Assembly (NCBI GenBank): GCA_964036195.1
Contig: OZ038450.1
Coordinates: 10,542,701 to 10,606,700, forward strand
Length of the DNA: 64,000 bases
Source of the DNA: Sphaerolaimus hirsutus
Taxonomy: Eukaryota; Nematoda; Chromadorea; Monhysterida; Sphaerolaimidae
Direction: 5' to 3'
Shown: positions 1-64,000 of the stretch, in pieces
Position numbering within the stretch: the first letter of the stretch is position 1
Layout of the letters: each line of letters begins with the position of its first letter
Notes under the pieces: model-generated
What the model saw: the letters and a program-made list of their open reading frames with translations, nothing else
The model's database searches: none
What the model was told of the DNA's origin: nothing
Program-made: the position numbers and the translations under genes

Positions 1-3000
1 ACATTGTTCAATTGAAAGGGGGTGTAAATATATCTTGAACAAAAGTCGTTGCAATATTCCTTCTTTCTATTGGTACCAAGAACATCTTTAAATATTTGGG
101 CCTTTTAAACAGTAGTTTCATTTGAACAATGTTTCAGAAAATTCCTACCGTGAGGACACCTTCAATAATTGACATAATTGATTCCAATGTTGTCATGAGC
201 GGGCATGTAAAGTGGCGGCCCACTGCTTACAAAAATTGTTTGGGTAAATATCCGAGTTTTAATCTTTATTTATCGAATTTAATATATTCATTTTTACAAA
301 GCCTTTTTTAGTGTTTTGTGTTACACATGCCAATGCAAATCAAACGGCTAGTCAAAGTGTCTAGTGTAGATATGGCATCGTCTTCATGCTGTATGCTACC
401 CATAGGTTCATTTTACCGTATATCCTCGAATAAGAACTCGAATTAAAGGGTTATTTATTATTGTTATTTATTAATTATATGTTTATTAAGTGGGAGTAGT
501 CATTTTCATTAATTTTTGCTTGATTTTGGGCAGTTGACAATGAACAGCAACTACTTGTGTCAATTTTTTTTCTGTAAAATGAAAATTTAAACAAAAAAAA
601 AGAACACTTGCATGCACTGCATACACTTTTTCACTAGTTGACATTTTAACCATAAAAACTGTCATTTTTATAACGCAAAAATGTCAAATGAAGTTGATTT
701 TTTGCCTAATAAAATGACCCAATTGACAAAAGTAATCATTCAGAAATGTCAACTTAATGCAAAACAACAGTTTTAGTGCACATGTGCATTGTGCACTACC
801 AGTTACACAAAAATATTTACTGCCGAAATTGACACAAATTTCACAATTGACAAATTTCATTTGACACAAAAATGCACATGTTTTCAATAAAAAAAGTCTG
901 GGTCAACTGAAAAAGACCTGCTGATGCTGAGTTGACATAATCTATAACAAAAAACACCATATCAACTAGCATGTGTGGGCCCCACTGCATTTGAAGCCGA
1001 GACGTGGCCCTATTTGGTTTATTTGGCATCATTTATTTTTGAAATTGACCCAACATCTTTCCCACCTACCACAGGGGAAGTTGTTGAAGGGGGTTATTTT
1101 TTCTCATCCAGCCAACAGGGGGAGTTATTCAAGGGGATCTTATTCGAGGATACACAGTATTACAAAACCAATTATAAAAAATGGGTGAAAGCATCAGTTA
1201 GCATATTGTCGAGGTATACATGTAGAATGGGCCTGCAATCGTACATAGAAAATTGCAAATTGTGGTTCTGTGGGTTTTTTATTTTGCTATACCTATTTAT
1301 CTTTGCATATTTATTGGCCTGGTGCACAAATTAGCGTCATTGCTGACGGTGACAATAATTTCGAATTTCATGATCGAAGTTCGGGTCAAAAATTTGACAA
1401 AAGAATACAAAAAATCTAATTAATATTTATTTGTATTTACGGATGCGTATTTTAAATTTTGGATTATTTAAATATTGTTTCCGTATTTGTATACTGTTAA
1501 TATTTGTGAACTTCGGTCAGACGCGATGGGCACAAGATCGATGTCTTTGAGATTTGATAGGACTGTCGAATAAATCTTGCGTTTAAATGAGCTAACAATT
1601 GTGCACCAATCAGAAATGTTGAAGGTGTGTAGCTATCGTTTTCCGATTTATTTACCTACTTATATCAGGGGTATTGTAGATTTGGACACTTGTGGGAGTT
1701 CAAATTTGAACACTTGTGGATTGAAAATGGATCCACCGGAGTGAAAGGTAATATTGATTCAGTAAGATTAAGTGATTTTGAAAATGAGAATCGACAATGG
1801 ACACAGATGAGCGATTTTGGGGAATAAGCCAAAACATTGCCAATGATCGATAGCTGGGGCGTTTCGGGCGGGGTTACTAACCCCCCAAACATCCCCCACT
1901 ACTACACCCCTTGATTTGTATTTTTGTCGCATTAGAGCTTTCAAAGGTTGGTAGTGGCGTATGTTTTTTTCTTCTGTTTTCTGTCTGCGTCGTTTATGTC
2001 GGTAGTTTTCGTGATGGGCGTAAATTCAATGTTATCATGATATCAGCCATGTATTTTTGCAATTGTCCGGTAATTTTTGCAATTAATCTAGAGTTCAACG
2101 TGAAAATCTGTTACTTTTTGCATATTGAGTGTGTCGATGAGCATTTGATGGTTGACACGAACGACTTTTTGGCAAGGTCGGGATGCATGTGCAAAACTCA
2201 AAACTCGTACAAATTGTTAAACGTCAGGGGAAATGTTATAATTTCAGTACTAAAATTTTTTTATTTATTTTAATTGACATTTGACACTTCACTTTAAACT
2301 TTTCCGCCTTGAGAAAGTCGATACAGTCATGCTTTTGCAATTACTCAAGTTACAATGCATTCTATGTAGAGCAAGCCTATGCATTTGGTCACTGAAAGGT
2401 CATGTGCGTTGAGAAATGTAATTGTACCTAAACTGGTGGAACATTTAAATGGGAAATTGGGCACAGGAACATTTTTCAACGTAATCGCACAGGGCACCGG
2501 GCAGCCCGCCCGACTTGGCTGCCATTTGTCGTGGGGGTGCCCCCAACATTTGCCTACATTACTGTAAAGTGGCACCCCCTGGCACCCCTCTGTTCTGCCG
2601 CTGGAGATTAATATATAATTTTGTCCATTTTTTCCCCGGAAAATACAAATGGGAAGTTTCAAAAACATGTGCAAAATAGTGTTGCGAGGAAGAGTGCAGC
2701 CATTTTTGGTGCACTGACAATACACGCAATGGGCACTCTTGTGCTGGTGCTTTTTTGAACTTTAAAAATCCTTAACCATTTCTCCATGGCCATATTCTGA
2801 CCACTGGCTAGTTTGGGTGTATATTTATGCCCATTCCCCCCTCCCACCAAAAAATGGCCTCCAACATGTGGATATGAGCAACTAAACCATGTCAACAATG
2901 ATTTTGAAATGAGTTACCATCAAAAACATGATTTTAAATGAAAAAAACTTCATTTTTCCACTCTCTGGGCATGATGTCCTAACTTTTTCTGGCCCATTTA

Positions 3001-3406
3001 CAAAAGCTACAGGGTACACTGCCATTGGAGCCCTGTACGTTTTAAGAGACAACTACTGCCCACATAGAATGAGCAAACAAATTTATTCATTTGTGACCCG
3101 ACGTTGCAGGCGTCGGACACGCTGTCACACGTATGCACTGTAAAAATGATGCCATTTTCACTGGGGGCCATAAAAACATAAATAGGTAGTGCAAAAACGT
3201 GGCCCAAAACTTGCCATTTGTCGCGCATGGGACTGAGGAAGGCAATTCTGGCAACCATGTGCTGCATGAAGGTCCTGGGACAATGGATGAAACAGTTTTT
3301 CCAACCTACATTTTGATCAAAATTTTTTTTGAGTCTGATCAACAATGCCATCATTGTGTGGGACTTCTGGGGGGGGCTGAGGGGGTAGGAAAGTTGCACA
3401 TACAAT
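1..3406. other. gene-free AT-rich stretch
   Basis: No reading frame here resembles a known protein and none has exon-like composition. The region contains degenerate repeat material rich in 'gttgac' and 'tgtcaa'. Around 900-985 it includes a remnant whose end (a variant of CAACTAGCGTGTG) matches the inverted-repeat MITE family seen at 25461-25618. Around 1060-1165 is a fragment with 'ggggttatt...attcgaggata', resembling repeats near 54740 and 60545-60965. Nothing else was supported. Confidence 0.6.
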
Positions 3407-4047
3407 TAGGGTGTCAAAAAAATTTTTTTACGGAAAACGGAAACGGAAACGGAAAAAATTTTTCAGTGGCCGGAAAACGGAACGGAAAACGGAAAAAAAT
3501 TTGCACTTGGCGGAAAACGGAAACGGAAATGGAAAAAAAATTTCAGCGGCCGGAAAACGGAAAAAGAGGCCGGAAAAACGGAAACGGAAAAATCAAATTT
3601 GCACGGAATTGGGAAAAACTTGCTGGAATTTTGCTGGAAATCGCAAAAATTTGCTGAATTTTTGCTGGAAGTGGAAAAAATTTGCAGTAATTTTGCTGGA
3701 AACAGAAATTTTTTTACATCATTGACAATCTGCATGAATTTTTGCCAGTTTGGCTGATCAGAAGACCGAAAGTTGAGCCAGAAAAAAGTAAAATGAGGTG
3801 GAAAAATGGAAAAAAGGCAGAAGAACTGGAAATTGAGGCGGAAAACGGAAAAAAGGCGGAAAAACTGAAAATTTAGCCGGAAAACGGAAAATGAGCCGGA
3901 AAAACGGAAACAGAAAAAAATGTTGCCGGAAAACGGAACGGAAAACGGAAAAAAAATTTCAGCAGCCGGAAAACGGAACGGAAAACGGAAAAAATTTGCC
4001 TGCGGAAAACGGAAACGGAAAACGGAAAACGGAAATTTGACACCCTA
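3407..4047. mobile_element. hAT-like MITE filled with CGGAAAAC arrays
   Basis: The ends are TAGGGTGTC and GACACCCTA. The element is flanked by an exact 8-bp target-site duplication, catacaat (3399-3406 and 4048-4055). The interior is almost entirely variants of 'ggaaaacggaaacgg', some separated by 'tttcagc' or 'tttgc'. A second full copy lies at 28930-29581 and a degenerate one near 49750-50066. TIR plus 8-bp duplication is typical of the hAT superfamily; no transposase is present. Lysine-rich open frames here are products of the repeat, not genes. Confidence 0.9.
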
Positions 4048-4858
4048 CATACAATCTACCAATTTCAAAAAAACTTTTTGGTCTCAAATGTCCTGAAAAA
4101 AATATATTAAAAATTCAAATTTCATTGGGAACAAAAATTTGTATGAATGTCCCATTTATATTTTCCAGAAAAAAAGTGAAAAAATTGATTTTCAGCAAAA
4201 ATGAAGGGCCGAGGGGGGTGCCCCCATGGGTATATATAGTAAATACTTGGGGGCACCCTCACACAAAATGACAGCCTGACAGCTTGCCTGTGGGATTTTT
4301 AAAATATAGTTTTTTGAAAATTCCATTTATATTTTCCACCAGTTTACTATTTATATATATCTTGTCATATGTATTTATAATTTATTCGTTGTCCTACCCG
4401 ATCTTGTCATAGTCGTAATTTTCACAATCGTCTTTTTCGTTTATTGAAGTATGAATGCAAATAAAAATGCCCCTGGCGCCTGCCAAACATTCATCCTACG
4501 CCATTAATTTTACGCATAACTGCGTTGCAGGACCTACGCGTTATCCATACACTATTTATTATCAGTTGCCGTTTCAATGCTAATAAAACACCTACATAAA
4601 TAATCCTCACTCGAAACTCTAATGAAAGCATAAAAACTGGCGTCGTTGCCGCAGACTGACTGATTGGCTTGTCGTCGACTTTTTTCCTGCCGCCCAGACG
4701 CTGCTGCAGCGGCGCGGCGGCGCCATCGCGTGCCTGTCTCGTCCCCGCCTGACTGAATTCTTGCCGCTTATCATTTTTTCCGTTGATGCACAGGTGAGCC
4801 GCCCTGTGCTTTTATCTCCTTCCTGCCTGTTGTTTCTGATCCATTGTAGTTGCGCATC
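4048..4858. other. gene-free stretch with a small GC-rich patch
   Basis: No gene is recognisable. A GC-rich patch at about 4670-4770, including 'gctgctgcagcggcgcggcg', stands out from AT-rich surroundings and could be a promoter or a non-coding 5' exon, but nothing in the sequence proves this. Confidence 0.4.
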
Positions 4859-5971
4859 TGGTGATGGCCAGCGCTTTTTTAAAACCGTTTTTTTTAAAGC
4901 ATGTGTCCCAGCGCTTTTTTAAATAAACGCGATGGAAATTTTTTTTGTACCTATGCACTAGGTATGTTGTAATTTTTTGCGCACTTGCGCGCAATTTCAC
5001 ATGCACATTACCACTGGTGGTTGTTTTCATTGGTTTTGTGTATTTTTAGTGTCATTGATTCTATTCCTGCATGCTCTCATATAATAATAAGGTGTGATAT
5101 GTTAGTGTGGTATAAATTATCCAACCTCCAACCATCCAACCAATATCATCCAACCATCCAAGGGTGCTTCCACAGGGCGTGCACTGATACGCACACGCGC
5201 CTGATACGCACATATGCCTGTTTTTTCACTTGACACTTTTTCAAGTGATTTTCAGATATGAGTAAAGTGAAAAAAAGTTGCGCAATGACATTAGTGAACT
5301 TTTTTCACTTCACTCATATCTGAAAATCATTGAAAATCTGTCAAGTAAAAAAAACAGTGAAAAATGGCTATTTTTCACTGTTTTTTTTCACTTGACACAT
5401 TTTCCAGTGATTTTCAGATATGAGTGAAGTGAAAAAAGTTCACTAATGTCATTGCGCAACTTTTTTTCACTTTACTCATATCTGAAAATCACTTGAAAAA
5501 GTGTCAAGTGAAAAAAACAGGCATATGTGCGTATCAGGCGCGTGTGCGTATCAGGCCTGCCCCCTTCCACATACTTCTACATACTTCTACAGTGGGAAAC
5601 ATCAGTCTCAATGTATTCTCTTATAACAGGTTCTCTTATAACCTTATGTAAGCACCATTCCACGGCTAGCTTCACTTAAACTCATGACCATTTGACTAAT
5701 AGCAATTTACATAATGAGTCTAACATAAAAGTGGATTTTCTGCATAAAACCCCACTTATAATGCTATCCCATGGCTCCACAGCCATTTATGACTATATAT
5801 TATAACAAATACTGCCACTTGTATGAGATTATATTTACTCATAACCAATCAGGGGGCTTTCTAGATAATGTCATGACATTTTTTGAAAAAGCTAGAAAAG
5901 CGCTTTTTGAAAAAAGAGCGCGTTTAAAAAAAGCGGGCCTTTGAAAAAAAAGCGCTTTTTATCCATCCCTA
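4859..5971. mobile_element. hAT-like element with AGCGCTTTTT ends
   Basis: The left end (tggtgatggccagcgctttt) and right end (aaaaagcgctttttatccat, then ccct) are imperfect inverted repeats of the TAGGGATGG type. Flanks tgcgcatc (4851-4858) and ggcgcacc (5972-5979) fit an aged 8-bp duplication, matching at 6 of 8 positions. The interior carries a core with 'gcgcacttgcgcgcaatttc' and 'ggttgttttcattggttttg' that recurs in many other elements of this window, and the separate palindrome 5184-5554. Confidence 0.7.
5184..5554. repeat. 371-bp near-perfect palindrome
   Basis: The left half begins ctgatacgcacacgcgcctg and the right half ends with its reverse complement. Internal segments such as 'cacttgacactttttcaagt' and 'gattttcagatatgagt' also recur as inverted copies around a centre near 5370. 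It lies inside the larger element 4859-5971 and is probably a foldback MITE inserted into it. Confidence 0.85.
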
Positions 5972-5979
5972 GGCGCACC

Positions 5980-6906
5980 ACACAGCACTTGAAAAAAGTC
6001 TACTAGAATTCGGAAGTCCTAGCTAGAAGTGCGTTCGAACGTTTTCAGTTATGGAAAAACGTACCATACAGATTTTTGAAACGTTCGAACGATTTGAGTT
6101 ACGATTTCTTTTTTGGTTATGACTTCCGACATTGCATTCCGATCTTTGTTTTGTGGTGGGTGTCTAACCCTGTTTGTTTACGTCTGTCATGGCGCCGACG
6201 TGTGCACAACCAGATCGATAAGTGTGTTGACCGCTGTGCGCAGTTGTGCTGCCGTTTCGAGTCCGTTTATTGTTTTGCCGTTCACGCTGCGGATCCGCTG
6301 CGTATCACGTGAATCCGTCGGTTCGCTAAAAATAGTTTATTTTGTTACTCGGCGTCGAACTATTTATACCAGACAAATTTCTCATCACGTTTTTCGTTGA
6401 TTATTTCAGGATGTAGCCGCAGGATGAGTACGTCTTGTAGATTCGGAACAGAATTTCCAAATCATAAATTATTGAAATGTAAGCTTTAGAACAATCGGCA
6501 CAGAGGGTCTGGTTTAGTTATTTTTCTGTGCAGCAACCAACGATGTTCGCGTTTGTTACACAACCGCGGTGCAGTATGTGAGTGGCACCACTAAAAATTT
6601 TCTGGAAAAACTGATGTAAAGTAAAAAACAACAACAACAACGTATCAACGTCAACAGGTTATTCATAGGTACATATTTGCATCGATGTATTTGCCCAGTA
6701 AATGTTCACGTGAATACATGGCCGGCAGGTAAATAAATGCGCGGTAATGTTGCACAAATTTGTCGTTGTCACGCACAGATGCATTCCGCTTTAGCAACAA
6801 ATCAAGTATACACCAACCCACATAAACTCGCAGCCCCAGCTACCCGAAATGCATCTAACGACCCTCTAATCATCGAAAGCCGGGTTAGCCGACCGATGCA
6901 ATCACC
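5980..6906. other. upstream region of the GPAT gene
   Basis: No coding feature is supported. A moderately GC-rich block at 6170-6320 lies about 600 bp upstream of the GPAT start codon and may include promoter or 5' UTR sequence. I saw no unambiguous TATA box and could not place a transcription start. Non-coding 5' exons of the GPAT gene cannot be excluded. Confidence 0.35.
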
Positions 6907-9900
6907 ATGTCGACTTGCGACTGGCTATGGATTTACCTGTACACCGCGTGGGGCTACTACGTGCGCGTTATGCTGCTCGCCTACGCGGCTTCAATGGCCG
7001 CCAGCGTGTTTAACCTGCGCTGCGGCGTGCTCCTGCGCGGCTACACCGAGGCGCTGCTGTGGCTGTTCGAAGTCGGCGCCAAGTACGCCAAGGTGCACGA
7101 GGAGACGGAGACGGAGACTGAGCCGGAGGAAGTCTCCAGTGACTCCGTTGAATCTCCAGACGGCAACAGTGAACCGCCGCCCAAGCAGCACTTCTTCGCG
7201 CTGCGCAAGTTCAGCGACAGACAGCGCCGCGCCAGGTAATGCGCGGCAAGCGCTTTGATTATGCTCAACCGGCCTAGATCGTGTGCCGCGCTGCAGAACG
7301 CACAGCGGCGACAGCGTGGGTCAGCAGTTGCGGCAGCGCGTGCGCGAGCCTCTGCGCGACGGGGGGCTGATCCACCGGGACGCCGTCGACGCGCTGCGGC
7401 AGAAGCTGCGGCGGCGCACGCGGTCCGGCCCCGAGGGCGCCAGCATGTCCGTGCTGCTGACGGACACGGTGCGTCGAGTGGCCACTGGTGTTGTGTGTGC
7501 CGGTCCAATGGCCCGCGTACGGTCTTGCCGTCCGTAGGCTGCCACCACTCCAGTTGGCGGCATAGCGGGCCGGTCCTGCATCGACATCATCGTCGACGAT
7601 TCGCTCGACTTCATCAAGGCCGGCTTTGAGAGCATTATACAGGTGTGAAACTTGCATGCTTTTTTTTGATGATTTTATTTTGGTGTTGGCGTGTGTGTCG
7701 ATATTCGCAACCACGTGTTGGTCTATAGAGTAGAAACCATGCCCGCACGAATACTGGTCGACAAGCGAAACTTTCAAAGCTGATAAATCTGTTGTAAAAA
7801 CTTTTGACCTTACCAGCATTAGGATCCTGTGAACAAATGTCGACGGAGGTAAAAATGATTCATTAAGTTTAACTAAAATGTGTTGAAACACAGTTATTAA
7901 TTTGAGAAATTTCAGCTGTCAACTAGTGTGCGTCGTACCAATATTTCTCCCTCCGCAGGACGAATTCAACCAGGCAGTGGAGGCGGAAGAATTACCCTGC
8001 TGGAACCTGCTGTCGCGCAACAAATTCTCCTACCCCAACCTGTCGCCGGTGCTCATATCCATCTGGATGGTGGGCGTGATCTGGCGGTATCTGTTCTGCT
8101 TCCCCGTGCGCATGGCGCTGTTCGCGTCCGCGCTGCTCTGGCTCGGCGTCGGCGGCGTCGCCCATTCTTTCGTCTCGCCGGAAGATGTGGAAAAGAAAAG
8201 GGAGTTCGGCGTGTATATCATGGTTGGTGGGTTGAGATCGTAGGTTCATTGGATGGTGGCGTTTTTTCTGGGGGGGATTTTGGAGACCGAAGCACGCAGT
8301 TATAACGGCTCTGTACCTAACTGCAAGTAGCAGCGGCCTGTGAGTTCTTCCCCAATTTGAATCAAAATCGCCAATTTTCACCTTCAACATTGCGATTTTC
8401 GGCTATACATGGTTTTATACCTATTTTGACCTATTTTGACCGTCTTAAACCTATGGTTATTGTTTTTTTCCGCTTTCTACCCCATATTCCTTGAAAAAGC
8501 CTATATACACATTCTGCCCCCGCGAGCCCCCCTTTAGCGACCAGTTCCCCCAAATGTTTCAGCTATCTATCCTTTCGGAGGGGCGATTTGTTCTATGTCA
8601 CGCCCCCGCGGGGGTAAAAACTATGGAGACCCTCGCTCCAAATGACTGTAATTTGTTGCCTGTGCTCCAGCCGCAGCACTAGTTTCCTCCATTGCGCTCG
8701 CAGGCTTCCGCATTTCGTATGTTCAGCAAAAGCATGAGTTGCCTGATCACCTATCACGGCTTGGAGAACCGAGCTACGAAAGCTGCGTTGTGTGTAGCCA
8801 ATCACACATCTCCAATCGACTGTGCTGTGTTGTCAGTGGAACAGGTGATGGCGCTAACAGGGCAGAAACACACTGGTTAGTTTTATACACGCTAGTTGAC
8901 AATGACACCAAATGTCAACTGGTTCCCGTCCCAGTTCAAAGCTTGCGCACGAGAAACACTACGCATTGTTGTATTTATACCCATACCCATACACATACCC
9001 TGTATCTACATTGTCCATGTCGCAAATTTTTTTCAGCACTACAGCTTCATTTCTATTTCTAACATGATTCAACACTTGCACTGTCGCCAACAAAACTTTG
9101 AATTGGGATCGGAACCAGTTAACATTTGGCGACGTTGTCAACTACGTATGTGGCACACTTAACGCAGTAATTTGCGCTTACAATGACGCCTATTCGGTCG
9201 TAATATGGCAGGTATATTGGGCTACTTGGAGTCTCGCCTATCTGCTTTGTCGCCGCACTTGTGGTTCGAGCGAACGCTGCACCGCGACAGGGCGCACGTG
9301 AAGCGAGCCATAGGTCGTTATGTTCGATGCGAGGAAAATCCGCCGCTACTCATCTTTCCAGAGGGGTGCGTTTGTATTAGTATTGAGCTGGCTAGTGCGG
9401 TATTGGTCTGGACACATGTACACATGCAAACAAAGCTGTATTAAGAACAATCTTACCATGCATGCTGTGGAACAGAACCCTCAGTTGGATTGTGCCGGTA
9501 CTCATCTAAACCCGCTACTCATCTAGACCGACCAATCATCTAATTCTACCTACTAGGGTAGGAAAAAAGTTTTTTTTAACGCCATGTTTTTTAAAAAACA
9601 ACGTTTTTTTAATTTTAAACGTTTTTTATATTCAAAAAACGTTTTTTTAAAAGCTCCCAGATATGGGTCTACTTATAGTGTCTACATATATTGGTAATTT
9701 TAGACAATTACAAATACTCTGTGATGTTGTATTTGACCATATAATGGCTGTGGAACCATGGGATAGCATTATAAGTGGTAATTTGTGTCAAAAAAGCCCA
9801 TTTTTTGTTGACTTGTTCGTATATCACCTTATAGTTGAATGTTCATGACTTTAAGTGAAGTTTGGCACAGAATATTGATCAAACACGGTTATAAAAGGAA

Positions 9901-12528
9901 GTTGTAACTTTTGGAGTGATGTTGCACACTGTGGAGGTACATGGAAGCACATTACCTGAATATTATATACTACAGCTGCATATGATTGCTTATTAACCCA
10001 TGGTAGCACATAGAAATGGATGCTTTGATACTAAAAATGCCACAAAACCAATGAAAACAATCACTAATGTCAATTTGTGTGTGAAATTGCGCGCTTGCAC
10101 ACAAAAATTTTGCAAAATACCTAGTGCTTAGTACTATAAATTTTGGCCGATGTTCAAAAAAACTTTTACAACATCATGCTTTTAAAAAAACACCATTTAA
10201 AAAAAAATAAAAAACGTTTGAAAAACATCGGCCAACCCTACTACACATTTGTACCCGCTACTCATCTACCCCCCAAATTGTAGAGTGTATTGATGAGCGG
10301 TGGGCGGGTAGGTGTGTTTGCAGCAGTGACAGCTGTTTAGATGAAGATATTAGCTGATAAGCAGAGATTACTCAGTGCGAGCAGCAGACACAACATTATA
10401 CCTAGTGGCAGTCTATGTTTTTGTGTATGCCACCTGTGTGACTAATCTGTGACAATCCACTAATCTTTTCATCTTAACCTGCTACCACTACTTTCTCATG
10501 ATGCAGTGCCACAAGCACACCTACCTAAATTCCCACGCACTACTCATCTATACCTCCTCCCATTTAGGCGGATATAGATGAGTAGATGAGAAGTGGGTGG
10601 CAGTAGATAAGTGAAGGGTTTAGATGAGTAGCGGGTTTAGGTAAGTAGCGAGCCGTACCCTCACATGCCACATGTCGAGCACTTTCGCATCGGATATAGC
10701 TGTTAAAAGTTATGTCCAACATGGATATTCAAATCAAATCGATATCGGAAAATCATACCGTCGCAGCAAATCACACATAAATAAATACATCGCAGGGTCT
10801 GTGTGAACAACACAGCAGTGGTTCAGTTCCGAAAAGGCGCCTTTGAGGCGGTGGACGCGGTTCGGCCGATCGCCGTGCGTTACGATGCAAAATTCGCTGA
10901 CGCATTTTGGTGGCAGGACACGTGGGCCCATCACATTCTGCACCTGATGACCAGTTGGGCGCTCGTTGTCAACGTTTTTTACCTGCCAGAGATGAAAAAG
11001 AAAACCGACCAGAGCCCTGAGCAGTTCGCCGACGAGGTACGTGCGGTGTTGTTTTTTAATGCTGATCTAATGGTGACACGGCTCCGGCGCCATTTTATTG
11101 CGCCAGTGTAGCGTTGGCAAAAAGCGCTTTTTTCAACGGCCCGTTTTTTAAAACAGGTTTAGCGCTTTTTTCAAAAAATGGCCAGGCATTTCTAAATGTG
11201 AGCTTTCACACTCATAGCGCAGTGCAGCCTGGTGAGTGGCGAACATGCTTCGTGGCTTTAACCTTCAACATAAGTTTTTTGGTTATTTTTGTACTTCTAC
11301 AACATAGGTAGATACTACTTTTGAATTAATATTTTTTCCTTTATTTGCTTCTATAACTTGTAAAAATCGCCAAAGATTTTAGTGAGGGTTACCGACGACC
11401 GCAAACCCAAACAAAATATTTCAAAATTCCAAAAATAAGGTATGTAAGCAGTTCTTTAAAAAGTGACCTTTTAAAAAGAGCGGTTGATAACTAAGCGCTG
11501 ACCATTACCATGGCGCCCCATAACCCGCTGGCAGCCTGTTACATGATTAAACATTGCCTATCCCAGGTGAAAGCTGCCATCAGCGTGGCCGGCGGTCTTC
11601 GATTCCTAGAATGGGACGGATTCTTAAAGATGTACACACTTAAACCAGCCCTGCGAGAGAAAGAGAAGCGCGGATATTTCGAACACCTCATCAAAAACGT
11701 TGATATCAACGAAATGAAGCAGCCATGCAACGATATGTCAGTCACATTTATGCGGATGTTTGAACAGCCCCGAACCTTTTCACATAGTTGTTAAAACGTA
11801 TTTACGTTTACTCAAAAAGTAATTATACTCGAGTACTGAGTAAATATGTTTACGTTTCCTCCGGCATAAAAATACCTGTCCTCACCTTGAAAGTACCAGA
11901 GTACAGAAAACGTAATTCAGATGTTTTACCGAGGTGCATAAAAAGCAATAACGACTCAAACAAATCAAAATGGCAGCAAAAAATTGCAGCGGAAATTATC
12001 GTTGCGACGAGTGATGAAAACAGTGACTGACCACTCACTTTTGTATTTACTCGCTTTTATATTTTCCGGCACACAAAATCGAAACCAATACCCACTTCTA
12101 CATTTGACCTGAGTAAAAATACTGGATTTAAAGTTTGACCTGGGCAAAAATACTGGATTTTACGTTTTCTCACCTTTTACGCAGTGTAAAAATATGTACT
12201 TAACATTTTCTGTACTCAGGAGTGGGTAAAAATAAAACTCTCAATCAATACGTTTACTTTGAAAAAAGTTCCGTACCTTCAACAACTCTGCCTTTTTAGA
12301 TCGAGAAATTCGAGTGACAACGACGCGGCGGGCATGCCCGCCGGGCGGCGGAAAAATGGCAGTTTATCCGACAGCGACGCGGCCACCCAGACCGACCTCG
12401 GAGAAACCGACAGCCGGTCGGTGCCGCAGCCCACGTTCGGACTGTGCAACGACAACGACTGCTCGCAGAACGGACAATTCCCTACGCAATCAGTTTGTCA
12501 CGACACCGTCCACGAGGATGAGGAGTGA
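6907..12528 (+). CDS. GPAT4: glycerol-3-phosphate acyltransferase, GPAT3/GPAT4 type
   Basis: Predicted ER-membrane enzyme that acylates glycerol-3-phosphate, the first step of glycerolipid synthesis. Nine exons: 6907-7235, 7297-7468, 7538-7642, 7959-8222, 8704-8875, 9212-9365, 10796-11036, 11567-11736, 12300-12528. All introns are GT-AG and in phase; the protein is 611 aa. Seen: the acyltransferase motif NHTSPID (about residues 323-329), PHLWFER, the motif LIFPEG near 399, VNNTAVVQFRKGAFE, and MTSWALVVNVFYLP, all matching GPAT3/4. Hydrophobic segments lie near residues 7-45 and 230-270. It is longer than vertebrate GPAT4 (about 456 aa): exons 1-3 carry a charged Glu/Thr/Arg-rich insert and the last exon adds a polar tail (TATQTD-like, Asn/Asp-rich). 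The ATG at 6907 is the first in frame before the conserved region. The symbol marks the family; a GPAT3 or ancestral assignment is equally possible. Confidence 0.93.
8885..9158. mobile_element. inverted-repeat MITE, CACACGCTAGTTGAC family
   Basis: The left part (tacacgctagttgacaatga, 'aaatgtcaactggttcc') is mirrored by the right part ('ggaaccagttaacatttgg', 'gttgtcaactacgtatgtgg'). The same arrangement is much better preserved at 25461-25618. It lies wholly within GPAT intron 5 (8876-9211), only about 10 bp from the donor. Confidence 0.75.
9490..10665. mobile_element. element with CTACTCATCTA terminal motifs
   Basis: The left end carries 'ggtactcatctaaacccg' and 'ctactcatctaga'. The right end carries the reverse complements ('gatgagtagcgggtttaggt'). 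A further element (9554-10240) sits inside it. Exact borders are uncertain. It lies in GPAT intron 6 (9366-10795) and accounts for most of that intron. Confidence 0.6.
9554..10240. mobile_element. TAGGG-end hAT-like MITE with poly-A/ACGTTTTTT arms
   Basis: Ends are tagggtaggaaaaaagtttt and catcggccaaccctа-type (ccaacccta). Flanks ctacctac and ctacacat are only partly similar (5 of 8). The interior holds the shared core: 'gtgtgaaattgcgcgcttgc', 'ccatggtagcacatag', 'ccatgggatagcattataag'. It is related to 29725-30429 and 35320-37049. Confidence 0.65.
11783..12290. mobile_element. MITE family A (CAGAGTTGTT ends)
   Basis: Ends are CATAGTTGTT and AACAACTCTG, an imperfect inverted repeat. Flanks ccttttca (11775-11782) and ccttttta (12291-12298) are an 8-bp duplication with one mismatch. 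The interior is built from 'acgtatttacgttt', 'gagtactgagtaaa' and relatives. It fills nearly all of GPAT intron 8. The right-hand duplication copy forms the pyrimidine tract and the A of the splice acceptor at 12298-12299. Confidence 0.88.
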
Positions 12529-14421
12529 TTCACATCGCGCCACGAGCTTCCCTATTTATGCATCTTATCTTGTCATTACTTAACTTTTTGGGTGCGGTAG
12601 TGAAATGCAACGTTATTTGCGGCACTTGTAAATACGACAGTATTTATTTATCGCCTATTTCTAACACTTTTGCTTGACAGCGTGCATGTAAGGTGGTTCT
12701 GTGAATTACTTGCCTTACTGATTTTTTTCCCGCCACACAATCGCTTACCATTTTTAACGCATTTAAGCTGCACCCCATTAAATACTATTTTTTTTATGTT
12801 GCTTGTGTTCAAGCTCCTATGTGCATCGTGCAGTTTGCAAATTATAATAAAAAGTATGAGATCCGCGACAAAGACACCAGAGTCAAAATTCGTGTCCAAA
12901 AAAATTGAACTAAATTTAGGTTAATTATGCGATAGAGCATCATTTATTTATATTGTGACACATTTATTTAGTTGACACGAATTTGCTATGTCAACTAGCG
13001 TGTGGGCCCAATCTCGTTCAAGCAGTCTAAATTTTCCGTTTGGCAAAAACAGCAAACGCAAGGTTCCACGTCACTCGAATAGAAAGCCATTTGGCCAATT
13101 TATTTAGTTTGTGTCGATTTCGATGAGAAATGTACATGACAAATAAGTAGGTAAATATAAGTAGGTTTTATGATTATCAACTCACGACTAGGTGAGATCG
13201 ACAGAAATAAACGAAAATGCACGCGGTAATAAACACTGGAAAGAATTTCTATGAGTGAACGCAGTAAGTAAAATGTGATACAATATCGATCTGATAAATA
13301 CAATGAATAACTATGTACATCGATTGGCACATACCGCTCAAGCATAAAATGTTTAGGCTCTACACACTGTATAGCTTACGTCAAACATTCAGAAACTGAA
13401 AAATGAGTTTTCAACACATTACCAGAAAGAATAGCTTTCGACCTCAATCCACAGTTGTTGACGAACTCTTTCCGGTAAACTAAAATGTGCTCAAGTCTGA
13501 TTTATCAGGTTCCGACATTGGCTGTAAACTATTCTACGTGTAGCTAATTATACACGTTAAATTGCCACATAAAAATTGGAACATAATTCGTGTGGGAGCA
13601 TTTTCAATGTTAGAAACGTAAATACGTCACTTCATGGGGTACATCACGCAAAAATGACGCAAAAAAACGCTGCCCGCACGCAACACCTTTGGAATATACG
13701 AAATGAGCAGTACAAAAGTAAAGCAATATCTGAGTGCATGATTCGGCGAGACATGCTTTTGTATTTATCTATTCCAGAAAGTGGAGAATGACATCTGAAA
13801 ACAGATAAATTATTTTTGACCTGGTTGCGAAACGCTTTTCTGCAGGGCCATCGATAAGGATGAGCCGAAACTTCTCTACACAACCTGCCAAGCCAAATTC
13901 TTAAGTACAATTGACAGAGTGTATAGCCTGCACCGTTTATCGGTACAGATTTTTTCTCACTTTTCGATGGCCCTGTTAGCATATATTCAATTAAACTCGG
14001 TAGTCGCTGAGCATACTATCCATGAGCTAACAGCATTTTCACCGTTTGACGGCACAAAATTCAAATTTGTCCAACTTAATAGCAGCATTTCAGAGGGAAC
14101 AACGCTGCTAGCAGAGCGATTAGGTATCCAAAATAACTCAACTCAATATTCACTATAAATACAGTATTAATTATTGTGGCAAGGTACAAACTAGCAACGT
14201 ACGCTGTTCAAAATTCAAAATGTGAAATAACCAAAGCGGTACAGGTTCTTAATAAATTGAATGATGAAATATGCTAGCAAAACAATTCGCTGCAGCGGTT
14301 ACCTAAAGCTCATCTAGGTAATATTGCCACAAACAGCTAGTCTAAAAATATTATACAACCCAATAAGACACAACCGACACAACGGTGCAACAGTCGTCAG
14401 CGTTAGCGCTGAACCGGGCAC
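12529..14421. other. convergent intergenic region GPAT/AGAP
   Basis: Both flanking genes end into this spacer. A canonical AATAAA at 12846-12851 lies 318 bp after the GPAT stop and is its likely poly(A) signal. A CAACTAGCGTGTG remnant occurs at about 12965-13005. No exon-like reading frame or RNA gene was found. Confidence 0.55.
12846..12851 (+). promoter_or_regulatory. AATAAA polyadenylation signal, GPAT gene
   Basis: Canonical hexamer on the + strand, the first one downstream of the GPAT stop codon at 12526-12528. Confidence 0.5.
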
Positions 14422-17400
14422 TCAAATGACGCTGGCCTGAAGTTTGGACGAGCGCAAAGCCACGTCGAAGCCGTTGGGCGCCGATTGTCTGTGCGCCGAG
14501 AAGTTGCCGGGCGCCTGCGGCCGCGGCGACGGCATGCCGAAATCGGCGGACAGACCGGCGGCCACGAGCATGTCGGCGCAGGCGCTGCTGCCGCCCTGGC
14601 GCGCGTACCACAGCGCCGACTGCCCGTCCTGGTCGACGGCGCGGATGTCCGCGTTCGCCTGAGAATGGGATGCATGCATGTGAACACCTGACCATATTTA
14701 GTTGTTAACGTATTTACGTCCACTGGAGTACGTATACGTTTCCTGTGGGTGAGTCAACAAGAAATACTTACAATTTATGTATAGTTTGAAAAACATTTGG
14801 TACTTTTAACAACTCTGCACGTGACTCGACACGGGGAACGAAATGACGCACGAACACCAAATAAAGCATAAGTCACCAACCCATAACAAGAGCTGGGCGC
14901 AGGCGGGGCTGTCGCTCGAACAGGCGAGGTGCAGCGGGGTGCGGTGGTCGCGCGACGACAACTGGCAGTTGACGTCGTCGGGCGACGCGTGGGCGAGCGC
15001 GTGCGCCAACAGCCGCGCGTCGTCCTTCAGCAGAGCGGCCACGAGCAGTTGCCGCACGCCGGCCGACGGGTTCGCTGCCGGCGAAGGCGACATGGGGCAC
15101 GGAGACGCCACGGGCAACGGGGCGATGTACGCGCGTCGTTCGTACTTGGCTCGGATCCAAGCCTCCTTCACGTCTCTGCAAGATGGTCCAACTTATAAAC
15201 GAAAATATTTATGTCAACTTCGCAGTGAATGGATAAAAAATGAAATTTTTATAAACAAAACCGGTACTAGGCTGACAAACCTGGAAGAGTCAGCGTTGGG
15301 TCTGAGGCGCTGATCGTCGACGGTCAGCCTGGCCTCGTATATTCTATTCATGTGTGCATTGCCGCCGAGCGCGTGCAGCACGGCCACGTACTCGGCGGGC
15401 CAGTCGTCGAGGGTGAGCGACCGAATGCGGCTGACGTGCGAGCCGAGCTGCCGGTGCACGCCGGAGCAGTCGATGCAGATGAGCACGCCCAAGTTGAGCG
15501 AGACCCAGTCGGGCTCGGGCCGGCCGCAGTCGGCGCACCCGGCGTTGCCGTGCATGGCGCGGATGGCGTCGCAGCGGCGGCGGGCGTCCGCGCTGACTGA
15601 CTTGCAGCCGTGCGACGACTGCGCCTCGATGCACCTGCCGATGGCCGCCTGGATGACGGACATCCACTCGTTGCGCTCGTCTGCGCAGCCCGCCTCCATG
15701 TGCCACTGGCGCGTGTCGGCCGTGATGATGACGAACTCGCAGTCGCCCTCGTCGTCCGCGTCGCACTTTGCCGCCGAGCTGCCCGTGCGCTTGTGCGCAG
15801 CGCGCTTCTTCTTGCTCGCCTGCGCAGCCGCGTCGCTCGCCTTGCACGCCTCCTCTGCGATCGAGGAAAATGGTGTGAATGTTTGAGTATTAAAGACCTG
15901 GGTGCAGTCCAGACCCTGTAAAAAAATGTCAATGTGAATCAATCCAAAAAATATTTTATTACTGCGCATGACAATTGACAGTGTACTTTACACTTTACAG
16001 CGTCTGGGATTGGCAACTAGAATTTTTCAATGGACAACCGGTAAAAGAAACCAATTGTCAGTGATCCATCAATCTCACTCCCCTATCCAATACCCCCACC
16101 ACTCACCGGAACTACTCTGCACCTCGCCAGGCTTCCCACCCTCCTGTATAAACTCGTAGGCGGTCAAAAGTGGATCCCCATTGGCCGGCTGCGGCCCATC
16201 CCCACCGGCACCGGAGACTGCGATAACGGTGGCCGGCGCGACGCCGGTGGGCGGCACGGTGATCGGCTGCGTGCTGAGACGGGCGGCGCGCGTGCGTCTG
16301 TGCGGTCCGGTGACCGCTTTGACGGTGGCCAGGCCCAGGAAGATCTCCTTGCCGCCGACATCGTCCATGTAGTCCTGGGTGGAGGAGTTGAATGAGTATG
16401 TGGTGGGCAGAAACGCCTCGATCGTACAGAGCTGGTTAGATCCGTTCTGATGTTTAAGTGACAGATTTCAGTCCTTTTCTCAGATTTTTCAATTTCAAAA
16501 ACCCTTTTAAATCAAATCTGAAATTTTATTATTAAATTTTATTGAAATTTGGAATTTTAAGATATCTGATATCGACATAAAAATATCGAAAAACAACGAA
16601 TATTGGCATCGAAAAATACCATCGTCGCACTCGCAACCCTACCTGACATGGTATAGCATTAGTATTTACCAAACGGCTAACAAAAACACACCTTGAGATT
16701 AGCATGATAGACGAGTCGGCCATCGTCGTAAAGGCACACATATTTCTTCTTCCACTCCTTGTTCAACGCCTTGCTGCTGCGCTTGTAGAGGTGGCCCTGC
16801 TTGAGCGGGATGGCGCGGCCGGAGCCGAACTCCTGCTTCAGCAGCTCTTGTCGGTCGTCCTTGTCGCGATTGCTGCCGCGCTGCGAGTGAGAATAAGTTT
16901 TTGTGTACATAAATAAGGCGAAGCTTGAGGCGAAGCTATAAATTCTTTTCAATGCCCCGTTGTTTTCAAAATAATTTTGCAACATGAACATTCTGGTATA
17001 ACGAAAAAGGTTACATTCAAATAAGCAATTTTGAATGTCGTATCGACTGCCATAACTATTCTGGCCCCCGCGTCTGTTTGAAAGAAGTTATTTTCATAAC
17101 AACAAAACTAAAAACGCCAATTGAGCCGAAAAAACTTTCAAAACTCACAAAAATATTCGATATGCGCCGGTTTTTCCTCTGCGCCGTGGGCGTAATGGAC
17201 GGAGTCACATTATTGTTGTTGTTATTGCTAGTCTGCGCAGTGGCGCCGGTGCCGTTCGCGCTGGCCGTCTGCTTAATCTCAGATCTGTCGTTGGGGAGTC
17301 TTTGAGGCGGCGTCTGCCCATCCGTGTAAGATTCTGGCCGCGGGACTTGCTGAAATGGGGGAAAAATTAGTGAGTGAAGAGTTATTGAGAAATATAAGGG

Positions 17401-20400
17401 GGGGATCCCAGACCCTGTAAAGTGTCAAGTGTCAAATGCCATGTAAAATGTCAATCAAAACAAAAAAATAAAAGATTTTATATCTGAACTTTACATAATT
17501 GATACTTCGCATGAGATTTGACCAAAATATTCGACACTTACAGGGTCTGGAATTGGAATCAGATAGATGATAATAAGCATCAGGATACAACTCACCGATC
17601 TGCAATTGGTCGCGTTGTGGTGCTCGGTGGGCGCGAGCTGGTGGCTGGAGGCGGGCATGGAGCCGGCTCCGCTCACGAACGAGTAGGACCGGCCGTGCTG
17701 CGCGGGCAGCTGCCCCATGGCGGCGTGCTGCGACTGCGACGGCGACACGCGGCTCTGATAGAAGCCCAGCGGGTAGTGGCCGGGCGAACGGGCGGGCGCC
17801 GCCGAGCCGGGTTGTCTGTCGCCCGCCGGCGTGCAATAGCCGTCGGACGGCATCGGCGCCGACAACATGCTGCGGCCGGGGTGCGCCAGCGCTCGCTGAG
17901 CCAGGATCTTGTGGCATGCTGCGAGAGGACACAATCGTTGTTGAAAAGGGTAAAACAATGTTAATCATTTGACGGGGACGATAAAGATTTCGAAAGTGTT
18001 CTGAAAGTTTTCCAAATTTTTTCCCACCATTATTGGAACGCAGATATGTATTCGCTATTTATAATCAATCATTGACACGCAAAACTCGGGAGATCAAAAT
18101 AAAATTTCCAATTTTTCAAGTACAACCAAACGGGAAACCAAACAAAAAAATCCCCAAACATACCTTCTCTAAAAACCCTCTCCACATTGAGCCCATAGGT
18201 CGCACAGGTCTCATAATAAGCGCACCGCTTCAAATCATGACCCAACTTCCTAACACGGGCCTCATCACACACTCTAGGTCGTCCATCCCCAATAGAGTCC
18301 TGGGTACCCACCAATATAACGGGCAGGTCGGCCGTGCCGGCGGCGCCCCTGTAGTGCGCCATCCTGTTGTAGTAGTTGCACGCGGTCGACAGCGACTGTT
18401 CGTTGTCCAGCGAGAAGACCACGATCACGGCGTCGACCCAGTGCGAGAACTAGAGTGGTGTAAGAGAGGTGAACGTGGTGGTTAGAGTGGTGTAATAGGA
18501 GTTTGGATGAGTTATGAATGGAGATTTACCGGTGAACAAACATACGAAATAGATCAATACAGAGGCCAATTCGATGCGGCACTAAATATGTCAAGTGGCC
18601 TGTCACGCAACAAATTTGTGAAGTTACAGAGGACAAATATTTTTAATATTTACAATGGCGCTGCGCACACTACTAGTACACCACCGCGATTTGGGAAACT
18701 CATCGAAATTTTTTTGAACAGTTGACCAGAATGAGAGTATTTAAATTGCCGTCGACATCGATCAAAAAAAATTCATTCTCGTAAACTCAAATGTGTTCAA
18801 AACTATGTTTCAAATGCCCTGTGAAAAGATGCGTAAAGGTCCAAATTTCTGGGTAACTTTACTTCTAACTTCACGGGGATCCAAAATTTGTCAGAAAAAC
18901 TGTCACTTGACATCATTTGGGATTGATTCTCGGGCAGGCGAACTAAATTACGTAATAAAAGTGATTGACGCGCGGCATCTGAATAAATAGGATGAAGTGC
19001 CATCATCGCAAAGCTGCGATCATCAAAGGGCGCGCCGCCCGACAATCGCCGCCAACTGTCAAAAGGCAAAACAGTGGCGAAAAAAACAACAAGTCAATTA
19101 GACGGCATCGACGGTTCAAACAATAAATCGGCATTAACAAGCTCCCTTCCCACGACGCTGTATATTCAAGTGACCGAGGTAAGGTCACAAAAAATGACTC
19201 AAAGAGTGACCGCCAGTTCACACGCTATCATAAACAGTCGCAAACAAACAATCGAAAGTGGTGCTTGACTGCGGGCCGAATGAATGTAGACACCAATTTG
19301 GGCGATCGGTTAGTCACTTTGCTGTTCCAAAGTCAAGGGGCGACCTTGGGGGCCGATTAAAAAAGAAATTATCGGAAATTTCTTTCGAAATTACTCGAGC
19401 ATAAATTTTTTGCTCGATACAACACTGGGTCAGTGTTGAATTTCAAAAGAAAGCCCGAATTTATTGAGTAAATGCATGATGGCAGTTTAGCGAATCACGT
19501 CGTTAAATACGGCACCGTCGAGCAACAGATGTCCATCGGAACCTGACATAACACTGGTGGTCGCCAATAAAAGCGACCGTATTTTGTCAGAGACTGCAAA
19601 AACGTCAATTGACTCGACTGCAAAATTTTACTGTCCCGCGATAAAACAATACGGGCACATGGGACGGGCAGCAGCAGGCGGCAGCTCGTAAAATCGGATG
19701 AGCCGCTCCGACGAACGATGGGAAACAAACAAAATTGAGGCCATAATTGGCACGCCCACCTGCAGTAGAGCGTCCGTTTACGACGGATGCACGTAAGCTG
19801 CAGCGACAACTGAAAGTGTGCGTAAACCTGTGGCTGGAACGGTTGTAATCCAATCGCCGTGGTAACGTGTGCAGCGCGGCGCAGCGGCGCGACGGCGCCA
19901 GGGCACTTAAACAACTCGGTGGGAGGGGACCTTCCCAAGCAATCAAACCGAGCTCACTCAAACCCATACTTTCCACCCTCCTATTGTTCTTTTGTTTGCA
20001 CTGAGTTACATCAATGTGCATACGTTCAGCCTAATTACGCCACGAAATGCAAATAATAGTGACAATGTTGAGCGCAGTGTGCAGTTTGGCTGACTCTCAT
20101 GGGAACGGAGGAATGCATGAGACAGATCGAGCGTAAACTAAATGGACGCTGGAAAATCGCTGCGGGCTGGCTGATCAGGGTGAAGTCTAATTCTCAGCGC
20201 ATATCGCTCAGCGCACATCAGTGAGTGAATGCATGATCAGTTCGGCAGATAAATAGTGTAATGACTAGTTGACATAGCTAGTAGACATTTGTGTCAACTC
20301 AATATCTACTAAATAACAAAAAAAAGAATTCTTAAAACAGTACACTTAACAGAATCGATTTAAAGTGGGTGTCGTTATGTCAAATTAACTATCATCTATC

Positions 20401-23400
20401 AGATAGGAAAGATGAAATCACATAATTCACTAAAATTTAATTGACACGAGGTCAGTTGACATCCAGCGTGTGGCGCCATTTGGACACGTTTTTAACTAAC
20501 AAAAAATAAGTCAGCGTTTGATGAAGAGCTAGCGTCACTTCACATCCTAGACAGTTTACATTCTCTGTATTTGGACACTTTACATTCCACAGTACATCGT
20601 GTAAAACAATGTATCATCCCGTGCTTTTCGCACACTTTACATTCAAGGGTCATGCAACAGACGTGAAAAATTTATGAAAAGTGCATGGCTCCACAAAATC
20701 AGCATGGGTATTGGCACATGCACATTGGCATGCACCGGAGGTCGATTTGTGCGGCAAGTGCGAAGTGAATTGAAATAGAAATGATAATTTTTAAGTACAC
20801 ACAACAGACAGCGCAATTTCGTACAGAATGTACCACAGGATGTAAACTGTCGCTTTGTGGAAGAATGTAAACTGTCCAGGATGTAAAGTGGCCTGGCCTC
20901 TTTGATGAAGCCCAACCTCTACTGCCACGAAATATGTATGTACACAACTGCGCGGCCGCAAAATAACCAAATGTTTAAAAAATGAATCTTATGGCAGAGA
21001 TACCAAATAGACAAATTAACCACCCTAAAAAATAATATCAACAAACTCATCAGCCAAAAAAGTCTATCAACCCATAAAGCCAAGTAACCTGCAACTCCGG
21101 CGGACCTCCCTCGTCTCGTATCAGCAGCAAATAAGATTGCCCGTCGATAATGACTTCTTTCTTGAAACGGCCGCCTGCGATCGAACCAGCGATTGACTCG
21201 TTTTTATTATCGCTAAATTACATTTGATTATTACATTCACGCAATAAAGAAACAGTAAATCAGTACATACGAGACTATTTAATGCAGACATAAATACTTG
21301 ATTTGACCGCCGCAGATAAGATAACGGGAGGGCAAACACGAAAAACAGGAGCTAAATGTGACCCCGGCGAGAGATTGTGATCGTTGAAAGTCTTGTTTCG
21401 ATCAAATCCAATCACTAATCGAATGATGTCAATATTATCAGAACACAATCAAGATCTAAAAATGCTATCGATTCAGAAACTATCGACACGCGCCTCTTTC
21501 TCAACATCATCATGTGGTCAAAACTTAGGAGAAGCCAAACTGCGCACAGGCAGGAATTTCAGGAAAAGTTCAGGAATGGAGGGGGCGATTTCAGGCGTCT
21601 GAATAACCTATAATCTACCCACAAAAATAGACGTTTTCAGCAATCTATCCCAAATGTTTTCTCCAAAAATAAAGTATGAAATAAGCTGAAATCGTACAGA
21701 TAGAGAAACAATATGCTTTAACGGCCAGAAAGAAACAAAATCGGAATCTGCTGAACCCCCACAGAGAAAAGTAGTTGGCTCAACCGGCATATCGGTGACA
21801 GGCATAACAAATCATCATTAGACTCAAAGAAACGCCAACTCGCAGAAAAGCTTCACCACTGCATTCTCCTCAGGTTTATTTATAAAACAAAGCCTTGGCT
21901 CAACGAAGCAGAATGTTTCATGAAGTAAGCAACCCCAGGCCAATAATTGCCCGTTAGCACCACGACAACAGAAGCGGCAAACAGGCGCCGCCCTAAATTA
22001 TTCATTGCTCAACCATTGAAGCATTCAGAGAGTCCATCAGCAGTTGGCGAGCGGCGTAAAAAGCAAAAACGCAGATGGCTCGCTCCCACAGTCCGCGGTG
22101 ACATAACATTTCGAGTGCGCGTTTTCCAACGTGATCCATGCAGGGCCGGGGCTCCATTGCAGCACAATGCCAAAAAGGCAACACTGATGGACAATCTCCC
22201 GCAGGGCGCGCCGCATGTTCGACTTAGTGTTTGAGACACTCGATTCGAGTCAAAAATCGAGTGCACTCGAATTCTCGATTGTTTCAACTCGGCTTGAAAA
22301 GCTCACACGGCGTCAAAAATTCCACCGCGGGAGGGCCGAAAACAATCAAACCATTCAAACCGAGTGAAAATTATTTGTCGCACGCGATGTAGCGCGCACG
22401 CGAAATCACGCTTCGAAACAAAAACCGCTGCTAAAAACCATACGGTCGCGGGACAAAAAAAGCCAAAAAGCCAGTGCGTGACCGCCGCCGCCGGCCTTCA
22501 GTGTGACCGATCACGCTTTCAAACATTCCCGCGAAAATATTTCGAATCTGATTGATATATCCGATCCAATTGCCTAGTCGGTTAATTGCTTGATGTGCCG
22601 TAAAGAGTGCTGCATGCCGACGTAGCGGCCCGTGCCCACCATGGCGCACTGATTGATCGATCGATGGACTTATTGACTCGAAATGGGGGCCTATTTACCT
22701 ATGCGTGGGCACTTTGCGCTTCGATGAACCCAACCGCAGACTATTTTTTGATCGCCAAAAAAAGATAAACAGTCATCTATGCGTGTGTGCGCATTTTTAA
22801 CGTCGTAAAGTCCACACTGAATCGCATCGTCAACACGCATGATTCAACGCAAAAATGCCACACCGTATAGTTAATTTCTAGTCGGTAGTTTTAAAACCGC
22901 TGCGGGGCATTGGGGAGTAAATCGCATGCATGCCTGAAATCGCTGCCAGTGAATCAACCATTAAAAATAAAAGACACGTGACTTAATAAATGGAGGGAAA
23001 GCACTAAAACCCAAATCACCATTCATTCGCATGCAATAAAACGAGGCCCATCTGCGACGGTATTGAAGTGACGATTTTGTCACCTCGCCAGATGCACGCG
23101 TAGAATCCTAATGTACCCGGCGCCAATCACCATGGGGCATCGAAAGCAGAACAGAATCCCCAGAGTAAAACGTGCGCGCGCATCGCTAAAGCGCCCATTA
23201 ACGGCTCATAAATGGACTGCCCTCAGAGAGTTCTATCCACTTTAAGAACGGCACTCGAAAATACACCTGGCGGGTGGAGTGCTTGGGCAAATAAGCCGTG
23301 CACTCGGGCGACGCGCTGGAACACCAACTGGTTTTGGTAGATTGCGATAAAAAATGTCTAACCATCGTCTATTCACGTCGAAAAAATCGCCCGCGGCTCT

Positions 23401-26400
23401 GTGACGCAGCTTCACGACAATTTACGCCCATTCACAATGGCTGCTCGTGTAAATATCACCAAAGGCGGATGGCGCACAAAGGAAATTCATGCTAATTCCA
23501 TTGCGCGAGCAGATGCGCGCCACGCGCGGGCGATTTACACGTGCACCAGACAAATGGATCAAAGGGGCCGACAAAAAATTGGATAATCGGTTCGCAAGCA
23601 TGAACCATGGCAGAGTGCGCGGTCACATGAAACGAAACCGCACGCGGAAAAATCCTGAATATCCATGCATCGGGTTACATGAAAGAGTACTAGACCGTCG
23701 TTTCGACAAGTGCAAAATCTGCGGCAGCGAGACGACAAAGCAGGAAATTACGAAGCGCAATATTTGCTCTACAGATAATAGTTTTCAACCGAAACTCATG
23801 AATCAGCATCGAACGCATTTCAGTTTTCCGGAATAAGGTTCCCGTCAACTACAGGATTGGAATTACTAGATTAGTTGACGAGTTTATCGGGGTAACCCAT
23901 TCCAGTCAACTAAAATACATTCAAAGCCGATTTAAGCCTTCAAAATAGTCTCTAGGCACATGGGGGAACCGACCTTCCGGCGACTCGTCGTACATGTAGC
24001 AGCCGGTCAAGTAGCGGTGCACCAGCGCCGATTTGCCGCTCGTCACTTGGCCGACCACGCCCTGCGAAGGCACGACGCTTTTGCCCACCCATAGATTGTG
24101 GAAAATTGGATTAAAATAGTGCCAACTGTCATGTGTGCAGCGTGCAAAACAAGCAACAGTAGACAGGGGAATACACGGGGGAAAATGGGGGAACAATACC
24201 ACAGAACGGCCGCATGCGAATAGGCTATTAATCTGGTAAATCCAGGTCCCTGGAGACTTTAGGCCACAAACAGCAACAAAATGCGACTAAGACACAAAAT
24301 TGAAGTGCGTAGCGTGTCGATCGCAAAAATCGGCAGCTGGTGACAACCTCGGGGGAACACAAACCTCTCCCAAATCAGCCCGTACACATTCAGAACGATC
24401 TCCGTTCGCCTTTGCAACATCGTTCGTCCGACGGCAGCCCTCATCCACAGATTTGGACATTAAACCAGGTGCGCCGGGTTGTTTTCTGTCCCTCGTCAGC
24501 GCGGCGTGAGCGACGCGGCAATCGGCCGTCACCCTGTACAACACGCTGGGCGGCGGCGTGCGCGTCCGCTCCAACCGCCGCTTGGGCGCCGGCTCGCCGC
24601 AGTCGCGCAGATAGTTCGAGTCTAATGGACGGCGGCGGCCTTCGCTGCGTTGTGCCGCGCCGCCGCCGCCGTTGCCGCCCAGCCGCTGAAGCAGCCTCAC
24701 CAGCGAGTGGGAGTCGGCCGTCATGTTGGCAGATTTTTCTTCTTTTTTTATTAATTTGGCGGACCGAAAATTTCAGTTGGGCGGGGAACACGGACAAACG
24801 TGAACTTGACGTTCAGGAAAAGAAAACAAAGGTGGATGAAAAACACAAGCAAAGGAGGATCGGGTTACCTATGTAAACTTGGCCCACGTCCAAGTCAACG
24901 GTTGCATATTATACGTTCAAAATATAACGATAGTGCTCAAAATCGCTAAAATTACCTTCACTTAGCCCATGTTTGCTTCATAATCGCTATTTTCGTCAAT
25001 ATAAATACATTGTTATATAGCTATTTTTGCCTACTTTATCCATATATAGCGATTTCGAAATTTTTGGGCAGCTTTGGCCGGCTGCCAAGTTTACATACGG
25101 GGTATCTTCCGCAAGATAGCAAGTCGTGCAAAGTAAGACAAAAATACGATATCATCGCTTACCAATCTGAGCTCGTGCACCGAACGGCTGAGTGTCCATT
25201 CGTGGCTGTTGACGAATGAGTCTGCGGGAAGGATGGCCATAATTGAATCACTAAATTTAGGTTTATTTGTACCCAGTTACTGGTATGAGTGAACACTTAA
25301 TACTTACTTGAGGCAAATAAATAGTACCACAATCCTTAAACAGATTCCAAATGCTTTATTCATCTAGCTGTGAGTCACATTCACTAAAAAGGTAGGTAGT
25401 TCTGTAATGCGCGCAAACTGTACTCGTGTTCAAGTGCTGAATTGAGGGCTGTACCTATGGCCCCACACACGCTAGTTGACATCGACACCAAATGTCAACT
25501 GGTTCACAGCCCAATTCAAAGGTTGTATTTGAACGTGGTTCGTCGGATCGTCAGCAAGCTTTTTATTGGGATGGGAACCAGTTGACATTTGGTGTCGATG
25601 TCAACTAGCGTGTGGGGGGCCTTTGGCTCGGACTCCAGAGTTGTTGAAAGTACTGAACTATTTCCAAAGTAGGTAAACGTAAACAAACATAAAGTTTCTT
25701 ATTTTTACTCACTCCTGAGTACACAAAACGTGAAGTAAATTTTTTATTACTTTTTCGCTGCGTAAAAGATGAGTAAACATAAAATACCAGTATTTTTACT
25801 CAGGGAAGCGTAAAAGTAAAAATTTTTCCGACTTTGTACCTAGGTAGGAAGATGTAAAAATGAGTAACAAGACGAGTAAAAGTGAAAGCGAGAGTTATCC
25901 ATTTCCCTAATCATCGCAACTTCTATCATTTCCGCTAGCATTTTTGCAGCCGTTTGAATTCGTTTGAGTGATTTTTGCTTTTTAGGCACGCCAAATCTTT
26001 TTCTCAATTACGTTTTCTGTACTCGTGTACTTTCAAAAATTACGCGAGCAAGTGAGTACCGATATTTTCTGGGAAGAAACATTAACGTATTTACGCAGTA
26101 CTCGAGTATACGTATTCATCGAGTAAACGTAAATACGTTTTAACAACTATGTTGGACTCGACTTGCGGACTCGATCGAAAAAAATTTTGGGGGCTAACTA
26201 GAACTCAAGTTTGAGTTCTCAACTCGAGTTCCGAGCTCCAGAAGGCTTGCCTTACGCTTTCGACGTTCGCATGGGGGAGTGGGCGGGAGAAAAAAGCAAC
26301 AAAAGAAAACAGAAATGCAGCAACAATAAATTTTTTTGAATATGCGCACATTCATGCATGGGGTGGAATTTTGGTTAGGAATTTTTGGTTCGCGATGGGG

Positions 26401-29400
26401 TAATAAATTTTTTTTCTAGGGAAAGGGACCGGGACTGGGGCGTCGGGACCGGGGCCGGGAAGTTGTGATCGGGACTGCGCCAAACCGGGGAATTTACCGG
26501 GACCGTGGTCCCGTTTGAACCCCAAATTGGGGAAATTTTGGAATCAGGATTGGAATGTACAAATTTTAAGATCGGGATCACGGCGTCAGGATCAGGATAT
26601 CTGAATCACAAAAATTATACGGATTCGGTATCAGGATCCCGTCTGAACCCTAGCGGTTCCTGGGATAGATAGATATAGGAGTAGGGTAGATTTTGACCCT
26701 CTGGGGGGTTGGATAGATAGATATAGGAGTAGGGCAGATTTTGACCCTCTGGGGGGTTGGATAGATAGCAAATCGCTCCTCCAAAAGGATAGATAGCTGA
26801 ACAAAATTTGGTGGAGGGGGGTCGGGGGGTGGTGGGTTCGCGGGGGTTCAATATATAGGCTTTTTCAAGGTGTATAAGGAAGAAAAATCGCAAAAGTATG
26901 TGGAAGCTAAAAATGGGTATATAAGCACATATAGTAAACACCTTCCCGATCAAGTCCGGCCCCCAATTTTTTATTTTACTTCTGCCGTCCTATCTACAGT
27001 TCTAGGATGCGCCAGAAGCTAAAACTTGGGGTAGATATTGGCGCAACCCCCCTCTACTTCGCATGAATTCAAGGGGTCGCGGCAACCCCCTACAGGGTGG
27101 GTCACCGAGTGCAAAAAAATTTTGCAGCTTTTTTAGTGTCCCACACAGGTCTGGCCCCCACTGATTTCTTTCACTGCGGGTGCCGTACCTCCACCTGTGG
27201 GAGGGGTATAAATCTACAATTTTGGGGATGTGTCGCCAACACCCCTCTCCTACTATACACTGGCCAGGCAGTCTTTAGCAACTCACCACAGTGTGGGGTG
27301 CAAAGTTTAAAATTTATTAAAATGTTACTGTCCAACACAAGTCCAGCATCCAATTGAATTTCAAAAAATGAACACTTTTGTGTTGTTTTAACACTAATGT
27401 GGTTGACAATGTGAAATAAGCATGAAATATCCTCTAAAAAATATCTTATCCGACCTAAAACTGCCCACCACACAAACCCCTCCCCCCAAGTGGGTGACAA
27501 AAAAATCACTTTTTACAACTTTTTCATTAGACACTTGAACTGCTGGTTTACAATGATTTATAGAGGAGGGTTAAAAGTATCAAATTGTGTAAAAAACCTT
27601 ACCTCAAAAATGCCTTCATAAGAAAATTTGCTGGGGGTAAATTTAAAATTGTAAATTTTGCCTATTTTTGTTCCTGCAATGATGTCATTTTTACAATTTG
27701 AAATTCACCCCCAGCAAATTTTCTTATGAAGGCATTTTTGAGGTAAGATTTTTTACACAACTTGAGACCTTTAACCCTCCCCTATAAATTATTGTAAACC
27801 AGCCATTCAAGTGTCTAATAAAAAAGTTGTAAAAAGTGATTTTTTGTCACCCACTTGGGAGAAGGGGTTCATGTGGTGGCCAGTTTAAGGTTGGATAAGA
27901 TATTTTTAGAGGATATTTCATGCTTATTTCACATTGTCAACCACATAAGTGTTAAAACAACACAAAAGTGTCCATTTTTTAAATTCAATTGGATGCTGGA
28001 CGTGTGGGGCAGTAACATTTTAATAAATTTTAAACTTTGCACCCCACATTGTGGTGAGTTGCCAAAAACCGCCTGGCCAGTGTATAGTAGGGGAGGGGTG
28101 TTGGCGACACAACCCAAAATTTTTTTAGATCTATACCCCTCCCACAGCTGGAGATACGGGACCTGCAGTGTAAGAAATCAACTGGGGGCCGGACCTGTGC
28201 GGGACAGTGAAAACGCTGCAAATTTTTTTCACGTATATGGAGACCCCCTCTATAGTGAGTCGCCGCTGCCCCATTTATTCATGAAGGGTAGTGGGGGGTT
28301 GCGCCTATATACCACCCAAGTTTTAGTTTTCCACCCCTCCCACAACTGGAGATATGGCCTGCGAAGTGAAAAAAAAATAGGCGGCCGGACTTGATCGGGA
28401 AGGTGTTTACTAAAAATAGCTGAAAATAGGTAGATGACACATGAACTAGGGATTTTGGAGTGAAAATCTTAAAAAGTTACAAAAAGTAGTGAATTTAGAC
28501 GAAAATTGGGGTATAGTTTCTCAAAAATCGCTCCAGATAGGTAGATAGCTGGCCGATTTGGGGAGGATAGAAGCCTTGGGCATTTGGGGGTTAGAGGATA
28601 GAAGCCCAAAATTTTGTCTCCGGGATAGATAGAAAGCAGAGTGGCCTCTGGAATAGATAGCTAGCTGGGCGGTTTGGGAGGCGGTAACCCCCCCCCCTTT
28701 CCTACCCCTGGTTAAGCACTACTCCATGTCTAACTTCACTTGAACTAACGAACATTTGATAAATGGCGATTTACATAACGAGTCTACATAAAAAGTGGAT
28801 TGTTTTGGCATAAATCAACACTTACAATGCTATCCCATTGCTCCACAACCATTCTAAGGCTATATATTTATATATATCATCACAGGTACTGCCACTTGAC
28901 ATATATACCTGTATTTATTTACTCAGAACTAGGGTATCAAAAATTTTTTTTTACGGAAAACGGAAACGGAAACGGAAAAAAATTTTCAGCGGCCGGAAAA
29001 CGGAACGGAAAACGGAAAAACATTTGCACTTGGCGGAAAACGGAAACGGAAACGGAAAAAAAATTTCAGCGGCTGGAAAACGGAAAAAGAGGCTGGAAAA
29101 ACGGAAATGGAAAAATCAAATTTGCACGGAAATGGGAAAACTTGCTGAAATTTTGCCAGAAAATGGATAAAATTTGCTGGAAGTGGAAAAAAATGTGCAG
29201 TAATTCTGCTGGAAACAGAAAAAAATTTTACATCATTGACAATCTGCATGAATTTTTACCAGTTTGGCTGATCAGAAAACAGAAAGTTGAGCCAGAAAAA
29301 AGTAAAATCAGGCGGAAAAATAGAAAATTGAGGCGGAAAATGGAAAAAAGGTGGAAAAACTGGAAATTGAGGCGGAAAATGGAAAAAAGGCGGAAAAACT

Positions 29401-32400
29401 GAAAATTAAGCCGGAAAACGGAAAATGAGCCGGAAAAACGGAAACGGAAAAAAAAGTTGCCGGAAAACGGAACGGAAAACGGAAAAAAAATTTCAGCAGC
29501 CGGAAAACGGAACGGAAAACGGAAAAAATTTGCCTGCGGAAAACGGAAACGGAAAACGGAAAACGGAAATTTGACACCCTACTCAGAACCATATTTTGGA
29601 GCTCTTTAGGAAATATCTTGACATTTTTTGATTAAAAACAATGAAAAATGCGTGGTTTTTTAAATCAAAAGCGATGTCGTTGAAAAAAACGCTTTTTCCA
29701 TCCCTAGTTCACATTAGGCATGACTAGGGTTGGTCGATGTTTTTTTAAACGTTTTTTTATTTAAAAAAAACGTTAAAACAACAAAAACATGACGTCAAAA
29801 ATGTTTTTTTTTTAAACATCAGCCGAAATTTTTAGTACTAAGCACTAGGTATTTTGCAAAAATTTTGTGCGCAAGCGCGCAATTTCACACACAAATTGAC
29901 ATTGGTGGTTGTTTTCATTGGTTTTGTGGCATTTTTAGTATCAAAGTATCCATTTCTATGTGCTACCATGGGTTAATAAGCCATCATATGTTGCTGTACT
30001 ATATAATATTGAGGTAATGTGCTTCCATGTACCTCCACAGTGTGTAACTTCACTCCCAAAGTAACAACCTCCTTTTTTAACCATGTTTCATCACTATTCC
30101 GAATGACTATTCACGATCACTACCAAACTTTACCTGAAGTCACAAGCATTCGACTATAAGGCGATATACGAATGATATGTCGATGAAAAATGGATATTTT
30201 TGACACAAATCACCACTTATAATGCTATCCCATGGCTCCACAGCCATTATATGGTCATATATAACATCACAGAGTATTGCCAATGTCTGATATACCTATA
30301 TATGTTGACACAAGGTCATATCTGGGAACTTTAAAAAAAAACGTTTTTTATTTAAAAAAACGTTTAAAAAACGTTTGTTTTTTTGGAAAAAAACATCGAG
30401 TTAAAAAAAACGTTTTTTTTCCAACCCTAGGCACGACTAGTGATGTAAGAAGCGCCAGAACTATGGCGCCAAGCGCCAAAAGCGCCATGGCACTATTCAT
30501 GGGTATAGCGCCAAGCGCCACAGCAAAATAGCGCCAAGCGCCAAGAGCGCCATGGCGGTTTTTGCTTTGGCGCTAGCGCCATGGCGCTTTTACATCACTA
30601 GGCATGACACACAAGTAGTGAGACTTCTCTCATATCTAGAGCCATCACTATCTGGGAGGTTTTGAAAGAATACGTTAACCTTTTACCTAGTCGTAACGTA
30701 AAACGCGAAAAACGTGGTCGGAAAAACGCTGTTTTTTTCAATCCTAATTTGAACAACCACGAACAGCGTGCTCAGCTCACCACTCGAAAGCGAGCTGGAT
30801 GACTCATCAAAATGCGCGACCCGATTAGCCAGTCTGCGTCTAGCGATGGTCTTTGGCGAAGGTGTGTACACAAATGAAGAGTCGCTCGTGTCGGCCAGCG
30901 ACCTGTACGAGTCCGTCGAGGTGGACAGCGACGGCGCCGACGCGCCAGACCGCCGCAGCACGTCATAGCAGCCAGACCATGACAGGCCCACGTGCATGGG
31001 CATAGCGCCGCGAATATTTGGCAGTTATTTAGACGCCGTAGGAATTCACTGCATGAATGAAGACGGGCTTATCACGGATTTAAATGGCGCGAGTGACACC
31101 CACACGTGTGATAACAATCTGTTATCACGCTAAATACAGACAAATACAGACCCACACGTATCTTCGGCCAAAGGGCCAAAAAACGAACAAAACTAAAACG
31201 TACGACAAAACGCACGGGAAAATGCTACATGAATATGCAGAGAAATCATGTTAACCCGTCGTCAAAAATGAAACGAGAGCCGCAACACGCCGCGGTGCAT
31301 AGAACGCGACCGAAATTGTCAGCGGCGGCACGCTCTCAAGGCAGCCGCGGCGACAAGTAACAAATTGCATTCATAACCGCCGCCGCGGCGCCGCGGCCGA
31401 GTAAAACGTCGAATATGCACTTTTCAAAGTCACTAAACAGTGTCTGGCGCGGCGTTCGCCAGCTGTGAATGTGAAAGTATTCATGGGCGAGTGCTACAAG
31501 CACGCTTGAACTATTGAGTGCCGCTCTGCAGTCTGCGGCCTTGATGCGGCAGAACAAACAGCGCCATTGCAATCGGTCGTTGCGCTCGAACGCCCCGGCA
31601 CTGCAATCAGTGCAGCGGCTCATGAAATCGAATTTCTCACTTTCACACAAAATAATTTCCGCGCAAAAGGCGCCAGCTGCAGGCGATGCAGTCGCGCGAT
31701 AACGATGACAAATTGGATGCGCGCGCAGAATGTACATCGCACATGGCCAGGCAGCAGAGAACGACAGCCACAGAACCGCTTTCCAAAGGCGGCACAATTC
31801 GCCATTCGCCCACACTAACGACAACGACACGCTCATCCGTGTCAACTCACTCATGGACGCGGACGCGACGCAGTGGTGCAGGCTGCGGCTGCGCGCCAAG
31901 CCGTCCACCTCGGCCAGCCGGCTGCAGCTGCGACGGTCGCGGCGCAGCAGCGCCCTGGAGCGGCACCAAGTGCGTTGCATAGCCGCCAGGGGGCCGGCGG
32001 ACATCGCCGCCAACGAAATGCAGTGTTGCAGTCGATCCGCCGTCGAGTAATACACGGCAGCCGTAGGTCGACTCGTTTGTTAGAACCCTGTTTGTGTTTG
32101 TTTGTAACTGTCGGGCAGAGTAAATACACCTGACGAGCGAATAAGGCCGGTCTGCGTCATGAATAGTGGATAAGGGCACAAATCAATAGAAAGAGCGCGC
32201 AAGCAAGCAGACGAGTGCCCATAAAACAGAATGTAGTGGGACGTGAGTCACGACAGCCGCTGCGCTGGGTACAGCGCATGAAAGCGGCACTATTGGTTTG
32301 CGTCCAGCAATCAATGATGCAATATGTGCGCATGGAACGCGCCAGCCGGCCGCCGACACGGCCTAATGGGCCTGCACGCAATCATCGAGATCAGGCCGCA

Positions 32401-35400
32401 TTTTCACTGCGTGTCCGTGATCAGCTCAGCGGCGGCGCGCAAGGGAAGGGCGGCAAAACAGCGCGGCAGCACTAAGCCCGGCTCAGCTTAAGCACGGCTG
32501 CCCCATGATACACAATTACGCGGCTGACGCGCGCGCCACTGCATGTGACAGACACTGACAGATATCCAGACACAACAGGGCACGCGCGTATCAGAATTGC
32601 CGCACACTGCTGTTGCTTCAGGCTTGCCACCCGAATTGATAATTGGCACCCGAATTGATAATTGTCGCTCGTTTTCTAATGGCATGCCAGATAAGAAATT
32701 TAATGAACCGATAATGACATGCTGCACGATAAAACCCAGTGTCCGGGATACACGAGTAAAGCGGACAAAATTGAATATGCTGATAATAGGCGAATAAAAA
32801 TCAAAAATGATAGGCGAAAATTAGGAAGGAGAAAGTTTTTTACGACCCGTTTTTAAAAACAATGTTTTTTTCTAAATGTTTTATTTCAAAATATAAGAAA
32901 TATATTTATGATTCAACATATACAGTTATCTAGAGAAGTACAGGAAATTGAAAAGGTTTCAATGCATTAAAAAATCTGGCCATAGCTAGCCGCAGTACCA
33001 GCCGGTTGCATCAATTTTTTGTGTTCACTCATAAATAGCAGTGAGAAAAACAAATAACTGCTGCATTGTGAACCCCCCCCCCCTCAAACCGCCCAGCTAT
33101 CTATCTATCCCGGAGGCAAAATTTTGGGCTACTATCCCCTCCCCCCGCCCCAATTCGGCCAGCTGTCTATCTATCTGGAGCAGGGGTCTCCAGGATTTTG
33201 GCCCTCGCGGGGGCTGGATAGATAGCAAATCGCTCCTCCGGAGGGATAGATAGCTGAAAAATTTTCTGGGGGGGGGCTGGCGGGGGCACAATATATAGGC
33301 TTTTTCAAGGTTAAGAAAACAGAAAGGGGAAAAAATCGCTAAGAATCAGTTAAAAGTAGCCAAAAGTAGGTTTAAAATGGCTAAAAATAGGTATATAACC
33401 ATGTATATAGCCGGAAAGCACGATTTTGAAGGTGAAAAACTATAAAAATGTGCGAAAATTGGTGATTTTGAGCAAAAATTGGGGCAAAATTTCTCAATAA
33501 CCACTCCAGATAGATAGATAGCTGAGCGATTTGGGGGGGGGGTCTTTGGGGGTAGTAGCCAAAAATTTTGCCTCGGGATAGATAGATAGCTGAGCGGCCT
33601 CCGGGATAGATAGATAGCTGGCCGATTTGGGGGGGGGGCAGCCCCCCCCTAGGAGACCCCTGATCTGGAGCGATTTTTCAGAAACTATACCCCAATTTTC
33701 GCTTAAAATCGCTATTTTTCATACATTTTTATAGATTTTCACTTCCAAAATCATGGTTCTGGTTCCTATTTGCCTATTTTCAGCTATATTTAGTACTATA
33801 TGCTCTATGCACAAGTTCATGCGTCTAATTGCCTATTTTTAGTACTATATCGCTTATATACCCATTTTTAGCGAATTTATTCCTTTTCTTCATTAAACAC
33901 CTTGAAAAAAGCGTATATATCGAACCCCCAATCCCCCCCCCCAAATTTTTTCCATCTATCCATCTATCTATCTATCTATCTATCCATCTCGGAGGCCGCT
34001 CAGCTATCTATCCAACTACCCGGAGGGTCAAAATCTAGAATACGCCTGCTTCATGGGCACTGCATGGGTTCAGTAGGGGGGGTTGGGGGGGGGAGGGTTA
34101 CCCCCACACGCTCCAGCTATCTATATACCAATCTAGCAATTTTTTCACTTTTTTCCTTCTAAAGATTTAAAAACACTAAAAATTGGGTCCTATTGAACCC
34201 ATGCGAACCCCCCCTCCAAAAACAACAAGTATACACATGATTACTGATGGAAAGGTGCCATTTGAGGGCACCATGGTGCCCTGTATACTACTTTAGCCAC
34301 TTGTGCACTGGGTAAACTTGTGCACCGGCACAGGCCCATGGAAAGTGCCCTTTAACAGTTTGTTAAAAAACGTTTTAAAACACAAGCATGGTTTTTAAGC
34401 AGTGGCTGAAACTTACAGAAAATATTCACAATGTATTTTGTATTTTTTTGTGTGCAAGTGCGCAATTCTCCACACACATTAACATTGGATGTAGTTCTCA
34501 AAGTTTTTTTTTATTTTCAACGCCTAACCATCATATAGTTATATGTACCATATTTGGGAATTTTCAAAACGCTATTGGAAAAAACTTATTTTTAAGGGTC
34601 ATCAAAGTGTTTTCCATCCCCATCCGCAATAGTTTTTCCCCACTGAAATTTCAACCTATGATGTAGTTCAGAACCAATCAAGGTGTTCAACCACGCACTT
34701 AAGAACATTGTAGGAGAAACAGTCGGCTGGTTTCGGACTGTTTTTACATGACAATAGTCATAATCAAGACGTGTTCTTTCGTCGCGTGTCGAATTTGCAT
34801 TAATTGACTTGTCGTAAAACTAGTCACCTTGTAGGCATTATGGTCGCCGCCAGCCGTTACAGCTCATGACAAACGCAAATAAACATTTAAAAGTTAGTCG
34901 GATGCAAACGACTTTGTAATAGTATTAGATTAGGATAAATCGGTGTAATTGTTTTAAAAATAGTTTCGATGCCTTTAAAGTGTAAACCCTTTGAATAAAC
35001 ACCGTCCCGATGTAATAGATCTCATCAAAATGTATCATTTTTGACTGAAAGGTGGACTGTGGTTTTTCCTCCATACTTGTAGTTAAATATTGTGTTGACA
35101 CGCGGCTTACTAGGGATGGCCAAAAATGGGTTTTTAACGACCCTGTTTTTACAAAAACAACAAAAAAAAATTAAAATTTAAAACATTTTTTCAAGTTTTT
35201 TTAAAGCTGCAAATACGGTTATGAGTCAACATATACAGGTATATCAGAGAATTGCCAGTACTTTGTGATGTTAAATATAGCCATAGAATGGTTGTGGAGC
35301 CATGGGATAGCATTATCAGTAGGGTTGGAAAAAAAACGTTCTTTTCACTCGATGTTTTCTTAAAAAAACGTTTTTTTTTAAAGCTCCCGGATATGACCTA

Positions 35401-38400
35401 GTGTCAACATATATAGGTATATCAGACAGTAGCAATACTCTGTGATGTGAAATATGACTATATAATGGCTGTGGAGCCATAGGATGGCCTTATAAGTGGT
35501 GATTTGTGTCAAAAATATCCATTTTTTGTCGACATGTTTGTATATCGCCTTATAGTCGAATGTTTGTGACTTCAGGTGAAGTGTGGCACGGAAAAGTGAT
35601 CAAACAAGGTTTTAAAAGGAGGTTGTTACTTTGGGAGTGAAGTTACACACTGTGGAGGTACATATTATATATTATATAGAACTCAATATTATATATTACA
35701 GCAACATAAATATGTCGGCTTATTCACCCATGGTAGCACATAGAAATGGATGTTTTGATACTAAAAATGCAACAAAACCAATGAAAACAACCACCAATGT
35801 CAATTTGTGTGTGAAATTGCGCGCTTGCGTGCAAAAATTTTTGCAAAATACCTAGTGCTTAGTAGGGTTGGGGAACCGAACCGACCCGAACCGAACCGAA
35901 CCGAGAACCGAGCACTATTTTGGAACCGAGAACCGAGAACCGGAACCGAGCTTGAGAACCGAACCGGAACCGAGAACCGGCACTTATACCCGGAACCGAA
36001 GTAAATACCCGAAAGAACCGAAATTTTCTAGGAATCTTTGAAAATCTTCAAATTTTTGAACAGCGTTTTCTCAACACCTACATCTAAGCCTTTAAACAGC
36101 AGCTGAACATCTTGGTGTGTGTTCAGAATTGCAAAGTTCATCTGTTTGCAAAATGATTGCGCAGGAGCGTGTAATTTCACATATACTCCAGTGACATTAC
36201 ACCTTACAATGAAATGTACCATATCCCACCTGAAAAAAGAACAAACATACAAAAATTTCATCATATTTATCGAATTGCTTTGATAAATATGATGAATTTT
36301 TTTTATGTATGTTCATTTAATCAGATGGGATATGGTAGATTTCATTGTAAGGTGTAATGTCGCTGCAGTATACACATTATCACTGGTAGTAGTTTTCATT
36401 GGTTTTGTGGCAGTTTTAACCGTAGTTGGCAAAAGTTATTTATGTTTGTACTCAAAAAAATACGCGTACTCACTCGCGTACTACATAAATACATTTACGT
36501 TTCCTCCAGAAAAAAATACCAGTACTCATTTACTCGTGTACTTTTTGAAAGTACGCGAGTACAGAAAACGTATACGTTTGCTTTTACACTTTTTTAAATA
36601 CCAGTATTATTATAACAATTCTATGTCTGCATTCTACCATGAAATACTAACCTGTGATATGCTTCTGTAGTATGAAATATCCAACCAATGTACATACACA
36701 TGTAAACTTGGGTATATTGTTTTTCTGTCATTCAGCCAATTATTACCCGATACCCGGTTATTTTATTACCCGGAACCGAAATTTTGATCATTTTAGAACC
36801 GAAAGAACCGAACCGGAACCGAGTTTAAGAACCGAACCGAGAACCGGAACCGAAAATTTTCAGGAACCGAGAACCGATACCCGAACCGAAATCTTTTGGA
36901 ACCGAGAACCGAGAACCGGAACCGAAAATTTTGAAATTCCCAACCCTAGTGCTTAGTACTAAAAATTTCGGCCGATGTTAAAAAAAATAAACATTGCGGA
37001 CGTCATGTTGTTTTTTTCAAACGTTTAAAAAAAACATCAGCCAACCCTAATTATAAGTGGTGATTTCTGTCAAAAATATCCATTTTTTGTCGACTTGTTA
37101 TGTATATCGCCTTTTGTCGAATGTTCGTGACTTTAGTGACAATATAAGTTTTGCATGGCATAGTGCTTAAATCAGGTTATAAGATTATGTAATACATTGA
37201 CAGTGATGTTTCACACTGTAGAAATATGTGGGAGCGCTACTGTGAATCCCCATCAACTGTAGATGGATATAGGGTTCAAACGGGACCAGTTTTTCGGACC
37301 GGGACCGGGACCAGAAATTTCCTAATGTCGGGACCGGGACCGGGACTGGGGGGTCGGGACCGGGACTGGCTTTTTTCAATTGTCGGGACCGGGACCGGGA
37401 CCGGGACTGGGGGGTCGGGACCGGGACTGCGATTTGCCGAACCAGGTACCGGCACCGCGGTATTGTTTGAACCTTATTGGTATGTAATATCCAGCCAATG
37501 TTGTTCCACACACCTCCACTGCGTGAAGGACCACTCTCAATGTATTAGCCTTTTCTTATAACATTATTCAAGCAGTATTTCATTGCCATCTTCACTTGAA
37601 GTTGTGAATATATGATGAAACGCAATGTACGCAGGATTTTTTTAGGAGGGGGGGGGGGCGGTGCCAGTTGTAGGTGCCAACGCCATGGCAGTATTGGCGC
37701 TGGCGTTGGCGCCAACGTCTACAATGTAGGTTTCTTTATATACCTATATTTCGTACTAGAATCATGTTGGGGACCTTTCTAACGCTGTCACATTATGAAA
37801 AAATACATAGTAATCATTGGCTGGGTATTTGCACGCTTGCGCGCAAAATTTTTTTTGATGTTCCTACAAAATCGCTTTATAAAAGTGCCATTTCTGGCAA
37901 TTTTTTTTGAAAAAATCGTTTTTTCCATTACTTGTCGGGACCGCTATAAAATTCCGGGACCGGGACCGGGACTGGGTGGTCGGGACCGGGACCGCCCCAG
38001 TCCCGACTTTTTGCCGAACCATATACCGGGACCGCGGTCCCGTTTGAACCCTAGCTGGATACCCCATTATGGTAAACTCAGATGCATTCAAAGCTTATTT
38101 ATCAGTTTTCAAAAGTTCAGCTAAAAACTAGTGTGAATTGAGCAAATGTTTTTTTAATGTCCAATTAAATTGATCCAATTATGGAAAATAATGCAGAAAA
38201 TTGATATTTTACCTTGATTTCGCAAATTTTGCGTTTGCCTGAGGTTTCACAGCATGTGTGGTAAACGAAATGGTAAATATAATGTTAAATTGCACTAAAT
38301 TAAATTAAATATTTATTAGAAGCCACTACAGTAACAATGCACCTGCTTCATTCAAGTGGAATTTTTCTACAAAAATATTCTTTTGAAAAAAGCTGAAATT

Positions 38401-39418
38401 TATTTTCAAATCATTGTAATTTTTTAATTTTCTCAAAATCAAGGCATTTGAAGAAAATTGATTTTTTTCCAACCATATTTTTGAACGACTCTTGTGTGGA
38501 ATGGACACTAGTAACTTCAATGCTGGCCAGAAAATAATCATAAAATTGACATACGTGATGTCACAGCACCACTTATCATGAAGGGCAGTTTCTTTTAGAG
38601 TTGCTATTTAACAACTGTACCTCCCAAACACCAACTACACAATAACCCCAGTAGCCCCCGACATACTTATACAACTAAAAATAGACAGCTAGAGCAATTG
38701 TGGGCTAACCTGTGTAAGCAATACCAAAATGTAATATACTATGCAGGCATATTCACCAGTGAGTTGATTGCTTACAGTAACACGAACTGACAAAATTACT
38801 CTTGCCATAAAACTCTCATTGTATGTGGGATAAGGATAATTTGCTTTGGGGTGTGAGCATCGTTAAAATAGACATCAACTTGTAATGTGGAACATTGTTC
38901 AAAAAATTCCTTTGAACATTGTTCAAAAATTACTTCAAAATTACAAAGGCTGGTTCATAAGGAAGGCAACATAAGGACCATGCGTAAATTTCAAACAAAC
39001 CTTCGATAGCGACGACCTGATCTCTGATCTGCTGGGCGAGCATCACGTCGGGTAGAATGTCCAACATGTCGTAGATCGCATATATGCACGGGTGGACCGA
39101 TTCAAAACGTTGAATCTCTGACTTTATCTGTTCCCCAGCTACTGCCTGTTGATTCCTGCAATACAAGCTTTATGTCGGGTGGTGTGAGAGCGTTCGCGAA
39201 ATGTGATAAAAAATAAGTGGCAGAAAACAATCGAAGTCGGCAAAGTGCCAACTACGGAATTCTAGCGACGGAATAACGAAACGCGCGCTAAAACGACAAA
39301 AACCCACGCGCTCGCTCTTCAGAAAAATTCATCAAAACAACCACAGAACATAAGCTCACCTCAGTGTGCCGCTCAGCTGCGCGCTGCTGGTAGAGCTGAC
39401 GCTGCCCGTGCGTGGCAT
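14422..39418 (-). CDS. AGAP1: AGAP/centaurin-gamma ArfGAP (CenG1A orthologue)
   Basis: Predicted Arf GTPase-activating protein acting in endosomal trafficking. Thirteen exons, 5' to 3': 39360-39418, 39001-39155, 25163-25221, 23974-24061, 21089-21174, 18164-18449, 17596-17918, 17149-17349, 16692-16880, 16107-16446, 15281-15854, 14881-15175, 14422-14658. All junctions are GT-AG and in phase; 963 aa. Seen in order: the [16 protein letters not shown] signature (exon 2); a GTPase-like domain with P-loop GQVTSGKS (about 95-102) and VLVGTQD; a low-complexity linker; a split PH domain starting [17 protein letters not shown] (exon 9) and resuming in exon 11; an ArfGAP zinc finger CADC...CIDC (about 700-720) with arginine-finger context SRIRSL; then two ankyrin repeats ([14 protein letters not shown]). 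The start is the only ATG upstream of the N-terminal signature, at 39418. The long introns hold most of the window's transposons and three candidate alternative first exons. The symbol is approximate: vertebrates have several AGAP paralogues. Confidence 0.93.
14693..14817. mobile_element. short MITE family A copy
   Basis: The left end is catatttagttgttaacgta and the right end ttttaacaactctg. Flanks cacctgac (14685-14692) and cacgtgac (14818-14825) fit an 8-bp duplication with one mismatch. Only 125 bp, an internally deleted copy, in AGAP intron 12. Confidence 0.85.
15902..16013. mobile_element. MITE family E (CAGTCCCAGACCCTGTAAA ends)
   Basis: One end is gtccagaccctgtaaaaaaa and the other ctttacagcgtctgggattg: the same inverted termini as the elements splitting CNOT9 and E(z) exons. 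Here it sits inside AGAP intron 10, near the acceptor of exon 11, and does not form the splice sites. Confidence 0.8.
17408..17553. mobile_element. MITE family E copy
   Basis: Inverted ends tcccagaccctgtaaagtgt and cacttacagggtctgg enclose about 110 bp. It lies in AGAP intron 7, between exons 17596-17918 and 17149-17349. Confidence 0.8.
20263..20484. mobile_element. MITE family D (GTTGACA...CAGCGTGTGGCGCC)
   Basis: The right part ('tcagttgacatccagcgtgt') and internal segments ('cacttaacagaatcgattta', 'ctatcagataggaaagatga', 'aattcactaaaattt') match the copy at 46655-46860. It lies in AGAP intron 5. No target duplication was resolved. Confidence 0.65.
24533..24724 (-). CDS. candidate alternative first exon of AGAP (isoform D)
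   Basis: Starts with ATG at 24724 and stays open for 64 codons to a GT donor after 24533, phase 0. This matches the phase-0 acceptor of AGAP exon 4 (24061), where the GTPase-like domain begins. The peptide begins [17 protein letters not shown] and is Arg/Gly/Pro-rich, ending [12 protein letters not shown]. It is GC-rich against AT-rich surroundings. Use of this exon would replace the first 91 residues. Transcript evidence is absent; the frame could also be a chance open stretch. Confidence 0.45.
25461..25618. mobile_element. palindromic MITE family C (CCCCACACACGCTAGTTGAC)
   Basis: About 158 bp. The left arm (acacgctagttgacatcgac, 'accaaatgtcaactggttc') and right arm ('gaaccagttgacatttggtg', 'tcgatgtcaactagcgtgtg') are near-perfect inverted copies around a short loop. 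It lies in AGAP intron 2. Confidence 0.85.
25636..26151. mobile_element. MITE family A full copy
   Basis: Ends are CAGAGTTGTT and AACAACTATG. Flanks tcggactc (25628-25635) and ttggactc (26152-26159) give an 8-bp duplication with one mismatch. The interior is rich in 'cgtaaacg', 'gtttttactcactcctgagt' and similar motifs. It lies in AGAP intron 2. Confidence 0.9.
26590..28700. repeat. GATAGATAGCTG-type dispersed repeat, split by a palindrome
   Basis: Segments with 'gatagatagctgaac', 'aatatataggctttttcaag' and 'gggataga' occur on both sides of the palindrome 26932-28412. Related copies lie at about 8390-8680, 33060-34230 and 63340-63660. They share order and wording but are not tandem. A degenerate GGGACCGGGAC element ending gaaccctа-type abuts the left side near 26370-26652. 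Confidence 0.6.
26932..28412. repeat. 1.5-kb long palindrome (foldback element)
   Basis: The left end tagtaaacaccttcccgatc is the reverse complement of the right end (gatcgggaaggtgtttacta). Matching inverted segments can be followed across both arms, for example 'tatacactggccaggc' and 'gcctggccagtgtata', or 'catgaaatatcctcta' and 'tagaggatatttcatg', to a centre near 27670. The arms are slightly diverged. It carries no convincing gene; open frames of 112-179 aa inside are mirror images of each other. It lies in AGAP intron 2. Confidence 0.9.
28930..29581. mobile_element. hAT-like MITE filled with CGGAAAAC arrays
   Basis: Ends TAGGGTATC and GACACCCTA with an exact 8-bp duplication ctcagaac (28922-28929 and 29582-29589). 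The internal array matches 3407-4047 in order and spacing. It is inserted into an older element whose flanks resemble the right half of 4859-5971. Confidence 0.92.
29725..30429. mobile_element. TAGGGTTGG hAT-like MITE
   Basis: Ends are tagggttggtcgatgttttt and ttttttccaaccctа-type (ccaaccta variant CCAACCCTA). Flanks ggcatgac (29717-29724) and ggcacgac (30430-30437) give an 8-bp duplication with one mismatch. It contains the shared core 'gcgcaagcgcgcaatttcac' and 'gtatccatttctatgtgcta'. Confidence 0.88.
30438..30600. mobile_element. 163-bp MITE rich in AGCGCCATGGCGCT
   Basis: Ends are tagtgatgtaagaagcgcca and tggcgcttttacatcacta. The right flank ggcatgac (30601-30608) and left flank ggcacgac (30430-30437) match at 7 of 8 positions. 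The left flank is also the right-hand duplication of the neighbouring element 29725-30429. The interior alternates 'gcgccaagcgcc' and 'agcgccatggcgg'. Confidence 0.88.
30781..31003 (-). CDS. candidate alternative first exon of AGAP (isoform B)
   Basis: Begins with ATG at 31003 ([18 protein letters not shown]) and continues as a Ser/Thr-rich frame ([17 protein letters not shown], then [11 protein letters not shown]) to a strong GTGAGC donor after 30781. The exon ends in phase 1, exactly what AGAP exon 3 (25221) needs, giving ...[12 protein letters not shown]. It is GC-rich and lies alone in the AT-rich AGAP intron 2. I judge it a real coding exon from composition and phase. A separate gene is possible, but no other compatible acceptor was seen on this strand. 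Confidence 0.65.
31851..32004 (-). CDS. candidate alternative first exon of AGAP (isoform C)
   Basis: ATG at 32004 ([20 protein letters not shown]), an Arg/Ser-rich continuation, and a consensus GTGAGT donor after 31851. The phase is 1, again matching AGAP exon 3. It is GC-rich, and the same frame is open upstream of the ATG. A longer open frame (31336-32055) continues past the donor; I read that continuation as intron. Expression is not testable from sequence alone. Confidence 0.5.
33060..34230. repeat. GATAGATAGCTG-type dispersed repeat cluster with poly-G tracts
   Basis: Several head-to-head and direct copies of the 26590-28700 repeat: 'ctatctatctatc', 'gatagatagctgagcgg', 'ataggctttttcaaggt' and runs of 8-10 G or C. 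It includes a short CTAT microsatellite at about 33953-33990. No gene lies here (AGAP intron 2). Confidence 0.7.
35863..36948. mobile_element. MITE with GAACCGAGAACCGG arrays, nested
   Basis: Ends TAGGGTTGGG and CCCAACCCTA with an exact 8-bp duplication gtgcttag (35855-35862 and 36949-36956). Subterminal regions on both sides are arrays of 'aaccgagaaccg' in direct orientation on the + strand. It carries in turn a family A fragment. Confidence 0.93.
36423..36610. mobile_element. MITE family A fragment, nested
   Basis: Contains 'gtactcaaaaaaatacgcg', 'aatacatttacgtttcctcc' and 'tttgaaagtacgcgagtaca', typical of family A, between gtagttgg and ataacaattctatg, which look like degraded ends. It is the innermost layer of the 35320-37049 nest. 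Confidence 0.65.
37270..38053. mobile_element. MITE with GGGACCGGGACTGG arrays
   Basis: Ends are TAGGGTTCAAACGGGA and TCCCGTTTGAACCCTA. Flanks gatggata (37262-37269) and gctggata (38054-38061) give an 8-bp duplication with one mismatch. Subterminal arrays of 'gggaccgggac' lie on both sides. A piece with GCGCCAACGCCATGGC and the 'gcacgcttgcgcgcaaaatt' core fills the middle. Confidence 0.9.
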
Positions 39419-40282
39419 CTTGACCAAATTCTCTTGCAGCAATCGTAAAGACCAGTCGTGAAACCGCCTCCTTAATATTTTGATGTGATCAGTGTGCAGT
39501 GGCAACTAGGAGCGAGTCCACCAGTGGAGAGCCATGTTAAAAGCCGGCCGCGCAGCCGTCGCTAGCAATTTTCTTGATTTTTCATTTTTGTGAGTTGATT
39601 GGGTGACGTCATAAATAACGTTGATAGAGGTGGGCATAAAACTGTTTTTGATTTGTGTATGATGGACACAAGCAATTGCACGGGAGGTTTGATGTAAATT
39701 GAGTAAAATTGAGCAAACAAATGCGCCTGTGAAGACCAACTTTGCTGCGAAATGATCCCGGTGTTAACTTTTTCTAAATTTATATTCAACTCGAAAAATT
39801 ATTTATGTTGCACTTCCCATGCATCAATTGCACAACAATGGCTATGAGTTCCACAAAAATTCTTTTTCAACGAGTCCACTGAACCCAGGACTGCTTTTAT
39901 TGAGGTAACTGATGCCGTGATCGGGGTACGCAGATAAACACGGTTATTTAAGGGTATCCAGTTGCGTACCGACAGAAATTTTTAAAAAGAAAAATCATAG
40001 TGACACTGGTACGTTTGGTCACAGTTTATTTTATGTATTTCCACTTTCGCTGGCACGCGTGCAGAAATTATTTCAATGAGTAGCAGAGATCATTTTGCGC
40101 TTTGCAGTTTGTGGTTTATATTTGCGTGTTTCCAGCCGAAATATTGCAATTTGTTCATACACCTACGGAAGTTTGTTAGTGACGTCATTTACGTGTAATC
40201 AGCTAATTACGGTGCTCCTTGTCGGCGTTTTGTTTTATGTGCGCGCGGGCTGCGTTTGTTCTTTGCCGCTCAGCTGGCCATC
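39419..40282. other. divergent intergenic region AGAP/MIA40
   Basis: These 864 bp separate the start codons of two divergent genes, so they should contain both promoters. No TATA box or clear element was identified. Short open frames here are not convincing. Confidence 0.5.
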
Positions 40283-41223
40283 ATGTCGTACTGTCGCCAA
40301 GAAGGTACTTATTTTCTTTCTCAACTATTCAAAATCAAATCTAAGATATTTCACGCAATCAAACCACTCGTTTCAAAGGTGCGAACAACAAGGATCAAGT
40401 TATAGTGTTGACCGAGGACGATTTAAAAGCGCCGATTACATCAGAGCCCGTCTTGGAACTATCCAAGAAGGACAATGATGATGGATATGAGGGAGCGATC
40501 ACTGATTCTGGCGACATCAATTGGAGCTGCCCCTGCATGGCTGGAATGGTGTCTGGTCCTTGCGGCTTTGAATTCAGGTGTCTTTTTGGATGAGTGCCAA
40601 AAATTGGTAATGGTGTAAATGTTTTATTTTTACAGAGAGGCGTTTTCCTGTTTCCACTACAGTTCAGCAGATCCAAAAGGTAGCGACTGTTTAGAGCAAT
40701 TTGTGGCCATGCGAGAATGCTTTGATAGATATCCCACTGTCTATCCTACCGGTTTGCTGGGTGTTTTTCATTGTGTTTGAGCACTATTTGTAAAACAAAC
40801 AACCTTTTTTCCTTGTATTTCCACCCCGTTCAATCCTAACATACATGGCAAACATTGCCATTACATCTAAAAAAATTGAATTACCACTAGAACTTTTCAG
40901 AAAAGGTTTGGAAGTATTTCTAGTCCATTGCGCAGTTTGAATACAAACCTATTTTAACCCTATCTAACTATTTAACAATCAAACACGATAATCAAATACT
41001 ATTGCAATTCCGCATCCACGACACGTTCCAAAAGGAACCAAATTTGATACCGTCTATCATTATCTGTGCAGGTTCAGAGGAGGGTGATGACAGCGGCGCT
41101 TTCGGCGACGGCGCACAAGACACTGCAGACGAGTACGCGACGCGCGGCCGCACTGAATCTGTTTCTGACCGCGACTCGGCTGCAAGTCGACCGCACATTG
41201 ATGCAGAGGAAAAGGGCAGTTGA
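40283..41223 (+). CDS. CHCHD4: mitochondrial import oxidoreductase MIA40 (CHCHD4)
   Basis: Intermembrane-space oxidoreductase that introduces disulfides into imported CX3C and CX9C proteins. Four exons: 40283-40304, 40379-40577, 40636-40751, 41072-41223; all GT-AG and in phase; 162 aa. Seen: the start MSYCRQEG as in vertebrate CHCHD4, the redox motif CPC at residues 58-60 (INWSCPC), and the twin CX9C helices C69/C79 and C92/C102 ([28 protein letters not shown]). The C-terminal tail is acidic and variable, as in the family. No N-terminal targeting signal, consistent with the short animal form. A likely poly(A) signal is at 41475-41480, and ZnT6 starts 446 bp downstream on the same strand. Confidence 0.96.
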
Positions 41224-41474
41224 TCTTTTTGGCTTTTTTTTTGTTGCGTTTGATGTTTCTCAAAATCTTGATAGAGATATGTATGTGTGATTGTATTGTA
41301 GTTGTTACTATTGAATCATAGTTTGCGTTTTTTTATTCTAAGGAACTCCAGCTATCCCTGGGTCGTTTGACTTTTCATTCCCTAAACAGTAGAATAATAG
41401 TCATTACTGTACCATTATAGTTATCATGTTGCTCAACGCCTTCTCTCATTTCTTTTCGCGGCGATACTTAGTCT

Positions 41475-41480
41475 AATAAA
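41475..41480 (+). promoter_or_regulatory. AATAAA polyadenylation signal, MIA40 gene
   Basis: Canonical hexamer about 250 bp after the MIA40 stop and 190 bp before the ZnT6 start codon. Confidence 0.5.
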
Positions 41481-41669
41481 TTTCATGCCTGAAAATTTAT
41501 GATGATGATGATTCCTTTAGATAACGATATCGGATCGGCATTTGCTTTCGCTGGCGGCCCCATTCCGCCTGTATTTTAATCACTCTTTTTCATTATGTGG
41601 ATACATAAATGTAAATATTTCTGACCTGTTTCTGATTCCTGGCTAGGGCGTCGCTGTAACAAGTACAAC

Positions 41670-44600
41670 ATGGATACTATAGCAGTGCAGCTGAACGATT
41701 TCAATGACGACCCCAAATCGCGACCGGCGCTCATTGCCGCTGGCGCCTGCTCAGTGTGTCTGCTAGTTTTGCTTTACTGCATCTCGGTCAGTTATCTTTG
41801 GCTGTCTTTAGGGTTGTGATGCAAAGAGTGACGGGACTGTCCGTGTGCTTAATGGTTGCTATGGTTGCTTTCAAGGTCTGCCGTCAAGCACCAGTGACGC
41901 CACGGCAAAGTGGTGCCAAGCGCCATTGTCAGGCGTTTGTGTACAACGCGCCACGGAAACATTTACATGTCTGGGGTAGGAGTATTATCGGTAGTGAGTA
42001 ATGGCGCATTGAAAAAGAATCCATGCCAATTCCCTTTTTGGAAAAATATGTTCGATCCTAATCTGAACCCGCAAAAATCACGTTTCAATGATTCTTCAAT
42101 AGGACTGGCAAATGAAAATATTTTCAGCCCCAGCAGATGGAGCTTTGTTTCTTTACCTTTGGAGCTGACTTTGGTTGGATGCCCCAAAAATCATGAAACA
42201 TAATTTTTACAGATTCAGAGTCTTCAGAGTGTCTACCTCAACATATTTGGGGAACTCACTCTGACCATGGTGTTCTGAACCCGCAAGAAATATGTTTCAA
42301 TGATTTTTGTTAATCATTGAAATTTTTGACGAAGTGTGGCCTTAACAAATGAAGGTTGATGATTATATATTTTTGAGGGTGGGTAATGGGTGTGGTTTGT
42401 TGGGCCATAGAACCACGCCATGGTCGCTGAGGCCCTGAAAATGGTGAAACATTTTTTGGGTAAGGTTTCCAATTTTAGTGCATTCATTGCCCCCAAAAAT
42501 TGTGAAACATAATTTTTGCGGGTTCAGTTTGGCCCCATATTCAACCTAAATATCTTTTGATGTCTCTAAAAATGCCTGGAGTACCTCTAACCCCAAACCC
42601 GCAAAATTGATGTTTCATCAGTTCTTGAAACATATTTTCTAAGGGTGGCTGTATTTCAGTGGAATCTACAACAGACCACTGAAGTAGTCAAGTGCAACTG
42701 TTGGAGCACAACTTGCTTGCTCCAACAGTTGCTTGGCATTGCGTCTTTTAAAGGCGTGATCCAGCTCCCCATGTCTGGGTTTTATAAATTATATTTTGTA
42801 TTGACATAAGCCACGACGCTTTAATCGTCACTAGTTGGGGAGTGTCGCCAATTGCCCTACACTGTTTTAACCAAAAATTCAAAAAGTTTGGAAACTTGTA
42901 AACCAGCTTTTAACGCATTTGACGTTACCAGAACGAGTTGTCCGACTACAGTTGGCGGAGATAAAAATTACCCATTCCGGTAAAATCAACCGTATTCAAA
43001 GCTAATGCAATTTAAAAGCTAATTCAAAACTAATTTGAATTACAGTAGAAAACCGGTGCACTTAGGCCCAATGTCTTTTTGCACGCCGGACATTTACCTA
43101 CGACACCGACCACAGGTGAGCCGCTCGCTGGTTCTGACCGCGTGCGCCTGGCTGACCGTGTTCTCTTTCCTGTCGCTGTGCTCCGCCCTGGTTTCGCAGC
43201 GGGCGTGCCGCCTGCAGCCCACGCTGCGCTACTCCTACGGCTACACGCGCGCTTCCGTGCTGGCCGTGTTCGCGTGCACCGTGCTCGCGCAGCTTTCTGC
43301 AGTCTTTTTGATGAAGGTCAGTGACCGGTGTTATTGGTGTTTCTTGCGTGCAGTGCCCATTTTTGGGTCCTATTTATGTGTGTAGCGTCGGCTAATTACA
43401 TTAGCGCAGTTCATACATATCCAACTAGGGCCGTGTTTTTCACCGTGTTTAAAAATGGAAGTACCGAAACCTCCTTTTAAGCGGCAGCTGAAATTTTCAG
43501 TACTAATTCACTAGGTATTTTGCAATTCTTAGCGTGCAAGCATGCACTTCACGTTTGCAAATCACGGGCGTTGTTTTCATTGGTTTAGTTTTCATATGCA
43601 AACTTTCCATTTTTTGGACCCATTTGACAAACTGCCAATTTCCGGTTTTTTGATTTCAACAGTTTCTGTGAAGATTATTTCTTATCACCATTCACAAAAC
43701 AGGTAGTCATTAGGCATTCGGCGTATCATGTTTCAGTCGTCCACATTGTGATAATCACTGCGAATAGAGTAGACACATGTGCCGCATCCCGTCGCGCGGC
43801 CGCCTACGCGTTGTCGTCTGTGAGCGCGTGCTGCGTCAAGTCGGCCTGAGGACATAGCTGGAGTCCGGGGTGGTATTTTAGGGGGGGTCCACCAGACTTT
43901 CATGTCTTCCTATACTGTTGTACATTGGCCGAATTTGATGCCCGTCGAGTATTTTATTAAGCTATTAAAATTCAATATGCCAGGTCGGTCATGTAAAATA
44001 ACCACCTTACCGCGGGACTGGGGGATTATTAGAAGTAACAATAAATTAGTCATAATTCCGACCCCGAACCCCAACATACTCGAAAGGCATCAAAATCGGC
44101 CAATGTACAACAGAATGGGAAGTCTTGTGGCTGGTGGACCCCCCCCCCCTAAAATGGCACCCCGGATTCTAGCTATGCCTGGGGCTCGGCGGTGTGACTG
44201 GTGGCCTGCGACGGGTCGTCGTCGTCCAGCACGCCGTAGTGCGCGGGCGGCGTCCACACGAGTCGGCCGCCCGCGTCGAAGTGCCCCAGCGGCCGGTGGT
44301 CGTGCATGGCGCGCAGCTGGCCCTCGCACAGCTCCACTCGCTGCTCTCGTTCCGCCCGCCGACTCATCTGGGGGGGGGGGGGGTGGGGGCAGATCGTGCG
44401 GTGTGCGTGTAATGTTCTAAAAATCTCGGGAGATACAAATTTTTTAAACGTAAGAAAATATAAAGAGCATCTTATATTTATTTATATTTTCTCAGATTTT
44501 CCAGTGATATTTAATTATTTTTATTTTTTCATAAGAAAATCTCTGATTTATATTTACTGATATTTTTGTCGCGTTTTTGCAGAGAAATTTTCTGAGATTA

Positions 44601-47600
44601 TTATTTGTAATTAGATTTTCTAAAAAAGCACCCATTTTTGGAACGCTATGTGCATTAGGGTTGGGACGATATATCGTATCGAATATCGAATATCGGATAT
44701 CGACCATTTTTTCATATCGAATATCGAATATCGATATCGAAAATTTTGAAAAAATATCGAATATCGATATCGAATATCGACCATTTTTTCGATATTTTTC
44801 GATATTCTGGTATTCTTTTTGAGGTATTGGTGATCGCATAAAAAATGGCTGAAGCCAACAAAATGTGGATGCTGCAGCCAAACACGTATGCTTATGAATG
44901 CACAAAGTAATATATCATATATAAATGCCATGTTATTTTCACATTGAGCTATCAAAAGTAGGATATCACGGGTAATGTATACACATCCTTACAAAATATA
45001 TGATATTAGCAAACTGCATCACAAGCAAACCATTTCACCAAACCTTTGCATGGCAACATGGCTCAAAAGTTTGGCTGTTTATTTTAAAATACCAACCTTT
45101 TAAAAATGTTAAAAGCCAGCCACCCTTAGTCACAAGTATGACCTGAAGTGTTTAAAAAATTTTCACCTTGTATAATTTGATTCATCCTGTTTTTATTTCA
45201 TTACCTCATTTCAACTGTTGTGAACCTCATTTAAAAAGATTATCAACCATGTTTGTGTCCAAATGGAAATACAATATGCCCCGCTGTACTAAAATATCGA
45301 AATATCGAAAATATCGAAATATCGATATCGAATATCGAGCATATTTTCATATCGAATATCGATATCGAATATCGAGGGTCCATATCGTATCGATATCGAA
45401 TATCGACTTTCAGAAAAAAATATCGAATATCGATATCGAAAAGTCATATCGTCCCAACCCTAATGTGCATGGACCAAACGTCAGTCGTTCGTGTTGTTCC
45501 CCCTCTCCTACCGTCGTGGTCCCATTGCTCGAATCAATCGTGGCATCCATGTGCGGCGTGTGCACCGCCAGGAACTGGCCGCCGACGGAGCACTCCAAGC
45601 GCGAGTGTTTGGTGCGCACGCTCACCCTGCCCGTGCCCTGGTGCTGCGTGATCAGCGCGCCGCATATGCGCACGCATTGCCGCTTGCCCGCCTCGTTGCC
45701 GAACACGCGCGCTTGTGACACGGTCGCGATGCACCGGTCGCGCCGCACGCCCGCCCAGCGCCACGTCATAATCGACGGCTCGTGTAGCAGCACCTGCGTC
45801 GCCACGGAGAATATTTGCGTTGCACACGCTAGTTGACGACCGAAATTTCTAAAGCTGTTTCAAACACTTGAGTTTACCAGAATGAAGAGTCCGTGAACTG
45901 ATGTTCACGGAGATAACAAACGATTAGTTATGGTAAATTCAAAAAAATCCAATGCGGAAACTTCGGTTGTCAACACGTGGGCACGTGGGGTTGTGTACGT
46001 GGGCACATTGCAGTGCTCGGTACTCGGTATACATCAATTTGGCAGGTATCTGCTAACCGGCGTGGTGCAGTCGTTGTTGCGTTGTAGGCGCACGTGGTGC
46101 TCCGTGACCGCCTTCATCCACTCTACGCGCTCCCCGTTCGCCGGCAGCGTCCACATGTGGCCGGCGCACTCCACGTCGGGCAGGTGCGGCGCTATGCGCA
46201 GCGCGTGCGCGTCGACGCGGATGCGCGCCCCGCCGCACAGGTCGGCGAACAGGCGGTCGGCGTCGTACAGCAGCTCGACGCGGCGGTGGTGCACGGCCGC
46301 TAGTCGGCCGTCGAGCGACACGGCCGCCGACGCGTCGCCCAACGAGCACACGCGCACGCCGCCGCCCAGCGTCAGCTCCACCAGCATGTTGCGCTGCAGC
46401 AGCACGGCCACCGTGTCTGAAAACACATTGTGATTTGTGAGCTGCTCGTTTGCACAGCACATTGGGCCCACACACCTGGCGGCAGTCCCAAGCCCTGTGT
46501 AATGTAAAGTGTCAAATGTAAAGTCAAATGCAAAGTAAAAAAATCAATCGTCATGCAAAGTTCAGTAATAAAATCTTCTTTTTTGTGATAGACATTTACT
46601 TTTCAATTGACTTTACATTTGACACTTTATTTTGCACTTTACAGGGCTTGGGACTGCCCCCTGTTGACATTGCAAATTCATTTCAACAAAATAACGCCAG
46701 AATTTTTGTTTTAAAAATCGCACTTAACAGAAACAATGAGAATTAATTGTCATGATGTGGAAATAACTATGCTCTATCAGATAAGAAAGTTGAAATCCTA
46801 TAATTCACTAAAATTTTGTTGACTCCAATTCAGTTGACACCCAGCGTGTGTGGCGCCATTGGCGCTCCACACGGTGGTTGACGCTACTTTTTAGAAGTCG
46901 ATTGAGTCAACTCAGAGTCAACGGTTTTAAGTATAACTATTTTTAATTTTTTACCTGTGTTGATTAAGAAATATTGAGAAGTCGATTGATGTAGAATGAA
47001 AGAAGGGGATTTTTTGGATACATATTGTAAATGGCTCAGAGTCAATTGAATTTTTGACCAGTTGACTCTGAGTTGACGCTAATTTTGGCGTCAACTAGCG
47101 TGTGTGGGGCCATTGCTACACCATATCACTCACCCAGTCGGCTAATGTAAATGTTTGGATATGGCATTTTAGTCGGTTCGTGTACACTGGCGGGCGAGAG
47201 TGCGGCGCTGCCGGTTGACGTCGTGTTCACGGCTGCCGATGTGCCCGTCGCTTTGTCCCCGTGCTCCACCGACGTGCTTCTGTAGAGTTGTCATTTATGG
47301 CTTCTGTTATGGCCCCATATTTTATTTTGAAGGCAGGCGTGCCCGACACGCAAAGGAATGCCTGACAAATGCAAATTAATCTATTTTATGATCGAATACC
47401 ATGCAAATTGGATGAACTTGATCGATAAGTTGGGAAAACTATTCATGGCATTCGTTTGAGTTTGTCAGGCATGTCAGGCACGCATGCCTTCCTAATAAAA
47501 TCTGTGGCTGGTAATTATACGGCTGCCTTTCGACCTTACCTGGACACGCTCTCGTCATTGGTCTCGTTGCTGAAAGCGTTCTCGTGTTTTTCACTCGTTT

Positions 47601-50424
47601 CCTTAGCCATCTCGTCGGCGGGCGGATCCCCCGGGCTCCGTTTGCGCTCCGCCTTTTCCAGCGCGATCTGTGCCGCGTATGTGTAGGTCATGCGGCGGCC
47701 TCGTTTACCCGTCATATTGTTGACCTGCGTCCGATCCTTTACCTACGCTATTCGGCATTCGGAATGCGATTTGAGGTTCGGGTATTTTTGGACCATGTCC
47801 TCCTAGCGTAGGATTTGGTAAAACTAAAAAATTTGGTCATTGCCCCAACACCTAACCCAAACATCCGAACGGCGGCTAAACCTTGGCCCATACACAACGG
47901 GCTACTCCCAGACCCTGTTAAATGCCCCGTGAAATGTCAAAGACCGTATTTTTCTTGAATCACCCCCTTGAATTAACCCCCCCCCCCCCTCGAAAAACTG
48001 ACTGCCTAAATACTGCCCCTCGAAGAAAAAATACGTTCAAAATCATTCCCCGTAGAATGTCAAATTTCCTTACTGGATTTTTACCGTATGTTTGAACATT
48101 TTTCATGAAATTTTACATAATTTTTGACACTATTCTAGACCAACAGTATTCAGTAAGTCGTGATGGGCCGCCGACAAACGACGGTTTTTCCGCGAATTTG
48201 CTCCGTTATGTTGATAAAATGTTATGGCGTGCACCCGCCGCTCTGCGTTGCTTTTACACTATGTCACTGAGTAATGTTTCCTCGTTCACTTCCAGGAAAG
48301 CGTCGAGCATCTGTTGGAGGGGGAAGCGCACGGCCACTCGCACTGGGTGTTCTTCCCCGGCACGGCGGTCGCCCTCGCTGCGCAGCTGGTCGCCGCCTAT
48401 GGTTGGTGTTTCGTGATTTTTGTGGCTGGGTGGTTAAGGTTTTTTCAATTTTACTTTGATTTTTGGTTTGATCAACATGAGGTTTGTTGTAGTAAATCAT
48501 TTTCTATTTTCTATATTTTTGGGCTCTGGGGTATATATTTATTTTTGGGCTTTCGATTTTGTATGTATTAGAATTTATACGTTTAAACGTTAATTTATAC
48601 GTTAAAATACTAAACGTTTTTAATCTAAAATCACACATTTAATATAATCTCTCGCAGGCGTGCGCAACGAACCCATGTGGCACGTGTTGAACGCCGCCTC
48701 GTCCAGCTGGCTGCAGGAGCACGCGGCCGACCTGTCGCAGGCGGTGTGCCGCGTCATGCCCGGCCTCAGTCGCCTGTTGCTGCCGCGACTCAACGCGCTC
48801 GGTCTGCTCGCTTCTCTGGCCGCCACGACCAGCGTGGCCACTTATGTCATGCTGGAACATTACGGCATGTGGTGGGCGGACGCGGCCGGCGCCTTGTGCA
48901 TGTCGCTCGCCGTTTTCGGCACCTTCTCGCCGTTGTCAGTGTACACTGGCCGCATACTGCTGCAGGTATTTAACTCATATCTAGGCTAGGCTAGAGTTCA
49001 AACGGAATTGACTTTTAGGGATCGGGATTGTTTTTTGAGTTTTCGGGATCGGGATTCGTTTTTCGGGATTTCGTGATTGGATTAGTGTTTCGGGATCGGG
49101 ATCAGGATTTTTGACATTGCTCTGATATTAAATGTTTTTCTCTGATTTGTCACAAAAATGTATAAATATACACATGGATAGAGTTTAAGTGACATAACTT
49201 GAACACTGGGGGTTTCCGTTCACATTTCTTAGTGCAAAAGGTCATTTTATTATACTTTTTTATCATGTCAACTATTTTTTCAGGGATCGGGATTGGGATA
49301 TGAAAATTTTCGGGACCGGGATTCGTTTTTTGAGATTTCGGGATCGGAACCGCCAAACCCCGAAATTTTATGGGATTCGAGATCGGGGTCCCGTTTGAAC
49401 CCTAGGCTATGCTCACATCGGCACGTAAATATATCACCTCCACTCTCAACAAAGTCTACATCACTGTAAACCTACACAGACTTCGCCGCCGCACGCGGCC
49501 ATCCAGCTGGACAAGTGCGTGCGCGAGGCGGAGACGCTCGACGGCGTGCTGGAGGTGTCGCAGGTGCACTTCTGGCAGCTGGACTTCGCGCGCATGGCCG
49601 GCACGGTGGTGGTGCGCGTGCGGCGCGAGGCAGACGAGCAGCGCGTCATGGCGCACGTCACTGAGAAGCTGTCCGCCTGCGTGGCCGAGCTCACTGTGCA
49701 GGCAAGCGCGTTTTTAGGCTTGAGACAGTTGAAGTAGTGTATCGCTCACGACTGGGAATTTAGCACTTGCTGCAAAACGGAAAATGAAATGCCGGAAAAC
49801 GGAAAGCAAAATTTGCATGAAAACGGAAAAAAAATTGCAGAACTTTTTGCGGGAAACAGAAATAATTTGCAGAAATTATTCTGGAGACAAGTTTTTTTTG
49901 CATACCCAATTGATTTACAGAAAGTTGTGCCACAAAATGGAAAATGAGCCGGAAAGTTTTTCTGGAAAACGGAAAATGTGCCGAAAATTTTTTAGAGATC
50001 AGGAAAATATGCCCACAGAAAACGGAAACGGAAAATGAAAACAGAAAACAAAAATTTGACACCCTATCTCGACCACTTTTGCACTGTACTGAACGGCCCC
50101 ACAGTCGGGAACTCTAGCAATTTTACAAGTGTGACACGAACTCTGCTTGCACAGGTGGTCAAATCGACCGAGACTGCGGCGCTGCGCGCGGCCGCTGCGG
50201 GCGGCGCGGGCATGTCCACGTCGTACTCTTGGCACGACTTTGGCGACAAGCCGCGTAGAGAGCGGCACAACAGCGGCCACCGCGGTTATCCACAGCCCGC
50301 TCATGGACATGGTCACGATGGTGACAGTGGACATGGACACAGCCATGATGCACCTGGACATGGACACAGCCATGATGGAGGGCATGGACATTCTCACGAT
50401 GGAGGGCATGGACATGCTCACTAG
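41670..50424 (+). CDS. SLC30A6: zinc transporter subunit ZnT6 (SLC30A6)
   Basis: Cation-diffusion-facilitator family, Golgi/secretory pathway; known ZnT6 is the non-transporting partner of ZnT5. Six exons: 41670-41786, 43116-43316, 48296-48401, 48658-48965, 49480-49701, 50155-50424; in phase; 407 aa. Intron 5 has a GC donor (CAG|GCAAGC); the rest are GT-AG. Seen: YGYTRASVLAVFACTVLAQL, SWLQEHAADLS, FGTFSPLSVYTGRILLQ, then a cytosolic domain LDGVLEVSQVHFWQLDF. The second membrane helix (VLTACAWLTVFSFLSL) and the later one (LLASLAATTSVATYVML) lack the zinc-binding His/Asp pairs, as in ZnT6. Unusual: the last exon ends in GHGHSHD repeats running to the stop. Intron 2 (about 5 kb) contains an antisense gene. 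The start is the first ATG before the first helix; an upstream exon is possible because the frame is open to a TAG|GG acceptor-like site. Confidence 0.92.
42694..42732. repeat. 15-bp perfect hairpin
   Basis: gcaactgttggagca (42694-42708) is exactly complementary to tgctccaacagttgc (42718-42732), with a 9-nt loop. It lies in ZnT6 intron 1. Function unknown; it may be the remains of a small foldback element. Confidence 0.6.
43804..47691 (-). CDS. unrecognised protein, antisense gene inside ZnT6 intron 2
   Basis: I do not recognise the family. Exons, 5' to 3': 47540-47691, 47134-47279, 46058-46416, 45512-45793, 44179-44367, and probably 43804-43845. The first five join in phase with GT-AG splice sites. 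ATG at 47691 (MTYTYAAQIALEKAERKR). The N-terminal third is polar and Thr/Ser-rich. From exon 3 there is a globular part (GDTVAVLLQRNMLVELTLGG, SLDGRLAAVHHRRVELLYD, GHMWTLPANGERVEWM), continued in exon 4 (QARVFGNEAGKRQCVRICGA). If exon 5 is read through, a TAG at 44173-44175, supplied by the end of a transposon, stops the protein at 377 aa. If that element is spliced out, the frame continues ADLTQHALTDDNA and stops at 43804 (389 aa). The acceptor of exon 5 has an almost pure C pyrimidine tract. Confidence 0.72.
43853..44177. mobile_element. CATAGC-type MITE inside the antisense gene's last exon
   Basis: The termini catagctggagtccggggtg and (reverse strand) catagctagaatccggggtg are inverted repeats that continue into 'attttagggggg' and 'tccaccag'. 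Flanks cctgagga (43845-43852) and cctggggc (44178-44185) fit an 8-bp duplication (6 of 8). The ends resemble those of the E(z) foldback 58396-59787. An AATAAA on the minus strand (43953-43958) lies inside the element. Confidence 0.82.
44410..44630. repeat. AGATTTTCTGAGATTTATATT repeat
   Basis: Degenerate repeats of 'gattttctgagatttatatt'-like text in both orientations. The same material recurs at 51590-51830 in CNOT9 intron 1 and faintly at 16460-16560. No borders or duplication were resolved. Confidence 0.5.
44656..45462. mobile_element. MITE with ATATCGAATATCG arrays
   Basis: Ends TAGGGTTGGGACGATAT and ATATCGTCCCAACCCTA with an exact 8-bp duplication atgtgcat (44648-44655 and 45463-45470). 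Subterminal arrays of 'tatcgaatatcgatatcg' on both sides; the centre is ordinary AT-rich sequence. It lies in an intron of the antisense gene and in ZnT6 intron 2. Confidence 0.94.
46483..46657. mobile_element. MITE family E copy
   Basis: Inverted ends ggcagtcccaagccctgtgt and acagggcttgggactgcc, interior 'aaagtgtcaaatgtaaagtc'. In intron 2 of the antisense gene. Flanks do not give a clean duplication. Confidence 0.8.
46655..47112. mobile_element. adjacent family D and family C MITEs
   Basis: 46655-46860 matches the family D copy at 20263-20484 ('tatcagataagaaagttgaa', 'cagttgacacccagcgtgtg'). 46861-47112 is a family C-like palindrome running from ctccacacggtggttgacgc to gcgtcaactagcgtgtgtgg. 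Together with the family E copy, three MITEs lie head to tail in one intron. Confidence 0.7.
48992..49404. mobile_element. MITE with GGGATCGGGATT arrays
   Basis: Ends tagagttcaaacgg and cccgtttgaaccctа-type (GAACCCTA). Flanks ggctaggc (48984-48991) and ggctatgc (49405-49412) give an 8-bp duplication with one mismatch. It lies in ZnT6 intron 4, less than 30 bp after the donor. Confidence 0.85.
49750..50066. mobile_element. degenerate CGGAAAAC MITE
   Basis: The right end tttgacaccctа-type (GACACCCTA) and the internal 'gccggaaaacggaaag' wording match 3407-4047. The left border is not clear. It fills most of ZnT6 intron 5 (the GC-AG intron). Confidence 0.7.
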
Positions 50425-51222
50425 GGATTCCTTTCATTCTCTGTCAAATATTCCTGCTGTTTTGTTTGCAGTCAACTGCGATTTCGGACAGTGAGGAACG
50501 TCTGATGTTTTGGTGAATTGATTTTTAATGTTACAGTGCGTTTGTGAAACACTATGTTACTGTGCGCTTGTTAAACAACGCGCTTAATGTTGATTGAACG
50601 TTTGTTGTGATATTTTTCTCGTATTCTGTTCAGAAATAACATATCGAAGTTTAAGGGCATAATATTCAATCACTTTCGATGTATTGGTTTTCAGTAAAAT
50701 TGATTTCACGTCCGCATGGCAGGCGCTTTATTTTCCTCTGTGATATTTCATCTATTTACAAATTTGATGAACTGCTAAATATTTACTGTTACAATTTGTA
50801 TAATTGAAGACACATTTTTTACTGTTTTTTACTGTTCGTTACGGTGCGCAACTGCCCTTGGTTATAGGGTTGAGATGACATGATTTTGTTGATATGATAA
50901 AAGTGTCCTATGTCTTAGATTCTATAAATACATTCAATGGCATTTTACGCCGAATTTGATAAAAATTAGTATTTTGAATTTTTCATTCATTAGGGCAATC
51001 AAAGACTCCGTACAGCAATTCCATCCAATCAATTTTGTTTCTTGAATTTATTGAGGCCTGAAAAGTAACTCAAAACCTGTCGATACTCGATATCCAACAC
51101 AACATAAACCTCATCTCAACCTTATCCACTACAAGGCTTACCATTCACCAGTTTCCATCGCCCCCTACCACCACCCCATACAGTCGGAGTAACCCCATTG
51201 TAGCTTCCCCCAAAGCTGGGCC
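50425..51222. other. intergenic region ZnT6/CNOT9
   Basis: About 800 bp of AT-rich sequence between tandem genes. No exon, RNA gene or recognisable repeat. Presumably it contains the ZnT6 3' UTR and CNOT9 promoter; I could not place either. Confidence 0.5.
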
Positions 51223-53820
51223 ATGGCGGCGCCCAGCACCACCACCGCTACCGTACCGACCGCGACCGGTGCGGTGGCGCCTACATCCGGTGACAAGAGC
51301 TACGACAAGGACCAAGTGTGCCAGTGGGTGCTCGACTTGACCGAGCCCAGGAAGAGGGACACGGCCCTGTTGGAGCTGAGCAAGAAGAGAGAGAACGTGG
51401 AGGAGCTGCCCATTTACTTGTGGAACACGCACGGCGCCATCGCCGCCCTGCTGCAGGAGGTCCTGTCCGTGTACCCGGCAATTTTCCCGCCCACGCTGAC
51501 TGTGAGTGATGCATTTTGTCATTTGTCATTTTCAGAGTGGTCCTTTTCTCGCAAGTGGCTATACTCGGCGGACACCACACTCAGCATTGGAAAAATTCTG
51601 GGAGATTTATATTTAAAAAAATCTCAGAAAAGATAAGATTTTCTGAGATTTATATTTTCACGATTTTCTAGAGAGATTTAATTATATTTTCTTTTTGAGA
51701 GATTTTCTGAGATTTTTAAAAATATCAAATATTTATATTTTTTCCAGGTTTTTTTGAGAGATTTTATTATATTTTTTTCTTGAGAGATTTTTTGAGATTA
51801 TATTTAATTATATTTTTTTTAAATTGACGATTTTTTCAATGCTAATTCGCACTTATTATGGAAACCTACCATAACCCATCTGAAAAATTAGCCAAAAATT
51901 ATACTGTTTTTCATCATAATATGTTGTTTTTACTTAGGAATAATAAATTATGAAATTTTTCGAAAGATTTTATTCATTCAATTATGGAAGAATTCTGCAT
52001 ATACTTGCGGTCCGCCTTGTATATATTATACGTAAATTGTGAGTGGTAAGTAGGGTTCAAACGGGATTGACTTTTCGGGATCGGGATTGGTTTTTTGAGA
52101 TTTCGGGATCGGTATCGGGATTGGCCTTTCGGGATCGGGATCGGGATTGGCTTTTTGAGATTTCGGGATCGGGATTGGCGTTTTTTCGGCATCAGGATTT
52201 AGGCCTAAAAATTGGTTTTCAGGGTTTTTTTCCTGACATTTCACAAAATGACCCAAAACACCAAAAACAATGGATGTCAGAAACGTTGGATTAAATTGGC
52301 ATTCAAAACAATGCTATAAATTCATTTAGGCTCTGTGCAATGGGCTGCCTGGCATTGTCATTCACACCACTGTCTACCATCTATGCATGTGTATTAACCT
52401 TAAACTATGGTAATGGGCACTGTATCGAGTCCATTTGTAGTGGTGTCCATGCCCACGGAACATAGATATAGAAGGAGGTGGGGAAATGCGCGCTCGCGCG
52501 CAAAATTTTTTTGCAAACTGCATACAAAATGGTCCTTTAAAAGTGCCATTTCTGGCACCTTTTGTGTCTGTGAATTTTTCCGGGATCGGGATTGGGGCAT
52601 TTTTTCGAGATCGGGATTGGGATTTTCAAAATCTCGGGATTGGCTTTTTCAAATTTCGGGATTGGGATCGGGATTGAGGTTTCGGGATCGGGATCGAGGT
52701 TTCGGGATCGGGATCGAGGTTTCGGGATCGGGATCGGGACCACATATCCCGAAATTTCTCGGGATCGGGACCACAAAATCCCGAAATTTCTCGGGATTCG
52801 GGATCGGGATCCCGTTTGAACCCTAGTGGTAAGTAGCACATTTTCATTCTAATATTTATTTGTCGCTTACGTTTTGTTTCTGCTTGACTTATCACTTCAG
52901 ACATTTACTCACCACTTGCGGAATTGGCTCCCGGTTGCACATGCTCAACTGTAGACTTTTTTATGCATATCGCTTGTTAACCGCACAGGCGCAACAGTCC
53001 AACCGCGTGTGCAACGCGCTGGCGCTGATGCAATGCGTCGCGTCGCACAGAGAGACGCGCGGCCCCTTCCTCCAGGCGCACATCCCCCTGTTCCTGTACC
53101 CCTTCCTGCACACGACCAAGCCGTCGCGCCCTTTCGAGTACCTGCGGCTGACCAGTCTGGGCGTTATCGGCGCCCTGGTGCCAGTCCCAGACCCTGTAGA
53201 GTGCCCTGTAAAATGTCAAATGTCATCAAAGTGTCAAAAGTCATGTAAAATGCCCTGCAAAATGGCAACTCGGTTTTTTACACGACTTTTCACGCTTTGC
53301 ATTACATTTGACATTTTACAGGGCATTTTACAGGGTCTGGGACTGCCCCCTGGTGAAAACCGACGAGCAGGAAGTGATCCAGTTCCTGCTCAGCACCGAA
53401 ATCATCCCGCTGTGTCTGCGCATCATGGAGCAGGGCACTGAGCTGTCGCGCACCGTGGCCACGTTCATACTGCAGAAGATCCTGCTCGACGACCACGGCC
53501 TGTCCTACATCTGCCAGACCTACGAGCGGTTCTCGCACGTGGCCATGATCCTGGGCAAGATGGTCATCTCGCTGGCGCGCGAGCCGAGCGCCCGGCTGTT
53601 GAAGCACGTGGTCAGGTGCTACAGCCGCCTGTCCGACAACCCGCGAGCCAGGGAGGCGCTGCGGCAGTGTCTGCCCGACCAGCTCAAAGACGGCACGTTC
53701 TCGGCCGCCATCGAGGGCGACCGGTCCACGCAGCAGTGGCTGCGCACGCTCACTGCGAATATTGACGCGGCCGCGGCGCAGCAGCAACAGCAGCAGCCCG
53801 GGCAGCAGATGCCCGGTTAG
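51223..53820 (+). CDS. CNOT9: CCR4-NOT complex subunit 9 (CNOT9/RQCD1)
   Basis: Armadillo-repeat subunit of the CCR4-NOT deadenylase complex. Coding parts: 51223-51501, 52989-53177 (or to 53180) and 53353 (or 53356)-53820; 311 aa against about 299 in vertebrates. Seen: [113 protein letters not shown], near-identical to the family. The C-terminus adds a Gln-rich tail. Odd: the sequence between GAL and VKTDEQ is a 167-bp MITE plus a perfect 8-bp duplication. The 175-bp insertion would shift the frame, and no register of the duplication gives GT-AG ends. An AATAAA at 54066-54071 is the likely poly(A) signal. Confidence 0.95.
51590..51830. repeat. AGATTTTCTGAGATTTATATT repeat
   Basis: A run of 'gagagattttctgagatt' and 'ttatatttt' variants, related to 44410-44630. 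CNOT9 intron 1. Confidence 0.5.
52051..52825. mobile_element. MITE with GGGATCGGGATT arrays
   Basis: Ends TAGGGTTCAAACGGGAT and ATCCCGTTTGAACCCTA with an exact 8-bp duplication gtggtaag (52043-52050 and 52826-52833). The arrays reverse orientation toward the right end (gggatcggga, then tcccgaaattt). The centre includes 'gcgcgctcgcgcgcaaaatt', the shared core. CNOT9 intron 1. Confidence 0.95.
53181..53347. mobile_element. MITE family E splitting a CNOT9 coding exon
   Basis: Termini ccagtcccagaccctgta and tacagggtctgggactgcc, with second internal inverted pairs (gccctgtaaaatgtc and gacattttacagggc). It is flanked by a perfect 8-bp duplication ccctggtg (53173-53180 and 53348-53355) that lies inside conserved codons. 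The unmutated duplication and clean termini indicate a recent insertion. Confidence 0.93.
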
Positions 53821-54065
53821 CTCGGGTTTTTTGTTAAGTATTTTCGTTACCACCATGTTGTCGGCGTGGTAAATGCTGAAGAGTGTCACGAAAAGGGATT
53901 GGCTTTTCGCGAAAAAAACTACCGTATATCGATGAGCACCCAGGGGAGTAATTTTGCGTCAGACTTTTTTGACTGGGGGGTTATTCGAGGGGAGGAGTTG
54001 TTTTTCGTCAGAGTATTTGGTAAAATGCATGATCAATGTATTGTATGAATGGGGATAATTAGTTC

Positions 54066-54071
54066 AATAAA
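54066..54071 (+). promoter_or_regulatory. AATAAA polyadenylation signal, CNOT9 gene
   Basis: Canonical hexamer about 245 bp after the CNOT9 stop, directly before the 5' target duplication of the MITE at 54081. Confidence 0.5.
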
Positions 54072-54080
54072 CATGTTAGT

Positions 54081-54557
54081 CAAGGACGTACGCGGGGGGG
54101 GGGGGCGGGGGGCGGCCGCCCCCCCCCCCGTTCCCGGGCCGGACATGAAATTTTGCCTGGAATGGTACTTTACTAAAGCGATTGTCCATGCACTTTGACA
54201 AAAATTTCCCACCCCGCCCCGTCATTTAATCAATCCCACCAATCATTTAATCAAGCGCAAATCCCCACCCCGCCATTTAATAGCTATGTTTCAGTAGTCT
54301 GACGGCATTAAAAACTACCCAATATGATCCCAGTACTATATATCTAGGTATCAATCGATACCTATATAGTAGACGTTGGCGCCAATGCCAACTCCAATAC
54401 TGCCATGGCGCTGGCGCCTACACATGGCGCCAGCGCCATGGCTCCATTCTTTTGACTATAGGGCCAAAATTTAGGGGGGTGGGCGCCGCCTCCCCCCGTT
54501 AGCCGGGCTCCGTATACAATCCCCCCCGCTCAAAAATCCTGCGTACGTACGTCCCTG
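54081..54557. mobile_element. CAGGGACGTACG-type hAT-like MITE
   Basis: Ends caaggacgtacgcggggg and gtacgtacgtccctg with an exact 8-bp duplication atgttagt (54073-54080 and 54558-54565). The interior holds long G and C runs and 'gcgccatggctccatt', matching 55327-55696 and a fragment near 37636-37725. Confidence 0.93.
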
Positions 54558-55326
54558 ATGTTAGTCAGAATTCGTGCAGTGAAATTAATGCTAGTGAACA
54601 TCAACAGTAAAAATTTCATCCTTTAAAAAAAACATGCATAAAAACGTCTTTTATATTTACATGGATGTAAATATTTGCCACCCATCAAACAGAGGAGAGT
54701 TTTTAGAGTTGTTTTCCTCTGCTAACAGGGTCTGCTAACAGGGGGGGGGAATCGAGGATATACGGTAGTTCCGACTGAAGGCTAGCGTATCCTGGCAACT
54801 CTATATTCCACGCTGCGTCTGACTTTAAATTCTTTCATCTTTCAGGTGGAATGCAGCCGAGCTTGATGTCTACAATGCGGTGATTTCATCCTGTGTACAT
54901 TGTTCGTTGTACTTTTTATGTATTTAGGATTCATTACCCAAGTTAGTGAGCAGGAGTCTGCGACTGAATGTACAAGTGTGGTTATCGAACATCACTTTTT
55001 GTCGCTTGGCTGGCTATTTGATGTTCATATTTATCTTTATAAATACGTTAATCGCAATTCGGATGACGCTGTCCATCGTTCATGGCCCCAGGAACTTTAT
55101 GCCTTTTTGAATTGAGTTCTCTCTTACCCAACGAAATTTCGTCATTAAATTTTCTCTCTTGAATAACTCCGCCTGTCAGCCGCGTGAGGAAATAATATCT
55201 CATCACCATGCATGAGTAATTTACTTTTCTGTGCTATGAAATGAATAGTTACCGAAGACCGACAGTGGGCAGACATTTATTTGTTTTTCACATTTTTGGG
55301 GGTTTGTCGGCAAATATAATTGCTGA

Positions 55327-55696
55327 CAAGGACGTATCCCGGGGGGGTTGCAGCCCCCCCCCCTTCCCGGGGTGAGACCCAAAAAGACAATTTATTCCCC
55401 GTGCATTGTATTTTCAGCAGATCGGTCCCTGTAAACCAATATCCTTCGAAATGAACACATTTTTGTGACTTTCGCTGTATATGTATGCATGTTTACATAC
55501 ATATAAAACGGTTCCTAGCGCTGGCGCCAACGCCAATAGCGCCATGGCATGGCGCCTTTGTATGGCGCTTGCGCCAAAACGCCTTTCCGTCCCTATATAG
55601 TGAAAAAATTTAGGGGGGGCTGAGCCCCGCCCCCGTTCGCCGGCCCCCGTAAACAAGCAGCCCCCCCCCCGCTCAAGAATCCTGGATACGTCCCTG
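55327..55696. mobile_element. CAGGGACGTA-type hAT-like MITE
   Basis: Ends caaggacgtatcccgggg and ctggatacgtccctg with an exact 8-bp duplication attgctga (55319-55326 and 55697-55704). Interior as in 54081-54557, with 'ggcgccaacgccaatagcgc'. Confidence 0.93.
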
Positions 55697-56284
55697 ATTG
55701 CTGATGAGATCAAATGGTCGCAGCGTGCTTTCTTCGACGCGCCGATTTAAAAAGTTGTTGTTTTTAAATAAAACGTAGCCGTGAATTGTGCATTGCGTCG
55801 GCTATCCGTTTTTGTTGCTTATTTTTACTGTAATTATTCGTTAAAGAATGTGTTAATATTTATTTTTCGTAATTGTCGACAGAATATTGTCTTCAACTGC
55901 CGAATGTGTATATTTCTGTGGAACGTTTCGTACGCTACGGGTGCGCATTGTTTCGATATCTGACTGCGATTATGTACCAGTGAAGTCTATGAAATAACCA
56001 AAGTCAGTTTTTCCTTCACTACTCTAACGGTAAACACAAATCCAAATTCATTCGCCACATTTACATACTACTCTTATCTGTGCTAATTGATTTGTTATTT
56101 GCGGTCACTGGGTAATGAAACTACTGTGGCATGCAGGATGGCAGTATAATATCGCAGATAACGCCCGAAAATGATGCATGGAATTTAAAACAGATTGAGT
56201 CGTTATCCCGCCGTGCAGTCGCACCTTCACAGCAGCTATCAGTCGCCGCGCCGTTTTGCCATTGCAATCAGTGGTGATTTGACC

Positions 56285-59200
56285 ATGGCGGGTCGTTCGA
56301 CGCGGCTCACCAGCCCGCCGCTGTCGCCCATGAGCACCCGCAGCGGCCACGCCCTGTCCCTGTCGCCCAGATGTGCGTCTCTTATTTAGATGTCTAGCCG
56401 AGGGTGGCTCTATTGCATGCACGCATGTGCGTTGGCACGTGGGGCTTTTCACGTGCTGTGTGATGTGTATTGCTGTGCGGTGTCACGGTTTGAATCAGAA
56501 ATTGTAACTGAATCGACCACGAATTCTCCCTGGATGAAATCACGTCGCCAAGGTCCACATTCGCAGTCGTCAAAAGAGCATTGCTAAGTTTCACGGAGCC
56601 CGGCTGACAATGACATCGCTCTAACATCGCATGCAAGAATGCATCCATATGTCGAACAAAATTCCATGCCTTTTCGACACTGGCAATCGGTATCGCTCTG
56701 AAATGCACCATTAGGAAGTTACTTTGGAGAACTTTGAATTTTAAATCTTGTGATTTTGGGTTGTTTTCAAAATCTGACAATCAAACATCTATTTTATCTA
56801 TTCTATCTATTTTAGTACAAAAATCTATTTTATGGGCGAGTGAATTTGTAGTTACAAAAAATGTAGACAACTGTCGAGGATAACCGAAACGTAAGGGGCA
56901 GCTTTGTCACTAAAACATGACGGTGTCGGGCCAGCGCCACACTTTCAAATTCTGATTTTGACACATCTAAATTTGTGGACATGCACTTTCGAATTGAAAC
57001 TCGTCAAATATCATAGGTATGTGAAGCTAGCACGTGAAAAGTCACTTGTGCAAGCAGATTCGTGTATGTAATATACAGCGCGCTTGCTGTCGAATTGCGC
57101 TGCAGGTGCTACTCCCAGACACTGTAAAATGTAGATTGTGACGCAAAGCGTCAAAATTCATGTAAAATGGCAAACGAATTTTGTAGCTTTTGACACTTTG
57201 AATTTCATTTACATCTTACAAGGTCTCCGAGTGCATCTGCTCACGGCACTGTCCTCATGCAGCTGCCCGAAGCGACGAGGGTCGCCGCACGCCGATAGCA
57301 TCCGGCGGCCGGACTGCATCACGCGCCAGCGGCGCCCAGTCGCCCGGCGTGGCCAGCAGCCCCACCAGGTTCCAATCCCAGACCCTGTAAAGTGTCCTGT
57401 CAAATGTCATGCAAAGTGTCAATAGTCATGTAAAATGGCCGGTAAAATGGCAAACGTACGTTTGCCATTTTACCGGGCATTTGACATGACTTTTGACACT
57501 TTGCATGACATTTGACATTTTACAAGACATTTTACAGGGTCCGGGACTGCCCCCAGGGGCGGTCCGGCGGCGCAAAAGAAGCACGAGCAGCTAGTTGCCG
57601 AAGTGAAGCAGGCCTACTTGGTGGCCAAGGCCGACTACGATGCGCAGTGCTACCGATACGCGCCCGTGCGTTCTGGCGTTCGCATTCGTCTGGGGCTGGT
57701 CTTGAACACTGTGTATTTGCTGTTGTGGAAAATGGGGAATTGAAGAAATCACCTCATAACAAACATCAACAAAACAAATCAAAACAGAAGTGTTTATTGT
57801 TCATTTGACGCTTTTTTCGCCTGTCACACGACAACTTCCCTAATTGCGATGATTTTCCCCCTACTCGTTTGTTGAGCTGTCTGTATACTGACTCAATTCT
57901 CCCAGGGGATATTGTCTGCTGCGCTGAGCGATGGCGCTGCGGCAAATGTCAAAGTGTTGCAAGGCTTGGACGAGAAACGCTTTGCGCACCCGTGCCCACG
58001 CTTCGAGTCGGTCGGCAATCTGGGCGGGAAAAATCCGCGCACGGTTAGTGTTCAATTTGATTGCACACCGTGTTCGGTCCACTCCTGGTGCCAGTCCCAG
58101 ACTCTGTAAAATGTCATGTGTCATGTAAAAAACCCTGTAAAATGTCATGTGTCATGTAAAAGACCGTGTAGGTAAGGTGGCAAATGTGTAGAAGAACATG
58201 TATGGTGTCATGTGTATCCAAAAAGTGTAGTATCGTATCCAAATAATACATGAGACATGACATTTTACAGCGCCTATTACATGACAATTTACAGGGTCAG
58301 GGACTGGCCCCTAGTCGCATTCGCTCAATTGTATCATATTTCAGGTGGTCGTGCGGCCATTGCTGAAAACCAATGGACAGCCAATGGCCGGCGACCATAG
58401 CGGATTTTGGGGTTAGCATTTTGGGGGGGGGGGGTCAGCCGGTCAGCACGCGTTAATAACTCGGGAACCGCTTGGCGAAAAATGTTGAAATTTGGATATG
58501 TTATGGTTTCAGGTCGGGGCTAATATCAAGTCCGACGATTTTTTTCTACGACCCCCCAGACCGGAGATAGGGGGGGTCTATAAAAACACTGTAATTTGCG
58601 TTTTTTTGGGTGTCGCCAAGAACATGCAAACTTTGAACATCAATAGCTCGGTCATTTGTGAACCGATTTTCGTCATTAAAATGTTAAAATGATCACAAAT
58701 GTTCGGAGAGTTCATTTCTGAGGTCAAATCGGAGATACATGTTGGTTTTTATATCGATTTAGCTCGATTTCGAAATGCAAAATTTCCGCAAAAGTTTGTT
58801 TTTTGAACATACTATCCTATTCTCCTGATCGAGAGAAACCCAATGAAACAAAAATGAGATCGATATCTCTCTCCGATCAAAAGTTATAGCACTTCAAACT
58901 TTCGCGTCCCATCCATGTAAATAACCGCATGAAGGTCAATGCGTTCAAATTCAAAACTCCATATCTCGACCATTTCTCAGCCGATTTTTACCAATGAATA
59001 TTTAAAATGATCAGAATAACCTGAAAGTTCCATTTGTATGCTCAGCTTATCTGTATCCTAACTTAAATTTCCCACACAAGAAAATAATGCAAACTCTTGT
59101 ATGAAATTATCATTATGAAAAAGCATATTGACAATTTGAACATACAACTGGACTCTTTAGGTTTTTCTGATCATTTTAAGTGTTCATTGGTAAAAATCGG

Positions 59201-62200
59201 CTGAGAAATGGTCGAGATATGGAGTTTTGAATTTCAATGCATTGACCTTCATGTGGTTATTTACATGGATGGGACGCGAAAGTTTGAAGTGCTATAACTT
59301 TTGATCGGAGAGAGATATCGATCTCATTTTTGTTTCATTGGGTTTCTCTCGATCAGGAGAATAGGATAGCATGTTCAAAAAGCAAACTTTTGCGGAAATT
59401 TTGCATTTCGAAATCGGGCTAAATCGATATATAAACAAATGTGTATCTCCGATTAGACCTCAGAAATGAACTCTCCGAACATTTGTGATCATTTTAACAT
59501 TTTAATAACTAAAATCGGTTCACAAATGACCGAGCTATTGATGTTCAAAGTTTGCATGTTCTTGGCGACACCCAAAAAAACGCAAATTACAGTGTTTTTA
59601 TAGACCCCCCCCCCTATCTCCGGTCTGGGGGGTCGTAGAAAAAAATCGTCGGACTTGATATTAGCCCCGACCTGAAACCATAACATATCCAAATTTCAAC
59701 ATTTTTTGCCAAGCGGTTCCCGAGTAATTAACGCGTGCTGACCGGCTGACCCCCCCCCCCAAAATGCTAACCCCAAAATCCGCTATGCCGGCGACTCGAA
59801 AAATGTTCAACATCCCAGGGTTGTCACCATGGCCGATGTTAAGAACATACCGCCCATGCGCTATTGGATGGTCACGCAGAGAAACGTTGCGGTTTGTTGA
59901 ACCCATGGCGTGAATTGATTTCCCGTTTTGATCATTTATTTTGTATAATTATCACGTTACATTGCGCTCACCATGTGTAAATTTGGTGCACAATGTCTCG
60001 CGTTGCTTTATTCATCAAAATACGGTAACAGTTGTCTTTTGACACAGTATGGTTACACACACGCGATATATCGTGTTTATTTCTGCTTTGCTAATGCTCC
60101 TCGCTAGGAGAAGATATTTTTTTTAGTGATTAATTAGTCAATCTGATAAACGACGATTTATTTACTTGATTCGAAGTAACACATTATAATCGACTGTGAG
60201 ATTACAATTGCACTTTTTGTGTCACTTGAATGTTGCACATTGTGCAGGCGCCCGACGAGACGTCGCTGTCGCACATTCCCTACTTCGACGACAACGCCAG
60301 CAACACCTCATTCGAGCAGGATCTCATCGACACCTTCGAGGGTGGCATCCACGGGACCAGAGAGAACTGGATGCCCTTCATCAACGATTCCATCCTTTAT
60401 CACACTATAAAGCATGTGATGGAAAAGCACGGTTGGTCGGCGGGGGGTAGGCCGCACTCGTGTGTGTAGTCAAATGTCTAATGTTGTGTAAGATGTCATA
60501 CCATTTTGTCAAATGCAATGCAATATATCAATAAAAAGAGAAATTAAAATATGTGCCGTATTTCCTCGAAATACCCCCCTCGAAATACCCCCTCAAAATG
60601 GACACAATGAATTTATAAACATCCCCTCGAAATACCCCCCCCCCAATATATAGTGTGTAGAGAACGTAAATGCCAAATGCTGCGGTTTGTGTTCCGGGAA
60701 ACGCAGAACACACGTTGAAAATAATGACTGTGTCATGTTAGAACAGGATTTATACCGTGTCTTACTTATATAAGTCTAAAGAGGTTTATACATGGCGGGT
60801 TTTGTTGCATTTTTGACATCTGTGTACGTTACAGACAACAATTTAGTACTGGGATTTCAAAAAACTTCTGGCGAAATAATAACCCCCCCTCGAAATCCCC
60901 CCTCGTTTAACCCTCCTCGAAATTTCCACTCTGAAAAAATAAACCCCCGGGGGGTAATTCGAGTCTAGATCATTCTAGTCTAGAACATTCTAGTTTCAAG
61001 TCACTTACCTTGCCAGTTGACATTGGTGCCGAACTCCCAGCTGGACCCTTGCCGCAGGCTGTGCACCATTCACCGCGCCCGATCGAGGGCTGTGCCGCGC
61101 CGTGGCCGCCGTCTTTCCGAACAAGTGCTCGCACGGGCGTCTGGCGGACGCGTGGCTCGACCTGGAACTCAAGTACAGCGGCGAGTCGGCCGAGCGTGTC
61201 CGGCAGCAGCGTATCGCCGCTCAGACAGTGCCGGACATTGCCGCACCAGACTTTGCAGCGGCCGATGTGCCCTATGAGGCCCTGTGCAGCTCTTATGCGA
61301 AGCTGTTGTGTCGACTTTGTTTCAGATATGACTGCGTGCTGCACGGTGCGCTGCTTCCACGCTGTACATTGACAGAAATCCATTGAAAAATTCATGTGAC
61401 GTTTTTCCACGCAGATAACAATGCAGTAGTAGGGCTCAGCAAGGAGAAGCGCTCTATGCATGAAACACCCGCCCCTGTGCCATGCGGAACGGACTGCTAC
61501 ATGAACATTGGCGCCCCTGCCACGCCGCAGGTCTGTCATAAAAGTTTCGCGACAGTGCAGTGCGATGCGTGCTGTAATATGCCCAATATCACCCGCAGCG
61601 CAACATGTCTTCGATGAGCGCGTCGTCGCCAAGCGCCAATGCGTCCACGCCGCCGGGCATGTCGCTGCAGGTGCAAGTGCCTCTGACGCCCGGCATCAGC
61701 GGGTCTCTGGACACGCCCGGCGGCAGTGGATCGGTCAAGCGCAAGCGCGGCCGGCCGCCCAAGCACAAGCCGTATCTGTCGAAGGCGGCCTTCAGCAAGG
61801 ACAGCCCGCTGCGGCACGGCGCCTGGACGCCCGCCGACCGCGCCATGCTGCGCGTGTACAGGCAGGCGTACTCGGACAATTGGTGCCAGATTGCGCGCGT
61901 TATCAACCCGGCCAAGCCGTTCACTTGCGCACAGGTTGCCTGTGTTCAATGCATTGTACTTTGCGAGCCTAACAAAAGTACTGCTACTGTCAGGTGTATC
62001 TGCACGCTACCGAGGTGGCCGACGTGCTGCAGCGCGAGCAGGACGAGAAAGCCGCAGCTTCGGGTGAGAAGTTCGATCCCGCCCAGATCAGTCCGACATC
62101 GCCCGATCATCGACACGCAAAGTTTGCCGTTTTTAACCACGACGTCAATTGAACTCTCCCGCAAAGTTCGTATACGTCCCGCCGCAGGAAGCAAGACCCG

Positions 62201-63988
62201 CACAAGCGGTTCCGCAACCGCAAGTGGGCCAACAAGCAGGGCGCCCGGGCCACGGTGGCCAACACGAATCCGTACACGCCGTGCGAGTGCGACAAGAACG
62301 AGTGCACCCAGGCGAACACCGCGTGTCTATGCGCCAAGGCGGGAAATTTGTGCACGAAGTATTGCAGGTGCACCAAGAAATGTCTGTTGTGTGTTTCAGT
62401 GTGTCGTTGCAATGATTTGGGAGGACATTTATGCGATATGAATATGATGACATAGTGTATCGGGCACTTTTTTCCTATCTGGGTAATTAGGTGTATCGAA
62501 CGTACGCATCAATAATTTATTAAGCATATTGGGAGCTGCTTCAAATCATCAGAGCATCAAATATCGACGTCAGGAGCTGGATATACCGTATAGAGCAATA
62601 TTTATTTCATCAAGTATTGGCATTAAATTTTTTCGAAGAATATCCAATACCTATCAAAATCTAAATGCCCTTACCCTAAAGAAAAAATCCGCAACTTTTC
62701 TTTACATAGGCGAGAACCGGTTCCCCGGCTGTCGCTGTCAAGTGGGCTGCCGCACCAAAGCCTGCCCGTGCTACCACGCAAAGTGGGAATGCGATCCGGA
62801 CGTGTGCACCAGTTGCGGTGCGGACAAGTTTGACGCGAACATCGGCTGCACCAACGTCGCCATCCAGAGAGGAATCAAAGTGGTCGGTTTTGTTTTGTGC
62901 TGCACTGTGTGTTAGCTGGTTTACGCGGCGAGCGAGTGGTGATGTTTGGAAAGTCAAATACGAATGATTGAATTGACGCGACTAAATTGATAGCACTTTG
63001 ATGTTATTTCTATAGTTGCTGGCAGATTGACATTGGCGCAATTGGGTACAAAACAGACTACTGTTCTCACATCACACTGCTTCACTATTGCACCCGTTTT
63101 CTATTAAATTATTTAGGTATGCACAATTTCAGCACTTGTTGCTGGCACCATCCGATGTGGCTGGCTGGGGTATCTTCGCCAAGCACGACGTAAAGAAAAA
63201 CGACTTCATATCAGAGTACTGCGGTGAAGTGATCACCATGAGCGAGGTGGACAGGCGGGCCAAAATATATGACAGGCAGAAAACCAGCTACATATTTGAT
63301 CTCAACTCAGGTTGACTTTCTGCCATGGGTTTGGTGAATTTTGAGCCCTGTGGGGGTTCATAAATATAGTAAATTGTTCCTCCGGAGGATACATAGCTGA
63401 AAAAGGGGGGGGGGTTCGCGGTGGTTCAATTTATAGACTTTTTCAAGGTGTAGAAGGGAAAAGGGATAAAAAATCCCCAAAAATAGGTGAAAAAACCGTT
63501 ATAAATAGGTATTTTCCTAAGCACATATATAGCCAAAAATTGTTGAAAATAGACAAAAATTCACATGAACGATAATGATTTTGAAGCTGAAAACTATAAA
63601 AACGTATGAAAATCGTCGATTTTTAGCAAATATTGTGTCGAAATATTTTGTCAAGGTCTGTCCTCAACATTGTTCGGCACATTGTCTATCTATCTGTCTA
63701 TTTATTTGAAAGCCGTGATGTCGACATTCTGTAAAGGACAATTAATACTCGTATGATCATGATTACTAGGTAGTATGAATACTACATCTACCGCTCGAAC
63801 CCACCCAAAAAAACTCGGACAGAACTAGCGGTGGACGCGACGCGCAAAGGCAACAAGATCCGCTTCGCCAACCACAGCGAGAACCCGAATTGTTACTCCA
63901 AGGTGATGATGGTCAACGGCGACCACCGGATCGGCATCTACGCCAGGCAGGACATCGCCGCCGGCGAGGAACTCTTCTTCGATTATCG
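56285..63988 (+). CDS. EZH2: Polycomb histone H3K27 methyltransferase E(z)/EZH, 3' end outside window
   Basis: Catalytic subunit of PRC2. Exons: 56285-56372, 57263-57368, 57557-57665, 57906-58043, 58345-58395 + 59796-59891 (one exon split by a foldback), 60248-60431, 61058-61345, 61415-61530, 61599-61934, 61994-62063, 62196-62381, 62710-62879, 63133-63310, 63823-63988 with a donor at the edge. In phase throughout; 760 codons before the edge. Seen: Pro/Ser-rich N-terminus ([17 protein letters not shown]), [36 protein letters not shown], a [13 protein letters not shown]-hook, SANT-like [18 protein letters not shown], the Cys-rich CXC region (CECDKNEC to [10 protein letters not shown]), then [38 protein letters not shown]. 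The N-terminal exons are divergent and rest on phase and composition. The acceptor at 62196 is uncertain: a better-looking CAG at 62187 would break phase. Confidence 0.94.
57110..57235. mobile_element. MITE family E, older copy
   Basis: Degraded ends actcccagacactgtaaaat and ttacaaggtctccgagtgc, in E(z) intron 1 just before exon 2. No clean duplication. Confidence 0.7.
57372..57548. mobile_element. MITE family E forming a complete E(z) intron
   Basis: Ends ccaatcccagaccctgta and tacagggtccgggactgcc, with long internal inverted segments ('acatttgacattttacaaga', 'ttgccattttac'). The intron is 57369-57556 (188 bp) and consists of little else. The donor CAG|GTTCC and acceptor CCCCAG|GGGC lie in or next to the presumed, slightly mutated target duplication (caccaggt / ccccaggg). 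Confidence 0.82.
58096..58308. mobile_element. MITE family E copy
   Basis: Ends ccagtcccagactctgtaaa and tacagggtcagggactggc, in E(z) intron 4, which has its own splice sites outside the element. Flanks tcctggtg and ccctagtc are only loosely similar. Confidence 0.8.
58396..59787. mobile_element. 1.39-kb foldback element inside an E(z) coding exon
   Basis: Begins catagcggattttggggtta and ends with its reverse complement. The two arms of about 690 bp mirror each other to a centre near 59090. An exact 8-bp duplication ccggcgac flanks it (58388-58395 and 59788-59795). Removing the element and one duplication copy joins ATG GCC GGC GAC to TCG AAA AAT in one open frame. No transposase was recognised; open frames inside are mirror copies. 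Arms differ by scattered substitutions. Confidence 0.93.
60540..60965. repeat. CCTCGAAATACCCCC repeat element
   Basis: The left part repeats 'cctcgaaataccccc'; the right part has 'cccccctcgaaatcccccct' and ends ggggggtaattcgag. Related wording occurs at 47935-48060, 53910-54005, 54735-54770 and 1060-1165. It lies in E(z) intron 6. Borders unresolved. Confidence 0.5.
63340..63660. repeat. GATAGATAGCTG-type dispersed repeat, partial copy
   Basis: Contains 'cggaggatacatagctgaaa', 'tttatagactttttcaaggt' and 'gattttgaagctgaaaacta', in the same order as in 33240-33450 and 26780-26900. E(z) intron 13. Confidence 0.6.
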
Positions 63989-64000
63989 GTGAGGGTGCGC

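Follow-up and report, generated by a model that had tools for sequence, protein, structure and literature searches.

Structure of the CNOT9 locus

The window (the whole 64,000-nt stretch of DNA analyzed) contains the essential gene CNOT9 (Rcd1) on the forward strand. Exon 1 (51223–51501) was recognized by its ORF and a Pfam Rcd1 match, and is followed by an ordinary intron 1 (51502–52988, GTGAGT...CACAG), the removal of which joins PPTLT to AQQSNRVC, the same as in relatives. An array of cgggatcggg-type repeats occupies 52070–52830, within this intron. Exon 2 (52989–53177), with the 3′ end ...GCC CTG, and exon 3 (53353–53820), which includes the stop codon, were placed by protein alignment to human CNOT9 and by reading frame. 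The 175 nt between them (53178–53352, forward strand) correspond to a proposed GT...TG intron, as their exact removal rebuilds Rcd1 and their retention causes a frameshift. After this removal, the coding sequence comprises 311 codons without a stop and gives a single Pfam Rcd1 match, covering profile positions 1–260 of 260 (E = 7.5e-121).

An earlier note on this DNA had described a MITE that interrupts conserved CNOT9 codons, and comparison with other species agrees with this. The alignment to human CNOT9 runs continuously through GALV-KTDEQ, where K follows directly on GALV. The conserved segment at the insertion site is identical in 110 of the 120 relatives listed, and none of the 118 in which it is recognizable has an insertion between GALV and K. 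The best-matching relative is from the nematode Plectus sambesii (81% identity). The sequence CCCTGGTG is indeed present at both edges of the insertion (53173–53180 and 53348–53355), with 167 bp between the two copies, and the 175-bp insertion is not divisible by three. When the junction was slid through this repeat, the only exact junction starting with GT was GT...TG, and GT-AG was never obtained, again as the earlier note had stated. An intact second CNOT9 gene, which that note had named as one of the observations that would speak against its proposal, was not found by a protein search of the whole 348-Mb assembly; the search returned three matches, all of which are exons of the window locus. 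Because the assembly holds no second CNOT9, a working CNOT9 mRNA must lose the insert.

The MITE proper is a 172-bp NuwaI-like element (GTGCCAGTCCCAG...CTGGGACTGCCCC, 53178–53349, forward strand), delimited by genome-wide family matches and by the ends of sister copies. It has a left hairpin arm (53174–53226) and a right hairpin arm (53301–53353), identified by inverted-repeat comparison and RNA folding. The arms are 89% complementary, and nearly the whole 167-bp spacer forms one hairpin. The predicted RNA fold of 53173–53355 has an energy of −113.8 kcal/mol, compared to −45.2 kcal/mol (sd 3.9) for 200 shuffled sequences. The polypyrimidine tract at the right end of the element (GGGACTGCCCCCTG) is poor.

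The element family in the window and genome

A first-look genome search with the CNOT9 insert gave 2,581 candidates, 40 of which were scored and listed. The 25-base left-end pattern CCWGGTGCCARTCCCAGACCCTGTA had 1,031 exact matches in the genome (543 + 488), and its reversed control had none. Three samples of copies were taken for counting. Sample S1 consisted of the 40 scored places and the EZH-like copy of the window (41 in total, 37 usable), selected for their similarity to the CNOT9 insert and its flanks. Sample S2 took the first 30 matches to the left-end pattern on C1, with the right end found in 28, and sample S3 the next 20 matches along C1, minus the match of CNOT9 itself, which was already in S1. 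S2 and S3 demand CCWGGTG on the left, and all three samples consist of well-matching copies, so that older copies are under-represented. Dropped before the counts were L013 and L061 (duplicates), L037, L046, and L047 (bad ends), and L069 and L080 (no right end). The concordance count of W bases (n = 80) additionally omits L067, L068, L089, and L095. The pairs L060/L061 and L011/L013 have near-identical flanks ~0.2 Mb apart on C1 and are probably segmental duplications carrying the element.

Six sister copies were located in the window. One of them (57369–57556, forward strand) coincides exactly with the second intron of an EZH-like gene and forms a canonical GT...AG intron in phase. This gene has CXC and SET domains (Pfam) and is EZH in our reading of the sequence; no EZH relatives were found with its first 300 residues as query. 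Two further copies on the forward strand lie in the same gene: one (58091–58308) is nested in an ordinary intron (58044–58344, GTTAGT...TTTCAG), and an older-looking one (57109–57235) lies within intron 1 (56373–57262). The remaining three, read by eye, are also intronic. A forward-strand copy (46482–46658) lies in a minus-strand gene, and two older-looking minus-strand copies (17402–17556 and 15903–16013) share one ArfGAP-domain gene (Pfam ArfGap). We considered whether several window copies might be introns themselves, and this held for 57369–57556 only, as the other five lie inside larger ordinary introns (judged partly by eye). The window also contains dispersed repeats at 3190–3660 and 28780–29400, in both of which a frame reads a Gly-Asn-rich string.

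Element ends and target duplication

The left end of the element is nearly constant, with G in 36 and T in all of 37 copies. Read from outside, the right end is GGGGCAGTCCC, and the left end is GTGCCAGTCCC. The adjoining CWG motifs were compared in 80 usable copies. Their C and G are nearly invariant on both the left and the right, and are therefore uninformative about duplication. The W base was the same on both sides in 66 of the 80 copies, with 38 expected if the sides were independent. A Fisher value of 7e-5 from a separate count also concerns the concordance of the left and right W bases. For the three bases outward of CWG, left and right agreed in 60, 15, and 21 copies, compared to 60.5, 17.5, and 21.4 by chance. 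Because W is concordant and the outer bases agree only at chance level, the target duplication is best read as the 3-bp CWG and not a longer one, with the left GTG and the right CCCC belonging to the element itself. At CNOT9, its left copy would be the exonic CTG at 53175–53177, and its right copy the CTG at 53350–53352, which junction sliding and the W concordance point to as the proposed TG 3′ splice site.

This revises the 8-bp duplication of the earlier note, as the 8-bp match at CNOT9 is best read as a CTG duplication plus a coincidental likeness of the element ends (the outer CC and GTG) to the exon. A hAT-type MITE with an 8-bp duplication was also considered and set aside, since the right exon starts with GTG in only 11 of the 80 copies and no concordance extends beyond CWG. 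The recent insertion that had been judged from a clean 8-bp duplication thereby loses its support, because the clean 8 bp, better read as a 3-bp duplication, give no insertion date on their own.

The base before the final G at the 3′ end was T in 36 and A in 42 of the 80 sampled copies. The GT...TG reading noted earlier at CNOT9 is supported as the only exact junction starting with GT, but it is not a peculiar obstacle of this gene, since nearly half of the sampled family has T at this position. Among the discordant copies, nine had T on the left and A on the right, and two the reverse, which is suggestive of a maturation of TG ends to AG.

Coding phase and protein domains at the junctions

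Codon usage was scored independently for the two sides of the junction, in all three frames, after training on 939 codons of window exons, including CNOT9. In the sense of the element, 26 of 84 copies were coding-like on both sides, and 24 of these 26 were in phase at the exact junction (p = 5e-10 against 1/3; 23 of 25 without CNOT9). The two out-of-phase copies were L022 and L096. At three other cut-offs, the in-phase counts were 36/48, 27/34, and 19/20. The result was the same for both 3′ ends (12/13 in phase for CTG and 12/13 for CAG), and the coding-like share was 13/36 for CTG copies compared to 13/42 for CAG copies. In antisense, 21/35 (p = 0.001, above 1/3), 12/20, 7/11, and 3/6 copies were in phase, depending on the cut-off. 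At the chosen cut-off, 10 of the 11 candidates in antisense also scored in sense, and the excess was therefore read as shadows of sense genes; the sense frame of the remaining locus, L077, is open as well.

Retention of the element would break the frame at all 15 gene-anchored copies, through an in-frame stop in 13 of them and through lengths that are not multiples of three in CNOT9 and L071. The predicted hairpins are strong in all 15, with 76–90% of the bases paired. Of the 50 loci fetched for S2 and S3, 13 were coding-like and in phase, and 5 of these 13 end in TG. Extrapolated from one chromosome and the 1,031 matches of a strict pattern, this suggests ~270 exonic introns genome-wide, ~100 of them GT...TG. 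Two GT...AG sense copies (L075 and L076; C1:7358882 and C1:7360195) lie 1.3 kb apart next to coding sequence of the cadherin type, which resembles FAT4 in L076, and perhaps belong to one gene.

Thirty sense ORFs were searched with Pfam after exact removal of the element. In six of them, a domain above the cut-off spans the junction, and all six are GT...TG copies: KIF1B in L010 (3.6e-13), PhoLip_ATPase_C of a flippase in L025 (3e-12), Sugar_tr of a sugar transporter in L027 (2.4e-7), PAS in L035 (1e-7), Oscp1 in L059 (4.4e-17), and CHGN in L066 (1.2e-15). Together with CNOT9, this makes seven genes. PDB alignments cross the L025 and L035 junctions with no gap there, and no PDB matches were found for L027 and L010. 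In the other 24 ORFs, including every GT...AG copy sent, no domain above the cut-off crosses the junction. Below the Pfam cut-offs, and thus uncounted, were L022 (thyroglobulin, 0.0034), L011 (Kelch, 8e-4), L028 (Reeler, 0.001), and L071 (zf-C2H2_7, 0.0021), the domains of the last two crossing the junction. Also uncounted was the globin domain of L042, which does not lie across the junction; the domain of L076 stops one residue short of it. No Pfam domain crosses the junction in ten antisense ORFs. A Kazal domain starts 35 residues past the junction of the antisense copy L026, and this copy may lie close to an intron edge of the reverse direction.

Proposed origin of the intron

The CNOT9 insert probably belongs to a MITE family with the behavior of an introner, spliced at CWG/GTG...CWG/. 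As judged from sequence, the best reading is an introner family in a nematode, with TG ends about as frequent as AG ends. The family has similar copies at exact intron positions of different genes, with 24 of 26 in phase and domains rejoined, and it carries signs of transposition, namely the concordant W of CWG and the inverted repeats. We infer that the element is removed by RNA splicing, that this would be done by the spliceosome, and that TG may be the actual 3′ splice site; the GT...TG junction is inferred from phase and domains only.

The element would insert at CWG (often C-CWG-G) and duplicate three bases. In sense orientation, the GTG at its start would act as the 5′ splice site. The 3′ splice site would come from the CWG copy that follows the right end of the element, with a CAG target giving AG and a CTG target giving TG. 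As the target in CNOT9 is CTG, the intron would be GT...TG. A transcript cut at both CWG boundaries would regain the original codons, and pairing of the element halves would bring both splice sites side by side. Standing against this explanation are the lack of a good polypyrimidine tract at the right end and the 3′ dinucleotide itself, as TG acceptors are rare among known animals.

Alternative explanations

The most serious competitor, which we consider unlikely, is SOS splicing, in which inverted repeats fold and the element is removed by spliceosome-independent cutting and RTCB ligation, with any end dinucleotides. Transposon excision from animal mRNA with healing by RTCB has been described (PMC13247085). 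Judged by its CNOT9, the host is a nematode, the CNOT9 insert is predicted to fold end to end, and the 15 gene-anchored copies keep strong hairpins, so that the paired inverted repeats of an SOS substrate are present in the predicted folds. TG is also tolerated like AG, as would be expected if the 3′ dinucleotide were irrelevant to a hairpin-driven process. An SOS-type system should be indifferent to orientation and splice sites, and would need particular factors. Such independence was not observed here. The coding flanks fit the element sense, the antisense candidates are mostly sense loci too (10 of 11, with the open sense frame of L077), and no domain crosses the junction in the antisense ORFs. 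Moreover, the 5′ end of the element is almost always GT. The orientation and the near-constant GT thus favor splicing that follows the gene direction, as opposed to a system that depends on the hairpin only, such as SOS splicing, although the equal tolerance of TG and AG still speaks for the latter.

Splicing at cryptic GT-AG sites near the element, with few residues changed, has a very low probability in our view. Such pairs do exist at CNOT9 with the frame open: donor 53196 with acceptor 53370 would replace KTDEQ with PVPDP at the same length. The phase-compatible alternatives listed in the earlier note were incomplete, as, for example, donors 53231 and 53240 fit with acceptor 53333, and the exon acceptors 53367 and 53370 fit with donors 53178, 53184, 53196, and 53208. 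All of these further pairs would change conserved residues. The segment that cryptic splicing would alter is identical in nearly all listed relatives, and the exon acceptors have no pyrimidine tracts. Each gene would also need different sites, whereas exact removal suits all seven domain-proven genes. When the GT of the left end was paired with internal AG acceptors, the outcome was +1 modulo three for 36 of the 37 copies (L041 lacks an acceptor of this kind, and L026 also has one in-phase combination). When donors inside the element were allowed too, 33 copies were +1, and L023 and L026 held in-phase combinations. Since the internal GT and AG are one base out of phase in nearly all copies, the simplest canonical alternative is removed.

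About as improbable is a damaging insertion on one haplotype, with the insertion-free allele missing from the assembly. The U2AF1 matches on C14 and C720 are paired at equal identity, as alternative haplotypes would be, and the assembly may therefore be incomplete for other alleles. However, it contains no second CNOT9 match, and the same type of insertion recurs, in phase, in many conserved genes. The view of CNOT9 as an isolated broken gene is likewise weakened, since the family recurs and no other CNOT9 was found in the assembly. Somatic excision of the elements from DNA before transcription is barely conceivable, because, although transposase-type excision could restore the sequence exactly at a short duplication, orientation and GT should be irrelevant to it.

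Splicing factors and significance

The genome contains two U2AF1 genes, at C14:3032343–3038004 and, in divergent form, at C16:15183258–15191469 (loci L101, L103, L106, and L109). The two proteins, in parts put together, are 72% identical to each other. The divergent U2AF1 has both zinc fingers conserved and differs mostly in the middle domain, and no orthologue of it was seen, as identity did not exceed 67% among the best 120 of 2,125 relatives. U2AF2 has one clear locus. The U2AF1 matches on C720 pair with those on C14 at the same identities, and C720 may be an alternative haplotype contig.

We lean towards the view that an entire class of introns in this nematode derives from a transposon and ends in TG, which would arise because the transposon duplicates CWG. 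TG would then be as good as AG to the splicing machinery when the hairpin holds the ends together, and the divergent U2AF1 may be part of the adaptation to this. CTG and CAG insertions would be equally harmless, and the family could therefore have spread freely through coding exons. If true, the target choice of a transposon sets the 3′ splice dinucleotide, and CAG and CTG targets, with the same element and host, form a natural paired experiment on the need for AG at the 3′ splice site. The nematode would also join the few animal groups known for intron gain from transposons, and an annotation of this species restricted to GT-AG introns would disrupt CNOT9 and other conserved genes.

Comparison with known systems

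The orientation bias and the constant GT observed here are unexpected for SOS splicing. Both processes would remove transposons from animal mRNA, as described for SOS splicing in PMC13247085. In its target, the element resembles NuwaI of the PHIS superfamily, which is related to PIF/Harbinger, has animal hosts and a CWG duplication, and has TIRs usually starting with GGG (PMC4482050). The 5′-CWG-3′ target duplication and the animal host are shared with the family described here. Its two ends differ in this respect, as the right end has GGG (GGGGCAG), whereas the left end starts with GTG. The NuwaI account in PMC4482050, in the sections covering the family, does not include nematodes among the listed hosts and does not mention introns.

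Among the titles listed in the literature searched, which consisted mostly of papers outside subscription journals, none was on a nematode introner or GT-TG intron class, and the passages covered of a nematode-intron study (PMC9169325) report neither. A few single GT-TG introns are described in human genes (PMC4176328). Among animals, Fritillaria borealis has many introns without an AG end, mainly AG/AC and AG/AT, and has duplicated U2AF1 and U2AF2 (PMC13326754). The present case is similar in the many proposed non-AG introns and in the U2AF1 duplication, which may be a parallel, but differs in the GT/TG ends and in the one clear U2AF2 locus. In the dinoflagellate Amoebophrya, introners have inverted repeats, short direct repeats, and hairpins (PMC7789003). 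These features are shared with the family described here, and the termini in Amoebophrya are variable and non-GT-AG.

Introners in general are transposon-like, with TSD and/or TIR, and take one splice site from the element and the other from the TSD, leaving the mRNA length unchanged in most families (PMC9860276). That survey names only two animal groups with introners, and its main text does not mention nematodes. The creation of introns by transposon-like elements with such repeats would be the same here, with a nematode as host and TG at the end of nearly half of the sampled copies. The introner elements IE-B and IE-D of the green alga Micromonas have GT-TG splice sites and 25 and 6 members, respectively (PMC3879977). 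Both systems would thus be GT-TG introners, but the family proposed here is a MITE with a CWG duplication and 1,031 end matches, in which the target would set AG or TG.
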